NCBI RefSeq assembly: GCF_000244915.1
Contig: NZ_CM001442.1
Coordinates: 3,348,001 to 3,412,000, forward strand
DNA length: 64,000 bases
DNA from: Bradyrhizobium sp. WSM471
Lineage (GTDB): Bacteria; Pseudomonadota; Alphaproteobacteria; Rhizobiales; Xanthobacteraceae
Reading direction: 5' to 3'
The position numbers were made by a program, and so were the translations under genes. Under the pieces are notes generated by a model that saw nothing but the letters and a program-made list of their open reading frames with translations, made no database searches and was not told the origin of the DNA. Of this stretch, positions 1 to 64,000 are shown one piece after another (position 1 is the stretch's first letter; each line of letters opens with the position of its first letter).

Positions 1-189
1 CCGAGAACGTTCGGCTTCCGCAAACTGAGTGACCTCGTGCGCAAGACGAATGCGTTCGAGATCGACGAGCAGAACGGGAGGTCGATGCGGATTCGGGTCA
101 AGGCCGCTGCCGCAGCGGCCCCGAGACGACGGAACTCGCGCAGACCCGCGAGGTCAGGGGCGGCAGGCGCTTCGCCGCCTAAGGCGTAA
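1..189 (+). CDS. C-terminal end of a LOTUS/OST-HTH domain protein (partial)
   Basis: The reading frame is open from the first base and ends at TAA. The visible 62 residues start with a compact segment (FGFRKLSDLVRKTNAFEI) typical of the OST-HTH/LOTUS fold, followed by a low-complexity Ala/Arg/Pro tail. In bacteria this fold usually sits at the C-terminus of NYN (PIN-like) nuclease-type proteins of the LabA family, where it is thought to bind RNA. The NYN part would lie to the left of the window, so the full domain layout is inferred. No start codon is visible. Confidence 0.6.
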   Translation, partial: PRTFGFRKLSDLVRKTNAFEIDEQNGRSMRIRVKAAAAAAPRRRNSRRPARSGAAGASPPKA

Positions 190-274
190 GCAGGACGTGC
201 CGTTATATTTGAGCTTGCCCGGTCGGGCGCAGGGCGTAACCATCGCAGGGCCATAACACCACGCGAGGGCTCCG

Positions 275-2077
275 ATGACCAAACTTACCCGCTTCGCCGT
301 CGCACCGCTGCATTCGATGACCCGGCGTCTAGCCGACGTGGCCTCGGCGCGTGTCGCGCCGGATCTCGTCGTCACGGGCGCGCGCGTGCTCTCGACCTAT
401 TCGGAGCGTATCCATGCGAGCCGCGAAATCTGGATCACCGGCGGCCGCATTGCGGCGGTGAAGCCGGCCGGTGCTGCGAAGAAAGTCTTCGGCGACGTGC
501 CGGTTTACGATGCCGCCGGCGGCATCGTCGCGCCGGGGCTGGTCGATCCGCACATCCATATTGAATCCTCGATGGTGACGGCTTGCGCCTATGCCGAAGC
601 GGCTCTGCTCAACGGCACCACCACGATCTTCTGCGACAGCCACGAGATCGGCAACGTGATGGACGTCGCTGGCGTCGAGGCGATGCTGGAGGACGCGCGC
701 GAGGCGCCGTTGTCGATTTTTTTGACCGTGCCAAGCACGGTGCCGGCCACCTCAGCCGCACTCGAGACCGCGGGTGGCGATCTGACGCCCGATAAGATCG
801 CCGGCCTGTTCGACCGTTGGCCCGAAGCCGTCGCGCTCGGCGAGAAGATGGATTTTGTACCTGTCACCATGGGCGACGAGCGCAGCCACGCCATCCTGGC
901 CGCCGCCCTGAAGCGCGGGCGGCCGGTATCCGGTCACGTCTACGGCCGCGAATTCGTTGCGGCCTATGCGGCGAGCGGCGTCACCGACACCCATGAGGCG
1001 ATCGACCGCGATATCGCCGACGATTTGCTCGATGCCGGCGTCTGGGTGTTCTTGCGAGGGGGACCGCCGACCACGCCCTGGCACTCGCTGCCGCAGGCGA
1101 TCCGGACCATCACCGAACTCGGCGCTTCGCACAAGCGAACCGCCGTGTGCACCGACGATCGCGACGCCGATGATCTCCTGCTGTTCGGGCTCGACTGGGT
1201 GGTGCGCGAAGCCGTGAAGGCAGGGATGTCGCCGGAGCAGGCGTGGTCGATGGGCTCGCTGCATGGCGCGACGCGCTTCGGCATGGACAGCGATATCGGC
1301 GGGCTCGGCGGCGGCCGCCGCGCCGATCTGGTGGTGATGGACGATAATCTCAAGCCCCAATCGACCTGGTACGGCGGCGAGCTGGTGGTCGAGAACCGCA
1401 AGATCACGCCGCGGCTCGATCAGGCGTTGTCGCAGCGATATCAATACCCGCAGGCGGCCTACGCGACTGTGAAGCTGCCGGAGAAGCTGAAGCTGACGCC
1501 GGAACCGCCGGTGAAGGCCTGCACCGTCAACGCCATCAAGACCGCGTTGCCCGGCATCACGCTGATCCATGAGAAGATCGCGATCGAGCCGGCCAAGGAT
1601 TGGCCGACGCTGTTTGCGCGCTACGGCCTGTGCTTCGTCACGGTGGTCGAGCGTCACGGCAAATCCGCCGGCAACGTCGCCTACGGCCTGTTGAAGGACT
1701 TTGGCCTCAAGCGCGGCGCGGTTGCCTCCAGCGTCGGGCACGACAGCCACAACATCATCGTTGCCGGCACCAACGAGGCCGACATGCAGGTCGCGGTGGC
1801 CGCCATCAAGGAGCAACAGGGCGCCGTCTGCCTCGTCGCCGAGGGCAAGGTGAGGGCGCTGGTGCCGCTGCCGATCGCTGGGCTCTTGTCCGACAAGCGC
1901 GTCACGGAGGTGGCGGAAGAGGTCAAGGTGCTGAAGAAGGAATGGGCGGAAGCCGGCTGCACCATCCCCTACATGGGCTTCAATCTGATTCCTCTATCGG
2001 TCATTCCGGAAATTCGTATCACCGACAAGGGCCTCGTGCTGGTGCCGCAGATGCAGCTGGCGCCGCTGTTCGAGTGA
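275..2077 (+). CDS. ade: Adenine deaminase
   Basis: 600 residues, the usual length of the bacterial Ade family of the amidohydrolase superfamily. It hydrolyses adenine to hypoxanthine and ammonia. The metal-binding HxH motif (DPHIHIESS) lies at about residues 91-99, and the family C-terminal domain follows ([12 protein letters not shown] near 490). ATG is preceded by GAGGG. Together with the glyoxylate genes downstream, the role fits purine salvage or catabolism, since purine breakdown through urate and allantoin ends in glyoxylate. Gene order links them but they need not be one transcript: 151 bp and a GC hairpin separate ade from gcl. Confidence 0.93.
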
Positions 2078-2115
2078 TCGCTTTCACGGATATCTCGATC
2101 TAACCGATTGAGACC

Positions 2116-2134
2116 GCCGCGATTTTTCCGCGGC
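2116..2134. terminator. GC hairpin between ade and gcl
   Basis: Perfect 6-bp inverted repeat GCCGCG / CGCGGC around a 7-nt AT-rich loop (ATTTTTC), 39 bp after the ade stop. It lacks a following T-run, so it is only a candidate Rho-independent terminator or mRNA-stability hairpin. Confidence 0.35.
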
Positions 2135-2228
2135 TGCCGCATCGTGGAAAATAAAATCGATATCGTTGAGTGCGGGGCTTGCACGCCTGATGATCTCGCT
2201 CGCTGACTCAACTCAAGCGAGGTCCGAT

Positions 2229-4019
<1,791 letters not shown>

Positions 4020-4030
4020 GGAACAGCATC

Positions 4031-4816
4031 ATGCCGAAATTCGCCGCAAACCTCACCATGCTTTTCAACGAAATGCCGTTCGTGGACCGCTTCGCCGCAG
4101 CCAAAGCGGCGGGCTTTTCCGGGGTCGAGTACCTCTTCCCCTATGAATTCGACAAGGCGCAGTTGCGCGAGCAGCTCGACAGCCATGGGCTGACGCAGGT
4201 GCTGCACAATCTGCCGGCCGGCAATTGGGCGGCAGGCGAGCGCGGCATCGCGATCCTGCCTGATCGTACCAGCGAGTTCAGGGACGGCGTGTTTCGCGCC
4301 ATCGACTATGCCAAAGCGCTCGATTGCGAGCAGCTCAACTGTCTCGTCGGCATCGCGCCTGTCGATGCCGACCCGCGCGAGCTCAACGAAACGCTGGTCG
4401 GGAATCTGCGGTTTGCAGCGTCGACTCTGGCGCGCGAGAACATCAAACTTCTGGTCGAGCCGATTAACACGCTCGACATTCCCGGCTTCTTCCTCAGCGG
4501 CACCGAGCAGGCCGTGCAGCTGATCTCCGAGGTGCGCTCCAACAATCTGTTCATCCAGTACGACATCTATCACATGCAGATCATGGAGGGCGATCTCGCA
4601 CGTACCATGCAGGAATATCTGCCGCAGATCGCGCATATCCAGCTCGCCGACAATCCCGGCCGCAACGAGCCCGGCACCGGCGAGATCAACTATCCCTTCC
4701 TGTTCCGCCATCTCGACGCGATCGGCTATCGCGGCTGGATCGGTTGCGAATACAAGCCGCGCACCACGACGCTGGAAGGCCTGTCCTGGCACGCCACGCA
4801 GACTTTCGAGACCTGA
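4031..4816 (+). CDS. hyi: Hydroxypyruvate isomerase
   Basis: 261 residues, AP-endonuclease-2/xylose-isomerase TIM-barrel family. It interconverts hydroxypyruvate and tartronate semialdehyde. Recognisable segments are FAANLTMLFNEMPFVDRF at the N-terminus, LLVEPINTLDIPGFF with a metal-ligand Glu, QYDIYHMQIMEGD, and GCEYKP near the C-terminus. It starts 11 bp after the gcl stop and 12 bp before glxR, as in the glyoxylate operons of enterobacteria, so co-transcription is very likely. Confidence 0.93.
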   Translation: MPKFAANLTMLFNEMPFVDRFAAAKAAGFSGVEYLFPYEFDKAQLREQLDSHGLTQVLHNLPAGNWAAGERGIAILPDRTSEFRDGVFRAIDYAKALDCEQLNCLVGIAPVDADPRELNETLVGNLRFAASTLARENIKLLVEPINTLDIPGFFLSGTEQAVQLISEVRSNNLFIQYDIYHMQIMEGDLARTMQEYLPQIAHIQLADNPGRNEPGTGEINYPFLFRHLDAIGYRGWIGCEYKPRTTTLEGLSWHATQTFET

Positions 4817-4828
4817 GGAAACGCTGAC

Positions 4829-5716
4829 ATGATCGACATCGGCTTTATCGGACTTGGCACCATGGGACGGCCGATGGCCGGCCATCTTCTGGCCGCAGGC
4901 CATCGCGTTCTCCTGCACGATGTCGGGCCGGTCGCACCCGAGCTGATCGCCGCCGGCGGCGTTGACTGCAAGTCAAGTAAGGAGGTCGCGGAGGAGGCGG
5001 ATGCGGTCATCATCATGGTGCCGGATACCCCGCATGTGGAGGCCGTGCTGTTCGGTAACGACGGCGTCGCGGGCGGCATTTCCAAGGGCAAAATCGTGGT
5101 CGACATGAGCTCGATCTCGCCGCTGGCGACCAAGGAATTTGCGAAGAAGATCGAGGCGCTCGGCGCGGATTATCTCGACGCCCCGGTGTCAGGCGGGGAG
5201 GTCGGTGCCAAGGCGGCAAGCCTCACCATCATGGTCGGTGGGCCCGAACGCGCCTTCAACACCATGAAGCCGATCTTCGACCGGATGGGAAAGAACGTCA
5301 CCCGGGTCGGCGCCAATGGCGATGGTCAGACGACGAAGGTCGCCAACCAGATCATCGTCGCGTTGACGATCGAAGCGGTCAGCGAAGCGCTGCTGTTCGC
5401 GTCGAAAGCCGGTGCGGATCCGGCGCTGGTGCGGCAGGCCCTGATGGGCGGCTTTGCGTCGTCGCGGATTCTAGAAGTGCATGGTGAGCGCATGGTGAAG
5501 CGCAATTTCGATCCCGGTTTCCGCATCGAGCTGCACCAGAAGGATCTCAACCTCGCGCTTGAAGGCGCCCGCGCGCTCGGCCTGTCGCTGCCGAGCACGG
5601 CAGTGGCGCAGCAATTGTTCTCGTCTTGCACCGCGCATGGTGGCAAGGGCTGGGATCACTCGGCGATGGTGCGGGCGCTGGAACTGATGGCGGGGCACGA
5701 GATCGCCGCGGCCTGA
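4829..5716 (+). CDS. glxR: Tartronate semialdehyde reductase (2-hydroxy-3-oxopropionate reductase)
   Basis: 295 residues, beta-hydroxyacid dehydrogenase family. It reduces tartronate semialdehyde to D-glycerate with NAD(P)H. The Rossmann motif GFIGLGTMGRPMA is at residues 4-16, the substrate motif DAPVSGGEVGA near 117, and the catalytic Lys sits in QTTKVANQ near 170. A GGAAA precedes the ATG. Last gene of the gcl-hyi-glxR unit; a perfect dyad follows two bases after the stop. Confidence 0.94.
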   Translation: MIDIGFIGLGTMGRPMAGHLLAAGHRVLLHDVGPVAPELIAAGGVDCKSSKEVAEEADAVIIMVPDTPHVEAVLFGNDGVAGGISKGKIVVDMSSISPLATKEFAKKIEALGADYLDAPVSGGEVGAKAASLTIMVGGPERAFNTMKPIFDRMGKNVTRVGANGDGQTTKVANQIIVALTIEAVSEALLFASKAGADPALVRQALMGGFASSRILEVHGERMVKRNFDPGFRIELHQKDLNLALEGARALGLSLPSTAVAQQLFSSCTAHGGKGWDHSAMVRALELMAGHEIAAA

Positions 5717-5717
5717 A

Positions 5718-5734
5718 CTGTTACCGGGTAACAG
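5718..5734. promoter_or_regulatory. 17-bp perfect palindrome after glxR
   Basis: CTGTTACC-G-GGTAACAG, arms of 8 bp around a single base, beginning just past the glxR stop and about 100 bp before the DUF1236 gene. A one-base centre cannot form a good hairpin, so a protein operator is more likely than a terminator. The binder is unknown. Confidence 0.4.
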
Positions 5735-5830
5735 TCTCCGTTGTGGTTCTGCCTGGATCCGGCGGGGAACCGGAACAATGATCCGGCCCGGCGGTTGAAG
5801 GCGCACAACAATCACTGGAGACATAAGCAC

Positions 5831-6214
5831 ATGAAAACCCGTCTTGCGATTTCGTTGGTTGCCGCGTCGCTGCTGGCGTCCAGTGCGGCCTTTGCTCAGT
5901 CGACGACCGAACAGGGCGCCAGGAACGGCGCACGCGCGGGCGGCGACATCGGCGGCCCGGTCGGAGCGATGGTCGGTGGTACCGTCGGTGCGGCGGTCGG
6001 CGCTGGTCTGGAAATCCCGAATGCGATCCTCGGCGGAATTCCGCGCGACGATTCCGTCGTGGTCCACGAGCGCGTCGTGGTCGGCGAGCCCCTGCCGCCG
6101 ACCGTGGTGCTGCGGCCCGTGCCGAATTACACCGAATATCGCTATGCAGTCGTGAACGATCGCCGCGTCATCGTGGAGCCGCGCACCCGCCGCGTCGTCA
6201 AGATCATCGACTGA
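5831..6214 (+). CDS. DUF1236-family secreted protein
   Basis: 127 residues. It has a clear Sec signal peptide (MKTRLAISLVAASLLASSAAFA, cleavage near residue 22). A Gly-rich GGxxGGxxG segment of glycine-zipper character follows (about 37-60). The C-terminal half ends YRYAVVNDRRVIVEPRTRRV, the conserved tail of DUF1236 proteins that are abundant in Bradyrhizobium. It is expected in the periplasm or outer-membrane fraction; function unknown. The start is the only ATG giving a complete signal peptide. Confidence 0.8.
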   Translation: MKTRLAISLVAASLLASSAAFAQSTTEQGARNGARAGGDIGGPVGAMVGGTVGAAVGAGLEIPNAILGGIPRDDSVVVHERVVVGEPLPPTVVLRPVPNYTEYRYAVVNDRRVIVEPRTRRVVKIID

Positions 6215-6242
6215 TCGATCAGAGCGTGAGCTTTGAAGAGAC

Positions 6243-6271
6243 GGCCCTGCGGAGCGTCACTCCGCGGGGCC
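6243..6271. terminator. Hairpin at the convergent DUF1236/VanZ end
   Basis: 12-bp arms GGCCCTGCGGAG / CTCCGCGGGGCC with one wobble position around a CGTCA loop. It overlaps the last codons of the VanZ-like gene on the minus strand and lies 28 bp past the DUF1236 stop. No strong T-run on either side, so it is a probable but unproven bidirectional terminator. Confidence 0.5.
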
Positions 6272-6634
6272 TTGGCTCGTCAGGGCCGAATTTGCACGAA
6301 ACCGCGTCATGGCCCAATCGGTGATGGCTGCCAGCGCGAAGCCGACGCAGGTGGTGCCGGCATCGACCAGAAAGTCCTCCAACCGCGCATGCCGTCCCGG
6401 TGCCCAGAATTGCATCAGTTCGAGCAGGCCGATCAGCACCACGGCGATCGCCGTGGCCGACAGGCGGCGGCGCGGATAGGCGAGGCCGAAGGCTAGTCCC
6501 ACCAGGACGAAGGCAAGGGCATGTTCGCCGTCCTGGCCAAGGTCGGAATGGGGCCGCAGGCCGGGCGGACCGAGGGTTGCAAAGGCGACGGCGGCGGCAA
6601 GCAGCCAGGCAGAGGAGCGAACCAAAATGGACAT
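6257..6634 (-). CDS. VanZ-like membrane protein
   Basis: About 125 residues with three to four hydrophobic helices. It has the VanZ-type signature: an early GPP...HSDLGQDGEHALAFVLVGLAFGLAYPR segment and the LLELMQFWAPGRHARLEDFLVDAGTTCVGF block. VanZ-fold proteins are small inner-membrane proteins of mostly unknown role; the founding member gives low-level teicoplanin resistance. The ATG at 6634 is chosen; a GTG six bases upstream is also possible. No functional link to neighbours. Confidence 0.75.
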   Translation of the reverse strand: MSILVRSSAWLLAAAVAFATLGPPGLRPHSDLGQDGEHALAFVLVGLAFGLAYPRRRLSATAIAVVLIGLLELMQFWAPGRHARLEDFLVDAGTTCVGFALAAITDWAMTRFRANSALTSQGPAE

Positions 6635-6710
6635 TCGCACCGCTTAGCACGGATTGCAGCCGCCTGCCGAGGCGCCAGGATCAGATCGCCGTGTAGTTAA
6701 TGACGAAACG

Positions 6711-7313
6711 TTAAAGCGGCTCGCGCACGCCAAGGCCGTGCATGAAGCGTTCCCGGATTTGTACGGGATCGCGTCGGGTGGCGCCGACGCCGGGCTTGTC
6801 ATCGATGCGGACGGCGATCAGGCTGGGCTCGCCGACCGACATGGCTTGCTCGACCAGACGCTCGAAATCCTCCTCGTCTGCGGCCCAGGCGCTGTTGGCA
6901 AGCCCGGAGCCGGTCGCGATGGCGACGATGTCAGCTACGTTCGCGGCCGGCGTCGGCTGCGCGCCGGTGATCTGGTAGATGCCGTTGTCCATCACGATCA
7001 TGACGAGGTTCTTCGGCTTCAACGCTGCAATCGTCGAGAGCGCGCCGAGCTGCATCAGCAGCGAGCCGTCGCCTTCGAGCGCAAAGACGCGCCGGTCCGG
7101 CTGCGCCAGCGCCACGCCCAGCGCGATCGGAAAGGCGAGCCCCATGCTGCCGAGCATGTAGAAATTCTGCGGACGGTGGCCGGCGGCCCAGAGGTCGAAA
7201 TTGGTGTTGCCGATGCCGCCGATCACGGCTTCCTCGTGCTCGAGTTTCGCGATCAGGCGCGAGGTGACGTCGAAGCGGTTCATCACTTTGGTGTTGCGCG
7301 CGTCGGTATTCAT
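6711..7313 (-). CDS. ThDP decarboxylase, C-terminal (ComE-type) subunit
   Basis: 200 residues from the ATG at 7313. It holds the pyrophosphate-binding ThDP motif EGDGS (80-84) through MDNGIYQ (109-115), as in the beta subunit of sulfopyruvate decarboxylase (ComE) and the C-terminal part of phosphonopyruvate decarboxylases. The partner subunit is encoded immediately upstream, overlapping if a GTG at 7328 is used (GTGA overlap, AAGGTG eight bases before it), so the start is uncertain by five codons. Substrate is unproven: a 2-oxo acid such as sulfopyruvate or phosphonopyruvate is the family expectation. Confidence 0.75.
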   Translation of the reverse strand: MNTDARNTKVMNRFDVTSRLIAKLEHEEAVIGGIGNTNFDLWAAGHRPQNFYMLGSMGLAFPIALGVALAQPDRRVFALEGDGSLLMQLGALSTIAALKPKNLVMIVMDNGIYQITGAQPTPAANVADIVAIATGSGLANSAWAADEEDFERLVEQAMSVGEPSLIAVRIDDKPGVGATRRDPVQIRERFMHGLGVREPL

Positions 7314-7324
7314 TTGGGCCGGCC

Positions 7325-7891
7325 TCACTTGTCGAACACCTTGCCGCCCGTGAGCAGCGGGTTGAGGATCAGGGCCACCGGCGCCTGCGTCGTGACGGCC
7401 TGCTTGATCGAACGGTCGGCAATGAATTCGAGCTCGTCGAGCCGGGTGATGGTGTGATGCTCCAGCGCCAGCGAATCCAGCACCGGACGCATGGTGCGGC
7501 AGACCAATGACTGGCCGTAGTTGAACTCGCCGAGCGTGCCGCGCTCGGACACGAACATGATCAGTGGAATCTGGTAGGGCACCGCGAGCGAGGCCAGCAC
7601 GTTGGCGAGCGTCGCAAAGCCCGAGGTCTGCATCAACACCGCGCCCCGCCGTCCGCCCATCCAGGCGCCCGAGACGATGCCGACGGCCTCCTCCTCACGG
7701 GCGGTGGCAAAGGTGGTGAAGAAGGGATCGGCATGCAGGTTCTTGATCAGCGGCGTCAGCACGCGGTCGGGCACGTAGGGGACGAGGCTGATCTCGTTCC
7801 GCTTCAGCGTTTGTAGGATGATGCCGTGCCAGCTCTTGTCCCTGGAGGTCTGCGCCGCCTCGGACGAGGTTTGTTGCTCCGCAATCGGCAT
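7325..7891 (-). CDS. ThDP decarboxylase, N-terminal (ComD-type) subunit
   Basis: 188 residues holding the pyrimidine-binding ThDP domain. The activating Glu lies in ATAREEEAVGI (about 66-68), followed by GAVLMQTSGFATLANVLAS. The ATG at 7891 has a good AAGGGAGA site nine bases upstream; longer in-frame starts would add an Arg-rich non-conserved tail. The split-subunit design matches ComDE sulfopyruvate decarboxylase. It is divergent from a D-2-hydroxyacid dehydrogenase, a pairing seen in sulfolactate degradation (dehydrogenase to sulfopyruvate, then decarboxylase), but no sulfoacetaldehyde acetyltransferase is in view. Confidence 0.72.
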   Translation of the reverse strand: MPIAEQQTSSEAAQTSRDKSWHGIILQTLKRNEISLVPYVPDRVLTPLIKNLHADPFFTTFATAREEEAVGIVSGAWMGGRRGAVLMQTSGFATLANVLASLAVPYQIPLIMFVSERGTLGEFNYGQSLVCRTMRPVLDSLALEHHTITRLDELEFIADRSIKQAVTTQAPVALILNPLLTGGKVFDK

Positions 7892-7933
7892 TGCGTTCTC
7901 CCTTCGGCCGCGCATGCTTCTTGGTCTTTGCCA

Positions 7934-7969
7934 TTGTCTTGGGCGTTGTCTTAGCCCTTGTCTTGGCCG
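7934..7969. repeat. Three imperfect 12-bp tandem units
   Basis: TTGTCTTGGGCG, TTGTCTTAGCCC and TTGTCTTGGCCG in tandem in the 278-bp divergent region between the ThDP decarboxylase and the hydroxyacid dehydrogenase genes. They could be regulator sites or simple slippage. Confidence 0.4.
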
Positions 7970-8107
7970 TCGCGGCGGTCTGCCGAACTTGACGCAGGCA
8001 GCGGGATTGTCAACATGTCCGGGCTGCACCGTGATCTGCGCCAGACGGCCTGCCGCGGCCGGTGCCGCCGTGTCATAAGCGGCAACAACAAGAGAACGGA
8101 GGAACGC

Positions 8108-8170
8108 ATGACAGGAGTGCGCGAAGCGCTGGCCCTGCGGATCTCCTGGAGAGAGCCGGAAGGGTCCTGA
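8108..8170 (+). CDS. 20-residue leader ORF coupled to the hydroxyacid dehydrogenase
   Basis: ATG with a strong CGGAGG site six bases before it, 20 sense codons, and a TGA that overlaps the next gene's ATG by one base (TGATG). The peptide begins MTGVREALALRISW and has no known domain. The ribosome site is better than that of many full genes here, so translation is plausible. It could couple translation of the dehydrogenase or act as an attenuating leader. It is very short and unsupported by homology. Confidence 0.45.
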   Translation: MTGVREALALRISWREPEGS

Positions 8171-9219
8171 TGTCCGTCAACAGCAAGCGCGTCTTCTACG
8201 TCAAATATCTGGCCAACCCGATCTATATCGACATTCTGAAGGCGCGGCCCGATGTCCGGCTCGATCGCATCGAGAACGAGAGCCCCGAGGAGTATTTCGC
8301 GCCGATCATCGAAGTGGCTCATGTCTACCAGATCGGCGCGGCCCGTGACGAACTGGCCCCGCACTTTCATGTCGATGCTGCCTTCCTGAAGCGCGCGCCG
8401 AACCTGCTGCTCGTCTCCAGCAACGGCGCGGGATTCGATCCTGTCGACGTCGAGGCCTGCACCGATGCCGGCGTGCTGGTCGTCAACCAGTCCGGCGGCA
8501 ACGCCCACTCGGTCGCCGAGCATGCGTTGGCGATGATGCTGACGCTGTCCAAGCGCATCATCCAGTCCGATCGCAAGCTCCGCAGGGAGTCCAACGTCAA
8601 CCGCAACGAACTCGTCGGCAACGAGATCGAGCACAAGACCGTCGGCATCATCGGCCTCGGCAATGTCGGTCGCCGCATCGCCGCGTTTTGCAAGGGCCTG
8701 TTCGGCATGAAGGTGCTGGCCTACGATCCGTACCTGACGGCCGAGGTGATGGCCGAGCGGGGCGGCGAGAAGGTCGAGCTCGACGAGCTCTTGCGCCGCG
8801 CCGATTTCGTCTCGATCTCCTGCCCGCTCGACAAGGGCAGCCGCAACATGATCAGCGTGCGCGAGTTTGGGTTGATGCAGCCGCATGCGTACTTTATCAC
8901 CACCGCGCGCGGCTTCATCCACGATGAAGATGCGCTGCTCCAGGCATTGCGTGACAAGCGCATTGCGGGCGCCGGTCTCGACGTCTGGTCCAAGGAGCCG
9001 CCGCCGCCGGAGCATCCGCTGCTCCAGTTCGATAATGTGCTGGCGAGCCCGCATACGGCCGGCGTCACGATCGAGGCGCGGCAGAACATGGGCCGGATCG
9101 CCGCCGAGCAAGTGCTGCAGACGCTCGACGGCAAGCGCCCGCCGCGCATCATCAATCCCGAGGTCTGGCCACGCTATGCGGAGCGATTCAAGCAGGCGTT
9201 TGGTGTGACGCCGGCGTAG
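8170..9219 (+). CDS. D-2-hydroxyacid dehydrogenase (SerA-type)
   Basis: 349 residues. NAD(P)-binding GLGNVG at 162-167, and the catalytic Arg/Glu/His triad at about Arg247 (ITTARGF), Glu276 and His295 (SPHTAG). It oxidises or reduces a D-2-hydroxy acid / 2-oxo acid pair in the cytoplasm. GGAAGGG precedes the ATG. The N-terminal 60 residues are unlike PGDH, so it is a family member of unknown substrate. The divergent split decarboxylase suggests a two-step hydroxyacid to 2-oxo acid to aldehyde route. Confidence 0.88.
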   Translation: MSVNSKRVFYVKYLANPIYIDILKARPDVRLDRIENESPEEYFAPIIEVAHVYQIGAARDELAPHFHVDAAFLKRAPNLLLVSSNGAGFDPVDVEACTDAGVLVVNQSGGNAHSVAEHALAMMLTLSKRIIQSDRKLRRESNVNRNELVGNEIEHKTVGIIGLGNVGRRIAAFCKGLFGMKVLAYDPYLTAEVMAERGGEKVELDELLRRADFVSISCPLDKGSRNMISVREFGLMQPHAYFITTARGFIHDEDALLQALRDKRIAGAGLDVWSKEPPPPEHPLLQFDNVLASPHTAGVTIEARQNMGRIAAEQVLQTLDGKRPPRIINPEVWPRYAERFKQAFGVTPA

Positions 9220-9297
9220 TCGGCTGTCGCTTTGTCCTTCCGTGGGCGGCGCTCCTGCCGCCTAATGATCGGCGGGGGGGGGGAACCGCGCCCGACT

Positions 9298-9311
9298 TTG
9301 ATCCGCGTCAA
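9298..9311. promoter_or_regulatory. FixK/FNR-type box upstream of the 70-aa gene
   Basis: TTGATCCGCGTCAA, a TTG-N8-CAA dyad that fits the FixK2 consensus TTG(A/C)-N6-(T/G)CAA exactly. Its centre is about 75 bp before the downstream ATG, so placing it at -41.5 leaves a leader of about 30 nt. A run of ten G (9274-9283) lies just upstream. Confidence 0.6.
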
Positions 9312-9378
9312 AATCTCCCTCCCGGATTCCGCCTAAATGGGATTAGAGTGAGCGCCGCCGGGGCAGGCAGGAGGTCCC

Positions 9379-9591
9379 ATGTCAACTTATGTGGTCAGGT
9401 TCATGAAGGACGTGCTCGGCCAGTACGGCCGGCAGATCGAGGTGTGCCAGGGCACGCTCGAGATCGACGCTTCCGACGAGGACGAAGCCAGAGAGCGGGC
9501 GAAGGCGAGGTTTTGCGAGGACCAGGCGTTGCACCACTGGTCGTTGCATGCCGACCGCATCCAGGTCAGACCGGCTGACTTTCCATCGTGA
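9379..9591 (+). CDS. Small hypothetical protein, probably oxygen-regulated
   Basis: 70 residues, acidic centre (DASDEDEARERAKARF) predicted helical, no signal peptide or membrane segment, one Cys at about 24 and another at about 46. GGAGG lies six bases before the ATG. Not recognised as a known domain. The only functional clue is the FixK/FNR-type box about 75 bp upstream, pointing to low-oxygen induction. Confidence 0.65.
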   Translation: MSTYVVRFMKDVLGQYGRQIEVCQGTLEIDASDEDEARERAKARFCEDQALHHWSLHADRIQVRPADFPS

Positions 9592-9595
9592 GGGC

Positions 9596-10171
9596 CTAGC
9601 GCCGGGGCGCCGTGACAGGTGGCGCAGTGACGCCAGCGCCGAGCGAGCGCTGTACCATGACGGTGTCGGACCAGTGACCGTGGCGATAGGCGACACCACG
9701 CAGAAGGCCGGCGCGCGCGAAACCGAACTTCTCGTGCAACGCCAGCGAGGGGGCATTGTCGGCATCGATATAGCCAATCATCTGGCGGAAGCCGGCGGCT
9801 GCACAAGCATCGATCAATTCCTGGAGCAACAGCCGTCCGACCCCGCGGCCAAGATGCTCGTGGTGGACGTAGATCGAATGCTTGGCGGTGTAGCGATAGG
9901 CTGGACGCTTGCGGAACAGCACGGCGTAGGCATAGCCCACGACTTCGCCGCGGTAGGCCGCGACCAGATGCGGCAGGCGGGTCTGCTTCAGGTTCTTGCG
10001 CCGGTCGCGCAGATCGTCCGGCTCGGGCGCACCGGTTCCCTCGACGTCGCGCGGCACGCCGTTGCGGACGTGATGGCGGTAGATCGCCAGCATCGCCTCG
10101 ACATCGCTCTCGCGTGACGGCCGGACCAGGACCGGCCCGTCATCCGGGCGCGCAACCGCAGTTTCGTTCAT
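9596..10171 (-). CDS. GNAT N-acetyltransferase, phosphinothricin-acetyltransferase-like
   Basis: 191 residues. GNAT acetyl-CoA motif HHEHLGRGVGRLLLQELIDAC and the downstream ASLALHEKFGF-like block (APSLALHEKFGFARAGLLRGVAYRHGHW) are typical of the Pat/Bar/YncA subgroup that acetylates small amines. A GTG at 10177 would abut the stop of the upstream decarboxylase; the ATG at 10171, with TAGGTG just before it, is chosen. Co-transcription with the decarboxylase gene is likely, so polyamine or amino-acid acetylation is one possibility, but the substrate is not shown. Confidence 0.82.
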   Translation of the reverse strand: MNETAVARPDDGPVLVRPSRESDVEAMLAIYRHHVRNGVPRDVEGTGAPEPDDLRDRRKNLKQTRLPHLVAAYRGEVVGYAYAVLFRKRPAYRYTAKHSIYVHHEHLGRGVGRLLLQELIDACAAAGFRQMIGYIDADNAPSLALHEKFGFARAGLLRGVAYRHGHWSDTVMVQRSLGAGVTAPPVTAPRR

Positions 10172-10177
10172 CGGCAC

Positions 10178-12535
10178 CTACTCGGTAACGACGTAAGTAT
10201 AGAGCCCGATGCGCCCCTGCGCATCGATCTCCTTGTAGACGCCCTGGATTTCTACGTCGAAGCCCGGGAACGTGTTGAAGCAGGTCTCGAACATCTTGAG
10301 ATAATCCAGCATGGGCTTGGCCCGTTCCGTCAGCCGCTCGCCGGGCACGATGGTGGCGATGCCGGGGGGATAGACCACGAAGGGTGTGGTGGCGATACGG
10401 CCCGTGATCGCCTCGATCGGCAGATAGTCGACATCGTTGCGGAACAGGTAGCGCGCGGCATCGCGGGGCGACATCGCGATGTCAGGCATGTGCTCGGGCA
10501 TGAACTGTCGCGCCTGAAGCGCGCTGACGTCGGCGGCGCGAAAGAATCGGTGCATCTCGCCGCAGAGGTCGCGCAGCCGCACGCCGGCATAGCGCGCCTG
10601 CCGCCGCTGGGAGAACTCCGGGATAACGTCCGCAAGCAGCGCATTGTCGTCGTGCAGCCGCTTGAAGGCGACGAGACCGGAGATCAGCGTGCCCGCCTTG
10701 CTTGCCTCGACGCCCGGGGTAAGCAGGAAGAGCAGGGAGTTGAGGTCGTTCTTCTCGGGGACGATGCGGTTCTCGCGGAGATATTGCGCGACGACCGGAG
10801 CGGGGATGCCGTGATCGACATAGCCGCCGGTGATGCGATCGAAGCCGGGCGTGAGCAGCGTCAGCTTGTTCGGATCGGTCATGGCGAAGCCCTCGCTGAG
10901 GCCAGGGAAGCCATGCCAGGCGCTGTCGGGGGAGAGCTGCCACAGCGCAGGATTGGTGGCGAGCTCGTCGGTGGAGAGTGTTTCCCAGGCGACGTTGTGC
11001 GAAGCGCCGGCGTGGCTGACATCGGGAATGGCGACGCGATCGGGGACGAAGGGTTCGAAGAACCAGCGCCGGTCCGGATTCTGCTCCTTCTCCTCGAACT
11101 CCCTGCGCATCGCGCGGATCTTCTTGCGCAGCTCGATGCCGAGCCGGATGGTGTCGTCCCACAGCACTTCGCCGGAGCGGCCCTTCATCATCTGCGCGCC
11201 GACGTCGAGCGAGGCGAACAGCGGGTAGAATGGCGACGTGGAAGCGTGCTGCATGAAACTTTCATTGAAGCGGCGGTGCTCGACGCGTCGCTTCTGGCCG
11301 CGGATGTGACGATCCTTGATGTGGATTTGGGATGCCTGCGAGAAGCTCGCAAGCTGCTTGTGGGTCGACTGCGTCGCGATGATCCCGGGTGCCTCGGGGG
11401 GAAGGTTCGCCAGCCCCATGGCGAAGCGGCCTGCATAGAGCGGGTGGAACTTCATGAAGCCGGCCCAGGCCTCGTCGAACAGGATGTACTCGCAGAGATG
11501 GCCGATGCGCTTCAAGATCATCTCGGCGCTGTGGATGGTGCCGTCATAGGTGCACTGCTCGACCACGGCGACGCGGAACGGCCGTTCCTTGCGCCAGGCG
11601 TCCTTGTCCGTGACCAAGGGATGATTGCGGATTGCCTCGCGCAAGGTTTTCTCGTCCAGCATGTCCCAGCGCATCGGGCCGATCAGGCCCCAGGCATTGC
11701 GGATGGTCGGCACGTAGACCGGGACGCCGCCATTGATCATCAGCGCGCCGTGATGGGCGGCCTTGTGGTTGTTGCGGTCGAACAGTACGAGATCGCCGTC
11801 GGTGACGAGGGCGCCGAGCGCAACCTTGTTCGAGGTCGAGGTGCCGTTGAGCACGAAATAGGTCTTTTCCGCGCCAAAGATCTGGGCGGCTTCCTTCTGT
11901 GCCTTCAACGCCGGTCCTTCATGGGTTAGGAGGTCGCCCAGGTCGAGCACAGAATTGTCGAGATCGTCGCGGAACACGGACTCGCCGAGATGTTCGACGA
12001 AGACCCGTCCGATGGGGCTGCGGTTGTAGAACACGCCGCCATTGTGGCCCGGACAGGTCCAGAGCTGGTTGCCCTCCTCGGCATAGTCGACCAGCGCGCC
12101 GAAGAACGGCGTCTTCAGCGTCTCCGCATATTGCTTCAGACGGCTGATCAGGTTCTTGGCGATGAAGGTCGGTGTCTCCTCCGACAGGAAGACATAACCG
12201 TCGATGAAGTCGAGCACCTCGACCGGGAGATCCTCGAACCGCTTGCGCCGGATCAGGAGGATGATCGGGAAATCGAGGCCGCGTCGCCGCATCAAATTGA
12301 TCAGCGCCGAGGTCTTGCCCTCCAGGCCCTTCTTGCCCCAATCCACCACCATGCAGCCGATCGCGGCATCGGTCTGCACCGCCATCTCCGCGTCCTCCAG
12401 CTTGCGGGCGCGAACGACCTCGAAGCCGGAACGCTGGATCTCCTCGATGATCTGGTTGAAGCGCACGCCTTCGAGGTCGTCGGCGTCGAACACAGGTGCG
12501 GCGAACAGGAAGTTGAAGCGCTTGAAATAGTCCAT
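10178..12535 (-). CDS. Orn/Lys/Arg decarboxylase (PLP fold I)
   Basis: 785 residues with the three-part layout of biodegradative arginine/lysine/ornithine decarboxylases: an N-terminal wing receiver-like domain (1-130), the PLP domain, and the C-terminal domain. The PLP lysine is about Lys393 in STHKQLASFSQASQIHI, and FDEAWAGFMKFHP supplies the PLP Asp. Closer in size to AdiA than to LdcC/SpeF. It makes agmatine, cadaverine or putrescine for acid resistance or polyamine supply; which one cannot be told. Start ATG 12535 matches the family N-terminus (MDYFKRFNFLFAAPV). Confidence 0.88.
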   Translation of the reverse strand: MDYFKRFNFLFAAPVFDADDLEGVRFNQIIEEIQRSGFEVVRARKLEDAEMAVQTDAAIGCMVVDWGKKGLEGKTSALINLMRRRGLDFPIILLIRRKRFEDLPVEVLDFIDGYVFLSEETPTFIAKNLISRLKQYAETLKTPFFGALVDYAEEGNQLWTCPGHNGGVFYNRSPIGRVFVEHLGESVFRDDLDNSVLDLGDLLTHEGPALKAQKEAAQIFGAEKTYFVLNGTSTSNKVALGALVTDGDLVLFDRNNHKAAHHGALMINGGVPVYVPTIRNAWGLIGPMRWDMLDEKTLREAIRNHPLVTDKDAWRKERPFRVAVVEQCTYDGTIHSAEMILKRIGHLCEYILFDEAWAGFMKFHPLYAGRFAMGLANLPPEAPGIIATQSTHKQLASFSQASQIHIKDRHIRGQKRRVEHRRFNESFMQHASTSPFYPLFASLDVGAQMMKGRSGEVLWDDTIRLGIELRKKIRAMRREFEEKEQNPDRRWFFEPFVPDRVAIPDVSHAGASHNVAWETLSTDELATNPALWQLSPDSAWHGFPGLSEGFAMTDPNKLTLLTPGFDRITGGYVDHGIPAPVVAQYLRENRIVPEKNDLNSLLFLLTPGVEASKAGTLISGLVAFKRLHDDNALLADVIPEFSQRRQARYAGVRLRDLCGEMHRFFRAADVSALQARQFMPEHMPDIAMSPRDAARYLFRNDVDYLPIEAITGRIATTPFVVYPPGIATIVPGERLTERAKPMLDYLKMFETCFNTFPGFDVEIQGVYKEIDAQGRIGLYTYVVTE

Positions 12536-12552
12536 TGTCCATCCCGAATGTG

Positions 12553-12570
12553 CGAGACCGACAGGTCTCG
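12553..12570. promoter_or_regulatory. Hairpin in the decarboxylase leader
   Basis: CGAGACC-GACA-GGTCTCG, a perfect 7-bp stem with a tetraloop whose flanks (GTG / ACAC) can extend it. It lies 18-35 bp before the decarboxylase ATG on the minus strand. It may be an operator or a leader hairpin controlling translation. Confidence 0.4.
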
Positions 12571-12637
12571 ACACATTTGATGACAGCTGGATGACAGGGG
12601 CGCGATCCCGAGCGAGCCGGGTCGGATGACCGGCGGC

Positions 12638-14839
12638 TCAGTCGAGTAGCTTGTCCAGTGTGATCGGGAAGCGGCGGATGCGTTTGCCAGTGGCGTGATA
12701 GACGGCGTTCGCGATCGCGGCCGGGACGCCGACGATGCCGATCTCGCCCAGCCCCTTGATGCCGAGCTTGTTGATACGATTGTCCGGCTCGTCGACGAAG
12801 ATCACGTCGATGTCGTGAACATCCGCATTCACGGGAATGTGGTACTCGGCGATGTTGGCGTTCATGATCCGGCCAAAGCGGTGATCCATCACCGTCTCCT
12901 CGTGCAGTGCCATCCCGATTCCCCAGACCACGCTGCCCATGATCTGGCTGCGGCCAGTCTTGGTGTTGAGAATCCGCCCGGCCGCGACGGCGCTCACGAC
13001 CCGCGTCACGCGGATGACGCCCAGCTCTTCGTCCACCTTGACCTCGGCAAAGACGGCTGAATGGGTATTGCGCGCGTGCTTCTTGTCCTCACCGAACTGG
13101 TTGAGCTTTTCCTTCTCGATGCGTTCGACGCCGCCATGGCGCATCGCGTCGGCGATCGAGACCGCACGGCTGGTGTCGCTGGCCCCGGCAATGCTGCCGT
13201 CGATCAGGACCGTATCGGCCAACTCGGCGCCGGCAAGCGGCGAGCCTGGGATTTTCCCGGCCAGACCTAACAGCTCCTTGCGCACCTCCTCGGCGGCTGC
13301 GAGCACCGCATGTGCGCTCGAGGCAGCCATCCAGGAGCCGCCCTCGACCGGCGCCTGCGGCAGACTGGAATCTGCGAGCCTGACGCTGATGTTCTCGATC
13401 GGCAGGCCCAGCGCATCGGCCGCGACCTGCGCGACAATGGTGTAGGTGCCGGTGCCGATGTCGGATGCGGCGCAGGACACCTCGGCATGTCCGTTCGACG
13501 TCAGCACGATACGGACGGCGACCGGCATCTGCAGTGCTTCCCACACACCCGTCGCCATGCCCCAGCCGACCAGATCCTTGCCGTCGCGCATCGAGCGCGG
13601 TGCAGGATTGCGTTTGCTCCAGCCGAAGGCGTCCGCGCCGCGCGCGTAGCATTCGCGCAACTGCTTGCTGGTGTAGGGCAGGTTTTCGCTCTGGTCGCGA
13701 TCCGAGTAGCACTTCAGCCGCAGTTCGATCGGGTCGAGCTTGAGTGCCACGGCGAGCTCGTCCATCGCGCATTCGAGCGCGCAGACGCCCGACGCCGCGC
13801 CCGGTGCGCGCATGTCGCAGGGCGTGGAGACGTCAAGGTGAACCAGCTTGTGGGAGAAGCGGCTGTTCGGGCTCTTGTAGAGCTGTTCGGCCCAGCCGGT
13901 ATCGTTGCGTGCAAAATCCTCATAGCGCGAGGTGACGGCAGTGGCCTCGTGCGTGACCGCATCGAGCGTACCATCTGATTTCGCGCCCAGCGCGACGCGT
14001 TCGATGGTCATCGGCCGGTAGCCGAGCCCGTACATCTGCTGCCGCGTCAGCACGACGCGAACGGATCGCTTCAGCGCGAGCGCGCCGAGCGTTGCCAGTA
14101 CCACCTGATATTGCGGCCGCAAGCCGGAGCCGAAGGCGCCGCCGACGTATGGCGAGACCACGCGAATGTCATCGGGCTTCTTGTCGAACACGCTGCAGAG
14201 AAATTTGTGGACGTTCTGGACGCCTTGGGTCTTGTCGTAGATCGTGAGCTTGCCACTGCTGTCCCAGACCGCCGTGGTCGCATAGAGCTCCATCGGGTTG
14301 TGATGCTCGGTCGGTATCACGTAGTCCGCCTCGTGGCGCACGTCAGCTCCCGCAAGGGCGGCTGCGGCGTCGCCGCGCGGCTTATGCGGCTTGTCCTTCT
14401 CGGCAGCGTTGCTGCGCTCGCCTTCGAGGTCGGTCGCAAAACCATGCTGCTCATATTCGACCCGCACCAGCGTCGCGGCGAATTTCGCGGTTTCCCAGTC
14501 CTCTGCGACGACAAGTGCGATCGGCTGGCCGTTGAACTTGATCGTGTCATCGTAGAGCGGGCGGAAAGGCGACCCGTCCGGTGCAACCTCGTCCTTCCAG
14601 GACTCGTCGTTGTCGGCGAGCGGCGGACGGTTCGCATGCGTGAGCACGTCGAGCACGCCCTCGACCTGCAGCGCCGCACTGCTGTCGAGGCGTGCAATGC
14701 GCCCGCGTGGAATGGTGGCCTCGACGACGAAGCCATGGAGGAGCCTGTCGGCCGGAAATTCGCCGGCGTATTTGGCGGCCCCGGTGACCTTGGCCCGGCC
14801 GTCCACACGCGACGTTGGCGTTCCGACATAAGCGTTCAT
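12638..14839 (-). CDS. paoC: Aldehyde oxidoreductase, molybdenum-cofactor subunit (PaoC-type)
   Basis: 733 residues, the length of E. coli PaoC (732). Xanthine-oxidase family large subunit binding the molybdenum cofactor and oxidising aldehydes to acids. The catalytic Glu is Glu699 in KGLGEIGIVG. VGGAFGSGLRPQYQ and MRAPGAASG are the expected cofactor contact blocks. Last gene of a paoA-paoB-paoC run; eight bases follow the paoB stop. Substrate is not determined by sequence; related enzymes take aromatic and aliphatic aldehydes. Confidence 0.88.
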   Translation of the reverse strand: MNAYVGTPTSRVDGRAKVTGAAKYAGEFPADRLLHGFVVEATIPRGRIARLDSSAALQVEGVLDVLTHANRPPLADNDESWKDEVAPDGSPFRPLYDDTIKFNGQPIALVVAEDWETAKFAATLVRVEYEQHGFATDLEGERSNAAEKDKPHKPRGDAAAALAGADVRHEADYVIPTEHHNPMELYATTAVWDSSGKLTIYDKTQGVQNVHKFLCSVFDKKPDDIRVVSPYVGGAFGSGLRPQYQVVLATLGALALKRSVRVVLTRQQMYGLGYRPMTIERVALGAKSDGTLDAVTHEATAVTSRYEDFARNDTGWAEQLYKSPNSRFSHKLVHLDVSTPCDMRAPGAASGVCALECAMDELAVALKLDPIELRLKCYSDRDQSENLPYTSKQLRECYARGADAFGWSKRNPAPRSMRDGKDLVGWGMATGVWEALQMPVAVRIVLTSNGHAEVSCAASDIGTGTYTIVAQVAADALGLPIENISVRLADSSLPQAPVEGGSWMAASSAHAVLAAAEEVRKELLGLAGKIPGSPLAGAELADTVLIDGSIAGASDTSRAVSIADAMRHGGVERIEKEKLNQFGEDKKHARNTHSAVFAEVKVDEELGVIRVTRVVSAVAAGRILNTKTGRSQIMGSVVWGIGMALHEETVMDHRFGRIMNANIAEYHIPVNADVHDIDVIFVDEPDNRINKLGIKGLGEIGIVGVPAAIANAVYHATGKRIRRFPITLDKLLD

Positions 14840-14846
14840 GGGGTCC

Positions 14847-15863
14847 TCACGCGATCTTCTTGTGGGCCTGAGATTGCGGCGTGGCGTTCGCCGCCTGTGT
14901 CAGCGTCCGCACGATGGCGCGGCGTGCGAGTTCGACCTTGAAGCCGTTATGGGAGCGGGCCGTTGCTCCCTGGAGCAAGAGTTCCGCGGCGCGGGCGAAA
15001 TGGTCGGGCGTCGCGGCCTGGCCGCGCAACGCCGCTTCGGCTTCGAGGCTGCGCCAGGGCTTGTGAGCCACGCCGCCGAGCGCCACGCGTGCCCCGCTGA
15101 TCGCGTTGCCCTGCAATTCGAGCGCGGCGGCAACCGAGACCACAGCAAAAGCATAGGACATGCGGTCGCGAATTTTCAGATAGCTGTTGTTTTGAGCAAA
15201 GCCGCCCGGCGGGAGTTCGATCGCCGTGATGATTTCGCCGGTGCCGAGATTGGTATCGACATGAGGCTTGTCGCCGGGCAGCCGATGGAAATCGGTCAGC
15301 GCGATGGTGCGTTCGCCGGAGGGACCCGCGATGTGCACGCGCGCATCGAGCGCGGCAAGCGCCACGCTCATATCGGATGGATTGGTGGCGATGCAGGCGG
15401 CGCTCGTACCCAGGATCGCATGGTTGCGGTTCAGCCCGTCCATCGCCGAGCAGCCGCTGCCGGGATGTCGCTTGTTGCAGGGCGTGGCCGTGTCATAGAA
15501 ATAAGCGCAGCGCGTTCGCTGCATCAGATTGCCGCCAACGGACGCCATGTTGCGCAATTGCGCCGAAGCGCCGGCCAGAATGGCGCTCGCGAGCAGGGGA
15601 TAGCGCTGCTCGATCAATGGATGGTAGGCGAGGTCCGAGTTCGGCACCAGGGCGCCGATGCGCAAGGACCCGCCGGGTGTCTCCTCGACCTTGCGCAGCG
15701 GCAGGCGGGAAATGTCGATCAGCCGAGTGGGGCGTTCGACATTCTCTTTCATCAGGTCGATCAGATTTGTGCCGCCGGCAATGAGTTTTGCGCCGGGATC
15801 GGCGGCGAGCAAGCGGATGGCGTCGGCGACATCATTGGCTCGAGCGTACTGGAAGTTGTTCAT
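14847..15863 (-). CDS. paoB: Aldehyde oxidoreductase, FAD subunit with extra [4Fe-4S] site (PaoB-type)
   Basis: 338 residues. FAD-binding motif AGGTNLIDLM near 29-38 and SVGGNLMQRTRC near 108-119. Four cysteines (Cys119, 129, 138, 157) with spacing RTRC...PCNKRHPGSGC are the insertion that carries the [4Fe-4S] cluster in PaoABC, not found in ordinary xanthine dehydrogenase FAD subunits. The ATG overlaps the paoA stop by four bases (ATGA). This settles the assignment as Pao-type rather than XdhB. Confidence 0.88.
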   Translation of the reverse strand: MNNFQYARANDVADAIRLLAADPGAKLIAGGTNLIDLMKENVERPTRLIDISRLPLRKVEETPGGSLRIGALVPNSDLAYHPLIEQRYPLLASAILAGASAQLRNMASVGGNLMQRTRCAYFYDTATPCNKRHPGSGCSAMDGLNRNHAILGTSAACIATNPSDMSVALAALDARVHIAGPSGERTIALTDFHRLPGDKPHVDTNLGTGEIITAIELPPGGFAQNNSYLKIRDRMSYAFAVVSVAAALELQGNAISGARVALGGVAHKPWRSLEAEAALRGQAATPDHFARAAELLLQGATARSHNGFKVELARRAIVRTLTQAANATPQSQAHKKIA

Positions 15864-16351
15864 GGCTGGCCCATTGCCTGCTGGATGGCGGCGACGATGT
15901 TCGGATAGGCGCCGCAGCGGCAGAGGTTTCCGCTCATCAACTCCCGGATCTCGTCGGCATCTTTGGCACGGCCTTCGGCGAGCAGTCCGGCCGCCGAACA
16001 TATCTGTCCCGGCGTGCAATAGCCGCACTGGAAGGCGTCATGGTCGATGAAAGCCTGTTGCAGGGGATGCAGCGCGCCATCCTTGGCAAGACCTTCGACG
16101 GTCGTGATCTCCGCGCCGTCCTTCATGACGGCGAGCGTGAGGCAGGAATTGACGCGCCGGCCGTCCACCAGCACCGTGCAGGCGCCGCACTGACCATGGT
16201 CGCAGCCCTTCTTGGTGCCGCTCAGCGCAAGATGGTCGCGCAAGGCATCGAGCAGCGTGGTCCACGGCACGAGATCGAGCGTGTGACTGACGCCGTTGAC
16301 GACAAGCTGAATCGGAATGCGTTCGGGAATCTGATGCGTGAGATCGCCCAT
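15860..16351 (-). CDS. paoA: Aldehyde oxidoreductase, 2x[2Fe-2S] subunit (PaoA-type, no Tat signal)
   Basis: 163 residues. Plant-type [2Fe-2S] ligands Cys50, 55, 58, 70 and the second cluster Cys109, 112, 144, 146 (CGYCTPGQ ... NLCRCGAYP). E. coli PaoA is about 229 residues and begins with a Tat signal; here the ATG at 16351 leads directly into the ferredoxin domain, and the upstream in-frame sequence is Arg-rich without a twin-Arg plus hydrophobic stretch. The enzyme is therefore inferred to be cytoplasmic. First gene of the operon. Confidence 0.87.
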   Translation of the reverse strand: MGDLTHQIPERIPIQLVVNGVSHTLDLVPWTTLLDALRDHLALSGTKKGCDHGQCGACTVLVDGRRVNSCLTLAVMKDGAEITTVEGLAKDGALHPLQQAFIDHDAFQCGYCTPGQICSAAGLLAEGRAKDADEIRELMSGNLCRCGAYPNIVAAIQQAMGQP

Positions 16352-16491
16352 GTCCTGCTCCCTGCGACGGCGACGATGCCGGACGTCAGCCGTGTCGACG
16401 CGGGGGGCACGCCTCCGACGGCCAATAGCGCCCAACGGACCACCGGCCGGTTGGTTCCTTGGAGGCAATTCGCCTTTCCGAGAGGTTGCGG

Positions 16492-16971
16492 TCAGCGCTT
16501 TGCTTCGCCGAACACCACATTCGGCACGGCGCGGTTGACAACCTCGCGCAGCGCGAAGCTCGATTGTACCCGCGCGACGCGCGGCAGGCGCGACAGCTCC
16601 ATGCGGTGGATGCGCTCGAAATCCTGGATGTCGCGGGCGAGCACGATCAGAATGTAGTCGTCGGTCCCCGACATCAGGAAGCAGCGCACGACGGACGGGC
16701 ATTTCACCACCTCCGCCTCGAACGCCTTCAACGCCTCGTCGCTCTGGCTTTCCAGCGCGATACGGACCAGCACCGTGGTGGTGAGGCCGAATTGTGCGAG
16801 GTCGAGTGCGGCCTGATAGCCCTGGATGTAGCCGTCGTCCTCGAGCGTCTTCTGCCGCCGCGCGAGCGCGGTGCTGGACAGGCCAACCTTGTTGGCGAGC
16901 TCGGTGTGGCTGGCCCGCGCATTGGTCGTGAGTTCCGCGAGAATGGCGAGATCTTTCCGGTCGAGGGCCAA
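16492..16971 (-). CDS. Lrp/AsnC-family regulator (probable AldR)
   Basis: About 160 residues. N-terminal winged HTH (LDRKDLAILAELTTNARASHTELANKVGLSSTAL) and C-terminal RAM ligand-binding domain (VVRCFLMSGTDDYILIVLARD). The start is uncertain: TTG at 16971 places LDRKD near the N-terminus as usual for the family, while a GTG at 17049 would add 26 non-conserved residues. Divergent from alanine dehydrogenase, the standard position of the alanine-responsive activator. Confidence 0.82.
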   Translation of the reverse strand: MALDRKDLAILAELTTNARASHTELANKVGLSSTALARRQKTLEDDGYIQGYQAALDLAQFGLTTTVLVRIALESQSDEALKAFEAEVVKCPSVVRCFLMSGTDDYILIVLARDIQDFERIHRMELSRLPRVARVQSSFALREVVNRAVPNVVFGEAKR

Positions 16972-17090
16972 AGTTTCGTTTCCAGCGTGAAAGGGCGTTT
17001 GCGCGCCGGAAACCGGCGCAGGGAGGCCAAAGCTAGCGGATATTTGCACGAAACCAAACCGGGCACGTCGCTACGATCATGAGGTGAATC

Positions 17091-17099
17091 AAAAGGAGG
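17091..17099 (+). promoter_or_regulatory. Strong ribosome-binding site of ald
   Basis: AAAAGGAGG ends six bases before the ald ATG, a near-perfect anti-16S match. It fixes the start at 17106. The short divergent region (17050-17090) must also hold both promoters and the Lrp-type operator. Confidence 0.7.
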
Positions 17100-17105
17100 C
17101 CCGGG

Positions 17106-18221
17106 ATGCGCGTCGGTGTGCCCAAGGAAGTCAAAGTGCAGGAATATCGCGTCGGACTCACTCCGGGTGCGGTCCGCGAATATGTCGCGGCGGGGCACGA
17201 GGTGACCGTCGAGACCGGCGCGGGCGGCGGCATCGGCGCCTCCGACGAAGTCTATCGGCGGGCAGGGGCCTCCATTGCCGAGAGCGCGCGCGACATCTTC
17301 GCGAAGTCCGACATGATCGTGAAGGTGAAGGAGCCCCAGAAAAGCGAGTGGGCCCAGCTCCGCGAAAGCCAGATCCTGTTCACCTATCTCCATCTCGCGC
17401 CGGATCCCGAGCAGGCCAGGGGTTTGCTCGCCTCCGGCTGTACTGCGATCGCCTATGAAACCGTCACCGACGCGGCCGGTCACCTCCCCCTGCTTGCGCC
17501 GATGAGCGAAGTCGCCGGCCGCCTCGCCATCGAGGCCGCCGGCGCCGCACTCAAGCGTTCGGCCGGCGGCCGCGGGCTGCTGCTGGGCGGCGTTCCCGGT
17601 GTGCAGCCGGCGCGGGTCGTCGTGCTCGGCGGCGGCGTGGTGGGAACGCAAGCCGCGCGCATGGCCGCAGGCCTTGGCGCCGAGGTCACCGTGATCGACC
17701 GTTCTATCCCCCGCTTGCGCGAACTCGATGATCTCTTTGCCGGGCGCGCGCGCACCCGCTTCTCCACCATCGAGTCAGTCGAGGAGGAGGTGTTCGCTGC
17801 CGACGTCGTGATCGGCGCGGTGCTGGTGCCGGGCGCGAGTGCGCCCAAGCTCGTCACGCGTGCGATGCTGGCATCGATGCGACCGGGCGCCGTGCTGGTC
17901 GACGTCGCCATCGATCAGGGCGGCTGCTTCGAGACCTCGCACCCGACCACGCATGCCGATCCGACCTATCTGGTTGACGGCATCGTTCATTATTGCGTGG
18001 CCAATATGCCCGGCGCGGTGCCGGTGACGTCGAGCCAGGCGCTGAACAACGCGACGCTGCCGTTCGGCCTGATGCTCGCGAACAAGGGCTTCGCGGCGGT
18101 GCTGGAAAACCCACATCTGCGCAACGGACTGAATGTGCATCGCGGCCGCATCACCAACAAGGCGGTGGCGGAGAGCCTAGGGCTGGAGTTTGCTCCGGTG
18201 GAGAGTGGACTGGCGGCGTAG
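17106..18221 (+). CDS. ald: Alanine dehydrogenase
   Basis: 371 residues, the standard size. It deaminates L-alanine to pyruvate with NAD+. [20 protein letters not shown] is the family N-terminus; the Rossmann motif [16 protein letters not shown] lies near 176-191, and the catalytic His/Asp region includes YLHLAPD near 95. In Bradyrhizobium Ald is linked to alanine metabolism in free-living cells and bacteroids. Divergent Lrp-type gene is its likely regulator. Confidence 0.95.
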
Positions 18222-18230
18222 CGTTGCTGT

Positions 18231-18866
18231 TCATACCGGCTTGCGATGGCGGCTGCCGAGCGCGGCCTCGATCGTCCCGGGCTTCTCGATGCGTTCGATC
18301 AGCATGTCGATGCGGTCGCCGCCCCAGAACAGCTCGCCGTTGAACACCATGGTCGGTACGCCGAACACGCCAAGCGCTTCGGCCTCGTCGATGATGCGGT
18401 CGTGTTCGGCGCGGGCAGGGCCGTTGACGTAGGCTTCGAACTCGCTGGCTGAGCCACCGCAGGACGTGATGACGTCAGTGATTGCGGCGAGATCGTCGAT
18501 CTCGAGCTCATGGCTCCAGAACCGACGAAACACCGTGTCGTGATAAGGCCGGAAGAAGCCGTGCTGTTGGGCGAATAGCATGCCGACGCTGGAGTAGAAC
18601 GCGTCGTAGATCCGCCGGGGACCTTTCATGACGAGCCCTTGCGCATTGGCATAGCGCCGTGCGTCCATATAGGCGTAGCGCACCTTGCGCCAGAAATGCG
18701 GCGTGCGCTCTTCCACGGTCCCCATGAATTCGGCGACGCGCAGCGTATAGGGCAGCCATTCGAGCTCGACGCCGTGCGTCTCCTGCAGTTCGAACAGGCG
18801 CTTGTTGGCGACGAACGCGTAGGGGCTCTTGTAATCCGTGTAGATGCGCACGCGGGAGTTTGGCAT
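18231..18866 (-). CDS. DsbA-fold 2-hydroxychromene-2-carboxylate isomerase-like protein
   Basis: 211 residues. N-terminal VRIYTDYKSPYAFVANKRL with Ser instead of a CxxC pair, characteristic of the kappa-class GST / HCCA-isomerase branch of the DsbA superfamily rather than of thiol oxidases. The C-terminal GVFGVPTMVFNGELFWGGDRI block contains the cis-Pro loop. These enzymes use glutathione to isomerise aromatic-degradation intermediates; no aromatic pathway lies nearby, so the substrate is unknown. Converges tail to tail with ald (9 bp). Confidence 0.8.
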   Translation of the reverse strand: MPNSRVRIYTDYKSPYAFVANKRLFELQETHGVELEWLPYTLRVAEFMGTVEERTPHFWRKVRYAYMDARRYANAQGLVMKGPRRIYDAFYSSVGMLFAQQHGFFRPYHDTVFRRFWSHELEIDDLAAITDVITSCGGSASEFEAYVNGPARAEHDRIIDEAEALGVFGVPTMVFNGELFWGGDRIDMLIERIEKPGTIEAALGSRHRKPV

Positions 18867-19066
18867 AGGCAGATTCCTTTCATAGCGCGGCGCTACCTGC
18901 CAACCGGGGCGCGGGTGCTAAAATAGGCCGGAAGAAGAAAACTATTGCCCCGGGTCCGTCCGGCGGAAGGAGTTTCCCCTCCGGGAGGCAAAAAAGCCAA
19001 TCGCTTCCATTGCTGTTTGGAGCCGAAACGACGACATTTCCATCAGAAATTGATGGATTGATTGCT

Positions 19067-19285
19067 ATGGAACGCACCAGGTTTGAGCCTTTCGGCGAGC
19101 AATTGGTGTCCGCAACGGACACCCAGCCGCGCTCGCGCGGGTCAAAGCTTCTGCTGCGGGTCGGTACCGGCCTGTTCTGGTCGCTGGTCGCCGGCATTGT
19201 GCTGGCGCGCGCGGCCTTCTTCGAGCCCGGCGTCTATGACGGCTTCAGCCGCGTGGCCTCGCTTGCCAAGAGCTTGATCTTCTAA
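19067..19285 (+). CDS. Small single-pass membrane protein, hypothetical
   Basis: 72 residues from the ATG at 19067, with one hydrophobic helix (LLLRVGTGLFWSLVAGIVLARAAFF, about 28-52). An in-frame ATG at 19010 would add 19 residues; neither has a strong ribosome site. Not recognised. It precedes the YeiH-type gene by 149 bp on the same strand. Confidence 0.5.
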   Translation: MERTRFEPFGEQLVSATDTQPRSRGSKLLLRVGTGLFWSLVAGIVLARAAFFEPGVYDGFSRVASLAKSLIF

Positions 19286-19397
19286 GGCGCGCCTGATCTT
19301 CTAAAGGGCGCCTGACCTTCCGAGCCGGATTATTCCGGGCTGAGGATAGAACTTCCCTCGGCTCTGATATGTCGAAAACTTATTTCCCAATCGGCTG

Positions 19398-19412
19398 GCG
19401 CTGCGTATAAAT
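19398..19412 (+). promoter_or_regulatory. Probable -10 region of the YeiH-type gene
   Basis: GCGCTGCGTATAAAT, with TATAAA as -10, 22 bp before the GTG start. The same 15 bases occur at 30961-30975 upstream of the YtfQ-type gene. No convincing -35 is visible at the usual distance. Confidence 0.35.
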
Positions 19413-19434
19413 CCTTCTCCTCTGGGAGAGATTT

Positions 19435-20493
19435 GTGTCGCAGAATCAAGCATCCAGCCCGGCCGACGCCAAGCCGACCACGGCCACCAGCCGCATCGTA
19501 GCGCTGATTCCCGGGATCCTCCTCTGCATCGCCGTGGCCGGCGTTTCGGCCCTGCTCGAACGGGCGGAATTGGGCGTCTTCGAACATCCCTATGTCGAGG
19601 CGCTGGTGATGGCGATCTTGCTTGGCATGGCCGTGCGCAGCTTCTGGAAGCCTGCGCCGCGCTGGCAGTCCGGCATCGCCTTCAGCGCCAAGCAACTGCT
19701 CGAAGTCGCCGTCATGCTGCTGGGGGCCTCGATCAGCTTTGCCGCGATCGCTGCGTCCGGCGTCGCGCTGTTGGCATCGATCGCAGCCATTGTCGTGATC
19801 GCGCTCAGCGTCTCCTTCGGCATCAGCCGCCTGCTCGGTCTCTCGACGCGGCTCTCGATCCTGATCGCCTGCGGCAACTCGATCTGCGGCAACTCGGCGA
19901 TTGCGGCGGTGGCGCCGATCATCGGTGCCAACAATGACGAGATCGCATCCTCGATCTCCTTCACCGCGATCCTCGGCGTGATGATGGTGCTCGGTCTGCC
20001 GCTGCTGATCCCGCTGCTGCAGCTATCGGCCACGCAATACGGTATCCTCGCAGGCCTCACCGTCTATGCCGTGCCGCAGGTGCTGGCCGCGACGGTGCCG
20101 GCCGGGCTCGTCTCGACGCAGATCGGCACGCTCGTCAAGCTGATGCGCGTGCTGATGCTCGGGCCGGTCGTCGTCGGCCTTTCGCTGACGGCCTCGCGCT
20201 GGCACAGCGACGCCAAGAAGACCAATGTCGGCTTTTTCCGCCTGGTCCCGTGGTTCATTCTTGGCTTCCTTGCGCTGGCGACCCTGCGATCCCTGGAGAT
20301 CGTGCCGGCCACGGTGGTCGGTCCGGTGACGAAGATCACCAGCTTTCTCACGGTGGTGTCGATGGCGGCGCTGGGCCTGGGTGTCGACGTCCGTGTGCTG
20401 GCCAATGTCGGGGGCAGGGTGACGGCGGCCGTGACGTTGTCGCTGTTGCTACTGCTCGGCATCAGCATCGCGCTGGTGCACTGGTTCAAGTAG
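19435..20493 (+). CDS. yeiH: YeiH-family (UPF0324) membrane protein, putative sulfate/sulfite exporter
   Basis: 352 residues with about ten transmembrane helices. Family blocks are EALVMAILLGMAVRSFWKP, ISRLLGLSTRLSILIACGNSICGNSAIAAVAPIIGA, and MAALGLGVDVRVLANVGGR. GTG start with GGGAGAG upstream. Family members are annotated as sulfate exporters, and in other genomes they lie near taurine/sulfonate genes. Here the next genes (on the other strand) are a sulfonate-type importer and an AsfAB-like redox pair, which supports a role in removing sulfite or sulfate. Transport itself is not shown by sequence. Confidence 0.85.
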   Translation: MSQNQASSPADAKPTTATSRIVALIPGILLCIAVAGVSALLERAELGVFEHPYVEALVMAILLGMAVRSFWKPAPRWQSGIAFSAKQLLEVAVMLLGASISFAAIAASGVALLASIAAIVVIALSVSFGISRLLGLSTRLSILIACGNSICGNSAIAAVAPIIGANNDEIASSISFTAILGVMMVLGLPLLIPLLQLSATQYGILAGLTVYAVPQVLAATVPAGLVSTQIGTLVKLMRVLMLGPVVVGLSLTASRWHSDAKKTNVGFFRLVPWFILGFLALATLRSLEIVPATVVGPVTKITSFLTVVSMAALGLGVDVRVLANVGGRVTAAVTLSLLLLLGISIALVHWFK

Positions 20494-20518
20494 AAGCAAT
20501 CGCGCGGCGATGGCAGTG

Positions 20519-20673
20519 CACCCTCTCCCCCTTGTGGGAAAGGGTGGCTCGCCGCGCAGCGGCGAGACGGGTGAGGGGTTCTATCCGCGAGTCAATCTGT
20601 AGCAGAGAGCACGCGGAAGCATACCCCTCATCCGGCGCTTCGCGCCACCTTCTCCCCGCAAGGGGAGAAGGGA
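20519..20673. repeat. Intergenic palindromic repeat
   Basis: Two outward-facing copies of a CCCTCTCCC.../GGGGAGAAGGG-type sequence, with GCGGCGAGACGGGTGAGGGG on the left side and CCCCTCATCCGGCGCTTCGCGCCACC on the right. It resembles dispersed intergenic repeats of Bradyrhizobium. It lies between the convergent ends of the YeiH-type and ABC ATPase genes and may act as a terminator. Confidence 0.6.
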
Positions 20674-20692
20674 AGTAACCGTCGAGAAATCG

Positions 20693-21565
20693 CTAAATCA
20701 CATCCGCGAGCGAATGCCCGTGCAGCTCGATGTTCAGCCCCTGCATGCCCATGTCGTTGAGCTCGCCGCCCATCGCTTTGATGCTCTCCTCGCGGATCAG
20801 CGACATCAGTCCGCGGCGCAATGCAAGGAATTCCGACGACATCATCATCGACTGCTGCCGCGGCCGCTCCAGCGGGATCGGAATCTCCGCCTTGATCGAT
20901 CCGGGGCGTGCGGTCATGCAGTAGACGCGGTCGGACAGGAAGATCGCCTCGTCGATGTCGTGGGTGACGAACAGCACCGAGATCTTCAGCCGCTGCCACA
21001 TGTTGGTGAGGATCTGCTGCATGATGACGCGGGTCTGCGCGTCGAGCGCGCCGAAGGGCTCGTCCAGCAGCAACACTTTGGGTCCCGTCGCGAGCGCGCG
21101 GACGATGCCCACGCGCTGCTTCATGCCACCTGAGAGTTTCTCGGGATAATGCTTTTCGAAGGCTTCGAGGCCCGCGAGCCCCAGCAGCGTGCGCGCAGCG
21201 CGCTCGCGCTGCGAGCGCGGCATGCCGCGCATCTTCAGGCCGAACTCCACGTTCTCCCGCACCGTCTTCCAGGGAAACAGCGAATACTGCTGAAACACCA
21301 TGCCGCGCTCGGCGCTGGGGCCGTTCACCTTCTCGCCGTCGACGGTGACGATGCCCGTGGTCGGCTTGAGGAAACCCGCGACTGCATTGAGCAGCGTCGA
21401 CTTTCCGCAGCCGGAGGGACCGACGATCGAGACGAACTCGCCCGGATTCACATGAATCTGCGTATCGGTGACGGCTTCGACCGGCCCCTCGATGCTGTCG
21501 TAGCTGAGGGAGAAATTCCTGACTTCGATATGGCCCTGCGGTGCCTTGACAACGATCTCGCTCAT
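20693..21565 (-). CDS. ABC transporter ATPase, nitrate/sulfonate/taurine type
   Basis: 290 residues. Walker A GPSGCGKST at 49-57, Q-loop QQYSLFPWKTV, signature LSGGMKQR, Walker B VLLLDEPFGALD, H-loop VTHDID. The FPWKT Q-loop is typical of the SsuB/TauB/NrtD subfamily. A C-terminal extension of about 30 residues is Met-rich. The ATG overlaps the permease stop (ATGA). Partner of the permease and binding-protein genes upstream. Confidence 0.92.
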   Translation of the reverse strand: MSEIVVKAPQGHIEVRNFSLSYDSIEGPVEAVTDTQIHVNPGEFVSIVGPSGCGKSTLLNAVAGFLKPTTGIVTVDGEKVNGPSAERGMVFQQYSLFPWKTVRENVEFGLKMRGMPRSQRERAARTLLGLAGLEAFEKHYPEKLSGGMKQRVGIVRALATGPKVLLLDEPFGALDAQTRVIMQQILTNMWQRLKISVLFVTHDIDEAIFLSDRVYCMTARPGSIKAEIPIPLERPRQQSMMMSSEFLALRRGLMSLIREESIKAMGGELNDMGMQGLNIELHGHSLADVI

Positions 21566-22431
21566 CTTGACCTCCACGGCATCACCAATTGTCCGGCCCC
21601 CCGGATCAGCATGCTCGATCCGAGGCCGAGCACGCCGATCGCGATCATGCCGAGCGCAATGTCGGCATACTGGACCAGCGAATAGGCCTCCCAGGTGAAA
21701 TAGCCGATGCCGTACTGCCCCGAGATCATCTCGGCGGCGATCAGCGACACCCAGGCCACGCCCATGCCGACGGTGAGGCCAGTGAAGATGTGCGGGAGCG
21801 AGGCCGGAAAATACACGTCGCGGAAGATCGAGCGCTCCCGCGCGCCGAGACATTGCGCGGCGCGCACCAGCACGGGGTCGACCAGCGACATGCCGTGCAG
21901 CGTGTTGACCAGGATCGGGAAGAACGAGCCGAGGAACGTGATATAGACGATGCTCTGCTCGTTGGTCGGCCACAGCATGATCGCCATCGGCACCCAGGCG
22001 ATCGCCGGGATCGGCCGCAGCACCTCCGCCACGGGGAAGATGATCTCGTGGGCGAGCTTGAAGCGGCCCATGATCAGGCCGAGCGGCACGGCGACGATGG
22101 CCGCGAGCGAGAAGCCGAAGAAGATGCGCCGGCAGCTCAAGAGCACGTGCAGCAGGAATTTGGGATCGTGGATCGCCTTGGTGAAGCTCGCATAGACCGC
22201 GAGCGGCGAGGGCACGTTGGTGAAGCGCACGAAGAACACGACGCGATAGGTCGTCAGCAGATGCCAGACCAGCAGAAAAGCGAGCAGCGAGATGATGCCG
22301 ATCGCGGTCGCGCGCAGCCCGCCCCGGTTGAGCCGGTACCAGCGCAACGCGAGCGTGCCGAAGGAGGGTGGGGATGCGGGTGGCGTGGAGGCAGGCAAGG
22401 CGCTTGCCTCCGCGATTGCACTTGCCGGCAT
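21562..22431 (-). CDS. ABC transporter permease, sulfonate/taurine type
   Basis: 289 residues, six transmembrane segments, with an N-terminal Pro/Ala-rich tail. The EAA loop is AAQCLGARERSIFRDVYFPASLPHIFTGL. Subfamily marks LRPIPAIAWVPMAIMLW match SsuC/TauC. ATG 22431 lies 35 bp after the binding-protein stop. Forms the inner-membrane channel with the ATPase encoded next. Confidence 0.92.
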   Translation of the reverse strand: MPASAIAEASALPASTPPASPPSFGTLALRWYRLNRGGLRATAIGIISLLAFLLVWHLLTTYRVVFFVRFTNVPSPLAVYASFTKAIHDPKFLLHVLLSCRRIFFGFSLAAIVAVPLGLIMGRFKLAHEIIFPVAEVLRPIPAIAWVPMAIMLWPTNEQSIVYITFLGSFFPILVNTLHGMSLVDPVLVRAAQCLGARERSIFRDVYFPASLPHIFTGLTVGMGVAWVSLIAAEMISGQYGIGYFTWEAYSLVQYADIALGMIAIGVLGLGSSMLIRGAGQLVMPWRSR

Positions 22432-22466
22432 GCTGTCCTCGGGATGTCTGAGGAGGGCGGGACTGC

Positions 22467-23888
22467 TCACGTCTTGCCCCCGCCGACCGCCGCCTTCACC
22501 GCGTCGTCGAAGCCGAGCACCTTGCCGCTGGTCTTGGCGGCATAGGCTTCGGCGTCCTTCTTCAACAGGAACGGCGCAACCTCGCCATTGCCGACCGCGA
22601 AGAAAGCCTGGTCGGCGAACAGCTTGATGCCGCGGGTGGTATCGAAGACGTAGGCGACGTTGATCTTCTTGCCCTTGGCCTTGTAGTCGGCATAGGCGGC
22701 GAGCGTGCAACTGGCCGACGAGAAGGGCATGATGCCTGCCTCGTCGATCCAGACCTCGCCGGCCTTGCGCGGATCGGCAATCGGCTTCTTGCAGAAGGAG
22801 TCTTCGCCGGAGATCTCGTAGTTGCTGGCGCTCGCGAGCCGCGCGTCGTAGTCGAGCTTCATCTCGGCATAGGCTTTGCGGATGTAGCTGTCGTCGACCC
22901 ACTTCTTCGGGTCGAACTCCTTCATCCGGCCGAGGTTCTGCAGCACCTTGACGTCGGCCGCAGCGGCGTCGATCAGCGCCGGCTTGATTGAGGGATCGGT
23001 GGTCATGTTGCCGCTGGGGCCGAGGAAGATGTAGACGACCTCCTTGTTGATGCCGGTCCATTCCTGGATTTTCTCCGCGGCGAGCTTGGGATCGTCGCGC
23101 AGCCACTGATTGGCGGCGATCAGGGCCTTGAAATATGCGACGACGACCTCGGGATATTTTTCGGCGAAATCGGTGCGCACCACGATGCCGTGGAAGGTCG
23201 GCAGATTGGTCTCGACGCCGTCAAAGATCTTTCGCGCAAAACCGCGGAACGGCAGCAGCTCGGCGAACGGAACGAAATCGGCATGCGCGTCGATCTTCTT
23301 CTCCTGGAGATTGGTCGAGCCGACCTCCGGGCTCTGGCTGACCAGCTGGAAGAAATCCGACGCGTAGCCGCGGTCCTGCATCGCCTTGAGCACCATGCCG
23401 TGCGCGGCCGAGCCAAACGGCACGCTGACGAGCTTGCCCTTGAGATCCGCGAGATCATAGTAGGGCGAGTCCTTGTGAACGACGATGCCGTTGCCGGAGC
23501 CCGACAGGCTGTAGGCGGCCATGCCGACCAGCCGGCTCTTGCTCTCCGGATTGCTGTCGAACGTGAAGCCGTTCACGATCAGCGGATAGTCGCCCATCAT
23601 GCCGATCTGCAGCTTGTTCGCCATCATCGCATTGGTGACGGGCGGACCGGAGGTGAAGTTCTGCCACTCCAGCTCGAACTTGATGTTGGCGTATTTGCCG
23701 TCCTTCGGCAGATATTTTTCGAGGAGATGGAGCTGGCGGATGACGACGCCGGCGGTCACCGTGTTGGTCGTGGTGTCCTGCGTTCCAATGCCGAGCGTGA
23801 CAGTTTCCGCCGCGGCCGGCTGCGCGAGGAGAAGCGCCAGCGACGTCACCGACATCGCGATCGAGAGCGTGGGAAGATGGCGGACCAT
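22467..23888 (-). CDS. SsuA/NrtA-type periplasmic binding protein fused to a NosL-like domain
   Basis: 473 residues from the third of three clustered ATGs, the one with GAGGA at proper spacing; starts at 23894 and 23900 are possible. Sec signal peptide ending at AQPAAAE (about 28). Residues about 30-350 are an NMT1/SsuA-like fold (LQIGMMGDYPLIV, DLKGKLVSVPFGSAAHGMVLKAM). The last ~100 residues do not belong to that fold. They read FSSASCTLAAY ... VAYVFDTT ... FFAVGNGEVAPF ... KDAEAYAAKTSGKVLGFDD, which resembles the copper-chaperone NosL family, including an upstream Cys. The substrate is likely a sulfur compound, judged by neighbours. The NosL similarity is from pattern only. Confidence 0.8.
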   Translation of the reverse strand: MVRHLPTLSIAMSVTSLALLLAQPAAAETVTLGIGTQDTTTNTVTAGVVIRQLHLLEKYLPKDGKYANIKFELEWQNFTSGPPVTNAMMANKLQIGMMGDYPLIVNGFTFDSNPESKSRLVGMAAYSLSGSGNGIVVHKDSPYYDLADLKGKLVSVPFGSAAHGMVLKAMQDRGYASDFFQLVSQSPEVGSTNLQEKKIDAHADFVPFAELLPFRGFARKIFDGVETNLPTFHGIVVRTDFAEKYPEVVVAYFKALIAANQWLRDDPKLAAEKIQEWTGINKEVVYIFLGPSGNMTTDPSIKPALIDAAAADVKVLQNLGRMKEFDPKKWVDDSYIRKAYAEMKLDYDARLASASNYEISGEDSFCKKPIADPRKAGEVWIDEAGIMPFSSASCTLAAYADYKAKGKKINVAYVFDTTRGIKLFADQAFFAVGNGEVAPFLLKKDAEAYAAKTSGKVLGFDDAVKAAVGGGKT

Positions 23889-23974
23889 TCTCATCCTCAT
23901 TCGGTTGGATGTGCTGTGGTTGCCATGATTGGGTGAGGGCGTGGGCAGGGCAAATCCGGAATGAGCGCCACAGT

Positions 23975-23989
23975 CGATTAGTTGCCGGG
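23975..23989 (-). promoter_or_regulatory. Copy 1 of the cluster motif [CA]AACTAAT[TC]G
   Basis: On the minus strand CCCGGCAACTAATCG; the core CAACTAATCG ends 86 bases before the chosen start (74 before the first ATG at 23900) of the binding-protein gene. Same orientation and nearly the same distance to the first ATG as copies in front of the reductase and flavoprotein genes. Confidence 0.55.
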
Positions 23990-24069
23990 AAAAGTTGATT
24001 GCATAGTCCTTGGGCAGTCCTGCACTATAAAGCCGCTTGCATGGGCACCAGCCCTGGTCGCAAGCTCGA

Positions 24070-24843
24070 TCAGTCGGCCGCCTGGCCTCGCATCTCTTCC
24101 AGCACGTCGGACCGGCAGACCACGATCTGCGAGCGCTTTGTCAGCACGATCCCCTTTTCCTGCATGCGCTTCAGGCTGATCGTGACCCATTGCCTGGTGG
24201 CGCCGACCATGTGGGCGATATCGGCATGGGTGAAGGCGGCCGCGATCACCCGGCCGTCGGCGTCATCGACGCCATAGAGGTCGACGAGATGCAGCAACAG
24301 ATGCGCAAGGCGCTGTGTGATCGAGCGCGTTCCCAGCATCTGGGCCAGCGCCGAATAGCACTTGCCCTTGAAGGTCAGGCCTTCAATCAGGCCGATCGCG
24401 AGGTTCGGAATCTCGACCGCAAGGGATCGCAGCTCCTTTCCGGGCAGATGCACCACGCTGCAATTGCTGGATGCAACGCCGGACCATTGATGCACGGTAC
24501 CTTCGAACACTTCGGGGCCGCCGACGAAATTGCCGACATGCCAATAGGCCAGCGTGATCTCGCGGCCGAGCGGGGAGGTGTAGAACACCCGGATACGGCC
24601 GCTCTCGATCAGCCAGATACCGTCATGCTTGCCACCCTGGCTGAATAGCGTCTGGCCACGGTTGAGCACTTTTCGGCGGCCCTGCTTCAGCACCAGCTCC
24701 CGTTCGCGCTGGCTGAGCTTGTCCATCAACGCCGGCGGTCCGCCGATCCATTGCTGGTTCTCGGTGAGCAGCAGCGAGGAACCGCCCGCAGGCCGGGCCG
24801 TTGCGGGGCCCGTCCCGCGAACCACATTGGCCGCCTGCAACAT
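24070..24843 (-). CDS. Crp/Fnr-family transcriptional regulator
   Basis: 257 residues. Cyclic-nucleotide-binding-like beta barrel at about 65-165 (LFSQGGKHDGIWLIESGRIRVFYTSPLGREITLAYW), then a winged HTH (FTHADIAHMVGATRQWVTISLKRMQEKGIV, about 208-238). It lacks the four N-terminal Cys of FNR, so it probably does not hold an oxygen-sensing [4Fe-4S] cluster. GGAGG precedes the ATG. First gene of the minus-strand run leading to the ABC importer, and the natural candidate to bind the repeated AACTAAT motif in this cluster. Confidence 0.88.
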   Translation of the reverse strand: MLQAANVVRGTGPATARPAGGSSLLLTENQQWIGGPPALMDKLSQRERELVLKQGRRKVLNRGQTLFSQGGKHDGIWLIESGRIRVFYTSPLGREITLAYWHVGNFVGGPEVFEGTVHQWSGVASSNCSVVHLPGKELRSLAVEIPNLAIGLIEGLTFKGKCYSALAQMLGTRSITQRLAHLLLHLVDLYGVDDADGRVIAAAFTHADIAHMVGATRQWVTISLKRMQEKGIVLTKRSQIVVCRSDVLEEMRGQAAD

Positions 24844-24912
24844 CGTCTGCCTCCGGAACGTTCAAACCGTTCTAAAGAGGAGCAATGTCCGTGCCAGATG
24901 GCCGCGTTCTCC

Positions 24913-25016
24913 CTGTCATCGCCCGCGAAAGCGGGCGATCCAGTATTCCAGAGGCGTCAGTGGGAGACGGTGAGGGCGCGGCCTACTGGATTGCCCGCTT
25001 TCGCGGGGAATGACAG
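24913..25016. repeat. Intergenic palindromic repeat, same family as the one near 51.2 kb
   Basis: Left arm GTCATCGCCCGCGAAAGCGG followed by GCGATCCAGTA; right arm TACTGGATTGCCCGCTTTCGC followed by GGGGAATGACAG (imperfect inverse). It fills most of the 219 bp between the Crp-type and DUF971 genes. Confidence 0.65.
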
Positions 25017-25062
25017 CGGTGTTTGTGGCCGCTGGGGTGCCAATCTCACGGCTGCGTCCTGC

Positions 25063-25359
25063 CTAGCGCCCCGCCAAGCTCAGCAAATACGGCTTCGGGT
25101 AAATCCCCCGATTGTGCCCATCCGAGAACGAGATGTTCAGCCCGTAACCGAGATCGCCGATCTCGGTGATTGCGATGCCTGGAAACCGCTCGGGGAAGCG
25201 GCCGTCGAAGCGGGCGCGGGTGCAGTGGGCGCATTTGCAGGAGAGGCGGAGCGTTTCCGCCGGCAAGTCCAGCGTGTCGTCCTCAGCGGTGCGGACGCGC
25301 AGCGTCGCGAGGTCGGCGCTTGCTTCGTAATCTGCCACGGTCGGTGCCACCAAGGTCAT
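25063..25359 (-). CDS. DUF971-family protein
   Basis: 98 residues. SCKCAHCTRARFDGRFPERFPGI carries a CxCxxC group, and the C-terminal ISFSDGHNRGIYPKPYLLSL matches DUF971, the small domain also found at the N-terminus of gamma-butyrobetaine hydroxylases and next to Mrp/ApbC-type Fe-S carriers. The ATG at 25359 has GGAGA eight bases upstream. A metal-binding or Fe-S assembly role is inferred, which would suit the neighbouring iron-sulfur proteins. Confidence 0.8.
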   Translation of the reverse strand: MTLVAPTVADYEASADLATLRVRTAEDDTLDLPAETLRLSCKCAHCTRARFDGRFPERFPGIAITEIGDLGYGLNISFSDGHNRGIYPKPYLLSLAGR

Positions 25360-25400
25360 GACGTGTCTCCGAGCCTTCTCTACGTTGCCGCAGTGCTGCG

Positions 25401-25419
25401 GCGATAGCAACTAATTGCC
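25401..25419 (+). promoter_or_regulatory. Copy 2 of the cluster motif (long form)
   Basis: GCGATAGCAACTAATTGCC. The 20-base context GGCGATAGCAAYTARTTGYC also fits the reverse complement of the copy at 26364, with 17 of 20 positions identical. It lies between the divergent DUF971 and ferredoxin-NADP reductase genes, 42 bp before the former. Confidence 0.6.
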
Positions 25420-25481
25420 AGGCGCAGGTGCGCGACGCTGATCTTCGCTGCCTGCTGTTCGATCATCGCCTACGAAATGTG

Positions 25482-25491
25482 AAACTAATCG
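25482..25491 (+). promoter_or_regulatory. Copy 3 of the cluster motif
   Basis: AAACTAATCG followed by ACCG, 76 bases before the reductase ATG. It agrees with copy 1 at AACTAATCGAC. Confidence 0.5.
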
Positions 25492-25567
25492 ACCGGGAAT
25501 TTCAGTTCGGCGTTGCCGGATTCCTGTCTCTCCGAAACCTTGTGCGCAATCGAGGTCAGGAGAGACA

Positions 25568-26341
25568 ATGAGCGCATTTCAGAAGGAAACGGTCCTGTCG
25601 GTCAGGCACTGGACCGACAGCCTGTTCAGCTTCACCGCGACGCGCGATCCGGGCTTCCGCTTCCAGAACGGCCAATTCGCGATGATCGGGCTGGAAGTCG
25701 AGGGCAAGCCGTTGCTGCGGGCCTACAGCATGGCGAGCGCCAATCACGAGGAGGCGCTCGAGTTCTTCTCGATCAAGGTGCAGGACGGTCCGCTGACCTC
25801 GCGCCTTCAGAAGATCAGAGAGGGGGACGTCATCCTGGTCGGCCGCAAGGCCACGGGCACGCTGATCACCGGCAATCTCATTCCCGGCAAACGCCTGTTG
25901 CTGCTCTCGACCGGAACGGGGCTCGCGCCTTTCGCCAGCCTGATCAAGGACCCCGACGTCTACGAGAATTACGAGACCATCGTGCTCGCCCATGGTTGCC
26001 GCCAGGTCTCCGAGCTCTCCTATGGCGAGCACCTCGTCGAAGGCTTGCGCGATCACGAGTTCTTCGGGCCGCTGATTCGGGACAAGCTCGTCTACTATCC
26101 CACCGTTACCCGCGAGCCGTTCAGGAATCGCGGCCGCATCTCCGACCTGATCGCGTCGAACCAGCTCTTCGACGACATCGGTCTATCAGGCCTCGATATC
26201 GAGACCGACCGCATCATGCTGTGCGGCAGCCCGGCGATGCTGGAGGAACTTCCCGCGATGCTTTCTGGGCGCGGGTTTGTCGAGGGCAATCACAGCCGGC
26301 CCGGCCATTTCGTGATCGAAAAGGCCTTTGTCGAGCGCTGA
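25568..26341 (+). CDS. fpr: Ferredoxin-NADP+ reductase
   Basis: 257 residues, the bacterial Fpr subclass. FAD-binding RAYSMAS at about 54-60, NADP-binding LLLLSTGTGLAPFASLI near 115-130, C-terminal VEGNHSRPGHFVIEKAFVER including the family's C-terminal FAD-stacking region. It passes electrons between NADPH and ferredoxin or flavodoxin. TCAGGAGAG precedes the ATG. The flavoprotein and ferredoxin genes follow at 105 and about 1,900 bp, so a chain NADPH to ferredoxin to flavoprotein is the obvious inference. Confidence 0.9.
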   Translation: MSAFQKETVLSVRHWTDSLFSFTATRDPGFRFQNGQFAMIGLEVEGKPLLRAYSMASANHEEALEFFSIKVQDGPLTSRLQKIREGDVILVGRKATGTLITGNLIPGKRLLLLSTGTGLAPFASLIKDPDVYENYETIVLAHGCRQVSELSYGEHLVEGLRDHEFFGPLIRDKLVYYPTVTREPFRNRGRISDLIASNQLFDDIGLSGLDIETDRIMLCGSPAMLEELPAMLSGRGFVEGNHSRPGHFVIEKAFVER

Positions 26342-26355
26342 GGCGCAAATCGCAG

Positions 26356-26384
26356 CCCGGCGACAACTAATTGCTATCGCCGGG
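26356..26384. promoter_or_regulatory. Copy 4 of the cluster motif inside a perfect 8-bp stem
   Basis: CCCGGCGA / TCGCCGGG arms enclose CAACTAATTGCTA. The core CAACTAATTG (26364-26373) ends 72 bases before the flavoprotein ATG. The stem could be a transcription attenuator or terminator after fpr, or extra DNA contacts of the regulator. Confidence 0.55.
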
Positions 26385-26445
26385 ACGCCTGCTGAACAAA
26401 TCTGATGCAAAGGCGCCGGACCTGCCGGCGAGCCAGGAGCAAGCG

Positions 26446-28188
26446 ATGTCACTAGATCAGATCGTCGACGGACTTTCGGAGGTTTCCTGCGACGTGCTCG
26501 TCATCGGCGGCGGCACTGCCGGCCCGATGGCGGCGTTGAAGGCGAAGCTGAAGAATCCGAAGGCCAACGTCGTCCTGCTCGAGAAGGCCAACGTCAAGCG
26601 CTCCGGCGCGATCTCGATGGGCATGGACGGCTTGAACAACGCCGTCATTCCCGGCTACGCGACGCCGGAGCAGTACACCAAGGAAATCACCATCGCCAAT
26701 GACGGCATCGTCGATCAGAAGGCGGTCTACAAATACGCGCAGAACTGCTACTCGATCATCGAGGAACTCGACAGTTTCGGCATCCGCTTCCTGAAGAACG
26801 AGAACGGCGACTACGCCGTCAAGAAGGTGCACCACATCGGCACCTACGTGCTCCCGATGCCGAACGGCGAGACCGTGAAGAAGGCGCTGTATCGCCAGCT
26901 CCGTCGCGCCCGCATCCTGATCTCCAACCGCTACATGGCGACGCGGCTCCTCAAATCCGCCGACGGACGTATTGCCGGCGCGATCAGCGTCAACACCCGC
27001 ACCGCCGAGATGCTGGTGATCAAGGCCAAGGCCGTCATCCTGTGCATGGGCGCCGCCGGCCGTCTCGGCCTGCCGACCTCCGGCTACATGTTCGGCACCT
27101 ACGAGAACGCTGCCAATTCCGGTGACGGCTATTCCATGGCCTATCACGCCGGTGCGGCACTGGCGAACCTCGAATGCTATCAGATCAATCCGCTGATCAA
27201 GGACTATAACGGCCCGGCCTGCGCCTATGTCGCCGGTCCCTTCGGCGCCTTCACCGCCAACAACGAGGGATCGCGCTTCATCGAATGCGATTACTGGTCC
27301 GGCCAGATGATGCTGGAGTTCTACAACGAGCTGCTGTCCGGCAAGGGCCCGGTGTTTCTCCAGCTCAAGCATCTCCATCCCGACACCATCTCGGAGATCG
27401 AATCGACGCTGCACAAGGTTGAGCGTCCCACACGCGGCCTGTTCCAGCAGGGGCGCGGGGTCGACTACCGCAGCGAGTCGATCGAGATGCATATCTCCGA
27501 GATCGGCTTCTGCTCCGGTCACAGTGCGTCGGGCGTGTTCGTCGACGACAACGCGCGCACCACCGTGCCGGGCCTCTATGCCGCCGGCGACATGGCCAGC
27601 GTGCCGCACAATTACATGCTAGGTGCCTTCACCAACGGTTCGGTCGCCGGCATCGACGCGATGGAATTCGCGGACAATCACGACTTCGCGGAATTCGACG
27701 CGGCCGATGTCGCCAGCGAACGTGACCGCGTCATGGCGCCGACCAAACGCGAGGACGGCATTCCGCCGAACCAGATCGAGTACAAGACCCGGCGCCTCGT
27801 CAATGACTATCTCCAGCCGCCGAAAGTCACGCGCAAATACGAGCTCGGCATGCGCCGGCTCGCCGAAGCGAGGGAGGACATGCAGGAGCGCATGATCGCG
27901 CGCAATGCGCACGAGCTGCTCCGCGCGCTCGAAGTCCAGTCGATCATGGACTGCGCGGACATGGCAGTGCATGCCTCGCTCTACCGCGAGGAAAGCCGCT
28001 GGGGCCTATACCACTGGCGGACGGATTTCCCGGAGAAGGACAACGAGAACTGGTTCTGCCACACGCTGCTGAGCAAGCAGGACGGCAAGATGACCAGCGA
28101 GAAGCGTGCCGTGGAGCCCTACATCGTACCGATCGCCGACGATGAGAAGGATCTCTACGACAAGCAGCGCATCCGCGCGACAGCCTGA
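26446..28188 (+). CDS. asfA: AprA/AsfA-like FAD oxidoreductase
   Basis: 580 residues. FAD-binding VLVIGGGTAGPMAAL at 18-32; later FAD block VPGLYAAGDMASVPHNYMLGAFTNGSVAG near 380. The domain order is that of the fumarate reductase / adenylylsulfate reductase alpha superfamily, and the gene is paired with an AprB-like ferredoxin. This combination matches AsfA-AsfB of Pseudomonas putida S-313, needed to release sulfur from arylsulfonates, better than dissimilatory AprA, because sulfate reduction genes are absent and a sulfonate-type importer is adjacent. CCAGGAGC precedes ATG 26446. The symbol is by analogy; substrate unproven. Confidence 0.75.
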   Translation: MSLDQIVDGLSEVSCDVLVIGGGTAGPMAALKAKLKNPKANVVLLEKANVKRSGAISMGMDGLNNAVIPGYATPEQYTKEITIANDGIVDQKAVYKYAQNCYSIIEELDSFGIRFLKNENGDYAVKKVHHIGTYVLPMPNGETVKKALYRQLRRARILISNRYMATRLLKSADGRIAGAISVNTRTAEMLVIKAKAVILCMGAAGRLGLPTSGYMFGTYENAANSGDGYSMAYHAGAALANLECYQINPLIKDYNGPACAYVAGPFGAFTANNEGSRFIECDYWSGQMMLEFYNELLSGKGPVFLQLKHLHPDTISEIESTLHKVERPTRGLFQQGRGVDYRSESIEMHISEIGFCSGHSASGVFVDDNARTTVPGLYAAGDMASVPHNYMLGAFTNGSVAGIDAMEFADNHDFAEFDAADVASERDRVMAPTKREDGIPPNQIEYKTRRLVNDYLQPPKVTRKYELGMRRLAEAREDMQERMIARNAHELLRALEVQSIMDCADMAVHASLYREESRWGLYHWRTDFPEKDNENWFCHTLLSKQDGKMTSEKRAVEPYIVPIADDEKDLYDKQRIRATA

Positions 28189-28217
28189 CCCGCCGCACAA
28201 ATACTAGGAGACATACG

Positions 28218-28451
28218 ATGCCTCTCGCTTCCTATCAGACATCGGTTCCGGTGGTCGTCGACGACGCCAAATGCATCGCGGACAAGGGCTGCACCGTGTG
28301 CGTCGACGTCTGTCCGCTCGACGTACTGCGGATCAGCGATATGACCAACAAGGCCTACATGGCCTACGACGAATGCTGGTACTGCATGCCCTGCGAGGCG
28401 GATTGCCCGACCGGCGCCGTCACCGTCAACATTCCCTATCTCCTGAGGTAG
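28218..28451 (+). CDS. asfB: 2x[4Fe-4S] ferredoxin, AprB/AsfB-like
   Basis: 77 residues with two cluster motifs: Cys19, 25, 28, 32 (CIADKGCTVCVDVC, a longer first gap than in standard ferredoxins) and Cys53, 56, 59, 63 (CWYCMPCEADC). The CWYCxxC run resembles AprB. Begins 29 bp after the flavoprotein stop with TAGGAGA ahead of the ATG. It should be the direct electron partner of the flavoprotein. Confidence 0.88.
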   Translation: MPLASYQTSVPVVVDDAKCIADKGCTVCVDVCPLDVLRISDMTNKAYMAYDECWYCMPCEADCPTGAVTVNIPYLLR

Positions 28452-28453
28452 CC

Positions 28454-29431
28454 ATGGCGAGCCCGTTCGAATCCTACGACGATCTCGAAGATGCCGACGA
28501 GCGGCTCCAGGCCGCCGATCCAGGGGAGCGCCGCGTTGCCATCATCGCGCTCGGCCATTCCGGCGATCCCGCCGCCGTCGGGCATCTCGCCAAAATGGTC
28601 GCCGATCCCGATGCCGGCGTCCGCCAGCAGGTTGCGATGGCGCTTGGCGAGTTCGACGGGCCGGAGGCCGCGAGCGCGCTGGTGAAGCTGCTGGTCGATC
28701 CTGAGAGAATCGTTGCGTCCGCCGCGGCCGACAGCATGGCGGAGTTCAAGGATCCGGCTTGCGCCGAGATCATCCTGCCGCTGGTTAGGCATGCCCACGC
28801 CTTCGTCCGCATGGGCGCGTTGCGCGCGCTGAAGGAGCTGCGCTGCAGGGATACGCTGAAACCCGCGCTGGAAGCGCTCCAGGATTCCGATGCCGCCGTA
28901 CGGGTGCAGGCGATCGGGGTGATCGGGTTCCTCAAACTGGAGGAATCCATTCCGGCGCTGACCGCGCTGATCAACGATCCCGACGCGCATGTGCGCCGTG
29001 CCGCTGTCAGCGCGCTCGCCTTCTCGCAGATGAAGCCCGCGGCCGAGATGATCACGCGCGCGTTGAAAGATTCGGACTGGATGGTGCGGGAGATGGCCGC
29101 GGAAACGCTGGGCCTCAACGTCAACGGCTCGATCGCCGTCGACCCGCTCATCGCTTCGCTCACTGACGAGTTCTGGCAGGTGCGTCTGAAGGCAATCCGC
29201 AGCCTTGGCCGGATGAAAATCGAGCGCGCGGTTCGCCCGATCGGCAATTGCGTCAATCACGACCAGGCCAATTTGCGGAAAGAGGCGGCTGCTGCGCTCG
29301 GCGAGATCGCCCACCACGACGGCGAAGCCTTCCTTGCCGTCATCGCCGACGATCCCGATCCCGAGGTGCGCAAGAACGCGCGCTGGGCCCTTCAGCAGAT
29401 CGCGGCCCGAAAAGCGCGGGCGGGGGCATAG
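28454..29431 (+). CDS. HEAT-repeat protein
   Basis: 325 residues made of about nine tandem HEAT/PBS-lyase-type repeats of roughly 31 residues (for example DPDAGVRQQVAMALGEF, DSDAAVRVQAIGVIGFL, DPDAHVRRAAVSALAF, DPDPEVRKNARWALQQI). No catalytic motif, signal or membrane segment is seen. ATG two bases after the ferredoxin stop with GAGGTAG as ribosome site, so it is surely co-translated with it. Such proteins act as scaffolds or chaperones; a role in assembling or docking the flavoprotein-ferredoxin pair is inferred. Confidence 0.88.
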   Translation: MASPFESYDDLEDADERLQAADPGERRVAIIALGHSGDPAAVGHLAKMVADPDAGVRQQVAMALGEFDGPEAASALVKLLVDPERIVASAAADSMAEFKDPACAEIILPLVRHAHAFVRMGALRALKELRCRDTLKPALEALQDSDAAVRVQAIGVIGFLKLEESIPALTALINDPDAHVRRAAVSALAFSQMKPAAEMITRALKDSDWMVREMAAETLGLNVNGSIAVDPLIASLTDEFWQVRLKAIRSLGRMKIERAVRPIGNCVNHDQANLRKEAAAALGEIAHHDGEAFLAVIADDPDPEVRKNARWALQQIAARKARAGA

Positions 29432-29493
29432 GAGCGCGGCGGGCTGCCGCGCTGGACTTCCCGTCCCAGACGTTTATTGGTCTTCGCCAACGT

Positions 29494-29520
29494 GATCGGC
29501 CTCTGCGAGTGAGGCCGATC
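29494..29520. terminator. 10-bp perfect stem-loop between the HEAT and XylX-type genes
   Basis: GATCGGCCTC-TGCGAGT-GAGGCCGATC, ending 22 bp before the next ATG. No T-run. It marks the boundary between the sulfur-type cluster and the sugar cluster; it could terminate the first or regulate the second. Confidence 0.5.
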
Positions 29521-29542
29521 CGAAAAGAGCGAGGATACGCCC

Positions 29543-30715
29543 ATGACCACATTGACGGTAAAGGACCTTCTTCCCGAGGACGGCACGCGGGGAACGCTCG
29601 TCGGCCGCGTCTGGCTGCCGCAGGCGAATGGCCCGGCCGTGGTCGCCGTGCGCGGCGATGGTGTGTTCGACGTCACCGCAAAATTCCCGACCGTCAGCAC
29701 GCTCTGCGAGGAGGACGATCCGGCGAAGGCGCTTGCCGCGACCAGGGGCGAGCGCATCGGCGATCTCGATGCTATGGTCGCCAACACGCCCCCCGATCAG
29801 CGCGATCCGAAAAAACCGTGGTTGCTTGCACCCGTCGATCTCCAGACGCTGAAGGCGGCCGGGGTGACCTTCGCCATCTCGATGCTGGAGCGCGTGATCG
29901 AGGAGCGGGCGAAAGGCAATCCGGCCTCGGCCGAAGCGATCCGGACGGAAGTGACGCGGCTGATCGGCGATGATCTGTCGAAGCTCAAGCCCGGCTCGGA
30001 CCAGGCGATGCACCTGAAGCAGGTGCTGATCGACCAGAACGCCTGGAGCCAGTATCTCGAGGTTGGCATTGGTCCCGATGCCGAGGTCTTCACCAAGGCG
30101 CCGACCTTGTCGTCGGTCGGCACCGGCATGGATGCGGGGCTGCATCCGAAATCGACCTGGAACAACCCCGAGCCCGAGCTGGTGCTGTTCGTCTCGAGCC
30201 GTGGCAAGATCGTCGGCGGCGCGCTCGGCAACGACGTCAATCTGCGCGACTTCGAGGGCCGTTCGGCACTGCTGTTGTCGAAGGCCAAGGACAACAACGC
30301 CTCGTGCTCCATCGGCCCTCTGCTGCGCCTGTTCGACGACAGCTTTACCCTCGACGACGCCCGCAAGCTCGACATCAGCCTGAACGTGAAGGGGCAGGAC
30401 GGTTTCGTCCTCGACGGCCATTCCTCGATCAGCATGATCAGCCGCGATCCGACCGATCTGGTCGAGCAGACCATCGGCAAGGTGCACCAATATCCAGATG
30501 GCTTCGTGCTGTTCCTCGGGACCATGTTCGCGCCGGTCAAGGATCGCGACGCGCCGGGACAGGGGTTCACCCACAAGCGCGACGACATCGTCACGATCTC
30601 GGCGCCCCAGCTCGGCAAACTCGTCAACCGCATGCGAACCAGCGACGAGTGCGAACCCTGGACCTTCGGCATCGGCGCGCTGATGAAGAACCTGGCGCAG
30701 CGGAAGCTGATCTAG
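29543..30715 (+). CDS. xylX: 2-keto-3-deoxy-pentonate dehydratase, XylX-type (FAH superfamily)
   Basis: 390 residues. It matches the Caulobacter XylX pattern in many blocks: LLAPVDLQTLKAAGVTFAIS, WSQYLEVGIGPDAEVFTK, GNDVNLRDFEGRSALLLSKA, SISMISRDP and FLGTMFAPVKDRDAPGQGFTHK. XylX dehydrates 2-keto-3-deoxy-D-xylonate (or the L-arabinonate isomer) to alpha-ketoglutarate semialdehyde in the Weimberg route. The following sugar importer and arabinose-type dehydrogenase support this. The next enzyme, the semialdehyde dehydrogenase, and the aldonate dehydratase are not in the window. Confidence 0.85.
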   Translation: MTTLTVKDLLPEDGTRGTLVGRVWLPQANGPAVVAVRGDGVFDVTAKFPTVSTLCEEDDPAKALAATRGERIGDLDAMVANTPPDQRDPKKPWLLAPVDLQTLKAAGVTFAISMLERVIEERAKGNPASAEAIRTEVTRLIGDDLSKLKPGSDQAMHLKQVLIDQNAWSQYLEVGIGPDAEVFTKAPTLSSVGTGMDAGLHPKSTWNNPEPELVLFVSSRGKIVGGALGNDVNLRDFEGRSALLLSKAKDNNASCSIGPLLRLFDDSFTLDDARKLDISLNVKGQDGFVLDGHSSISMISRDPTDLVEQTIGKVHQYPDGFVLFLGTMFAPVKDRDAPGQGFTHKRDDIVTISAPQLGKLVNRMRTSDECEPWTFGIGALMKNLAQRKLI

Positions 30716-30771
30716 AGCCGGCTTCGTTGCCCGGCCGACAGCGGGCGATTGCACATCGAAATCAGAGAAGA

Positions 30772-30860
30772 TCGTCCTGCCCGGGCTTGTCCCGGGCATC
30801 CACGTTCTTGATCCCGCACGGCAAGGCCGTGGATGGCCGGGACAAGCCCGGCCATGACGA
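30772..30860. repeat. Intergenic palindromic repeat (33-nt arms)
   Basis: Left arm 30772-30804 and right arm 30828-30860 are inverted copies with about four mismatches (core GGGCTTGTCCCGG / CCGGGACAAGCCC). It belongs to a repeat type widespread in Bradyrhizobium genomes and sits in the 387-bp gap after xylX. Confidence 0.7.
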
Positions 30861-30960
30861 TGTGGCGCTGCTAGGCCGCATCGTTTCATTCATCTCCCCG
30901 TTGCATCGGCGGAACTAAATCGCTCCGAGTGTGTCGTACAACGGCCGTCAAGCCTTGCTC

Positions 30961-30996
30961 GCGCTGCGTATAAATAGTCAAATAATATGACTAGTC
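30961..30996. promoter_or_regulatory. Promoter and dyad upstream of the YtfQ-type gene
   Basis: GCGCTGCGTATAAAT (30961-30975, -10-like) runs into the dyad TAGTCA-N7-TGACTA (30975-30993), itself followed by the overlapping palindrome GACTAGTC (30989-30996). A further ATAGTC lies near 31015. The dyad directly at a -10 fits an operator, most simply for the GntR-family regulator encoded in this operon. Confidence 0.45.
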
Positions 30997-31102
30997 GGAA
31001 CCAAACTTCCGTGAAATAGTCCCTTCCGCCGCCTCAAAGGTCGGCCTGTGGGTGCGATGCTACCAATAAGCGCCCCGGATAACATTTTGGGAGATACGCC
31101 TG

Positions 31103-32068
31103 ATGATCCTCAAAGCCCTCTTTGCGGCCAGCGCCACGGCCGCGTTGCTGCTCGCGCTGCCGGCGAATGCCGCCGAACTCACCATCGGCTTCTCGCAGAT
31201 CGGATCGGAATCCGGCTGGCGCGCGGCCGAGACCTCGGTCTCCAAGCAGGAGGCCACCAAGCGCAAGGTCAATCTCAAGATCGCCGACGCGCAGCAGAAG
31301 CAGGAGAACCAGATCAAGGCGATCCGCTCCTTCATCGCGCAGAATGTCGATGCGATCTTCCTCGCGCCCGTCGTCTCGACCGGCTGGGACTCGGTGCTGA
31401 AGGAAGCCAAGGAGGCCAAGATCCCGGTCGTGCTGCTCGACCGCGACATCGATCCCTCCGGGAAGGAGCTCTATCTCACCGCCGTGACCTCCGACAGCGT
31501 TCATGAAGGCGAGGTCGCCGGCGACTGGCTGGCGAAGACCGTCGGCGCAAAGGCCTGCAACATCGTCGAATTGCAGGGCACGGTCGGCGCCAGCGTCGCC
31601 GCCAACCGCAAGAAGGGTTTTGACACCGCCATCGCCAAGCATGCGAACCTGAAGGTGGTGCGCAGCCAGACCGGCGACTTCACCCGCGCCAAGGGCAAGG
31701 AAGTGATGGAAAGCTTCATCAAGGCCGAAGGCGGCGGCAAGTCGATCTGCGCGGTCTATGCGCACAACGACGACATGATGGTCGGCGCGATCCAGGCGAT
31801 GAAGGAAGCCGGGCTCAAGCCGGGCAAGGAGATCCTCACTGTCTCGATCGATGCGGTCCCCGACATCTTCAAGGCGATGGTCGCCGGCGAAGCCAATGCC
31901 ACGGTCGAGCTGACGCCGAACATGGCTGGCCCCGCGCTCGATGCCATCGCGGCCTTCAAGGACAAGGGCACGGTTCCGCCGAAATGGATCCAGACCGAGT
32001 CGAAGCTGTACACGCCCACCGACGATCCGCAGAAGATCTACGACAGCAAGAAGGGCCTCGGTTACTGA
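31103..32068 (+). CDS. ytfQ: Sugar-binding protein, YtfQ (galactofuranose/arabinose) type
   Basis: 321 residues, Sec signal ending near LPANAAE (about 24), then a type-I periplasmic binding fold. The N-terminal block ELTIGFSQIGSESGWRAAETSVSK is distinctive of YtfQ. It delivers a furanose-form sugar to the YtfR-YtfT-YjfF importer encoded next. The enzymes further down point to L-arabinose or D-galactose as substrate. Confidence 0.9.
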   Translation: MILKALFAASATAALLLALPANAAELTIGFSQIGSESGWRAAETSVSKQEATKRKVNLKIADAQQKQENQIKAIRSFIAQNVDAIFLAPVVSTGWDSVLKEAKEAKIPVVLLDRDIDPSGKELYLTAVTSDSVHEGEVAGDWLAKTVGAKACNIVELQGTVGASVAANRKKGFDTAIAKHANLKVVRSQTGDFTRAKGKEVMESFIKAEGGGKSICAVYAHNDDMMVGAIQAMKEAGLKPGKEILTVSIDAVPDIFKAMVAGEANATVELTPNMAGPALDAIAAFKDKGTVPPKWIQTESKLYTPTDDPQKIYDSKKGLGY

Positions 32069-32078
32069 GGCGGGAGTG

Positions 32079-32111
32079 TCGCCGGACGGCCGTGTTTCGG
32101 CAGTCCGGCGA
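32079..32111. terminator. Hairpin after the YtfQ-type gene
   Basis: TCGCCGGAC / GTCCGGCGA, 9-bp perfect stem with a 15-nt loop, 11 bp after the stop. Probably a partial terminator or 3' stabiliser giving more binding protein than transporter. Confidence 0.5.
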
Positions 32112-32188
32112 TGCCGCTCGAACCGCTGCGCGAATGAACAGGCTCCGTGTCCGCATCGTCAGCGGGCGCCGCTGGGAGTGAATTTGTC

Positions 32189-33733
32189 ATGGAGAACAGC
32201 CCGGATTCCGCTGCTGCCCTGCTGGAAGTGCGCGGGATCAGCAAGAGCTTTGGTGCTGTGCGTGCGTTGCAGGAGGTCGACTTCACGCTTCGCGCAGGCG
32301 AGATTCATGCGTTGCTCGGCGAGAACGGCGCCGGCAAGTCCACGCTGATCAAGGTTGTCACGGGCGTATTTCCGCGCGACGCCGGCATCGTCAGGCTGGG
32401 CGGCGAAGAGGTCGCGCCGCGCTCGGCCAAGGCGGCGCTTCAGGCCGGCATTGCCACCGTCTACCAGGAGGTCAATCTCCTGCCGAACCTCTCGGTGGCG
32501 CAGAACCTGTTCCTCGACCGGCAGCCGATGCGCTTCGGCATCGTGCGCGAAGGCGAGATGCGACGCCGCGCGAAGGCGCTGCTCGCGGATTTCGGACTCG
32601 ACATCGACGTATCAGCGCCGCTTGGCAATTATTCGGTGGCGATCCAGCATGTCACCGCGATCGCGCGCGCCGTCGATCTCTCGGCGCGCGTGCTGATCCT
32701 GGACGAGCCGACCGCGAGCCTCGATCGCCACGAGGTCGAGATTCTCTTTCGCATCATGCGTCAGCTTGCCAAGCGCGGCATTGGAATCGTCTTCGTCAGC
32801 CATTTCCTCGACCAGGTCTACGAGATCTCCGATCGCATCACCGTTTTGCGAAATGGTCGCCTGGTCGGCGAGCGCGAGACCGCGTCGCTGTCGCGGCTCG
32901 AGCTGATCCGGATGATGCTCGGCCGCGAGCTGGCCGAGACCACCAGCGCGCGGGCGTCGATAGGCGCACAGACGACGCGTGAAGTCTGTGCGAGCTTCGA
33001 GGGTTACGGCAAGGCCGGCTATGTCGCGCCGTTCAATCTCGAGCTGCGCCATGGCGAGGTTGTCGGTCTCGCCGGCCTGCTCGGCTCGGGGCGGACCGAG
33101 ACGGCCCGGCTGGTGTTCGGCGTCGAGCGCGCGGATGGCGGGCAGGCGAAGGTGGAAGGCGCGCCTGTCCGGCTTCACTCGCCGCGGGACGGCGTGCGCC
33201 ACGGCTTTGGCTATTGCCCCGAGGAGCGCAAGACCGACGGCATCGTCGCTGAGCTCACCGTGCGCGAGAACATCGTGCTCGCGCTCCAGGCCAAGCGCGG
33301 TCTGCATCGGCCGCTGTCGCGACGCGAGCAGGACGAGATCGCAAGCCGTTATGTCAAGATGCTCGACATTCGCCCGCCCGATCCGGAGCGTCCCGTCGGC
33401 CTGCTGTCCGGCGGCAATCAGCAGAAGGTCCTGCTGGCACGGTGGCTTGCGACCTCGCCGCGGCTCCTCGTCCTGGACGAGCCGACCCGCGGCATCGACG
33501 TCGGTGCGCATGCCGAGATCATCCGCCTGATACGCGAGCTCTGCGACGACGGGCTTGCGCTGCTCGTGATTTCCTCCGAGCTAGACGAGATCGTGACCTA
33601 TTCCGATCGCGTGGTGGTGCTGCGCGACCGGGCTCATGTCGAGGAGCTCACGGGCGAGGCCATCGACGTCGGCAGCATTCTCGCCGCCATCGCCGCCGAT
33701 GGCGCCAGTGTCGCCCATGAGGGCCGGGCATGA
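32189..33733 (+). CDS. ytfR: Sugar ABC transporter ATPase, two-domain (YtfR type)
   Basis: 514 residues with two ABC domains. First: Walker A GENGAGKST near 49-57 and LILDEPTASLDRHE. Second: degenerate Walker A LAGLLGSGRTETARL and an intact signature LLSGGNQQKVLLARWLA with LVLDEPTRGIDVGAH. This is the layout of RbsA/YtfR ATPases. Its stop overlaps the permease ATG by four bases. Confidence 0.92.
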   Translation: MENSPDSAAALLEVRGISKSFGAVRALQEVDFTLRAGEIHALLGENGAGKSTLIKVVTGVFPRDAGIVRLGGEEVAPRSAKAALQAGIATVYQEVNLLPNLSVAQNLFLDRQPMRFGIVREGEMRRRAKALLADFGLDIDVSAPLGNYSVAIQHVTAIARAVDLSARVLILDEPTASLDRHEVEILFRIMRQLAKRGIGIVFVSHFLDQVYEISDRITVLRNGRLVGERETASLSRLELIRMMLGRELAETTSARASIGAQTTREVCASFEGYGKAGYVAPFNLELRHGEVVGLAGLLGSGRTETARLVFGVERADGGQAKVEGAPVRLHSPRDGVRHGFGYCPEERKTDGIVAELTVRENIVLALQAKRGLHRPLSRREQDEIASRYVKMLDIRPPDPERPVGLLSGGNQQKVLLARWLATSPRLLVLDEPTRGIDVGAHAEIIRLIRELCDDGLALLVISSELDEIVTYSDRVVVLRDRAHVEELTGEAIDVGSILAAIAADGASVAHEGRA

Positions 33734-34722
33734 CCGCGCTGTTGCCGCGCCGCGGCCTTGCCCAGATCCTCGCGTTGATCGTCATCCTGGCGGTCGATCG
33801 CGTGGTGTCGCCGCAATTCTTCGATCTGCGCCTCCAGGACGGCCGGCTATTCGGCAGCCTGATCGACGTGCTCAACCGCGGCACGCCGGTGGCGCTGCTC
33901 TCGCTCGGCATGGTGCTGGTGATCGCGACGCGCGGCATCGACCTGTCGGTCGGCGCTGTGATGGCGATCTCAGGCGCGATCGCGGCGAGCCTCGCCGACA
34001 ACCACAGTCTGGCAGTGGTGCTGGCGGCTGCGCTCGGCGCGGGCCTGATCTGCGGATTGTGGAACGGATTTCTCGTCGCGGTGCTCGGCATGCAGCCGAT
34101 CGTGGCGACCCTGATCTTGATGGTGGCGGGACGCGGCATCGCCCAGCTCATTACCGAAGGCCGCATCGTGACCTTCTCCTCGCCCGATCTGGTCTGGCTC
34201 GGCAACGGCTCCATCCTCGGCGTGCCGGTGCCGGTCGCGATTGCGCTGGGCATGCTGATCCTCACCGGCGCGGTGGTGCGAGGCTCGGCACTTGGGTTAC
34301 TGATCGAGGCAACCGGCGGCAATGCGCGGGCGAGCGAGCTTGCCGGCGTTGGCACGCGCGCCATGATTTTGGCGGTGTATGTCTGGTGCGGCGTTTGCGC
34401 CGCGCTTGCCGGCGTCATCGCGGCGGCCGACATCATGGGTGCGGATGCCAACAATGCCGGCCTCTGGCTCGAGCTCGACGCCATCCTCGCGGTGGTGATC
34501 GGCGGCACCTCGCTGTTCGGCGGCCGCTTCAGTCTCGTGCTGGCCGTACTCGGGGCGCTGATCATCCAGACCATGAATACCGGCATTCTGCTGTCGGGCT
34601 ATCCGCCGGAGTTCAATTTGCTGGTCAAGGCGGTGGTGGTGCTCGCCGTGCTGCTGCTGCAATCGCCGAAGCTGTCCGGCTTTGCCGGCGTCGTGGCGCG
34701 GCTGCGGAGGACCAAGGCATGA
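33730..34722 (+). CDS. ytfT: Sugar ABC permease 1 (YtfT type)
   Basis: 330 residues, eight to ten hydrophobic segments, with the RbsC-family sequence MVLVIATRGIDLSVGAVMAISGAIAASLA and the coupling block DAILAVVIGGTSLFGGRFSLVLAVLGA. Overlaps both neighbours by ATGA. Pairs with the next permease as a heterodimer. Confidence 0.92.
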   Translation: MTALLPRRGLAQILALIVILAVDRVVSPQFFDLRLQDGRLFGSLIDVLNRGTPVALLSLGMVLVIATRGIDLSVGAVMAISGAIAASLADNHSLAVVLAAALGAGLICGLWNGFLVAVLGMQPIVATLILMVAGRGIAQLITEGRIVTFSSPDLVWLGNGSILGVPVPVAIALGMLILTGAVVRGSALGLLIEATGGNARASELAGVGTRAMILAVYVWCGVCAALAGVIAAADIMGADANNAGLWLELDAILAVVIGGTSLFGGRFSLVLAVLGALIIQTMNTGILLSGYPPEFNLLVKAVVVLAVLLLQSPKLSGFAGVVARLRRTKA

Positions 34723-35699
34723 AAGGCCTGCCGCCCGTCCTCATCACGGCGATCGTGCTCGTCGTGGGATTCGCGCTCTGCGCGATACAGTTTCCCAACA
34801 TCGCCTCCACCCGCGTGGTCGGCAATCTCCTGACCGACAACGCCTTCCTCGGCATCGTCGCGACCGGTATGACCTTCGTCATCATTTCCGGCGGCATCGA
34901 TCTCTCGGTCGGCTCGGTGATCGGCTTCACCACGGTGTTCGTCGCGCTGGCGATCGAGCGCTGGGGAATGCCGCCCCTGGTCGCCTTCGTCGCCATTCTC
35001 GCGCTTTCGGCCGCCTTCGGAGCGGCGATGGGCGCGGTGATCCACGTCTTCGATTTGCCGCCTTTCATCGTGACGCTCGCCGGCATGTTCTTGGCCCGGG
35101 GTGCCAGCTTCCTGCTCTCGACGGAATCGGTGCCGATCACAGCACCGGTCTATTCCACCGTGTCGGACTTCGCACTGCGACTACCCGGCGGTGGACGGCT
35201 GACGGCGGTCGCGATCATCATGCTTGCGATCGTGATCGGCGGCGCATTGCTGCTGCAGCTCACCCGGTTCGGCGCCAATGTCTATGCGCTCGGCGGCAGC
35301 CGGGCGACCGCGAGCCTGATGGGTGTCGCCGTCGGCAGGATGACGGTGAAGATCTACATGCTGTCGAGCCTGCTCGCGGGCATCGCCGGCATCGTCTTCT
35401 CCTTCTACACCAGCGCTGGCTACTCGCTGTCCGCCGTCGGCGTCGAGCTTGATAGCATCGCGGCCGTCGTGATCGGCGGCACGCTGCTCACGGGCGGGCA
35501 GGGCTCCGTGATCGGCACTTTCCTCGGTGTGCTGATCCAGGGCATGATTCAGACCTACATCAATTTCGACGGGACGCTGTCGAGCTGGTGGACCAAGATC
35601 GCGACCGGCGTGCTGCTGTTTGCCTTCATCGCCTTGCAACAGGGATTGGTCGCGCTCGCGCGCCGGCCCGTGCCAAAGCGCGCGGGAGCAGTCTCATGA
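34719..35699 (+). CDS. yjfF: Sugar ABC permease 2 (YjfF type)
   Basis: 326 residues with family blocks MTFVIISGGIDLSVGSVIGFTTVF, LPPFIVTLAGMFLARG and GTLLTGGQGSVIGTFLGVLIQGMIQTYI. Its ATG overlaps the previous stop and its stop overlaps the regulator's ATG, so importer and regulator form one transcript. Confidence 0.92.
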   Translation: MKGLPPVLITAIVLVVGFALCAIQFPNIASTRVVGNLLTDNAFLGIVATGMTFVIISGGIDLSVGSVIGFTTVFVALAIERWGMPPLVAFVAILALSAAFGAAMGAVIHVFDLPPFIVTLAGMFLARGASFLLSTESVPITAPVYSTVSDFALRLPGGGRLTAVAIIMLAIVIGGALLLQLTRFGANVYALGGSRATASLMGVAVGRMTVKIYMLSSLLAGIAGIVFSFYTSAGYSLSAVGVELDSIAAVVIGGTLLTGGQGSVIGTFLGVLIQGMIQTYINFDGTLSSWWTKIATGVLLFAFIALQQGLVALARRPVPKRAGAVS

Positions 35700-36475
35700 C
35701 CACCTCACGCATCCTCGCCATCCCGACGCGCCGGGCGCACTCCAATCACGCGGAGGTGGCCCGTTCGATCGGCGTTGACATCATTGCCGGCCGCTACGCG
35801 GAGGGAACGCGCCTGCCGGGCGATGCCGAAATGATCGCCATGTTCGGGGTGTCGCGGCCGGTGTTGCGGGAGAGCGTCAAGACGCTGGTCGCCAAGGGCC
35901 TGCTCACCACCAAGGCCCGCGTCGGCACCGTCGTGCGCGAACGCGTCGCCTGGAACATGTTCGACGCCGACGTGCTGGCCTGGCACCTGGACGCCGGGAT
36001 CGACAAGCGTTTCCTCAACGACCTCGCCGAGATTCGCCTTGCGGTCGAGCCGCGCGCGGCGATGTTGGCGGCGGCGCAGCGGTCGGAGCAGGATCTCTCC
36101 GAGCTCCGGCGCTGCATGGAGCGGATGCGACTTGAAGCCTCCGACTCCGTTGGCTTCGCCGATGCCGACCTCGCGCTCCACGTGGCGGTGGCGCGCGCCT
36201 CCGGAAATCTGTTCATGCGCTCGATCGGGCACGTCATCGAGGCTGCGTTGCGCGCCTCATTCCTGCTCAGCGCACCGGTCGAATCGGAGGACCGCGACAC
36301 CGTTCTGCTGTGGCATCAGAAGATCGTCGATGCCATCGCCGCCGGTGATGCTGCGACTGCGTCGGAGGCGATGGTCTACGTCATTCACAATGGCATGCGC
36401 CGCCATGAGGGTACAGTGATCGAGACTGCACCGGCCGAAGCGCTGCCGTCCGCGGAAGCTGGAGAAAGATCGTGA
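35696..36475 (+). CDS. GntR-family regulator, FadR subfamily (FCD domain)
   Basis: 259 residues. Winged HTH at about 19-80 (RYAEGTRLPGDAEMIAMFGVSRPVLRESVKTLVAKGLLTTKARVGTVV) and an all-helical FCD domain with metal ligands (EIRLAVEPRAA ... DLALHVAVARASGN ... WHQKIVDAIAAGDAATA). FCD regulators respond to sugar acids or organic acids. The likely target is the dyad upstream of the YtfQ-type gene. Confidence 0.88.
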   Translation: MTTSRILAIPTRRAHSNHAEVARSIGVDIIAGRYAEGTRLPGDAEMIAMFGVSRPVLRESVKTLVAKGLLTTKARVGTVVRERVAWNMFDADVLAWHLDAGIDKRFLNDLAEIRLAVEPRAAMLAAAQRSEQDLSELRRCMERMRLEASDSVGFADADLALHVAVARASGNLFMRSIGHVIEAALRASFLLSAPVESEDRDTVLLWHQKIVDAIAAGDAATASEAMVYVIHNGMRRHEGTVIETAPAEALPSAEAGERS

Positions 36476-37398
36476 CTGAACTTCGCATCGCCATCGTCGG
36501 CTTCGGCAAGATCGCGCGGGATCAGCATGTCGGCGCCATCGCAGCGGTTCCCGGCGCGACGCTGGCAGCCGTCGCCAGCCGCAATGCCTCGTTGCCGGAT
36601 CTGCCGCATTTCGCGACCATCGAAGAGCTGTTGGAGAAAGGTCCGCCGATTGACGCGGTGTCGCTCTGCACGCCGCCTCAAGTGCGCCGCGCCCAGGCCG
36701 TCGCAGCGCTCAGGGCCGGCAAGCATGTCATGCTGGAGAAGCCGCCCGGCGCCGGCGTTGCCGAGCTCGATCCGTTGATCGCGATGGCGGGTGAGGCCAA
36801 GCGAACGCTGTTTGCGACCTGGCATTCGCGCCATGCGCCGGCCGTCGAGCCGGCGCGCGAGTGGCTCGCCGCGCGCCGCATCCGTTCCGTGCACATCAAC
36901 TGGAAAGAGGACGTCCGCGTCTGGCATCCCGGGCAGGCCTGGATCTGGGAGCCGGGCGGGCTCGGGGTGTTCGATCCCGGCATCAATGCGCTGTCGATCC
37001 TGACCAGGATCCTGCCGAAGCCTGTGTTCGTCAACGCGGCCGAGCTCGCCTTCCCCGCCAATTGCCAGGCGCCGATCGCCGCGAAGCTGACGCTGACCGA
37101 CATCGACGGCCTGCCTGTGGCCGCCGAGTTCGATTTCCGCCAGACTGGGCCGCAGAGCTGGGATATCCTCGTCGAAACCGACCAGGGCCGGATGACGCTA
37201 TCCCGCGGCGGCCGGATCATGGCGATCGACGGCAAGACCGTTGCCGAGGCGCCCGATGAGGAATATCGGGAGCTTTACCGGCGCTTCGTCACGCTCGCCG
37301 CGACAGGCGCGAGCGACGTCGATTTGGCGCCGCTTCGTCTCGTGGCGGACGCCTTCCTGCTTGGCAGGCGCACGATCGTCGAACCGTTTGTGGATTGA
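36472..37398 (+). CDS. L-arabinose / D-galactose 1-dehydrogenase (Gfo/Idh/MocA)
   Basis: 308 residues, GTG start overlapping the regulator stop (GTGA). N-terminal Rossmann LRIAIVGFGKIARDQHVGAI. The family's EKPPGAG lysine motif is near 93-99. The block WKEDVRVWHPGQAWIWEPGGLGVFDPGINALSI with DPGIN is shared with Azospirillum L-arabinose 1-dehydrogenase, which also takes D-galactose. It oxidises the aldose to its lactone with NAD(P)+, the first step of the non-phosphorylating pathway that ends at the XylX-type step. Confidence 0.85.
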   Translation: MTELRIAIVGFGKIARDQHVGAIAAVPGATLAAVASRNASLPDLPHFATIEELLEKGPPIDAVSLCTPPQVRRAQAVAALRAGKHVMLEKPPGAGVAELDPLIAMAGEAKRTLFATWHSRHAPAVEPAREWLAARRIRSVHINWKEDVRVWHPGQAWIWEPGGLGVFDPGINALSILTRILPKPVFVNAAELAFPANCQAPIAAKLTLTDIDGLPVAAEFDFRQTGPQSWDILVETDQGRMTLSRGGRIMAIDGKTVAEAPDEEYRELYRRFVTLAATGASDVDLAPLRLVADAFLLGRRTIVEPFVD

Positions 37399-37400
37399 TC

Positions 37401-38477
37401 ATGGCTGGATCGAAAGCAGAAAGAGACGTCTTCGGAACGCTGCCGGACGGCCGCAAGGTGGACCGCATCATGCTGCGCGGAGAGGGCGGGTTCGAGGCAC
37501 GCATCATCACCCATGGTGCAGTCTTGCAGGCCTTGATCGCGCCGGACGCCAAGGGTGGCTACGACGACGTCGTGCTCGGCCATGACGCATTCGCCGGCTA
37601 TCTCGCCGAACGGAAGTTCTTCGGCGCCACCGTCGGCCGCTACGCCAATCGCATCGCCAACGGACAATTTGCGCTGGACGGCGAGACGGTGCAGCTTCCC
37701 GTCAACAACGGTCCGAATGCGCTGCACGGCGGCGTTGACGGTTTTGATCGCAAGCTCTGGGACATTGCGGAGATCGACGCTGGCGCCGAGCCCGCGGTCA
37801 CGCTGACCTACACGAGCCCGCATGGCGAGGAAAACTATCCCGGTCGGCTCGATGTGCGCCTGACCTATCGCGTCACCGGCCCGGCCGAGCTATCCCTGAT
37901 CATGGAGGCGCGGACCGATCGGCCGACCATCGTCAACCTGACCAACCACAGCTTCTTCAATCTGGAAGGCGCGACATCAGGCACGCCCATTCTCGATCAC
38001 AAGCTGACGGTCGCCGCCGGGCATTTCCTCGCGATCGATCCCACCGCCATTCCATTGCCGGAGCCGCCGCGCAGCGTTGCCGGCACGCCGTTCGACTTCC
38101 GCGGGCCGCGGCCCGTCGGCGAGCGCATCCGCGAGGGCGACCAGCAATTGCGCAACGGCAAGGGCTACGACCACACCTACTGTCTCGCGCGCGACGGCAA
38201 GCTCAGTCTCGCGGCACGGCTGGAGGCGCCGCGCTCGGGGCGCATCATGGAGCTGTTCACGGATCAGCCTGGGCTGCAGGTCTATTCGGGTAATTATCTC
38301 GACGGCACCATTTCGGGCAAGGGTGGCAAGCTCTACCGGCAGTCGGACGCGATGTGCCTGGAGCCGCATATCTGGCCGGACGCACCGAACCGGCCGGATT
38401 TCCCGAGCCCGCGCCTAGCGCCCCGCGAGGTCTATCGCCATCATACGGTCTATCGCTTTGCGGTGAGAAGGTCATGA
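37401..38477 (+). CDS. galM: Aldose 1-epimerase
   Basis: 358 residues, GalM family beta-sandwich. Catalytic region NNGPNALHGGVDGFDRKLWD (His near 107), TNHSFFNLEG with the second His, and a C-terminal CLEPHIWPDAPN Glu block. It interconverts alpha and beta anomers so that the dehydrogenase gets its preferred form. ATG 37401 follows the dehydrogenase stop by two bases; its own stop overlaps the lactonase ATG. Confidence 0.92.
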   Translation: MAGSKAERDVFGTLPDGRKVDRIMLRGEGGFEARIITHGAVLQALIAPDAKGGYDDVVLGHDAFAGYLAERKFFGATVGRYANRIANGQFALDGETVQLPVNNGPNALHGGVDGFDRKLWDIAEIDAGAEPAVTLTYTSPHGEENYPGRLDVRLTYRVTGPAELSLIMEARTDRPTIVNLTNHSFFNLEGATSGTPILDHKLTVAAGHFLAIDPTAIPLPEPPRSVAGTPFDFRGPRPVGERIREGDQQLRNGKGYDHTYCLARDGKLSLAARLEAPRSGRIMELFTDQPGLQVYSGNYLDGTISGKGGKLYRQSDAMCLEPHIWPDAPNRPDFPSPRLAPREVYRHHTVYRFAVRRS

Positions 38478-39355
38478 TGGAACAGGTGCCGACCTCGGTT
38501 CTTTCGGACGATCCTTGCCATCTCGGCGAGGGGCCGACCTATGACGTGACCACGGACACGGCCTGGTGGTTCGATATCCGCGAGGGGCGACTGTTCGAGG
38601 CGCAGCTCGGCCGTGGCAGCGTTCGCGTTCATGCGCTGGGCCGGATGGCGAGCGCACTTGGGCGGATTGACGCCGAGCGGCAGTTGATTGTCGCGGAAGA
38701 CGGGCTCTATGTCCGCAAAACTGCCGACGGCGCGATGACGCTGCTCTGTCCGCTCGAAGCGGACAATCCCGCGACCCGCTCCAACGATGCCCGCGTGCAT
38801 CCCTCCGGCACGTTCTGGATCGGCACCATGGGTCGCAAGGCGGAAGCAGGGGCAGGGGCGATCTACGCGTTCCATCACGGCGAGATATCGATGCTGTTTC
38901 CGCGCATCAGCATTCCCAACTCGATCTGCTTCTCGCCCGATGGCGCCACTGGCTACTTCGCCGACACCGCGCGCGCGGTGCTCTACGCGGTGCCGCTCAA
39001 TCCCACGACCGGCCTGCCGCGCGGCGAGCCGGAAGTGCTGCTGCGCCACACCGGCATCGGCGGTCTCGACGGCTCGGTGTGCGACGCCGACGGGCAGATT
39101 TGGAACGCGTGCTGGGGCGCAAGCCGCGTCGACGTCTACTCTCCGCAAGGCGAGCGCCTGCGTTCGCTGAGCGTGCCGGTAAAGCAGGCGAGCTGCCCCG
39201 CTTTTGTCGGCCCTGATCTGTCGCGTCTCCTCGTCACCTCGGCCTGGCAGGACATGGATGCGGCGGCGCGTGCCGCCGATCCGCAAGCCGGCTACACCTT
39301 CCTGTTGGAGGCATCCGCGCGCGGTCGCGCGGAGCCCGACGTCAAGCTCGCATAG
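38474..39355 (+). CDS. SMP-30/gluconolactonase-family sugar lactonase
   Basis: 293 residues, six-bladed propeller. N-terminal HLGEGPTYD with the metal-ligand Glu, middle RSNDARVHPSGTFWIGTMGR with Asn/Asp ligands, then PNSICFSPDG and GLDGSVCDADGQIW. It should open the L-arabino- or galactonolactone made by the dehydrogenase two genes upstream. Starts with an ATGA overlap on galM. Confidence 0.9.
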   Translation: MMEQVPTSVLSDDPCHLGEGPTYDVTTDTAWWFDIREGRLFEAQLGRGSVRVHALGRMASALGRIDAERQLIVAEDGLYVRKTADGAMTLLCPLEADNPATRSNDARVHPSGTFWIGTMGRKAEAGAGAIYAFHHGEISMLFPRISIPNSICFSPDGATGYFADTARAVLYAVPLNPTTGLPRGEPEVLLRHTGIGGLDGSVCDADGQIWNACWGASRVDVYSPQGERLRSLSVPVKQASCPAFVGPDLSRLLVTSAWQDMDAAARAADPQAGYTFLLEASARGRAEPDVKLA

Positions 39356-39428
39356 GAGGCTAGAAGCCGCACACGACCAAATTTCTCGACGACACGAAAA
39401 AACAGTCTGACATCCAAGGGAGTGAAAC

Positions 39429-40502
39429 ATGTTGAAACTGAAGACGACATTCCTCGTGCTGGCGCTGGCCGGCGCTGCGACGATGGCCGCGGGCGTCACC
39501 GCCTCGGCCCAGGACAAAGCAACAGTCGGCATCGCCATGCCGACCAAATCGTCGGCGCGCTGGATCGACGATGGCAACAACATGGTCAAGGTGCTGAAGG
39601 AGCGCGGCTACAACACCGACCTGCAATATGCTGAGGACGACATTCCGAACCAGCTCTCGCAAGTCGAGAACATGGTGACCAAGGGCGCGAAAGCGCTGGT
39701 GATTGCCGCGATCGACGGCACCACGCTCTCCGACGTGCTCAAGCAGGCGAAAGCAAAAGGCATCACCGTGATCGCCTATGACCGCCTGATCCGCGGCACG
39801 CCGAACGTCGACTATTACGCGACCTTCGACAACTTCCAGGTCGGCGTGCTCCAGGCGCAATCAATCGAGAAAGGGCTTGGCCTAAAGGAGGGCAAGGGTC
39901 CGTTCAACATCGAGCTGTTCGGCGGCTCGCCCGACGACAACAACGCCTACTTCTTCTACAACGGCGCGATGAGCGTGCTGAAGCCGTACATCGACAGCGG
40001 CAAGCTCGTCGTCGCCTCCGGTCAGATGGGTATGGACAAGGTTGCGACCTTGCGCTGGGACGGCGCCACCGCGCAGGCCCGCATGGACAATCTGCTCAGC
40101 GCCTACTACGGCAACAAGAAGGTCAACGCCGTGCTGTCGCCGTATGACGGCCTGTCGATCGGCATCATCTCCTCGCTGAAGGGCGTCGGTTATGGCAGCG
40201 CCGGCCAGCCGATGCCTATCATCTCGGGCCAGGATGCCGAGGTGCCCTCGATCAAGGCGATGCTGCGCGGCGACCAGTATTCGACCATCTTCAAGGACAC
40301 CCGCGACCTCGCCAAGGTGACCGCCGACATGGTCGACGCTGCGCTTGCCGGCAAGCAGGTCACCGTCAACGACACCAAGACCTACGAGAACGGCGCCAAG
40401 ACCGTGCCGTCCTATCTGCTCAAGCCGGTCGTGGTCTACAAGGACAATTGGGAGAAGGTCCTGGTCGAGAGCGGCTACTACAAGAAGGCGCAGTTCCAGT
40501 AA
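39429..40502 (+). CDS. chvE: Multiple-sugar periplasmic binding protein ChvE/XylF type
   Basis: 357 residues. Sec signal ending VTASAQD (about 28). The start of the mature chain, [24 protein letters not shown], and the late block [25 protein letters not shown] are characteristic of ChvE, which binds arabinose, galactose, xylose and glucose. In Agrobacterium it also feeds the VirA sensor; no vir genes are here. CCAAGGGAG precedes the ATG. Followed by gguA and gguB as in Agrobacterium. Confidence 0.93.
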
Positions 40503-40517
40503 GGCTTCTTTTCTTTT

Positions 40518-40660
40518 CCCTCTCCCCGCTTGCGGGGAGAGGGCTAGGGTGAGGGGGAGTCTCCGCGAGGAAGGTAGCAGTGTGTCTCGCGGAGACTCCC
40601 CCTCACCCGGATCGCATCTAACGATGCGATCCGACCTCTCCCCGCAAGCCGGGAGAGGTG
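40518..40660. repeat. Palindromic repeat with a perfect 23-bp stem after chvE
   Basis: The central part is a perfect 23-bp inverted repeat (40547-40569 and 40586-40608) with a 16-nt loop, flanked by outer arms CCCTCTCCCCGC and GGGAGAGG. Same general family as the repeat at 20.5 kb. It lies between chvE and gguA and may reduce readthrough into the transporter genes. Confidence 0.7.
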
Positions 40661-40689
40661 AGCTAACACTGATTGAGGGACGTGAAATC

Positions 40690-42267
40690 ATGACCGCAAT
40701 GCTGGAGATGCGCAACGTCAGCAAGAGCTTTTCCGGCGTGCAGGCGCTGCGCGATGTCAATTTCTCGGTTGAAGCCGGGCAGATCCACGCCCTCGTCGGC
40801 GAGAACGGTGCCGGCAAGTCCACGCTGATGAAGGTGCTCAGTGGCGTCTACCCGGCCGGCAGCTACGAGGGCACCATCATCTTTGATGGCGAGGAGCGCC
40901 GCTTCCGCGACATCAACGATTCCGAGGCGCTCGGGATCATCATCATCCATCAGGAGCTGGCGCTGATCCCGCTGATGTCGATCGCCGAAAACATTTTTCT
41001 GTCGCACCCGCCGTCCAAGCTTGGCGTCATCGACCGCGACCAGGTATATCGGCGCACGCGCGACCTGCTCGCGCAGGTCGGCCTGAAGGAATCCCCGGAT
41101 ACGCTGATCACCGATCTCGGTGTCGGCAAGCAGCAGCTGGTCGAGATCGCCAAGGCGCTGTCCAAGCGAGTGCGGATGCTGATCCTGGACGAGCCGACCG
41201 CAAGCCTCAACGAGGCCGACAGCGCCGCGCTGCTCGAACGTCTCATGGCGTTCCGCGCGCAGGGCATCGGCTCCATCCTGATCTCGCACAAGCTGAACGA
41301 GGTCGCCAAGGTCGCCGACCACATCACCGTGCTGCGCGACGGCCGCACCGTTGACGGCATCGACTGCCGCGCCGAGCCGATTCAGGAGGACCGCATCATC
41401 CGCAGCATGGTCAACCGCGATCTGGCCCATCGCTTTCCCGAGCGCAGCGTGAAGATCGGCGAGCCCGTTCTCACGGTCGAGAACTGGTCGGTCTACCATC
41501 CCATCCATCCCGAGCGGCAGGTGATCAAGAACGTCGATTTCAGCGTGAAACGCGGCGAGGTCGTCGGCATTGCCGGATTGATGGGCGCCGGCCGCACCGA
41601 ATTCGCGATGAGCCTGTTCGGCCGGTCCTGGGGCACCACGATCAGCGGTCGCATCCGGCTTGAAGGCCATGAGATCGTGCTGCCGAACGTTGCGGCCGCG
41701 ATCGACGCCGGCCTTGCCTATGTCACCGAGGACCGCAAGCAGCTCGGACTGATCCTCGCCGACGACGTCCGCAAGAACATCACGCTCGCGAGCCTCGACC
41801 AGGTCGCGCCGAACCGCGTCATCGACGACATCGCCGAGCTGAAGGTCGCCAGCGACTACCGCAACCGGATGCGCATCCGCTGCTCCGACGTCTACCAGGA
41901 GACCAGCCAGCTCTCCGGCGGCAACCAGCAAAAGGTCGTGCTGTCGAAATGGCTGATGACCGACCCCAAGGTCTTGATCCTGGACGAGCCGACCCGGGGC
42001 ATCGACGTCGGTGCCAAATACGAGATCTACTGTATCATCAACGAGCTTGCGGAAGCCGGCCGCGGCGTGGTGGTGATCTCCTCGGAGATGCCCGAGCTAC
42101 TCGGCATCTGCGACCGCATCTGCGTCATGAACGACGGCGCCTTCGTCGGCGAGTTCAAGAGCGCAGACGCAACGCAGGAAAAGATCATGCGCGCCATCAT
42201 GCGCAACGACAGAAATTATGGAAGCAGCGCCCTTGCGGGTGCGGAGATGGGAGGATCGCAGCCATGA
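40690..42267 (+). CDS. gguA: Sugar ABC transporter ATPase GguA
   Basis: 525 residues, two ABC domains. First Walker A GENGAGKST near 38-46 with LILDEPTASLNEAD; second domain GIAGLMGAGRTEFAMSLFG and signature QLSGGNQQKVVLSKWLM with LILDEPTRGIDVGAKYE. The ATG has GAGGGACG upstream. The ATGA overlap with gguB shows tight coupling. Confidence 0.93.
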   Translation: MTAMLEMRNVSKSFSGVQALRDVNFSVEAGQIHALVGENGAGKSTLMKVLSGVYPAGSYEGTIIFDGEERRFRDINDSEALGIIIIHQELALIPLMSIAENIFLSHPPSKLGVIDRDQVYRRTRDLLAQVGLKESPDTLITDLGVGKQQLVEIAKALSKRVRMLILDEPTASLNEADSAALLERLMAFRAQGIGSILISHKLNEVAKVADHITVLRDGRTVDGIDCRAEPIQEDRIIRSMVNRDLAHRFPERSVKIGEPVLTVENWSVYHPIHPERQVIKNVDFSVKRGEVVGIAGLMGAGRTEFAMSLFGRSWGTTISGRIRLEGHEIVLPNVAAAIDAGLAYVTEDRKQLGLILADDVRKNITLASLDQVAPNRVIDDIAELKVASDYRNRMRIRCSDVYQETSQLSGGNQQKVVLSKWLMTDPKVLILDEPTRGIDVGAKYEIYCIINELAEAGRGVVVISSEMPELLGICDRICVMNDGAFVGEFKSADATQEKIMRAIMRNDRNYGSSALAGAEMGGSQP

Positions 42268-43454
42268 CCGACAAGACGGTTTCGCTGCCCGAGGAGGGCC
42301 GGCACGGCAGCTTCATCAAGAACAATCTGCGCAATTACGGCATGCTGATGTCGCTGATCGCGATCATGCTGTTCTTCCAGGTCATGACGGGCGGCACGCT
42401 GCTGCAGCCGCTCAACCTGACCAATCTGGTGCTCCAGAACAGCTACATCGTCATCATGGCGCTGGGCATGCTGCTGGTGATCGTCACCGGCCATATCGAT
42501 CTCTCGGTCGGCTCGGTCGCGGGCTTCGTCGGCGCGGTGGCCGCCGTGCTCATGGTGACCTACAAGGTCGACTACACGCTCGCCTTCATCGCCTGCCTGC
42601 TGCTGGGCGCGGCGATCGGCGCCGCGCAGGGCTATTGGGTGGCCTATTTCAAGATACCGTCCTTCATCGTCACGCTCGCCGGCATGCTGGTGTTCAAGGG
42701 GCTCGCGCTTGCGGTATTGCAGGGCCAGTCGCTCGGACCGTTCCCGGCGACCTTCCAGAAATTGTCGTCGGGCTTCATTCCGGAGATGCTGCCCGAGGCC
42801 GGCACGTTGCATCCGACGTCGATGCTGGTCGGTGCGGTGCTCGCGCTCGGCCTCGTCTACGCCAGCGCCAAGGGGCGCTCGCGCGAGCAGCTGCACGGCA
42901 TCGAGGTCGAGCCTTACGCGTTCTTCCTCGGCAAGAGCATTCTCCTGGCCTGCGCCGTGCTCTATTTCACCTATCTGATCGCCTCGCATCGCGGTCTGCC
43001 GAACGTGCTGGTCATCATGACCGCGCTGATCGCGCTCTACGGCTTCGTCACCCGGCGCACCGTCATCGGTCGGCAGGTCTATGCGGTCGGCGGCAATGCG
43101 AAAGCGGCAAGCCTTTCGGGCATCAAGACGGAACGGTTGACCTTCCTTACCTTCGTCAACATGGGCGTGCTCGCTGCGCTCGCCGGCCTCGTCTTCGCCG
43201 CGCGCCTCAACACGGCAACGCCGAAGGCGGGTCTCGGCTTCGAGCTCGACGTCATCGCCGCCTGCTTCATCGGCGGCGCCTCGGCCTATGGCGGTGTCGG
43301 CCGCGTCGGCGGTGCCGTGGTCGGTGCCATGATCATGGGTGTGATGAATAACGGCATGTCCATCCTCGGCATCGGCATCGACTATCAGCAGGTCATCAAG
43401 GGCCTGGTCCTGCTCGGGGCGGTGTGCATCGACGTGTATAATCAGCGGAGATAG
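42264..43454 (+). CDS. gguB: Sugar ABC permease GguB (XylH type)
   Basis: 396 residues, longer than the YtfT/YjfF permeases as expected for XylH/GguB. Family blocks: LGMLLVIVTGHIDLSVGSVAGFVGAVAA, IPSFIVTLAGMLVFKGLALAVL, and ACFIGGASAYGGVGRVGGAVVGAMIMGVMNNGMSILG. Ten or more transmembrane segments. Confidence 0.93.
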   Translation: MTDKTVSLPEEGRHGSFIKNNLRNYGMLMSLIAIMLFFQVMTGGTLLQPLNLTNLVLQNSYIVIMALGMLLVIVTGHIDLSVGSVAGFVGAVAAVLMVTYKVDYTLAFIACLLLGAAIGAAQGYWVAYFKIPSFIVTLAGMLVFKGLALAVLQGQSLGPFPATFQKLSSGFIPEMLPEAGTLHPTSMLVGAVLALGLVYASAKGRSREQLHGIEVEPYAFFLGKSILLACAVLYFTYLIASHRGLPNVLVIMTALIALYGFVTRRTVIGRQVYAVGGNAKAASLSGIKTERLTFLTFVNMGVLAALAGLVFAARLNTATPKAGLGFELDVIAACFIGGASAYGGVGRVGGAVVGAMIMGVMNNGMSILGIGIDYQQVIKGLVLLGAVCIDVYNQRR

Positions 43455-43474
43455 AGACTATCTCTTCGTAGCTA

Positions 43475-43511
43475 CGTAGCCCGGATTGCGCTGCGCTCGA
43501 TCCGGGCTACG
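43475..43511. terminator. 12-bp stem-loop after gguB
   Basis: CGTAGCCCGGAT / ATCCGGGCTACG, perfect arms around a 13-nt loop, 20 bp past the gguB stop. Resembles a small dispersed Bradyrhizobium repeat and probably serves as terminator. Confidence 0.6.
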
Positions 43512-43528
43512 ATCCAAGATCGACGGCT

Positions 43529-43684
43529 CTACTGCGTCGTGAACAGCACCGCCGCGATCGCGACGGAAACGCTCACTGCCGATACGGTTGCCACGGTCGA
43601 CAGCACGCCCATTCGCTGGAGCGCGATGGCGAAGACGATGATGATGGGCGTTGCGGTCATCAGCCCGATTTGTGCATCGCTCAC
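43529..43684 (-). CDS. Small hydrophobic protein, hypothetical
   Basis: About 51 residues if started at GTG 43684 (V/MSDAQIGLMTATPIIIVFAIALQR...), with two short hydrophobic stretches. A longer in-frame ATG at 43801 would overlap the FNR-type dyad and adds a non-conserved-looking segment. Ribosome site weak. It converges on gguB. Could be a real small membrane protein or chance. Confidence 0.35.
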   Translation of the reverse strand: MSDAQIGLMTATPIIIVFAIALQRMGVLSTVATVSAVSVSVAIAAVLFTTQ

Positions 43685-43781
43685 GTTATCGCTCGCAGCT
43701 CCACGGAACCCTGGGGCGTTTGGTACCGCGACCCGGCCGGCCGGACGTTGCGACGGCGCAAACAAATTGATCGGCATTCCC

Positions 43782-43807
43782 CCAAGTTTGTCCGGCAACA
43801 AACTTGG
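43782..43807. promoter_or_regulatory. NnrR/FixK-type box in a 10-bp dyad upstream of norE
   Basis: Perfect inverted repeat CCAAGTTTGT-CCGGCA-ACAAACTTGG. Inside it TTGTCCGGCAACAA (43788-43801) has the TTG-N8-CAA form of Crp/Fnr-family sites, centred about 63 bp before the norE ATG. At -41.5 this allows a leader of about 20 nt. Confidence 0.6.
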
Positions 43808-43857
43808 ATCGGCACGGCTGAGCTAAAGCTGGCCGGTGTCCTGATCCGGAAGAGCAG

Positions 43858-44433
43858 ATGTCGGCAGCCGATTGCGAACCACAGGGAACGGGCTGGGGAA
43901 TCCTGGACGATCTTCCCGGCGATCCCATGATCTGGGTTCTGATCTTCAGCGAGTTCGCCGCCTTCGGTCTGTTTCTCGGTACCTTCACAGTCGCCCGCGC
44001 GATCCACCCGGCCGTGTTTGCGGCGGGGCAGGCGGCGCTTGATCCGGGTCTCGCCGGATTGAACACTGTCGTGCTGGTGACGAGCGGTTGGGCCGCAGCC
44101 CGGGCTACGAAGGCCGCGCGGGCCAGCGAGAGGCGGGCGACACGATGCTGGCTCCTCACAGCCATGGGGCTTGGTGGCCTGTTCGTGGCGGTCAAGCTCG
44201 CCGAATATGCGGAAGAGATCGGGCGCGGCATCGGACTTGAAACCAGTCCGTTCTTCACACTCTATTTCCTCCTGACCGGCTTCCATCTCCTGCACGTCTG
44301 CCTCGGCATCATCATCCTCGCATTCGTCTGCCGCCGCGCCGAGGCGTTCGGCGTCGAGACGGGAACGGCCTTCTGGCACATGGTCGATCTGGTCTGGATC
44401 GTGATGTTCCCGATTCTTTATCTGGTGCGGTGA
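43858..44433 (+). CDS. norE: NorE, cytochrome c oxidase subunit III-like protein
   Basis: 191 residues with five transmembrane helices (WVLIFSEFAAFGLFLGTFTVA, GLNTVVLVTSGWAAA, FVAVKLAEYAEEI, FTLYFLLTGFHLLHVCLGIIILAFV, VDLVWIVMFPILYL). It is the COX3-fold accessory protein of nitric-oxide reductase operons; not part of the catalytic core but supports full NOR activity in other bacteria. First gene of the nor run. Confidence 0.9.
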   Translation: MSAADCEPQGTGWGILDDLPGDPMIWVLIFSEFAAFGLFLGTFTVARAIHPAVFAAGQAALDPGLAGLNTVVLVTSGWAAARATKAARASERRATRCWLLTAMGLGGLFVAVKLAEYAEEIGRGIGLETSPFFTLYFLLTGFHLLHVCLGIIILAFVCRRAEAFGVETGTAFWHMVDLVWIVMFPILYLVR

Positions 44434-44696
44434 CGATGCCGGATCGCTCGGACATCACCTGGCTCGCGCTGATCGGCCTCGCGCTCGCGACCATCCTGGT
44501 GCCACCTCTGGTGCCGCGGCCGCTGCTCGGCAACGCCCTGCTGCTGGCCTTGGCCGCCGTCAAGGGCCGCCGGATAGCGCTCGATTTCCTCGATCTTCGC
44601 GCCGCGCCTGCGCTCTGGCGCGGCCTCGTCAGCGCCTGGATACTCATGGTGGTGCTGTTTGCCTGGCTCACATCCGCCGTCGTCGCCCTGATCTGA
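44430..44696 (+). CDS. norF: NorF-like small membrane protein
   Basis: 88 residues, GTG start overlapping the norE stop (an ATG two codons later is also possible). Two to three helices (DITWLALIGLALATILV, NALLLALAAVKG, VSAWILMVVLFAWLTSAVVAL) as in COX4/NorF-type proteins placed after NorE. Role presumed in assembly or stability of the reductase. Confidence 0.8.
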   Translation: MTMPDRSDITWLALIGLALATILVPPLVPRPLLGNALLLALAAVKGRRIALDFLDLRAAPALWRGLVSAWILMVVLFAWLTSAVVALI

Positions 44697-44704
44697 CCCA
44701 CTCC

Positions 44705-44718
44705 TTGCGCCCTGACAA
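44705..44718. promoter_or_regulatory. NnrR/FixK-type box upstream of norC
   Basis: TTGCGCCCTGACAA, TTG-N8-CAA, about 81 bp (centre) before the norC ATG and 9 bp after the norF stop. It gives norCBQD its own candidate NO- or low-oxygen-responsive promoter. Confidence 0.6.
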
Positions 44719-44792
44719 AGAACGGGCCGGGCCGATCGGCAATAAATCGCATCACCGATTTACGCGACAGGACTCACTTGAAAGGATTGGCA

Positions 44793-45245
44793 ATGGCTGA
44801 ACGCCTGACCAAGTCGGCCGCTCGAAACGTCTTCTACGGCGGCTCGGCCTTTTTCTTCGCCATCTTCATCGGGCTGACGGCGCACAGCCACTACTACATG
44901 GCCACGACATCGACGGACGCGGCGACGCTGACGTCGTCGGTCGCCCGCGGCAAGCATGTCTGGGAAAAGAACTCCTGCATCAACTGCCACACGTTGCTCG
45001 GCGAAGGCGCCTATTTCGCGCCCGAAGTTGGCAACGTCTGGGATCGATGGGGCGGCAAGGAGGATCCGGCCGGCGCGCGAGAGACGTTGAAGGCCTGGAT
45101 GCAGTCGCAGCCTTCGGGCGCGGAGGGCCGGCGACAGATGCCGCAGTTCAACCTCACCGATCAGGAGCTCAACGATCTCGCCGATTTCCTGCAATGGGTG
45201 AGCACGATCAAGCGCCAGGATTGGCCGCCGAACAAGGCCGGCTGA
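44793..45245 (+). CDS. norC: Nitric-oxide reductase cytochrome c subunit
   Basis: 150 residues. N-terminal membrane anchor (NVFYGGSAFFFAIFIGLTAHSHYY, 12-35) and one heme c site CINCH at 62-66, with a likely axial Met in RRQMPQF. Faces the periplasm and passes electrons to NorB. ATG 44793 with AAAGGA upstream is chosen over a TTG at 44778. Confidence 0.95.
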   Translation: MAERLTKSAARNVFYGGSAFFFAIFIGLTAHSHYYMATTSTDAATLTSSVARGKHVWEKNSCINCHTLLGEGAYFAPEVGNVWDRWGGKEDPAGARETLKAWMQSQPSGAEGRRQMPQFNLTDQELNDLADFLQWVSTIKRQDWPPNKAG

Positions 45246-45284
45246 GCCCGCCGCTTTCCTCTTTCAGAACAGAGAGAATCCGAG

Positions 45285-46631
45285 ATGAAATATCAAACGC
45301 AGAAAGTCGCGATGCTGTATTTCTACGGCGCGCTGACCCTCTTCCTGGCCCAGGTCCTGTTCGGCCTCCTCGCCGGGACCATCTACGTCCTGCCCAACAC
45401 GCTGTCGGTGCTGCTGCCGTTCAATATCGTCAGGATGATCCACACCAACGCGCTGATCGTGTGGTCGTTGCTCGGCTTCATGGGCGCGACCTACTACCTG
45501 CTGCCTGAAGAAACCGAGACCGAGCTGTACAGCCCGCTGCTCGCAAAGATCCAGTTCTGGATGTTCTTCGGCGCAGCGGGCGTGGCGGTGGTCGGCTATC
45601 TCTTCCACTACCATGAAGGCCGCGAGTTCCTCGAGCAGCCCTTCATCATCAAGGTCGGCATCGTCGTCGTCTGCCTGATGTTCCTGTTCAACGTGACCAT
45701 GACTGCACTCAAGGGACGCAAGACCACGGTCACCAACATCCTGCTGTTCGGCCTGTGGGGCGTTGCGATCTTCTTCCTGTTCGCCTTCTACAATCCGGCG
45801 AACCTCGCCGTCGACAAGATGTACTGGTGGTACGTCGTCCATCTCTGGGTCGAGGGCGTCTGGGAGCTGATCATGGCCTCCGTGCTCGCCTATCTCATGA
45901 TCAAGCTCAATGGCATCGATCGCGAGGTGGTCGAGAAGTGGCTCTACGTCATTATCGGCCTCGCGCTGTTCTCCGGGATTCTCGGCACCGGCCACCATTT
46001 CTACTGGATCGGCGCGCCCGGCTACTGGCAGTGGATCGGCTCGCTGTTCTCGACGCTCGAGGTCGCGCCGTTCTTCACGATGGTGGTCTTCACGGTGCAG
46101 ATGACCTGGAAGGCCGGCCGCAAGCATCCGAACCGCGCCGCGCTGCTGTGGTCGGTCGGCTGTTCGGTGATGGCGTTCCTGGGGGCCGGCGTCTGGGGTT
46201 TCCTGCACACGCTGTCCTCGGTGAACTACTACACCCACGGCACCCAGGTCACCGCCGCGCATGGCCATCTCGCCTTCTTCGGCGCCTATGTGATGCTCAA
46301 TCTTGCCGTGATGGCTTACGCCATCCCGCAGATCAAGGGACGCGCACCCTATAACCAGTGGCTCAGCATGACGAGCTTCTGGATCATGTGCACGGCCATG
46401 ATGACGATGACGTTCGCGCTGACCTTTGCCGGCGTGGTCCAGGTCCATCTCCAGCGCGTGCTCGGCCAGGGCTACATGGACGTGCAGGACCAGCTCGCCT
46501 TTTTCTACTGGGTGCGGCTCGGCTCCGGTGGGTTCGTCGCGATCTCCGCGCTGATGTTCGTCTGGGCGGTGCTGGTGCCCGGCCGCGAAAAGCTGGCGAC
46601 CATTCCCGCCGCGCTGCAGCCGGCCGAGTAA
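45285..46631 (+). CDS. norB: Nitric-oxide reductase catalytic subunit
   Basis: 448 residues, twelve transmembrane helices, heme-copper-oxidase superfamily. Heme ligands in VRMIHTNALIVWSLLG and HGHLAFFGAYVMLNLAVMAYAIP, and active-site WWYVVHLWVEGVWELIMASV with GTGHHFYWIG, which hold the FeB-site His and Glu. It reduces 2 NO to N2O in the inner membrane with NorC. Confidence 0.97.
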   Translation: MKYQTQKVAMLYFYGALTLFLAQVLFGLLAGTIYVLPNTLSVLLPFNIVRMIHTNALIVWSLLGFMGATYYLLPEETETELYSPLLAKIQFWMFFGAAGVAVVGYLFHYHEGREFLEQPFIIKVGIVVVCLMFLFNVTMTALKGRKTTVTNILLFGLWGVAIFFLFAFYNPANLAVDKMYWWYVVHLWVEGVWELIMASVLAYLMIKLNGIDREVVEKWLYVIIGLALFSGILGTGHHFYWIGAPGYWQWIGSLFSTLEVAPFFTMVVFTVQMTWKAGRKHPNRAALLWSVGCSVMAFLGAGVWGFLHTLSSVNYYTHGTQVTAAHGHLAFFGAYVMLNLAVMAYAIPQIKGRAPYNQWLSMTSFWIMCTAMMTMTFALTFAGVVQVHLQRVLGQGYMDVQDQLAFFYWVRLGSGGFVAISALMFVWAVLVPGREKLATIPAALQPAE

Positions 46632-46690
46632 GCGTGACGGCGGCCGCGTTTCGTCGCGGCCGCCGCTTCAGACATCTACGGAGAGAGATC

Positions 46691-47503
46691 ATGAAAGCAG
46701 CCCTTCACGCCTTGGCCGCGCCCGCACCCGCGCTACCGGCCTACGTCGCAAGCGGCAACGAGTGTGCCCTGTTCGAGCACGCCTGGCGGCACCGGCTTCC
46801 GGTCCTGCTGAAGGGGCCGACCGGTTGCGGCAAGACGCGTTTCGTCGCGCATATGGCGGCGCGGCTGGGCTTGCCGCTCCACACCGTCGCCTGCCACGAC
46901 GATCTCACCGCCGCCGATCTCACCGGCCGCTATCTGCTGAGGGGCGGCGACACCGTGTGGACCGACGGTCCATTAACGCGCGCGGTCCGCGAGGGCGGCA
47001 TCTGCTATCTCGACGAGGTGGTGGAAGCCCGCAAGGACGTCACTGTCGTGCTGCATCCGCTCACCGACGACCGCCGTATCCTGCCGCTGGAGCGAACCGG
47101 CGAGGAGCTCGGCGCTCCCGCGAGCTTCATGCTCGTCGTCTCCTACAATCCCGGTTACCAGACCCTGCTCAAGGCGTTGAAGCCATCGACGCGGCAGCGC
47201 TTCGTCGCCATCGAGTTCGGCTTCCTGCCGGCCGAGCAGGAGATTGCGGTGGCGTCGGCCGAGAGCGGGCTGCCACCGGATCGCGTACGGCCGCTGGTCG
47301 CGCTTGCCGGACGCCTGCGGGCGTTGAAGGGGCATGATCTGGAGGAGGGCGTCTCGACCCGGCTCGTGGTGTATTGCGCGACCTTGATCGCGGCGGGTGT
47401 CTCGATCGCCGATGCCGTGCTCGCCGGCATGATTGAGCCGCTGACCGACGATTCCGACGTCAAGGCGGCGCTGCTGGATGTCGCGCGCGCCGTGATCGGG
47501 TGA
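46691..47503 (+). CDS. norQ: NorQ AAA+ ATPase (MoxR family)
   Basis: 270 residues. Walker A KGPTGCGKTR at 41-50, Walker B ICYLDEVVEARKDV near 107-120, sensor region SYNPGYQ. With NorD it inserts the non-heme iron into NorB. GAGAGAG precedes the ATG; norD begins 10 bp after the stop. Confidence 0.95.
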   Translation: MKAALHALAAPAPALPAYVASGNECALFEHAWRHRLPVLLKGPTGCGKTRFVAHMAARLGLPLHTVACHDDLTAADLTGRYLLRGGDTVWTDGPLTRAVREGGICYLDEVVEARKDVTVVLHPLTDDRRILPLERTGEELGAPASFMLVVSYNPGYQTLLKALKPSTRQRFVAIEFGFLPAEQEIAVASAESGLPPDRVRPLVALAGRLRALKGHDLEEGVSTRLVVYCATLIAAGVSIADAVLAGMIEPLTDDSDVKAALLDVARAVIG

Positions 47504-47513
47504 GGCAGGTTCC

Positions 47514-49430
47514 ATGCTCGACTTCCTCGAACTTGAGGAGACGGTCGGCCGCGCCTGGCATCGGATGGTCGGCGGCACCGCGAGCTATCCGGCTCACGAT
47601 GATCACGCGGTGGCACTTGCGGACATCAGAGGCCGGCTCGCGGTGATGTTCCGTGCACTTGGCGGCGAGACGGGCGTTCAGATCGCGAGCGCGGGCGCAC
47701 ACAGGGCGGGCCATCGGCTCGGCTGGCGGCAACGCATCGGCCTTGGAGACGAACGTCTCGAACAGCCGGGCCGCGACGCCGCGACCATCTTCCTTGCCGA
47801 TCGCATCGCGATATTTGCCGACCGCGACCTCAACGCATGCCTCTACCGCTGGCTCGCGGCGTGGTTCGCGGTCGCGCCGATCGAGACGATCACGGAGGAT
47901 GATCCGCTGCGGCGGGACCTCCTGGTCTTGCGCCGGGCGAGCGAGACGGCGGTCTTCGTGCTCACGCAGTTTCCCGGGCTCGCGTCCGATTACGCGCGGC
48001 TCGCCGCCGCAACCGCCGAAGCCCGGCCGCGACGTCCGTTGCCGCGTCTCGAGCAGGAGATCGAGCAGATCGCTCTCGCCTTGCTCGGGGCCGGAAAGGC
48101 GTCCGCAAGCCGGCTGTGGCCGGCGATGATGGGGACAGGTCCGCTGCCGGACAAGGCACCGCCGGGCTATCGCTCGGTGCTGCCGTGTCCGCTCTGGGGC
48201 GATTGCTGGACGCGCGAGCTCTCGCCCGCGCATGCGGGCGGCGATGCGTGCGCACCGGGCGCGAATGCCGTGGCCCAGGATAATCGCAAGCGCTTTGCCG
48301 TGCGCGAGCGCGAGGACAACCCCAATCGCCGCGATCCCTTCGTGCTCAACCGCTTCGAAAAGATTCTCGCAATGGCCGAGATGGTCAATGTCGACCGTCC
48401 GGCTGACGACAGCGAGGATGAGGACGCGCAGAAGGCCGCCGACGATCTCGAGGAGATGACGCTGAGCCGCCGCAGCGGCAAGCCGGCGAGCCGGCTCAAA
48501 TTCGATCTCGACCTGCCGCCGGAAGCCCTCGATGCCTCGCCGCTGAAGGCTGACCTCACCTATCCCGAATGGGACTACCGCAGCAGCTCCTACCTGTCCG
48601 ATCACTGTCGCGTGCTCGCGGGCGCCGCGTCCGAGACCGGCGAGACCTGGTTGCCCGACGAGACCATGCGCCGGCATATCCGTCAGGTGCGGCAGCGCTT
48701 CGAGATCTTGCGGCCGCGCCGCGAATTGATGCGCGCCCAGGCTGACGGACACGACCTCGACCTCGACGCGCTCGTGCGCGCCCGCTGCGATCTTCGCGCC
48801 GGCAGCGGCGGCGGTCTCGATCGCATCCATGTCGCGATGCGCCCGCAAGGGCACGATCTCGCCGTCACGCTGCTTGTCGACGTCTCGCTCTCGACGGACG
48901 CCTGGGTCGACGGCCATCGCGTGCTCGACGTCGAGAAGGAGGCGCTACTCGTGCTCGCGCACGGCCTGTCGGCCTGCGGCGATCACCACAGCATCCTGGC
49001 CTTCACCTCGCGCCGGCGGTCCTGGGTGAGGCTCGAGACCGTCAAGGCCTTCGGCGAGCCGATGAGCGGGACAGTGGAGCGTCGTATCGGCGCGCTGAAG
49101 CCCGGCTATTACACGAGGATCGGCGCGGCGGTGCGCCACGCCTCGGCCGAGCTCGCGCGTCAGCCGCAGCGCAAGAAGCTGCTGCTCGTCCTCACCGACG
49201 GCAAGCCGAACGATGTCGATCATTACGAAGGCCGCTTCGCGGTCGAGGACACCCGCAAATCGGTGCAGGAGGCGCGCCGGCTCGGCATCGCCGCCTTCGG
49301 CGTCACGGTGGACGCAACCGCGCAATCCTATTTCCCGACGCTGTTCGGGCGTGGCGGCTACGCCATCGTCGGCAACATCCGCCGACTGCCCGCGGCGCTG
49401 CCGGCGATTTACCGGCAGGTGGCGCACTGA
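47514..49430 (+). CDS. norD: NorD, VWA-domain activation protein
   Basis: 638 residues. C-terminal von Willebrand factor A domain with the MIDAS motif DVSLSTD (Asp456) and LLVLTDGKPND. The N-terminal two thirds are the family's own helical region. Works with NorQ in activating nitric-oxide reductase. Last gene of the nor run. Confidence 0.95.
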   Translation: MLDFLELEETVGRAWHRMVGGTASYPAHDDHAVALADIRGRLAVMFRALGGETGVQIASAGAHRAGHRLGWRQRIGLGDERLEQPGRDAATIFLADRIAIFADRDLNACLYRWLAAWFAVAPIETITEDDPLRRDLLVLRRASETAVFVLTQFPGLASDYARLAAATAEARPRRPLPRLEQEIEQIALALLGAGKASASRLWPAMMGTGPLPDKAPPGYRSVLPCPLWGDCWTRELSPAHAGGDACAPGANAVAQDNRKRFAVREREDNPNRRDPFVLNRFEKILAMAEMVNVDRPADDSEDEDAQKAADDLEEMTLSRRSGKPASRLKFDLDLPPEALDASPLKADLTYPEWDYRSSSYLSDHCRVLAGAASETGETWLPDETMRRHIRQVRQRFEILRPRRELMRAQADGHDLDLDALVRARCDLRAGSGGGLDRIHVAMRPQGHDLAVTLLVDVSLSTDAWVDGHRVLDVEKEALLVLAHGLSACGDHHSILAFTSRRRSWVRLETVKAFGEPMSGTVERRIGALKPGYYTRIGAAVRHASAELARQPQRKKLLLVLTDGKPNDVDHYEGRFAVEDTRKSVQEARRLGIAAFGVTVDATAQSYFPTLFGRGGYAIVGNIRRLPAALPAIYRQVAH

Positions 49431-49472
49431 TTCAGGAATTCAGGAAAGGGTGCGGCGTTCCGATCTCGGGGT

Positions 49473-49503
49473 GAGCTATTGCCCATGCTATGGGTATATG
49501 ATC
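49473..49503. promoter_or_regulatory. Operator 1 of the polyol locus (13-5-13)
   Basis: GAGCTATTGCCCA-TGCTA-TGGGTATATGATC. Both halves fit GANCATATGCCCA, the same as the site at 51392-51422. It ends 10 bp before the HAD gene ATG and overlaps a possible -10 (TATATGAT). Confidence 0.65.
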
Positions 49504-49513
49504 GAATGGCCGG

Positions 49514-50179
49514 ATGGACCAGGGCCGGCCGAAACCCGATCTGATCATCTTCGACTGCGACGGCGTGCTGGTCGACAGTGAGCTGTTGAGCTGTCGGTGT
49601 CTGTCCGACGTGCTGGCCGAATGCGGCATCGCACTGAGCCCGGACCAGGCGCTCGAGCTCTTTCTCGGACGCAGCACGAAAGCGGTCGAGCAGCATTATC
49701 GTGATCTCGGGCAGGTCGTGCCGGACGGCTTTCTGCCGCGCTTGAAGTCGCATGTGTTGAGCACGTTCGCCGGATCACTTCAGCCGATCGCGGATATTGC
49801 CACCGTGATATCGGAATTGCGGTCACCATTCTGCGTGGCCTCGTCCAGCGACATCGACCGTGTCGCGCTCTCCCTTGACGTTACCGGCCTGCGGGCGCAT
49901 TTCGGCGGCCGGATTTACACCGCGCAGATGGTCAGGCATGGCAAGCCGGCGCCCGATCTCTTTCTGTACGCGGCCGAGCAGATGGGCACGCAACCTGCGC
50001 GCACGCTGGTGATCGAGGACAGTGCGAGTGGCGTGCAGGCGGGCAAGGCGGCCGGCATGATGGTCTGGGGATTTGCCGGCGGCAGCCATTATCGCGGACG
50101 CGACGGGCAGGCTATACTGTCGGGTGCGGGGGCCGACCGGGTCTTCGCGCGCATGATCGATTTCTGGAAGGACGCCTGA
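49514..50179 (+). CDS. HAD-family sugar-phosphate phosphatase
   Basis: 221 residues. HAD motif I DCDGVLVDSE at 14-23 (Asp14, Asp16), motif II CVASSSD, motif III HGKPAPDLFL, motif IV VIEDSASGVQAG. Cap type as in beta-phosphoglucomutase and YieH/GPH phosphatases. It starts the polyol locus. No ribosome site is evident, and an operator with a -10-like core lies immediately upstream, so a leaderless message is possible. Confidence 0.85.
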   Translation: MDQGRPKPDLIIFDCDGVLVDSELLSCRCLSDVLAECGIALSPDQALELFLGRSTKAVEQHYRDLGQVVPDGFLPRLKSHVLSTFAGSLQPIADIATVISELRSPFCVASSSDIDRVALSLDVTGLRAHFGGRIYTAQMVRHGKPAPDLFLYAAEQMGTQPARTLVIEDSASGVQAGKAAGMMVWGFAGGSHYRGRDGQAILSGAGADRVFARMIDFWKDA

Positions 50180-50187
50180 CGCCTGCC

Positions 50188-51138
50188 ATGGCCGCCGAGA
50201 ACGAAAAGTCCAGGCTCGATGACGCCGCGCGTGCCGGCTGGCTCTATTTCATTGCCGGTCACACCCAGGACGAGATCGCGAAGATGCTCCAAGTGTCGCG
50301 CGCGTCGGCGCAGCGGCTGGTGTCGCTGTGTCTCGCCGAGCGGCTCATCACCTTCCGGCTCGAACATCCCATCGCCGCGTGTATGGAGCTGGCGGCGCGG
50401 TTGAAGGAACGTTTCGACCTCGCCCATTGCGAGGTGGTGCCGGCGGATTCCGCCGCGCCGCAGGCCACGGCGGGCATCGCCGAACGCTGCGCCAATCTGC
50501 TCGATTCCACGCTGCGTTCGGAAACCCCCGTCATCGTTGCGCTCGGCACGGGACGCGCCGTGCGCGCCGCGGTCGAGCGCGTCACGCCGATTGACCGGCC
50601 CAACCACCAGATCGTCTCGCTGGTCGGCAATATCTCCGCCGACGGTTCGGCGAGCTTCTACGACACCGTCGGCCGGCTTGCCGACCGCACCGGCGCGCGG
50701 CACTATCCGATGCCGCTGCCGTTCCTGATGTCATCCGAGGATGAGCGCAACAAAATGGTCCGGATCGAGCCGATCGCGAAGGTGAAGGCCGTCGCAGCCA
50801 AGGCGGATTTGCGCCTCGTCGGCATCGGTCAGATGGACCAGAAGGCGCAGGTCCATGTCGACGGCTTCGTCACCCGCGACGAATTGTTCGAGATGATGCG
50901 GCAAGGGGCGATCGGCGAGATCACCGGCTGGGCCTATGATTCCAAGGGCCGCCTGCTGAAGGCCGGCACCAACAGGCGCCTGACCAGCATCCCGCCGGAA
51001 GTGCCCGCGAAGACCACGACGATCGGCGCCGCCGTCGGCGCGGCCAAGGTGCCGGCGATTGCTGCGGCGTTGAATGGACGGTTGATCAACGGCCTGATCA
51101 CGGACGAGGCGACGGCAAGGGCGATTCTGGAGCGCTGA
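50188..51138 (+). CDS. SorC/DeoR-type sugar-responsive regulator
   Basis: 316 residues. N-terminal HTH (AGWLYFIAGHTQDEIAKMLQVSRASAQRLVSLCLAERLITF, about 14-55). The rest is the SorC sugar-phosphate-binding domain with GTGRAVRAAVERV and a C-terminal GAAVGAAKVPAIAAALNGRLINGLITDEATA block. Begins 8 bp after the HAD stop. It most likely binds the two 13-5-13 dyads that flank its own operon and the importer operon. Confidence 0.9.
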   Translation: MAAENEKSRLDDAARAGWLYFIAGHTQDEIAKMLQVSRASAQRLVSLCLAERLITFRLEHPIAACMELAARLKERFDLAHCEVVPADSAAPQATAGIAERCANLLDSTLRSETPVIVALGTGRAVRAAVERVTPIDRPNHQIVSLVGNISADGSASFYDTVGRLADRTGARHYPMPLPFLMSSEDERNKMVRIEPIAKVKAVAAKADLRLVGIGQMDQKAQVHVDGFVTRDELFEMMRQGAIGEITGWAYDSKGRLLKAGTNRRLTSIPPEVPAKTTTIGAAVGAAKVPAIAAALNGRLINGLITDEATARAILER

Positions 51139-51186
51139 GGCGGTTCGCTCTTCGTGCCAGGGAGGCAGGCGGTCTTTCCCCACACC

Positions 51187-51300
51187 ACACTGTCATCGTC
51201 CGCGCAGGCGACGATCCAGTACGCCGCGACTCCTCTTGGGGCAAACCAATAGACGACACGGCGTACTGGATGCCCCGCTTTCGCGGAGCAAGACAGTGTG
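51187..51300. repeat. Intergenic palindromic repeat, same family as at 24.9 kb
   Basis: Arms CACTGTCATCGTCCGCG...GATCCAGTACGCCG and CGGCGTACTGGATGCCCCGC...AAGACAGTGTG are imperfect inverse copies, sharing GATCCAGTA / TACTGGAT and CCGCTTTCGCGG with the 24913-25016 element. Confidence 0.65.
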
Positions 51301-51368
51301 TGAGACGAGAGCTCAGCCATCTCCCGCACCGCAGCACTCATAAGTTGCGCGAACAGCTTTGCGCCTGC

Positions 51369-51398
51369 TTGACAACGGCCCGCCCTCAGTCGAACATA
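51369..51398 (+). promoter_or_regulatory. Promoter of the polyol importer operon
   Basis: Perfect -35 TTGACA (51369-51374), 18-bp spacer and a weak -10 AACATA (51393-51398) that falls inside the left half of operator 2. The start codon is 50 bp downstream. Confidence 0.5.
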
Positions 51399-51422
51399 CG
51401 CCCAACGCGTGGGCATATGCTC
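51392..51422. promoter_or_regulatory. Operator 2 of the polyol locus (13-5-13)
   Basis: GAACATACGCCCA-ACGCG-TGGGCATATGCTC; 11 of 13 bases pair between the halves, and the layout is identical to operator 1. Overlaps the -10, so repression by the SorC-type regulator is the simplest reading. Confidence 0.65.
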
Positions 51423-51448
51423 AAAAGCGCGATTCTAGGGAGGTCACC

Positions 51449-52762
51449 GTGAAACACGTCCTCGGCGCCGTCTGCGGCGCGTCTTGCCTGTTGCTGGCCG
51501 TCCCCGCGATGGCTGAAACGACCCTGACGATCGCCACCGTGAACAACGGCGACATGATCCGGATGCAGGGGCTGACGGCCGAATTCACCAAGAAGAACCC
51601 CGATATCAGCGTCAAATGGGTGACGCTGGAAGAGAACGTGCTGCGCCAGCGCGTCACCACCGACATCGCCACCAAGGGCGGCCAGTTCGACGTCCTCACG
51701 ATCGGCACCTACGAGGTGCCGATCTGGGCCAAGAAGGGCTGGCTGGTGCCGCTGGCCAATCTCGGCGCCGACTACGACGTCGCCGACCTCCTGCCCAAGA
51801 TCAAGGATGCGGTCTCGGTCGACGGCAAGCTCTACGCCGCGCCGTTCTACGGCGAGAGCTCGATGGTGATGTACCGCACCGACCTGTTCGACAAGGCCGG
51901 CCTCAAGATGCCGGAAAAGCCGACCTGGGATTTTGTCATCGACGCCGCCAAGAAGCTCACCGACAAGAGCGCCGGCGTCTACGGCATCTGCCTGCGCGGC
52001 AAGGCCGGCTGGGGCGAGAACATGGCGTTCCTCTCCGCCATGGCCAATTCCTACGGCGCACGCTGGTTCGATGAGAAGTGGCAGCCGCAGTTCAACACGC
52101 CGGAATGGAAGGCGACTCTCACGACCTATGTCGACCTGATGAAGCAGGCCGGCCCTCCCGGTGCGAGCTCGAACGGCTTCAACGAGAACCTCGCGCTGTT
52201 CAATGCCGGCAAGTGCGCAATGTGGATCGATGCCACGGTCGCGGCGTCCTTCGTCACCAATCCGAAGGACTCCAAGGTCGCCGACAAGGTCGGCTTCGCG
52301 CTCGCGCCCAACACGGGCCTTGGCAAGAACGCCAACTGGCTGTGGGCCTGGAATCTCGCGATCCCCGCGGGTTCGAAGAAGGCGGAAGCCGCCGAGAAGT
52401 TCATCGCCTGGGCAACGAGCAAGGACTACACCAAGACCGTCGCCGCAAAGGAGGGTTGGGCCAACGTGCCGCCGGGCACCCGAACCTCTCTGTACCAGAA
52501 CCCCGAATATCTGAAGGTCGCCCCGTTCGCGAAGCTGACGCTGGCCTCGATCGATGCCGCCGATCCGAACAAGCCGACGGTGAAGCCGGTGCCTTACGTC
52601 GGCGTGCAATATGCGGCGATCCCCGAATTCCAGGGCATCGGCACGCAGGTGGGCCAGCAGTTCTCGGCCGCGCTTGCGGGATCGATGACGGTCGATGCCG
52701 CGCTCACCGCGGCGCAATCTTCGACCGAGCGCGAGATGAAGCGCGCCGGTTACATCAAGTGA
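51449..52762 (+). CDS. smoE: Polyol ABC transporter binding protein (SmoE type)
   Basis: 437 residues, GTG start with an excellent GGGAGGTCACC site. Sec signal to about residue 22 (VPAMAE). Extracellular solute-binding family 1, with LTIATVNNGDMIRMQGLTAEF and a polyol-type block GIPVPIWAKKGW-like (YEVPIWAKKGWLVPLANL). Closest in pattern to sorbitol/mannitol binding proteins of rhizobia and Rhodobacter. Substrate inferred: a sugar alcohol. Confidence 0.85.
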   Translation: MKHVLGAVCGASCLLLAVPAMAETTLTIATVNNGDMIRMQGLTAEFTKKNPDISVKWVTLEENVLRQRVTTDIATKGGQFDVLTIGTYEVPIWAKKGWLVPLANLGADYDVADLLPKIKDAVSVDGKLYAAPFYGESSMVMYRTDLFDKAGLKMPEKPTWDFVIDAAKKLTDKSAGVYGICLRGKAGWGENMAFLSAMANSYGARWFDEKWQPQFNTPEWKATLTTYVDLMKQAGPPGASSNGFNENLALFNAGKCAMWIDATVAASFVTNPKDSKVADKVGFALAPNTGLGKNANWLWAWNLAIPAGSKKAEAAEKFIAWATSKDYTKTVAAKEGWANVPPGTRTSLYQNPEYLKVAPFAKLTLASIDAADPNKPTVKPVPYVGVQYAAIPEFQGIGTQVGQQFSAALAGSMTVDAALTAAQSSTEREMKRAGYIK

Positions 52763-52792
52763 GATCGAACTCTCCCTCCTGAGCTCAGACCT

Positions 52793-52824
52793 GCGGCCAT
52801 CCACCGCTAAGGATGGATGGCCGC
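52793..52824. terminator. Hairpin after the smoE-type gene
   Basis: GCGGCCATCC / GGATGGCCGC, perfect 10-bp stem, 12-nt loop, 30 bp past the stop and 28 bp before the first permease ATG. Likely partial terminator or 3' stabiliser. Confidence 0.55.
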
Positions 52825-52852
52825 CGTCTTCCCGCAAGCGGAGAAGCCAAGA

Positions 52853-53725
52853 ATGGCAACCCGGCAGACGCAGCTTCTCGCACGGACGCTCCTGACGCCG
52901 GCGGTCGGGCTGCTGTTCATCTGGATGATCGTCCCGCTCGCGCTGACGCTCTATTTCTCGACGCTTCACTACAGCCTGCTGGATCCCGGCTCGGAATCAT
53001 TCGTCGGGCTGGAAAATTTCCGCTACTTCCTCACCGATCCCGCGTTTCTCGCCTCCCTCCAGAATACGCTGGTGCTGGTCGGCTCGGTGCTGGCGCTGAC
53101 AGTCCTGCTCGGAATTCCGCTGGCGCTGTTGCTCGACCAGCCCGTGATCGGCCTGAACATCGTGCGGCTGATGGTGATCGCGCCGTTCTTCGTCATGCCG
53201 ACGGTGAGCGCACTGGTCTGGAAGAACCTGTTGATGCATCCGGTGTCCGGGCTGTTTGCCTGGATCGCGTCGCTGTTCGGCTTGACGCCGATCGACTGGT
53301 TTACCGACGCGCCGCTGCTCGCGGTGATCCTGATCGTGTCCTGGCAATGGCTGCCGTTCGCCACGCTGATTTTGCTCACTGCGATGCAGTCGCTCGACGA
53401 GGAGCAGAAGGAAGCCGCCGAAATGGACGGCGCCAGCGCGGTCTCGACCTTCATCTACATTACGCTCCCGCACCTCGCGCGTCCCATCACGGTGGTGATC
53501 CTGATCGAGACGATCTTCCTGCTCACCGTCTTTGCCGAAATTTACGTCACCACGGGTGGCGGCCCAGGACTGTCGACCACCAACATCGCTTTCCTGATCT
53601 ATTCGCAGGCACTGATCCAGTACGATGTCGGCACCGCCTCGGCGGGCGGCCTCGTCGCTGTCGTGATCGCCAACGTCGTAGCCTTCTTCCTGGTCCGCAT
53701 CGTCGGCCGCAACCTGGAGGCATGA
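52853..53725 (+). CDS. smoF: Polyol ABC permease 1 (SmoF type)
   Basis: 290 residues, six transmembrane segments, EAA loop AAEMDGASAVSTFIYITLPHLARPI. ATG 52853 has GGAGAAG at proper spacing; an in-frame ATG at 52817 lies inside the preceding hairpin and is less likely. MalF/SmoF family. Confidence 0.88.
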   Translation: MATRQTQLLARTLLTPAVGLLFIWMIVPLALTLYFSTLHYSLLDPGSESFVGLENFRYFLTDPAFLASLQNTLVLVGSVLALTVLLGIPLALLLDQPVIGLNIVRLMVIAPFFVMPTVSALVWKNLLMHPVSGLFAWIASLFGLTPIDWFTDAPLLAVILIVSWQWLPFATLILLTAMQSLDEEQKEAAEMDGASAVSTFIYITLPHLARPITVVILIETIFLLTVFAEIYVTTGGGPGLSTTNIAFLIYSQALIQYDVGTASAGGLVAVVIANVVAFFLVRIVGRNLEA

Positions 53726-53728
53726 GAC

Positions 53729-54559
53729 ATGGCGCGGATGGCGACGAGGCAGCGGGTGGTGGTCTCGACGATCGGGGCGTGGTTCTTCGGCTTCCTGATC
53801 TTCTTTCCGATCCTCTGGATGGTATTGGCGAGCTTCAAGACCGAACTTGAGGCCTTCGCGATTCCGCCGTCCTTCCTGTTCTTCCACTGGACCACCGAGA
53901 ACTACGCAACGGTTCAGGAGCGCAGCGACTATTTCCTCCACGCGATGAACTCGATCATCATCGCCGGCGGTTCGACGCTCATTGCGCTATTGATCGCGAT
54001 CCCTGCGGCCTGGTCGATGGCGTTCTCGCCGACCAAGCGCACCAAGGACATCCTGCTCTGGATGCTCTCGACCAAGATGATGCCACCGGTCGGCGTGTTG
54101 GTGCCGATCTACCTGATCTACAAGTCCTTCGGCCTGCTCGATTCCCGCATCGGCCTGGTTTTCATCCTGTGCCTCGGAAACTTGCCGATCGTGATCTGGA
54201 TGCTCTTCACCTATTTCAAGGAGATCCCGCGCGACATCCTGGAAGCCGCGCGCATGGACGGCGCCACCATCGGCCGCGAGCTGGTCTATGTCCTGACGCC
54301 GATGGCGATCCCGGGGCTTGCATCGACCATGCTGCTGAACCTGATCCTTGCCTGGAACGAGGCGTTCTGGACGCTCAATCTGTCGACCTCGAACGCTGCG
54401 CCGCTCACCACGTTCATCGCGTCCTATTCGAGCCCGGAAGGGCTGTTCTGGGCAAAGCTGTCGGCGGCGTCGACGCTGGCGATTGCGCCCATTCTCGTCC
54501 TCGGTTGGTTCAGCCAGAAGCAGCTCGTGCGCGGGCTCACCTTTGGCGCGGTAAAGTAG
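53729..54559 (+). CDS. smoG: Polyol ABC permease 2 (SmoG type)
   Basis: 276 residues, six transmembrane segments, EAA loop [28 protein letters not shown]. MalG/SmoG family. Starts three bases after the first permease stop. The block [31 protein letters not shown] is typical of polyol transporters. Confidence 0.9.
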
Positions 54560-54575
54560 GAAGGGCTGCCGGATC

Positions 54576-55583
<1,008 letters not shown>

Positions 55584-55622
55584 CAAGAACCGGCAAAAAA
55601 GACAAGAATCGGAAAGAACAAC

Positions 55623-56396
55623 ATGTACCTGGAAAAATTCAAGCTGAACGGGAAGACGGCGTTCATCACCGGCGGCGGGCAGGGCATCGGGCTCGCCTGC
55701 GCGGAAGCGCTGGCTGAAGCCGGCGCCAGGGTGGTCATCGGCGATCGTGACAGCAAGGTCGCCGATGATGCGAAAGCCAGCCTGAAAGCGAAGGGCTACG
55801 ACATCGAGACGGCGATCATGGACGTCACCGATACCAAGCGCGTGGCGGAAGTGGCCAACGACCTCGTTGCCCGCCATGGCAAGGTCGACATCCTCGTCAA
55901 CAACGCCGGCATCGCCCGCAGCGAGACACCCGCCGAGACCGTGACCGACGAGCACTGGCTCAATGTGATCGACGTCAATCTCAACGGCACCTTCTGGTGC
56001 TGTCGTGAGTTCGGCAAGCACATGCTCAAGGCGAAGAGCGGCGCCATCGTCAATGTCGGATCGATGTCCGGCTTCATCGTCAACAAGCCGCAGGAGCAGT
56101 CCTTCTACAATGCGTCCAAGGCCGGCGTGCACCATCTGACGAAATCGCTGGCCGCCGAATGGGGCGCGCGCGGCATTCGCGTCAACGCGGTGGCGCCGAC
56201 CTACATCGAGACGCCGCTCAACGCCTTCGTGAAGAGCAATCCGAGAATGTACGACGCCTGGATCGGTGGAACCCCGATGGCGCGGATGGGGCAGGTCGAG
56301 GAGATCGCCTCGGTGGTGCTGTTCCTCTCGTCCGAGGCCGCGAGCCTGATGACCGGCAGCATCGTGCTGGTGGATGGCGGCTACACTTGCTGGTAG
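55623..56396 (+). CDS. SDR-family polyol dehydrogenase
   Basis: 257 residues. Cofactor motif TGGGQGIG at 16-23, Asp at about 41-42 (GDRDS) favouring NAD+, NNAG at 93-96, catalytic Ser147/149, Tyr162, Lys166. It would oxidise the imported polyol to a ketose. The next gene is a pentulose kinase, so a pentitol such as ribitol, arabitol or xylitol is the best guess; sorbitol or mannitol remain possible given the SmoE-type importer and fructokinase-like gene. Confidence 0.85.
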   Translation: MYLEKFKLNGKTAFITGGGQGIGLACAEALAEAGARVVIGDRDSKVADDAKASLKAKGYDIETAIMDVTDTKRVAEVANDLVARHGKVDILVNNAGIARSETPAETVTDEHWLNVIDVNLNGTFWCCREFGKHMLKAKSGAIVNVGSMSGFIVNKPQEQSFYNASKAGVHHLTKSLAAEWGARGIRVNAVAPTYIETPLNAFVKSNPRMYDAWIGGTPMARMGQVEEIASVVLFLSSEAASLMTGSIVLVDGGYTCW

Positions 56397-56434
56397 GCTT
56401 GCGTCAAAACTGACGAGAGCTTCCGGGGGCGACA

Positions 56435-58081
56435 ATGCCGCGAGCGTATATCGGCGTCGATGTAGGGACCACGAGCGCGCGGGCAGGGGTGTTCGACGAG
56501 GCGGGCACCTTGCTGGCGATCGCACGGCATCCGATCAGGATATGGCACGAGGCGGGTGACATCGTCGAGCAGTCGTCCCAGGATATCTGGGACGCTTGCA
56601 CGGCGTCGGTACGGGCCGCGATGGCGGAAGCTGCGATCGCGCCCGGCAGCGTCGGCGGTATCGGTTTCGACGCTACCTGCTCCCTCGTGGTGCTCGACCG
56701 GCAAGGCGAGCCGCTCACTATCAGCACCTCCGGCGACCGGCAGCGCAACGTCATCGTCTGGATGGATCACCGCGCCACGGCCGAGGCGCGGCTGATCAAC
56801 GAGACCGGTGACGCCGTGCTGCGCTATGTCGGCGGCTCGATCTCGCCAGAGATGGAAATGCCGAAACTGCTGTGGCTGAAGCGGCATATGCGCGCGAGCT
56901 TCGACGCTGCAGGGCACTTTTTCGATCTGGCAGACTACTTGACCTGGCGCGCCACCGGTTCGCTGCAACGCTCGACCTGCACCGTCACCTGCAAATGGAA
57001 CTATCTCGCCCATGACGGCGGCGGCTGGAGCGCGCCATTCTTCAAGCGGATCGGCCTGTCGGACTTCGTCAACGAGAAATACGCCCGCATTGGCACCGAG
57101 ATCGTCGCGCCCGGCACGCGGCTCGGCGCCGGTCTAACCGGTACGGCAGCTGCCGATCTTGGCTTGTCACCGGGCACACCGGTCGGAGCGTCCCTGATCG
57201 ATGCCCATGCCGGCGGCATTGGCGCAATCGGCGGCCGCGACGGATCGGGCGGGATGAGCGACGTTGGCGACCGTCTCGCCTACATCATGGGAACGTCGGC
57301 CTGCATCATGGCGACGACGAAAGAACCGTGCTTCGTGCCGGGCGTGTGGGGTCCTTATTACTCCGGCATGGTGCCGAATTTCTGGCTTAACGAGGGCGGG
57401 CAGTCGGCTGCGGGCGCCGCGATCGACCATCTTCTCAAATCGCATCCCGGCCACGCCGAGGCGAGCGCGGCCGCGCGCCACGAGGGTCTCGACCTCATCG
57501 AGTTCCTCGAACGCCGCATCATCGCGCGCGCCGGCGGCGCCAGCCGCGCCGCGCTGCTGGCCCGCGATGTCCATGTGCTTCCCGAGTTCATCGGTAACCG
57601 CTCGCCCTATGCCGACCCTGAAACGCGCGCGGTAATCGCAGGCCTCGATCTCGACACCGACATCGCCTCGATGGAGCGGCTCTTCGTCGCTGGCCTCTGC
57701 GGTCTCGCCTATGGGCTTGCCGAGGTGATCGAGGCCTTTGCCGCGCATGGCGTCCACTCCAGCATCATGATCATGGGCGGCGGCGCAAGCCGCAGTCCGC
57801 TGGTGCGGCAGATCATGGCCGATACAACCGGCCTCACCGTGGCGCTGCCGCAGACCGGGGAGCCGGTGCTGCTCGGCGCTGCCATGCTCGGCGCGATCGC
57901 CGGTGGCGCCTACGCCTCGATCGGGGAGACCATGGCAAAGATGTCGGCGCTGGGACGGAAGAGCGAGCCGACCACGCCCGACATCGCCGCCTTCCACGCC
58001 CGCAAGCGCGAGGTCTACAGATTGCTGCGCGAGGTCGATCGCGGCAGCCGCGCCGCGATGCGTGGAATGGCCGGAGGTTGA
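56435..58081 (+). CDS. FGGY-family pentulose kinase (ribulokinase-like)
   Basis: 548 residues, longer than xylulokinase and matching the FGGY pentulose-kinase subgroup that includes D-ribulokinase. ATP-site motif YIGVDVGTTSARAGVFDEAG at 5-24, GFDATCSLVVLD, DHRA, CTVTCKWNY, and C-terminal IMIMGGGASRSPLVRQIMADTTG. It phosphorylates the ketose made by the SDR enzyme. Overlaps no neighbour; 38 bp after the dehydrogenase. Confidence 0.87.
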   Translation: MPRAYIGVDVGTTSARAGVFDEAGTLLAIARHPIRIWHEAGDIVEQSSQDIWDACTASVRAAMAEAAIAPGSVGGIGFDATCSLVVLDRQGEPLTISTSGDRQRNVIVWMDHRATAEARLINETGDAVLRYVGGSISPEMEMPKLLWLKRHMRASFDAAGHFFDLADYLTWRATGSLQRSTCTVTCKWNYLAHDGGGWSAPFFKRIGLSDFVNEKYARIGTEIVAPGTRLGAGLTGTAAADLGLSPGTPVGASLIDAHAGGIGAIGGRDGSGGMSDVGDRLAYIMGTSACIMATTKEPCFVPGVWGPYYSGMVPNFWLNEGGQSAAGAAIDHLLKSHPGHAEASAAARHEGLDLIEFLERRIIARAGGASRAALLARDVHVLPEFIGNRSPYADPETRAVIAGLDLDTDIASMERLFVAGLCGLAYGLAEVIEAFAAHGVHSSIMIMGGGASRSPLVRQIMADTTGLTVALPQTGEPVLLGAAMLGAIAGGAYASIGETMAKMSALGRKSEPTTPDIAAFHARKREVYRLLREVDRGSRAAMRGMAGG

Positions 58082-58086
58082 AACGG

Positions 58087-59022
58087 ATGTTGATTTCCTG
58101 CGGCGACGCGCTGATCGATTTCGTCCCGACGCGGAACACCGACGGGCGCGAAGCGGTGATGCCGGCGGTCGGCGGCTCCTGCCTCAACGTCGCAATCGGC
58201 ATGGCGCGGCTCGGCGCGCCGACCGGCTTTGTCGGTGGGATCTCGACGGACATGTTCGGGCGCATGATCGCCGACCACGCCGCTGCCTCCAATGTCGAGC
58301 TCGCGCTCGCCACCCGCAGCGAACACCAGACCACGCTCGCCTTCGTTCGCATCGTCGCCGGCGAGTCGCATTACGCCTTCTACGACGCCGAGACCGCGAC
58401 GCGGAATTGGACCTACCGGCGCGGCTCCATTCCATTCGCGACCGTCGAAGCGCTCCATGTCGGCTCGACCACGCTCGTCAATGACCAGGGCGCGACCGAG
58501 ACCAGGGCCCTGATCGCGGGCGCACGAGCGTCCTCGACGATCTCCTTTGATCCGAACTGCCGGCCCAACCTCGTGAAGGACAGGCCGGCTTATCTCGCCC
58601 GCATGACCGAGTTTGCGGCCAGCGCCGATCTCATCAAGATGTCGGACGTCGATTTTGCCTATCTGTTCGCCGACGAGCCGTATCACCAGCGAGCGAGCAC
58701 GCTGCTCGCACGCGGCGCGAGCCTCGTCGTCATCACCCGTGGGGACAACGGTGCGATCGCGTGGCATGCGGGGGCAGGGCAGATCGAGGTCGCCGCCCCC
58801 AAAGTCGTGGTCGCCGACACCATCGGCGCAGGTGACAGTTTTCAGGCGGCGTTGTTGTTCGCCCTGCACAAGCAGGGACGTCTCGCCCGACAGCAACTGA
58901 AGGATATCGGCGCAGACGAGCTTCGCCGCGCGCTGACCTTTGCCGCCAACTGCGCCGGGCTGACCTGCACCCGCCCGGGCGCCGATCCGCCCTGGAGCCA
59001 CGAGATTAGTTGGAGCTCGTAG
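58087..59022 (+). CDS. PfkB-family sugar kinase (fructokinase-like)
   Basis: 311 residues. N-terminal ISCGDALIDFVPT, GGSCLNVAIGMARLG near 38-52, and the anion-hole/catalytic block DTIGAGDSFQAALLF with catalytic Asp250. The sequence is of the fructokinase/2-keto-3-deoxygluconate kinase branch. ATG 58087 lies five bases after the FGGY stop. A second kinase in the locus suggests that more than one ketose product is handled. Confidence 0.85.
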   Translation: MLISCGDALIDFVPTRNTDGREAVMPAVGGSCLNVAIGMARLGAPTGFVGGISTDMFGRMIADHAAASNVELALATRSEHQTTLAFVRIVAGESHYAFYDAETATRNWTYRRGSIPFATVEALHVGSTTLVNDQGATETRALIAGARASSTISFDPNCRPNLVKDRPAYLARMTEFAASADLIKMSDVDFAYLFADEPYHQRASTLLARGASLVVITRGDNGAIAWHAGAGQIEVAAPKVVVADTIGAGDSFQAALLFALHKQGRLARQQLKDIGADELRRALTFAANCAGLTCTRPGADPPWSHEISWSS

Positions 59023-59028
59023 GCCGCG

Positions 59029-59922
59029 TCACATCCGCGCGACCGCCTTCTCGGCACATTTCAGGAAGGTGCGGATCAGCGGACTCTGGGAGTCGCGCCG
59101 CCAGCAGACCGCGATGTCGATGGAATCGGTCGCATCCCGCAGCGGCCGGAATACGACCCCGCGCGGCGCGCCGAGCTGGGCGCAGGCGGGCAGGATGGCC
59201 AGGCCTTCACCGGCGAGAACCAGGCTCATCGCCGAATGCACCGTCTCCACCCGGCTCGCAATCGGCATCACGATCTGATGCCGCCGCAGCAGGGCCGCGA
59301 CTGCGGAGGAGGAGGGGTCCCGCTCCGGCGGCGGCAGCGCGATCAGCGGACGGCCCTGTAGTCGTGTCATTGGCACCGCGCTCAGGCGCGCAAGCGGCGA
59401 ACGGTTTGGCACCGCCAGCATGAACGGCTGCGCGCCGATTCGGGCCACCTGAATCTCGGGATGGTTGATGGCTGGCATGCACAGCGCGGCGGTGACGCTG
59501 CGGTCGAGCAGACGCGGCTCGCGCGTCGTGGCACTGAGCTCGGCGAAATCGAGATCGACGCCGGGAATGGATCGCCGCAACTCCGGGATGAGACGCGGCA
59601 GCATCGCGTTCGCCAGCACGAACATGTAGCCGACGGACAGCCGACCACGGCTGCCGGCCGCGACCGCGCGCGCGGCTTCGATGCCGTCGGCTGCCAGCGC
59701 CAGCGCCTCGCCGGCGCGCGCCAGCAGCGCCTGGCCCGCTTCGGTCAAATCCATGCCGCGCGTGCCACGGCGGAACAGCGGCGCGCCGACCTCGGCCTCC
59801 AGCTTGCGGATCTGGACCGAGAGCGGCGGCTGCGCCATCCGCAGCCGCTCGGCAGCCTTGCCGACACTGTGCGCCTCGGCGACGGCGACGAAATAGCGGA
59901 GCCGGCGAAGATCCATTGGCAT
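59029..59922 (-). CDS. LysR-family transcriptional regulator
   Basis: About 297 residues. N-terminal HTH (MDLRRLRYFVAVAEAHSVGKAAERLRMAQPPLSVQIRKLE), then the two-lobe effector domain (LSVGYMFVLANAMLPRLIPELRR...). Start may be ATG 59922 or 59916. Converges with the PfkB gene (6 bp) and is divergent from the amidase, its likely target. Confidence 0.9.
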   Translation of the reverse strand: MPMDLRRLRYFVAVAEAHSVGKAAERLRMAQPPLSVQIRKLEAEVGAPLFRRGTRGMDLTEAGQALLARAGEALALAADGIEAARAVAAGSRGRLSVGYMFVLANAMLPRLIPELRRSIPGVDLDFAELSATTREPRLLDRSVTAALCMPAINHPEIQVARIGAQPFMLAVPNRSPLARLSAVPMTRLQGRPLIALPPPERDPSSSAVAALLRRHQIVMPIASRVETVHSAMSLVLAGEGLAILPACAQLGAPRGVVFRPLRDATDSIDIAVCWRRDSQSPLIRTFLKCAEKAVARM

Positions 59923-59935
59923 ACCGAAAACGTAT
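59921..59935. promoter_or_regulatory. LysR-type recognition box
   Basis: ATAC-N7-GTAT, a perfect T-N11-A dyad, in the LysR-amidase divergent region. It overlaps the first LysR start codon, so it would serve autorepression while activating the amidase gene about 100 bp away. Confidence 0.5.
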
Positions 59936-60037
59936 GGGTTGGTGTGCAAAATCGTATTGGACGCCGAGTTAACAAAACTGTCATCCTCGCTGTCAATGCT
60001 ATCGGCCAACGGCGGCCGGCTTCGGAGCGATGTGACG

Positions 60038-61459
60038 ATGAACGGCGATCCTTGCCTGCTATCCGCAACCATGCTGCGCGGCCTCATCGCGACAAAGCAG
60101 ATCTCGCCCGTCGAGCTCACCCGTGCGGTGCTCGCCCGTGCCGAGGCGCTCCAGCCCGAGCTGAACTGCTTCATCACGATCTGCGGCGACGAGGCGCTTG
60201 CCGCCGCGCGCGAGGCCGAGCGCAAGCTGATGGCCGGCGAGCCGCTCGGCCTGCTGCACGGCATCCCCGTCACCGTCAAGGACATCGTCAACACCAGGGG
60301 CGTGAAGACCAGTTTCGGCGCCATTCCTTACAAGGACAATGTTCCGGACGAGGATGCCGTCGCGGTTGCGCGGCTCCGTGCGGAAGGCGCCATCCTGATC
60401 GGCAAGACCACCACGCCGGAATTCGGCAGCAAATGCTTGACCGACTCGCCGCTGTTCGGCCGCACCCGCAATGCGTGGAGCGCCGAGCGCTCGTCGGGCG
60501 GCTCCAGCGGCGGCGCGGCGGTGGCCGTGGCGAGCGGCATCGGACCGCTTGCGATCGCGACTGATGGCGGCGGCTCGACGCGAATTCCCGCCGCCTGCAA
60601 TGGTGTGGTGGGTTTGAAGCAGGGCAACGGCGTCATCCCGCACAGCCAGGCGCTGGACGTGTTCGGCAACCAGACTTATGTCACGCCGATGACGCGGACC
60701 GTCGCCGACACCGCGCTGATGATGCAGGCGATGGCCGGCGAGGATCCTTGCGATCCCTGGTCGATCGGCGTTCCCGTGCCGGACTTCATCGGCACGGCCG
60801 CCCCGCGCGGCGATCTGCGTGGGCAGAAAATCCTGTATTGTCTGTCGCCGCCCGGACGCCCTGTCTCTGCCGACGTCGCAGCCAGCTTCAAGGCGAGTCT
60901 CGATCGACTCACGGGCCTGGGTGCCGAGCTCGAGGAGTTTTCGGGCGAGGGGTTCGACATCGAGCCGATCTGGCGCGCCATCAACCACACGGTCTGGCGC
61001 ACGCGCTTTGCCAAACTCGCGGCCGAACATGGGGACCAGCTGAGCGAGGCCTTCCTCAAGCAGCTCGCGCTTGCCACCGACGTCAGCGGCGTCGCCTATC
61101 AGGAGGCGATGTTCGCGCGTACGGCGCTGTTCCGCCGGGTGCAATCCCTGCTTGCGCGCGGGCATCTCTTGGCCACGCCGACCATCACCCGTACGGCGCT
61201 GCCGATCAAGCAGGACCTGTTCGGCACCATCGAGATCGACGGGGCGCATTTCGACAGCATCCGGCCGCACTGGTTCCCCTGGACCATGCCGTTCAACATG
61301 ACCGGACACCCCGCGATCAGTCTGCCCTGCGGCTTCGGCCGCGACGGCCTGCCGATCGGCTTGCAACTCGTAGGCCGCTTCCGCAGCGATGCTGACTTGC
61401 TGCGCGTGAGCGCGCTGTTCGAGGCGTCGCAGGGCCTTCTGTCCCGCTGGCCCGGCTGA
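60038..61459 (+). CDS. Amidase-signature family hydrolase
   Basis: 473 residues. Catalytic Ser-cisSer-Lys triad: Lys81 (TVKDIV), Ser156 (GGSSGGAA) and Ser180 (GGSTRIPA). The upstream ATG is set by GGAGCG. Family members hydrolyse amides, including Glu-tRNA amidation, aryl amides and carbamates; this is not GatA, since gatB/gatC are absent. A peptide-type ABC importer follows, so it may act on imported amide-bearing compounds. Confidence 0.88.
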   Translation: MNGDPCLLSATMLRGLIATKQISPVELTRAVLARAEALQPELNCFITICGDEALAAAREAERKLMAGEPLGLLHGIPVTVKDIVNTRGVKTSFGAIPYKDNVPDEDAVAVARLRAEGAILIGKTTTPEFGSKCLTDSPLFGRTRNAWSAERSSGGSSGGAAVAVASGIGPLAIATDGGGSTRIPAACNGVVGLKQGNGVIPHSQALDVFGNQTYVTPMTRTVADTALMMQAMAGEDPCDPWSIGVPVPDFIGTAAPRGDLRGQKILYCLSPPGRPVSADVAASFKASLDRLTGLGAELEEFSGEGFDIEPIWRAINHTVWRTRFAKLAAEHGDQLSEAFLKQLALATDVSGVAYQEAMFARTALFRRVQSLLARGHLLATPTITRTALPIKQDLFGTIEIDGAHFDSIRPHWFPWTMPFNMTGHPAISLPCGFGRDGLPIGLQLVGRFRSDADLLRVSALFEASQGLLSRWPG

Positions 61460-61554
61460 GGTGAGGCACATGCTGCAAAGGACTTGTTTGCAAAGCACTT
61501 GCCTCCGGTGCCCGGACATGTTGATCGTGCTGCGAATGAGCCCTGAATCCGAGC

Positions 61555-61666
61555 GCGCATGAACGTATTTGTCCCAATGCGGCATGACGCCCGCAATCCC
61601 GTCGGTGTCGTCCTGGCTTTCGCCAGGACGACGTCGGAGCTCGTGAGCGCATGAGCGTATTTGTCC
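61555..61666. repeat. 20-bp direct repeat flanking a hairpin at the permease start
   Basis: GCGCATGAACGTATTTGTCC (61555-61574) and GCGCATGAGCGTATTTGTCC (61647-61666) differ at one base. Between them is a perfect 10-bp stem with a TTTC loop (61608-61631). The second copy contains the start codon of the ABC permease. The arrangement looks like insertion of a small palindromic element with duplication of its target. Confidence 0.6.
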
Positions 61667-62601
61667 TCCGACGTCTGCTGACCTTGCTGGCGACCCTGGT
61701 CGGCGCGTCCGTGATCATTTTCCTGGTGTTGGATGCTCTCCCGGGCAACGCCGCGCAGATGCTGATGGGCGCCGATGCCTCGGCCGACGCGGTGCGTGCG
61801 CTCACCGTCAAGCTCGGGCTCGACCAGCCGCTGGCGGTTCGCTATCTGCAGTGGATCAAGGGGCTGCTCGTCGGCGATCTCGGCAATTCCTATGTCTACG
61901 GCACGCCGGTCGCAAGCCTGATTGCGGAGCGGCTGGTGCTGACCATTCCGCTCGCGATGATGTCCATGCTGATCACCGTGACGCTGGCGCTGTCGGCCGG
62001 CATCTACACCGCCGCCAACCACAACAAGCTCGGCGACGTCGGCGTGATGTCGCTGACGCAGGTGGGCATCGCGCTGCCGAATTTCTGGTTCGCGATCCTG
62101 CTGGTGCTGTTGTTTTCGGTGCGGCTGCAATGGCTGTCCGCGGGCGGTTTCCCCGGTTGGGAGGACGGCATCTGGCTCGGAATCAAGTCGCTGCTGATGC
62201 CGGCGGTGTCGCTCGCGGTGGTGCAGGCCGCGATCCTCGCACGCGTCACGCGCTCGGCCGTGCTGGAAGTGCTGCGTGAAGACTTCGTCCGCACGGCGCG
62301 CGCAAAGGGCCTCGGCAAGCGCGAGGTGCTGTGGCGTCACGTGCTGCGCAACGCCATGATCCCCGTGATGACGGTGATGGGCCTGCAATTCGCCAATCTG
62401 CTCGCCGGCACCATCGTGATCGAGAACGTGTTCTATCTGCCGGGCCTCGGCCGCCTGATTTTTCAGTCGATCGCCAACCGCGACCTCATCGTGGTGCGCA
62501 ACTGCGTAATGCTGCTCGCGACTATGGTCGTCATCGTCAATTTCGTGGTCGACGTGCTCTATGCCTTCGTCGATCCCCGCATCAAGGTTCACGACCTGTG
62601 A
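61651..62601 (+). CDS. Di/oligopeptide-type ABC permease (DppB)
   Basis: 316 residues. N-terminal FVLRRLLTLLATLVGASVIIFLVLDALPGNAA is the DppB/OppB signature; six helices; EAA loop FVRTARAKGLGKREVLWRHVLRNAMIPVM. Partner of the DppC-type gene that overlaps it by four bases. The binding protein is not in the window. Substrates of this family include peptides, nickel, opines and amide compounds. Confidence 0.88.
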   Translation: MSVFVLRRLLTLLATLVGASVIIFLVLDALPGNAAQMLMGADASADAVRALTVKLGLDQPLAVRYLQWIKGLLVGDLGNSYVYGTPVASLIAERLVLTIPLAMMSMLITVTLALSAGIYTAANHNKLGDVGVMSLTQVGIALPNFWFAILLVLLFSVRLQWLSAGGFPGWEDGIWLGIKSLLMPAVSLAVVQAAILARVTRSAVLEVLREDFVRTARAKGLGKREVLWRHVLRNAMIPVMTVMGLQFANLLAGTIVIENVFYLPGLGRLIFQSIANRDLIVVRNCVMLLATMVVIVNFVVDVLYAFVDPRIKVHDL

Positions 62602-63491
62602 GCGCGCCGCTGACCACCCTGGTCGACGCGCCGGCCATCGCGCGCCCTCTGCCGGCCCGGACCTTCTGGCGCCGCGCGCTGCATCATCGCAGCTTCGTGC
62701 TCGGCGGCGCGCTGAGCCTGCTGGTTCTCGCCTCGGCGCTGCTGTCGCTGCTGTGGACGCCCTGGTCGCCTTATGAGATCGACATCGCGTCAAAGCTCCG
62801 GCCCCCCTCGGCCGCGCACTGGCTCGGCACCGACGTCTTCGGCCGCGACATCGTCTCGCTGCTCCTCGCCGGCGCCCGCTCCACCATCATGGTCGGCATC
62901 ATCGCGGTCAGCATCGGCCTCACCTTCGGCGTCTGTCTCGGCCTGATCGCGTCGGCCAAGCGCGGCTGGACCGAAGAGATCATCATGCGCTTCTCCGATT
63001 TCACCTTCGCCTTTCCGGCCGTGCTCTCCGCCATCATGCTCGCCGCGGTCGTTGGGCCGGGCATGGTGACCTCGATCGTCGCCATCGGCATCTTCCAGAT
63101 CCCGACGCTGATCCGGCTGACGCGCGGCTCGGCCAATGCGATCTGGGCGCGCGAATTCGTGCTGGCCGCGCGCGCGGCGGGGAAGGGCAAGTTTCGCATC
63201 ACCATCGAGCACGTGCTGCCCAACATCCTGTCGATCCTGATCGTGCAGGCGACGATCCAGTTTGCGCTCGCGATCCTTGCCGAGGCCGCCTTGTCCTATC
63301 TCGGTCTCGGCACGCAGCCGCCGCAGCCGTCCTGGGGACGGATGTTGAATGACGCGCAGACACTGCTGTTCCAGTCGCCGATGCTCGCGGTCTATCCGGG
63401 TGCTGCGATCGCGATCGCGGTGCTCGGTCTCAATCTGCTCGGCGACGGGTTGCGCGATCTGCTCGATCCACGACTGGCGCGGGAGCGATGA
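62598..63491 (+). CDS. Di/oligopeptide-type ABC permease (DppC)
   Basis: 297 residues, GTG start overlapping the previous stop. LGTDVFGRDIVSLLLAGARSTIMVG is the DppC/OppC block; EAA loop EFVLAARAAGKGKFRITIEHVLPNILSIL; C-terminal LGLNLLGDGLRDLLDPRL is diagnostic. Confidence 0.9.
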   Translation: MSAPLTTLVDAPAIARPLPARTFWRRALHHRSFVLGGALSLLVLASALLSLLWTPWSPYEIDIASKLRPPSAAHWLGTDVFGRDIVSLLLAGARSTIMVGIIAVSIGLTFGVCLGLIASAKRGWTEEIIMRFSDFTFAFPAVLSAIMLAAVVGPGMVTSIVAIGIFQIPTLIRLTRGSANAIWAREFVLAARAAGKGKFRITIEHVLPNILSILIVQATIQFALAILAEAALSYLGLGTQPPQPSWGRMLNDAQTLLFQSPMLAVYPGAAIAIAVLGLNLLGDGLRDLLDPRLARER

Positions 63492-63493
63492 CG

Positions 63494-64000
63494 ATGGGCG
63501 AGCGCTCGACCATGCCGTTGATCGAGGTCGAAAATCTCGGCGTGCGCCTCAATACCAGCCGCGGGCCGGCACAGGCCGTGCGCGGCGTCAGCTTTGCCCT
63601 GAAGCGCGGCGAGACGCTCGGGCTCGTCGGTGAATCCGGCTGCGGCAAGTCGGTCACCGCGTTGTCGCTGATGGGGCTGCTGCCGGACAGCGCGTCCGTC
63701 ATCGGCAGCATCAAGCTGGATGGCGGCGAGCTCGCCGGATTGTCGGACGCGGACTATTGTCGGCTGCGCGGCAATCGCATCAGCATGATCTTCCAGGAGC
63801 CGATGACCGCGCTCAACCCGATGCACACGATCGGCCACCAGGTCGCCGAGCCGCTGCGGCGTCACAGGAAATATTCGGCATCGCAGGCGCGCAAGGAAGC
63901 GATCGCCTTGCTCGAGCGCGTCGGGCTGCCTGATCCGGCCAGGCGTGTCGACGCCTATCCGCACCAGTTTTCCGGCGGCCAGCGTCAGCGCGTCACGATT
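63494..64000 (+). CDS. Di/oligopeptide-type ABC ATPase (DppD), partial
   Basis: Open to the window edge, 169 residues visible. Walker [22 protein letters not shown]-loop [21 protein letters not shown], signature [16 protein letters not shown] eight bases ahead favours ATG 63494; an ATG at 63488 in frame would give an ATGA overlap with the permease. In this family the ATPase is often a DppD-DppF fusion or pair; the remainder is outside. Confidence 0.9.

Follow-up and report, generated by a model that had tools for sequence, protein, structure and literature searches.

What is the function of a locus in which a sulfonate-type importer is joined to a redox pair related to APS reductase? Such a locus lies at 20693..29431 of the window, by which we mean the whole stretch of 64 000 nucleotides of Bradyrhizobium sp. 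WSM471 that was analyzed; the genome is a single contig of 7.78 Mb. APS reductase uses a flavin to produce sulfite from activated sulfate. The module described here links a sister family of that enzyme to the import of sulfonates, and several lineages add a link to sulfite export. Soil sulfur is mostly organic, and sulfonates are a major form of it according to the accessible part of PMC4267179.

The genes form two divergent units on either side of a 208-bp gap between those for the DUF971 protein and the ferredoxin–NADP reductase (Fpr). The minus-strand unit comprises the DUF971 (GBBH-like_N) protein (25063..25359; PF06155, 48.1 bits), a Crp/Fnr-family regulator (24070..24843; PF00027 and PF13545) and an SsuABC-type importer. 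The last is made up of a substrate-binding protein (SBP; 22467..23900) in which a TauA/SsuA-like domain is followed by a NosL-like C-terminal tail (Pfam and NCBIfam matches, predicted fold), an SsuC/TauC-type permease (21562..22431; PF00528, 85.2 bits) and an SsuB/TauB-type ABC ATPase (20693..21565; Pfam and NCBIfam matches). The plus-strand unit encodes Fpr (25568..26341; PF00175 and PF00970), an FAD flavoprotein of the PRK08275 family (26446..28188; NF006131 and trees), a 77-amino acid 2x[4Fe-4S] ferredoxin (28218..28451; PF12838, 33.8 bits) and a HEAT-repeat protein (28454..29431; PF13646, 189.6 bits). The ferredoxin gene is overlapped by a longer open reading frame in the HEAT frame. Outside this interval a YeiH-type putative sulfate/sulfite exporter (19435..20493, plus strand; PF03601, 231.5 bits) is convergent with the importer across a 199-bp gap. 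All the genes that an earlier, sequence-only reading had placed together, including the adjoining exporter, an NADPH-type reductase and a regulator of a class other than LysR, are present as open frames, and ATG is the chosen start of each of the nine genes within the interval. Every gene name is backed by Pfam above cut-off, the sole exception being the match of the SBP tail to NosL, but three proteins fall below their own NCBIfam cut-offs: Fpr (140.5 against 390, NF008178), the SBP (SsuA_fam, 118.8 against 163.5) and the YeiH-type protein (147.7 against 232.6, TIGR00698).

How widely does this arrangement occur? Ferredoxin, HEAT and DUF971 genes lie beside the flavoprotein gene in all 14 other sampled genomes that have the flavoprotein above cut-off, and the importer does so in 13 of them. 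Since the gene set is found again in distant genomes, it goes beyond chance, and the genes form a conserved module. Its core is the flavoprotein, the ferredoxin, the HEAT protein and usually the DUF971 protein. The co-occurrence anticipated earlier is thus borne out, but the count of five extra parts is not, since the HEAT protein and usually the DUF971 protein belong to the core. The hosts are proteobacteria, cyanobacteria and actinobacteria, and the module is also found on rhizobial plasmids, with one locus near a nodA-type gene; a search of viral contigs found no relative. Sulfite/sulfate exporters adjoin the module in several lineages. YeiH homologues lie near it in loci L048-L051 and in two cyanobacterial loci, and this association is variable.

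The flavoprotein is a member of NF006131/PRK08275, scoring 1061.2 bits against a curated cut-off of 587. Databases name this type of flavoprotein fumarate reductase. The closest named relatives are from Bradyrhizobium. The predicted structure has a mean pLDDT of 58.5 and was not used. In two trees the family groups with the alpha subunits of APS and PAPS reductases, and the sole feature stable across both is that the window family and AprA join. The HYxMGG and GANRxG motifs of FrdA and SdhA are missing in 10/10 window-family rows, and on this ground fumarate/succinate chemistry was rejected; the protein does not group with fumarate reductases, a grouping that would have spoken against the sequence-only reading. 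His359 and Asn64 align with the active-site His and Asn of AprA and PAPS reductase. Where AprA has the arginine to which the sulfate of APS binds, the window family has Leu250, again in 10/10 rows, and in the alignment the AprA tryptophan is a tyrosine and the substrate loop of the APS/PAPS reductases is replaced.

The best match in the PDB is 8a8o (E 4e-61), which covers most of the length. This is MtPAPSR of Methanothermococcus thermolithotrophicus, an APSR-like PAPS reductase (PMC10322725), in which an FAD flavoprotein as alpha subunit is likewise paired with a 2x[4Fe-4S] ferredoxin as beta subunit; the cluster-to-FAD tryptophan and the His motif are also shared. The window pair differs in the leucine at the position of the substrate arginine, an extra loop and the small size of its ferredoxin; it has HEAT and DUF971 partners, and a sulfonate-type importer instead of sulfate-activation genes. 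AprAB belongs to the sister clade and shares the CWxC ferredoxin motif, which carries the AprB-type tryptophan between the beta-subunit cluster and FAD and is present in the ferredoxins of 80/80 loci. The window ferredoxin lacks an AprB-type tail, and at 32.5 does not reach the AprB model cut-off of 135.65.

The asf system of Pseudomonas putida S-313 and Cupriavidus metallidurans CH34 also has a flavoprotein, a ferredoxin and an SsuA-type binding protein, and has been linked to sulfonate sulfur (PMC4267179 and PMC2864759, in their accessible parts). CH34, credited in print with asfA and asfB, showed no member of the window flavoprotein family. The flavoprotein and ferredoxin best fitting its AsfA and AsfB, assigned to Rmet_4334/5 by interpolation, are only 25 and 31% identical to those of the window. 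The two types do not form one clade in either tree, but a single clade is not rejected by the AU test (p 0.124); at 3.6-3.9 changes per column the branch of the CH34 type is very long, and its position differs between the trees. Since CH34 lacks a family member and its FAD/ferredoxin pair is different, the assignment of the window flavoprotein as AsfA proper was dropped. The description AsfAB-like is thus right in part: it suits the kind of pair, but comparison with the CH34 type does not support it in the sense of family. The CH34-type ferredoxin has CQTC where the window has CWxC, and the CH34-type locus has an amidohydrolase neighbor, with a LysR gene nearby in Azospirillum; no HEAT or DUF971 gene was seen beside the pair in L199, L206 and L207. 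S-313 asf has a LysR regulator, in contrast to the Crp/Fnr protein here.

A closer relative is the module on the Acidithiobacillus caldus plasmid pTcM1, which has the same flavoprotein family (61.5%), a ferredoxin and a HEAT protein. There the regulator gene is GntR, FdxA and a large oxidoreductase stand in place of Fpr, and the importer lies some kb away. In the accessible part of PMC12375680 it is predicted to serve organosulfonate uptake and assimilation. Within the open-licence literature we found no HEAT/flavoprotein/sulfonate module, and part of one in that source only, as far as it is accessible.

The importer resembles SsuABC and TauABC in SBP fold and in its permease and ATPase families. 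The predicted SBP model (pLDDT 83.6) has TauA and SsuA as its best fold matches and so shares the fold of sulfonate-binding proteins. The earlier view that a sulfonate-type importer is joined to an AprA/AprB-like redox pair is supported. Unlike SsuA and TauA, the SBP carries the additional C-terminal domain. Its match to NosL is 23.3 bits (Pfam cut-off 24), NosL is matched at E<=0.01 in 18/36 SBPs, and the tail profile matches NosL 7og7 with E 0.0012; NosL is missing from the whole-SBP fold list, which barely probes the tail. The sequence-only reading had assigned metal handling to this tail. A role as metal chaperone was rejected, because among 20 tails the best column for the ligands C, M and H is His at 10/20, and no C or M column reaches that number.

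We consider it probable that the locus serves sulfonate-type sulfur acquisition. From the fold and the genes, the SBP and SsuBC-type transporter would import an organic sulfonate or a close sulfo-compound. Electrons from NADPH would pass via Fpr to the small ferredoxin, and by homology with APS reductase from its clusters past the conserved tryptophan to the FAD. Sulfite might then be freed from the sulfo group by the pair, with a flavin N5-sulfite adduct like that of APS reductase as a plausible intermediate; the sulfite would be assimilated and the excess exported. That the flavoprotein-ferredoxin pair is itself the sulfite-releasing enzyme has slightly less than an even chance, as does the combination of this role with sulfonate-type sulfur acquisition, and reductive N5-adduct chemistry is a tentative suggestion. 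Several points count against our best explanation. The C-S bond of plain sulfonates is much stronger than the S-O bond that is split in APS, and the sulfate-binding arginine and the AprA tryptophan are replaced. The importer is absent or sub-threshold in roughly one third of the 80 loci, Fpr is absent from 8/14 loci, and about 7 of 16 annotated plasmid loci have, on a loose reading, no sulfur gene beyond the module. A bolder reading is a widespread oxygen-independent desulfonase, in which an APS-reductase-derived pair held by the HEAT protein uses NADPH for reductive release of sulfite from organic sulfonates; it must be called doubtful. If true, it would add a second route next to that of the monooxygenases and would suggest that asf-type pairs, whose chemistry the sequence-only reading called unclear, take part in the chemistry themselves rather than as carriers; nothing in the literature covered contradicts that remark. 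As the core is defined, its genes offer clear knock-outs, and a single product and a regulator site are predicted, the question is directly testable.

Alternatively, the pair could act as electron supplier to an oxygenase encoded at another place in the genome, and this oxygenase would use O2 to cleave the C-S bond; asf is pictured in this way in the accessible part of PMC4267179. Some loci have genes for LLM, Rieske or TauD oxygenases at a distance of up to about 10 kb, and SsuD is above cut-off in 12/15 module genomes, which also counts against the best explanation. Yet no oxygenase is a constant neighbor, SsuD does not reach its cut-off in the window genome, where there are ten weaker matches, and G012 has none, and in the known relatives the APS-reductase-type alpha subunit is catalytic and not a carrier. 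We regard this role as unlikely. An assimilatory or detoxifying reductase of APS, PAPS or another sulfo-nucleotide would fit the placement as sister of AprA and PAPS reductase and the retention of the electron-transfer tryptophan and the active-site His and Asn, but is improbable. The flavoprotein scores 163.2 against the AprA model (cut-off 641.75) and 281.6 against PRK06854, the model of MtPAPSR-type enzymes (cut-off 557), to which an Ilyobacter homologue gives 843.6 bits. APS/PAPS reduction was set aside on these cut-offs and on the lost sulfate-binding arginine; the replaced substrate loop also speaks against it, as do PAPS_reduct-family genes elsewhere in the window genome, and neither ATP sulfurylase nor APS kinase is annotated in any of the 16 plasmid loci, which differ in this from the PAPSR-like locus of Ilyobacter. 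It would be just as surprising if an oxyanion without sulfur or some other small molecule were imported and redox-converted, the sulfonate look coming from the transporter family, for although the SBP superfamily in the fold list includes binders of nitrate, bicarbonate, thiamine precursors and PQQ, and Phosphonate-bd matches 34/36 SBPs, sulfonate binders head both fold lists, and sulfur genes and sulfite exporters recur near the module.

Within the proposed sulfur-acquisition module the remaining core proteins would have supporting roles. Flavoprotein and HEAT repeats form a single protein in two actinobacteria, and the window HEAT protein matches the HEAT part of the fusion family NF010374 (89.2 bits); the fusion suggests that it serves the flavoprotein as a subunit for structure or docking. 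Gene exchange points to the DUF971 protein as a putative aid in the delivery of Fe-S clusters. A Mrp/NBP35 gene adjoins the HEAT gene in three cyanobacterial loci.

The palindrome GCAACTAATTGC lies between the two units at 25407..25418, and an imperfect copy with one mismatch lies between the Fpr and flavoprotein genes at 26363..26374 (strand not assigned for either). It occurs in 9/10 loci with a Crp-type regulator, compared with 1/92 other loci. The Crp/Fnr regulator probably controls both divergent units from this proposed Crp-type site. A genome search found the palindrome in four places. One of these lies ~130 bp upstream of an FdxA-like ferredoxin gene, and two others have no adjoining genes recognized by eye as sulfur genes, so that no regulon was found.

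The module is a conserved, often plasmid-borne and sulfur-linked entity that contains a flavoprotein sister to APS reductase. Among proteins of solved structure, the best match to this flavoprotein is a PAPS reductase alpha subunit (MtPAPSR; PDB 8a8o, E 4e-61; the family profile gives E 3e-83), which ranks above APS reductase and succinate dehydrogenase. The window family joins AprA in both trees, with support of 99/98 and 96/95, and in the first of these a PAPSR-like protein of Ilyobacter joins the group that they form. In the alignment Asn64 and Gly-His359 are AprA-like, and the catalytic motifs of FrdA/SdhA are absent from the window-family flavoproteins. The NCBIfam name of fumarate reductase/succinate dehydrogenase is thus misleading. 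The flavoprotein does not group with fumarate reductases, an outcome that would have counted against the sequence-only reading. Tyr219 aligns with a tryptophan of AprA, and Leu250 with the AprA arginine that binds sulfate. There is an invariant loop, H(H/R)xGxYVLPMP. The ferredoxin has 77 aa and lacks the tail of AprB. The tryptophan of its CWxC motif is kept in 80/80 loci (the best 80 of 589 named GTDB loci); for the ferredoxin tryptophan of MtPAPSR a role in electron transfer is proposed in PMC10322725.

The genome that carries the window is a single contig of 7.78 Mb. The genes between 20.7 and 29.4 kb, assigned to families with Pfam and NCBIfam models, form two divergent units either side of a 208-bp gap. 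The minus-strand unit comprises DUF971, the Crp/Fnr regulator, the substrate-binding protein (SBP), permease and ATPase (gaps of 219, 169, 35 and -4 bp), and the plus-strand unit the ferredoxin-NADP reductase Fpr, flavoprotein, ferredoxin and HEAT protein (104, 29 and 2 bp). The gene for the YeiH-type exporter (19435-20493) converges on the importer genes. The gap from the regulator gene to that for DUF971 contains an inverted repeat (24918-25008) with a CCCGCGAAAGCGGGC-type arm, which looks like a dispersed intergenic repeat.

How general is the module? The family profile NF006131 scores above cut-off in 15 of 299 genomes sampled across the phylum, that of the window included. We compared 20-kb stretches around the other 14 genes, with one APS-reductase locus as control. 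Ferredoxin, HEAT and DUF971 are close by in all 14, and SBP, permease and ATPase in 13 (the exception is L052), bearing out the expectation that these genes co-occur; the Crp-type regulator is present in seven and Fpr in six. The best 80 of 589 confirmed loci in the named GTDB set are skewed towards Burkholderiales and Pseudomonas, a consequence of having Cupriavidus as the first query row. By score thresholds that we set, ferredoxin is present in all 80, a GntR regulator in 79 and HEAT in 77, the other three loci ending early; DUF971 is present in 66, ATPase matches in 56 (some maybe unrelated), SBP in 53 and permease in 52. The core is therefore flavoprotein, ferredoxin and HEAT, usually with DUF971, and the importer is a frequent part of the module that is not universal. 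The closest named relatives of the flavoprotein are in Bradyrhizobium, where 73 of 117 genomes have a match at E 1e-100 (G361 and G464 by fragments only), and ferredoxin, HEAT, Fpr and DUF971 matches adjoin the gene in the 30 best loci. Two flavoprotein lineages occur in this genus, 90-100% and 74-76% identical to that of the window, and full-length copies are present in duplicate in three of the genomes listed.

Flavoprotein matches are found in 198 plasmid records. Among the 60 listed, identity drops from ~54% (match H48) to 27% (H52); three partial matches that rank between these two have higher identity. The high-identity group takes in rhizobial plasmids, Methylocystis, Methylobacterium, Burkholderiales, Acinetobacter and Acidithiobacillus caldus, together with three cyanobacterial genera and two actinobacteria. 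Ferredoxin and HEAT repeats are each present in 16/16 annotated loci examined in this group, counting a fusion in Tsukamurella. There, and in Nonomuraea, flavoprotein and HEAT repeats are fused in a single protein (NF010374, 1568.1 and 1586.5 bits against a cut-off of 1196; HEAT_2, 94.8 and 108.5 bits). In three cyanobacterial loci a gene for an Mrp/NBP35 Fe-S carrier (domains checked for two) adjoins HEAT in the place of DUF971, and for this reason we interpret DUF971 as an Fe-S helper. Loosely counted, a further sulfur-linked gene lies within ~12 kb in nine of the 16 annotated plasmid loci, and seven are without. The cyanobacterial modules have a LysR regulator of 670-680 aa (L056:9646-11661, L223:7388-9424). 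In L056 its C-terminal half matches the SBP-like domain NMT1_2 just below cut-off, suggesting from sequence a sensor-regulator fusion. GNAT acetyltransferase and amidase genes beside the module in Nostoc and Methylocystis are a possible clue to substrate. In A. caldus (L057:10574-14035) the place of Fpr is taken by genes for FdxA and for a large oxidoreductase resembling glutamate synthase beta, possibly as an alternative electron donor.

The module had been called AsfAB-like. This is only partly right: the pair is AprA/AprB-like, and it differs from the pair that best fits AsfA/AsfB of the CH34 type. According to PMC2864759, AsfA/AsfB of C. metallidurans CH34 are Rmet_4334/5. We placed these near 923-925 kb of the 2.58-Mb replicon by interpolation from six TauD genes, using locus tags from the same source as anchors; the record begins at a different point of the circle from the tag numbering, and a check by hand in which one TauD was omitted was off by ~10 kb. 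Within the stretches examined (760-856 and 886-940 kb), a two-gene flavoprotein/[4Fe-4S] ferredoxin pair at 927.9-929.9 kb, a 100% match to NC_007974.2, fits Rmet_4334/5. These stretches also contain a different FAD/Fe-S set at ~895 kb and, near 794 kb, a TcuAB-like pair. The direct neighbours of the pair at 927.9-929.9 kb are amidohydrolase and fatty-acid desaturase genes rather than LysR, which weakens its assignment to asfRAB. Its flavoprotein is 25% and its ferredoxin 31% identical to those of the window, and the ferredoxin has CQTC where that of the window has CWxC. A search of the CH34 genome with the window protein and the family profile found no window-family flavoprotein gene, the best matches being 86 bits (a 592-aa SdhA-type frame) and 55.5 bits, respectively. 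An AU test did not reject the two families as one clade (p 0.124). In Azospirillum a relative of the CH34 pair lies some kb downstream of LysR genes, and its gene order (flavoprotein, ferredoxin, SBP, ATPase, permease, amidohydrolase) resembles asfABC. In Sinorhizobium americanum a CH34-type pair immediately precedes a window-type module. Thus two distinct flavoprotein/ferredoxin pairs serve similar islands. CH34-type genes with SsuA-type importer and amidohydrolase neighbours are frequent on rhizobial and Azospirillum plasmids.

Taken together, the data suggest that the module may import sulfonates and release and handle sulfite. From its position as sister to APS reductase the flavoprotein may, by inference, be a reductive desulfonase; the strongest argument against this is the lost sulfate-binding arginine. 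The link to organosulfonates is not new as such, since uptake and assimilation were predicted for the A. caldus version in PMC12375680. As far as our search of the open-licence literature shows, the new points are the assignment of the flavoprotein to its family, its fusions with HEAT repeats, the exchange of DUF971 and Mrp, the distinction from the CH34-type pair and a candidate regulator site.

This site, the palindrome GCAANTWATTGC (25407..25418), is found in nine of ten Crp-type loci (12 sites in 251 kb, the window making up 64 kb) and in one of two further alphaproteobacterial loci, compared with one of 92 other loci (1 site in 1.9 Mb); the pattern was picked after inspecting these same loci, and Bradyrhizobium accounts for four of the ten. 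For the looser GCAANNNNTTGC the count in the window is not unusual, at 3 against 1.04 expected. GCAANTWATTGC occurs at four places in the window's genome. A perfect palindrome of this type lies ~130 bp upstream of the gene for an FdxA-like ferredoxin in that genome (L215:10136-10147).
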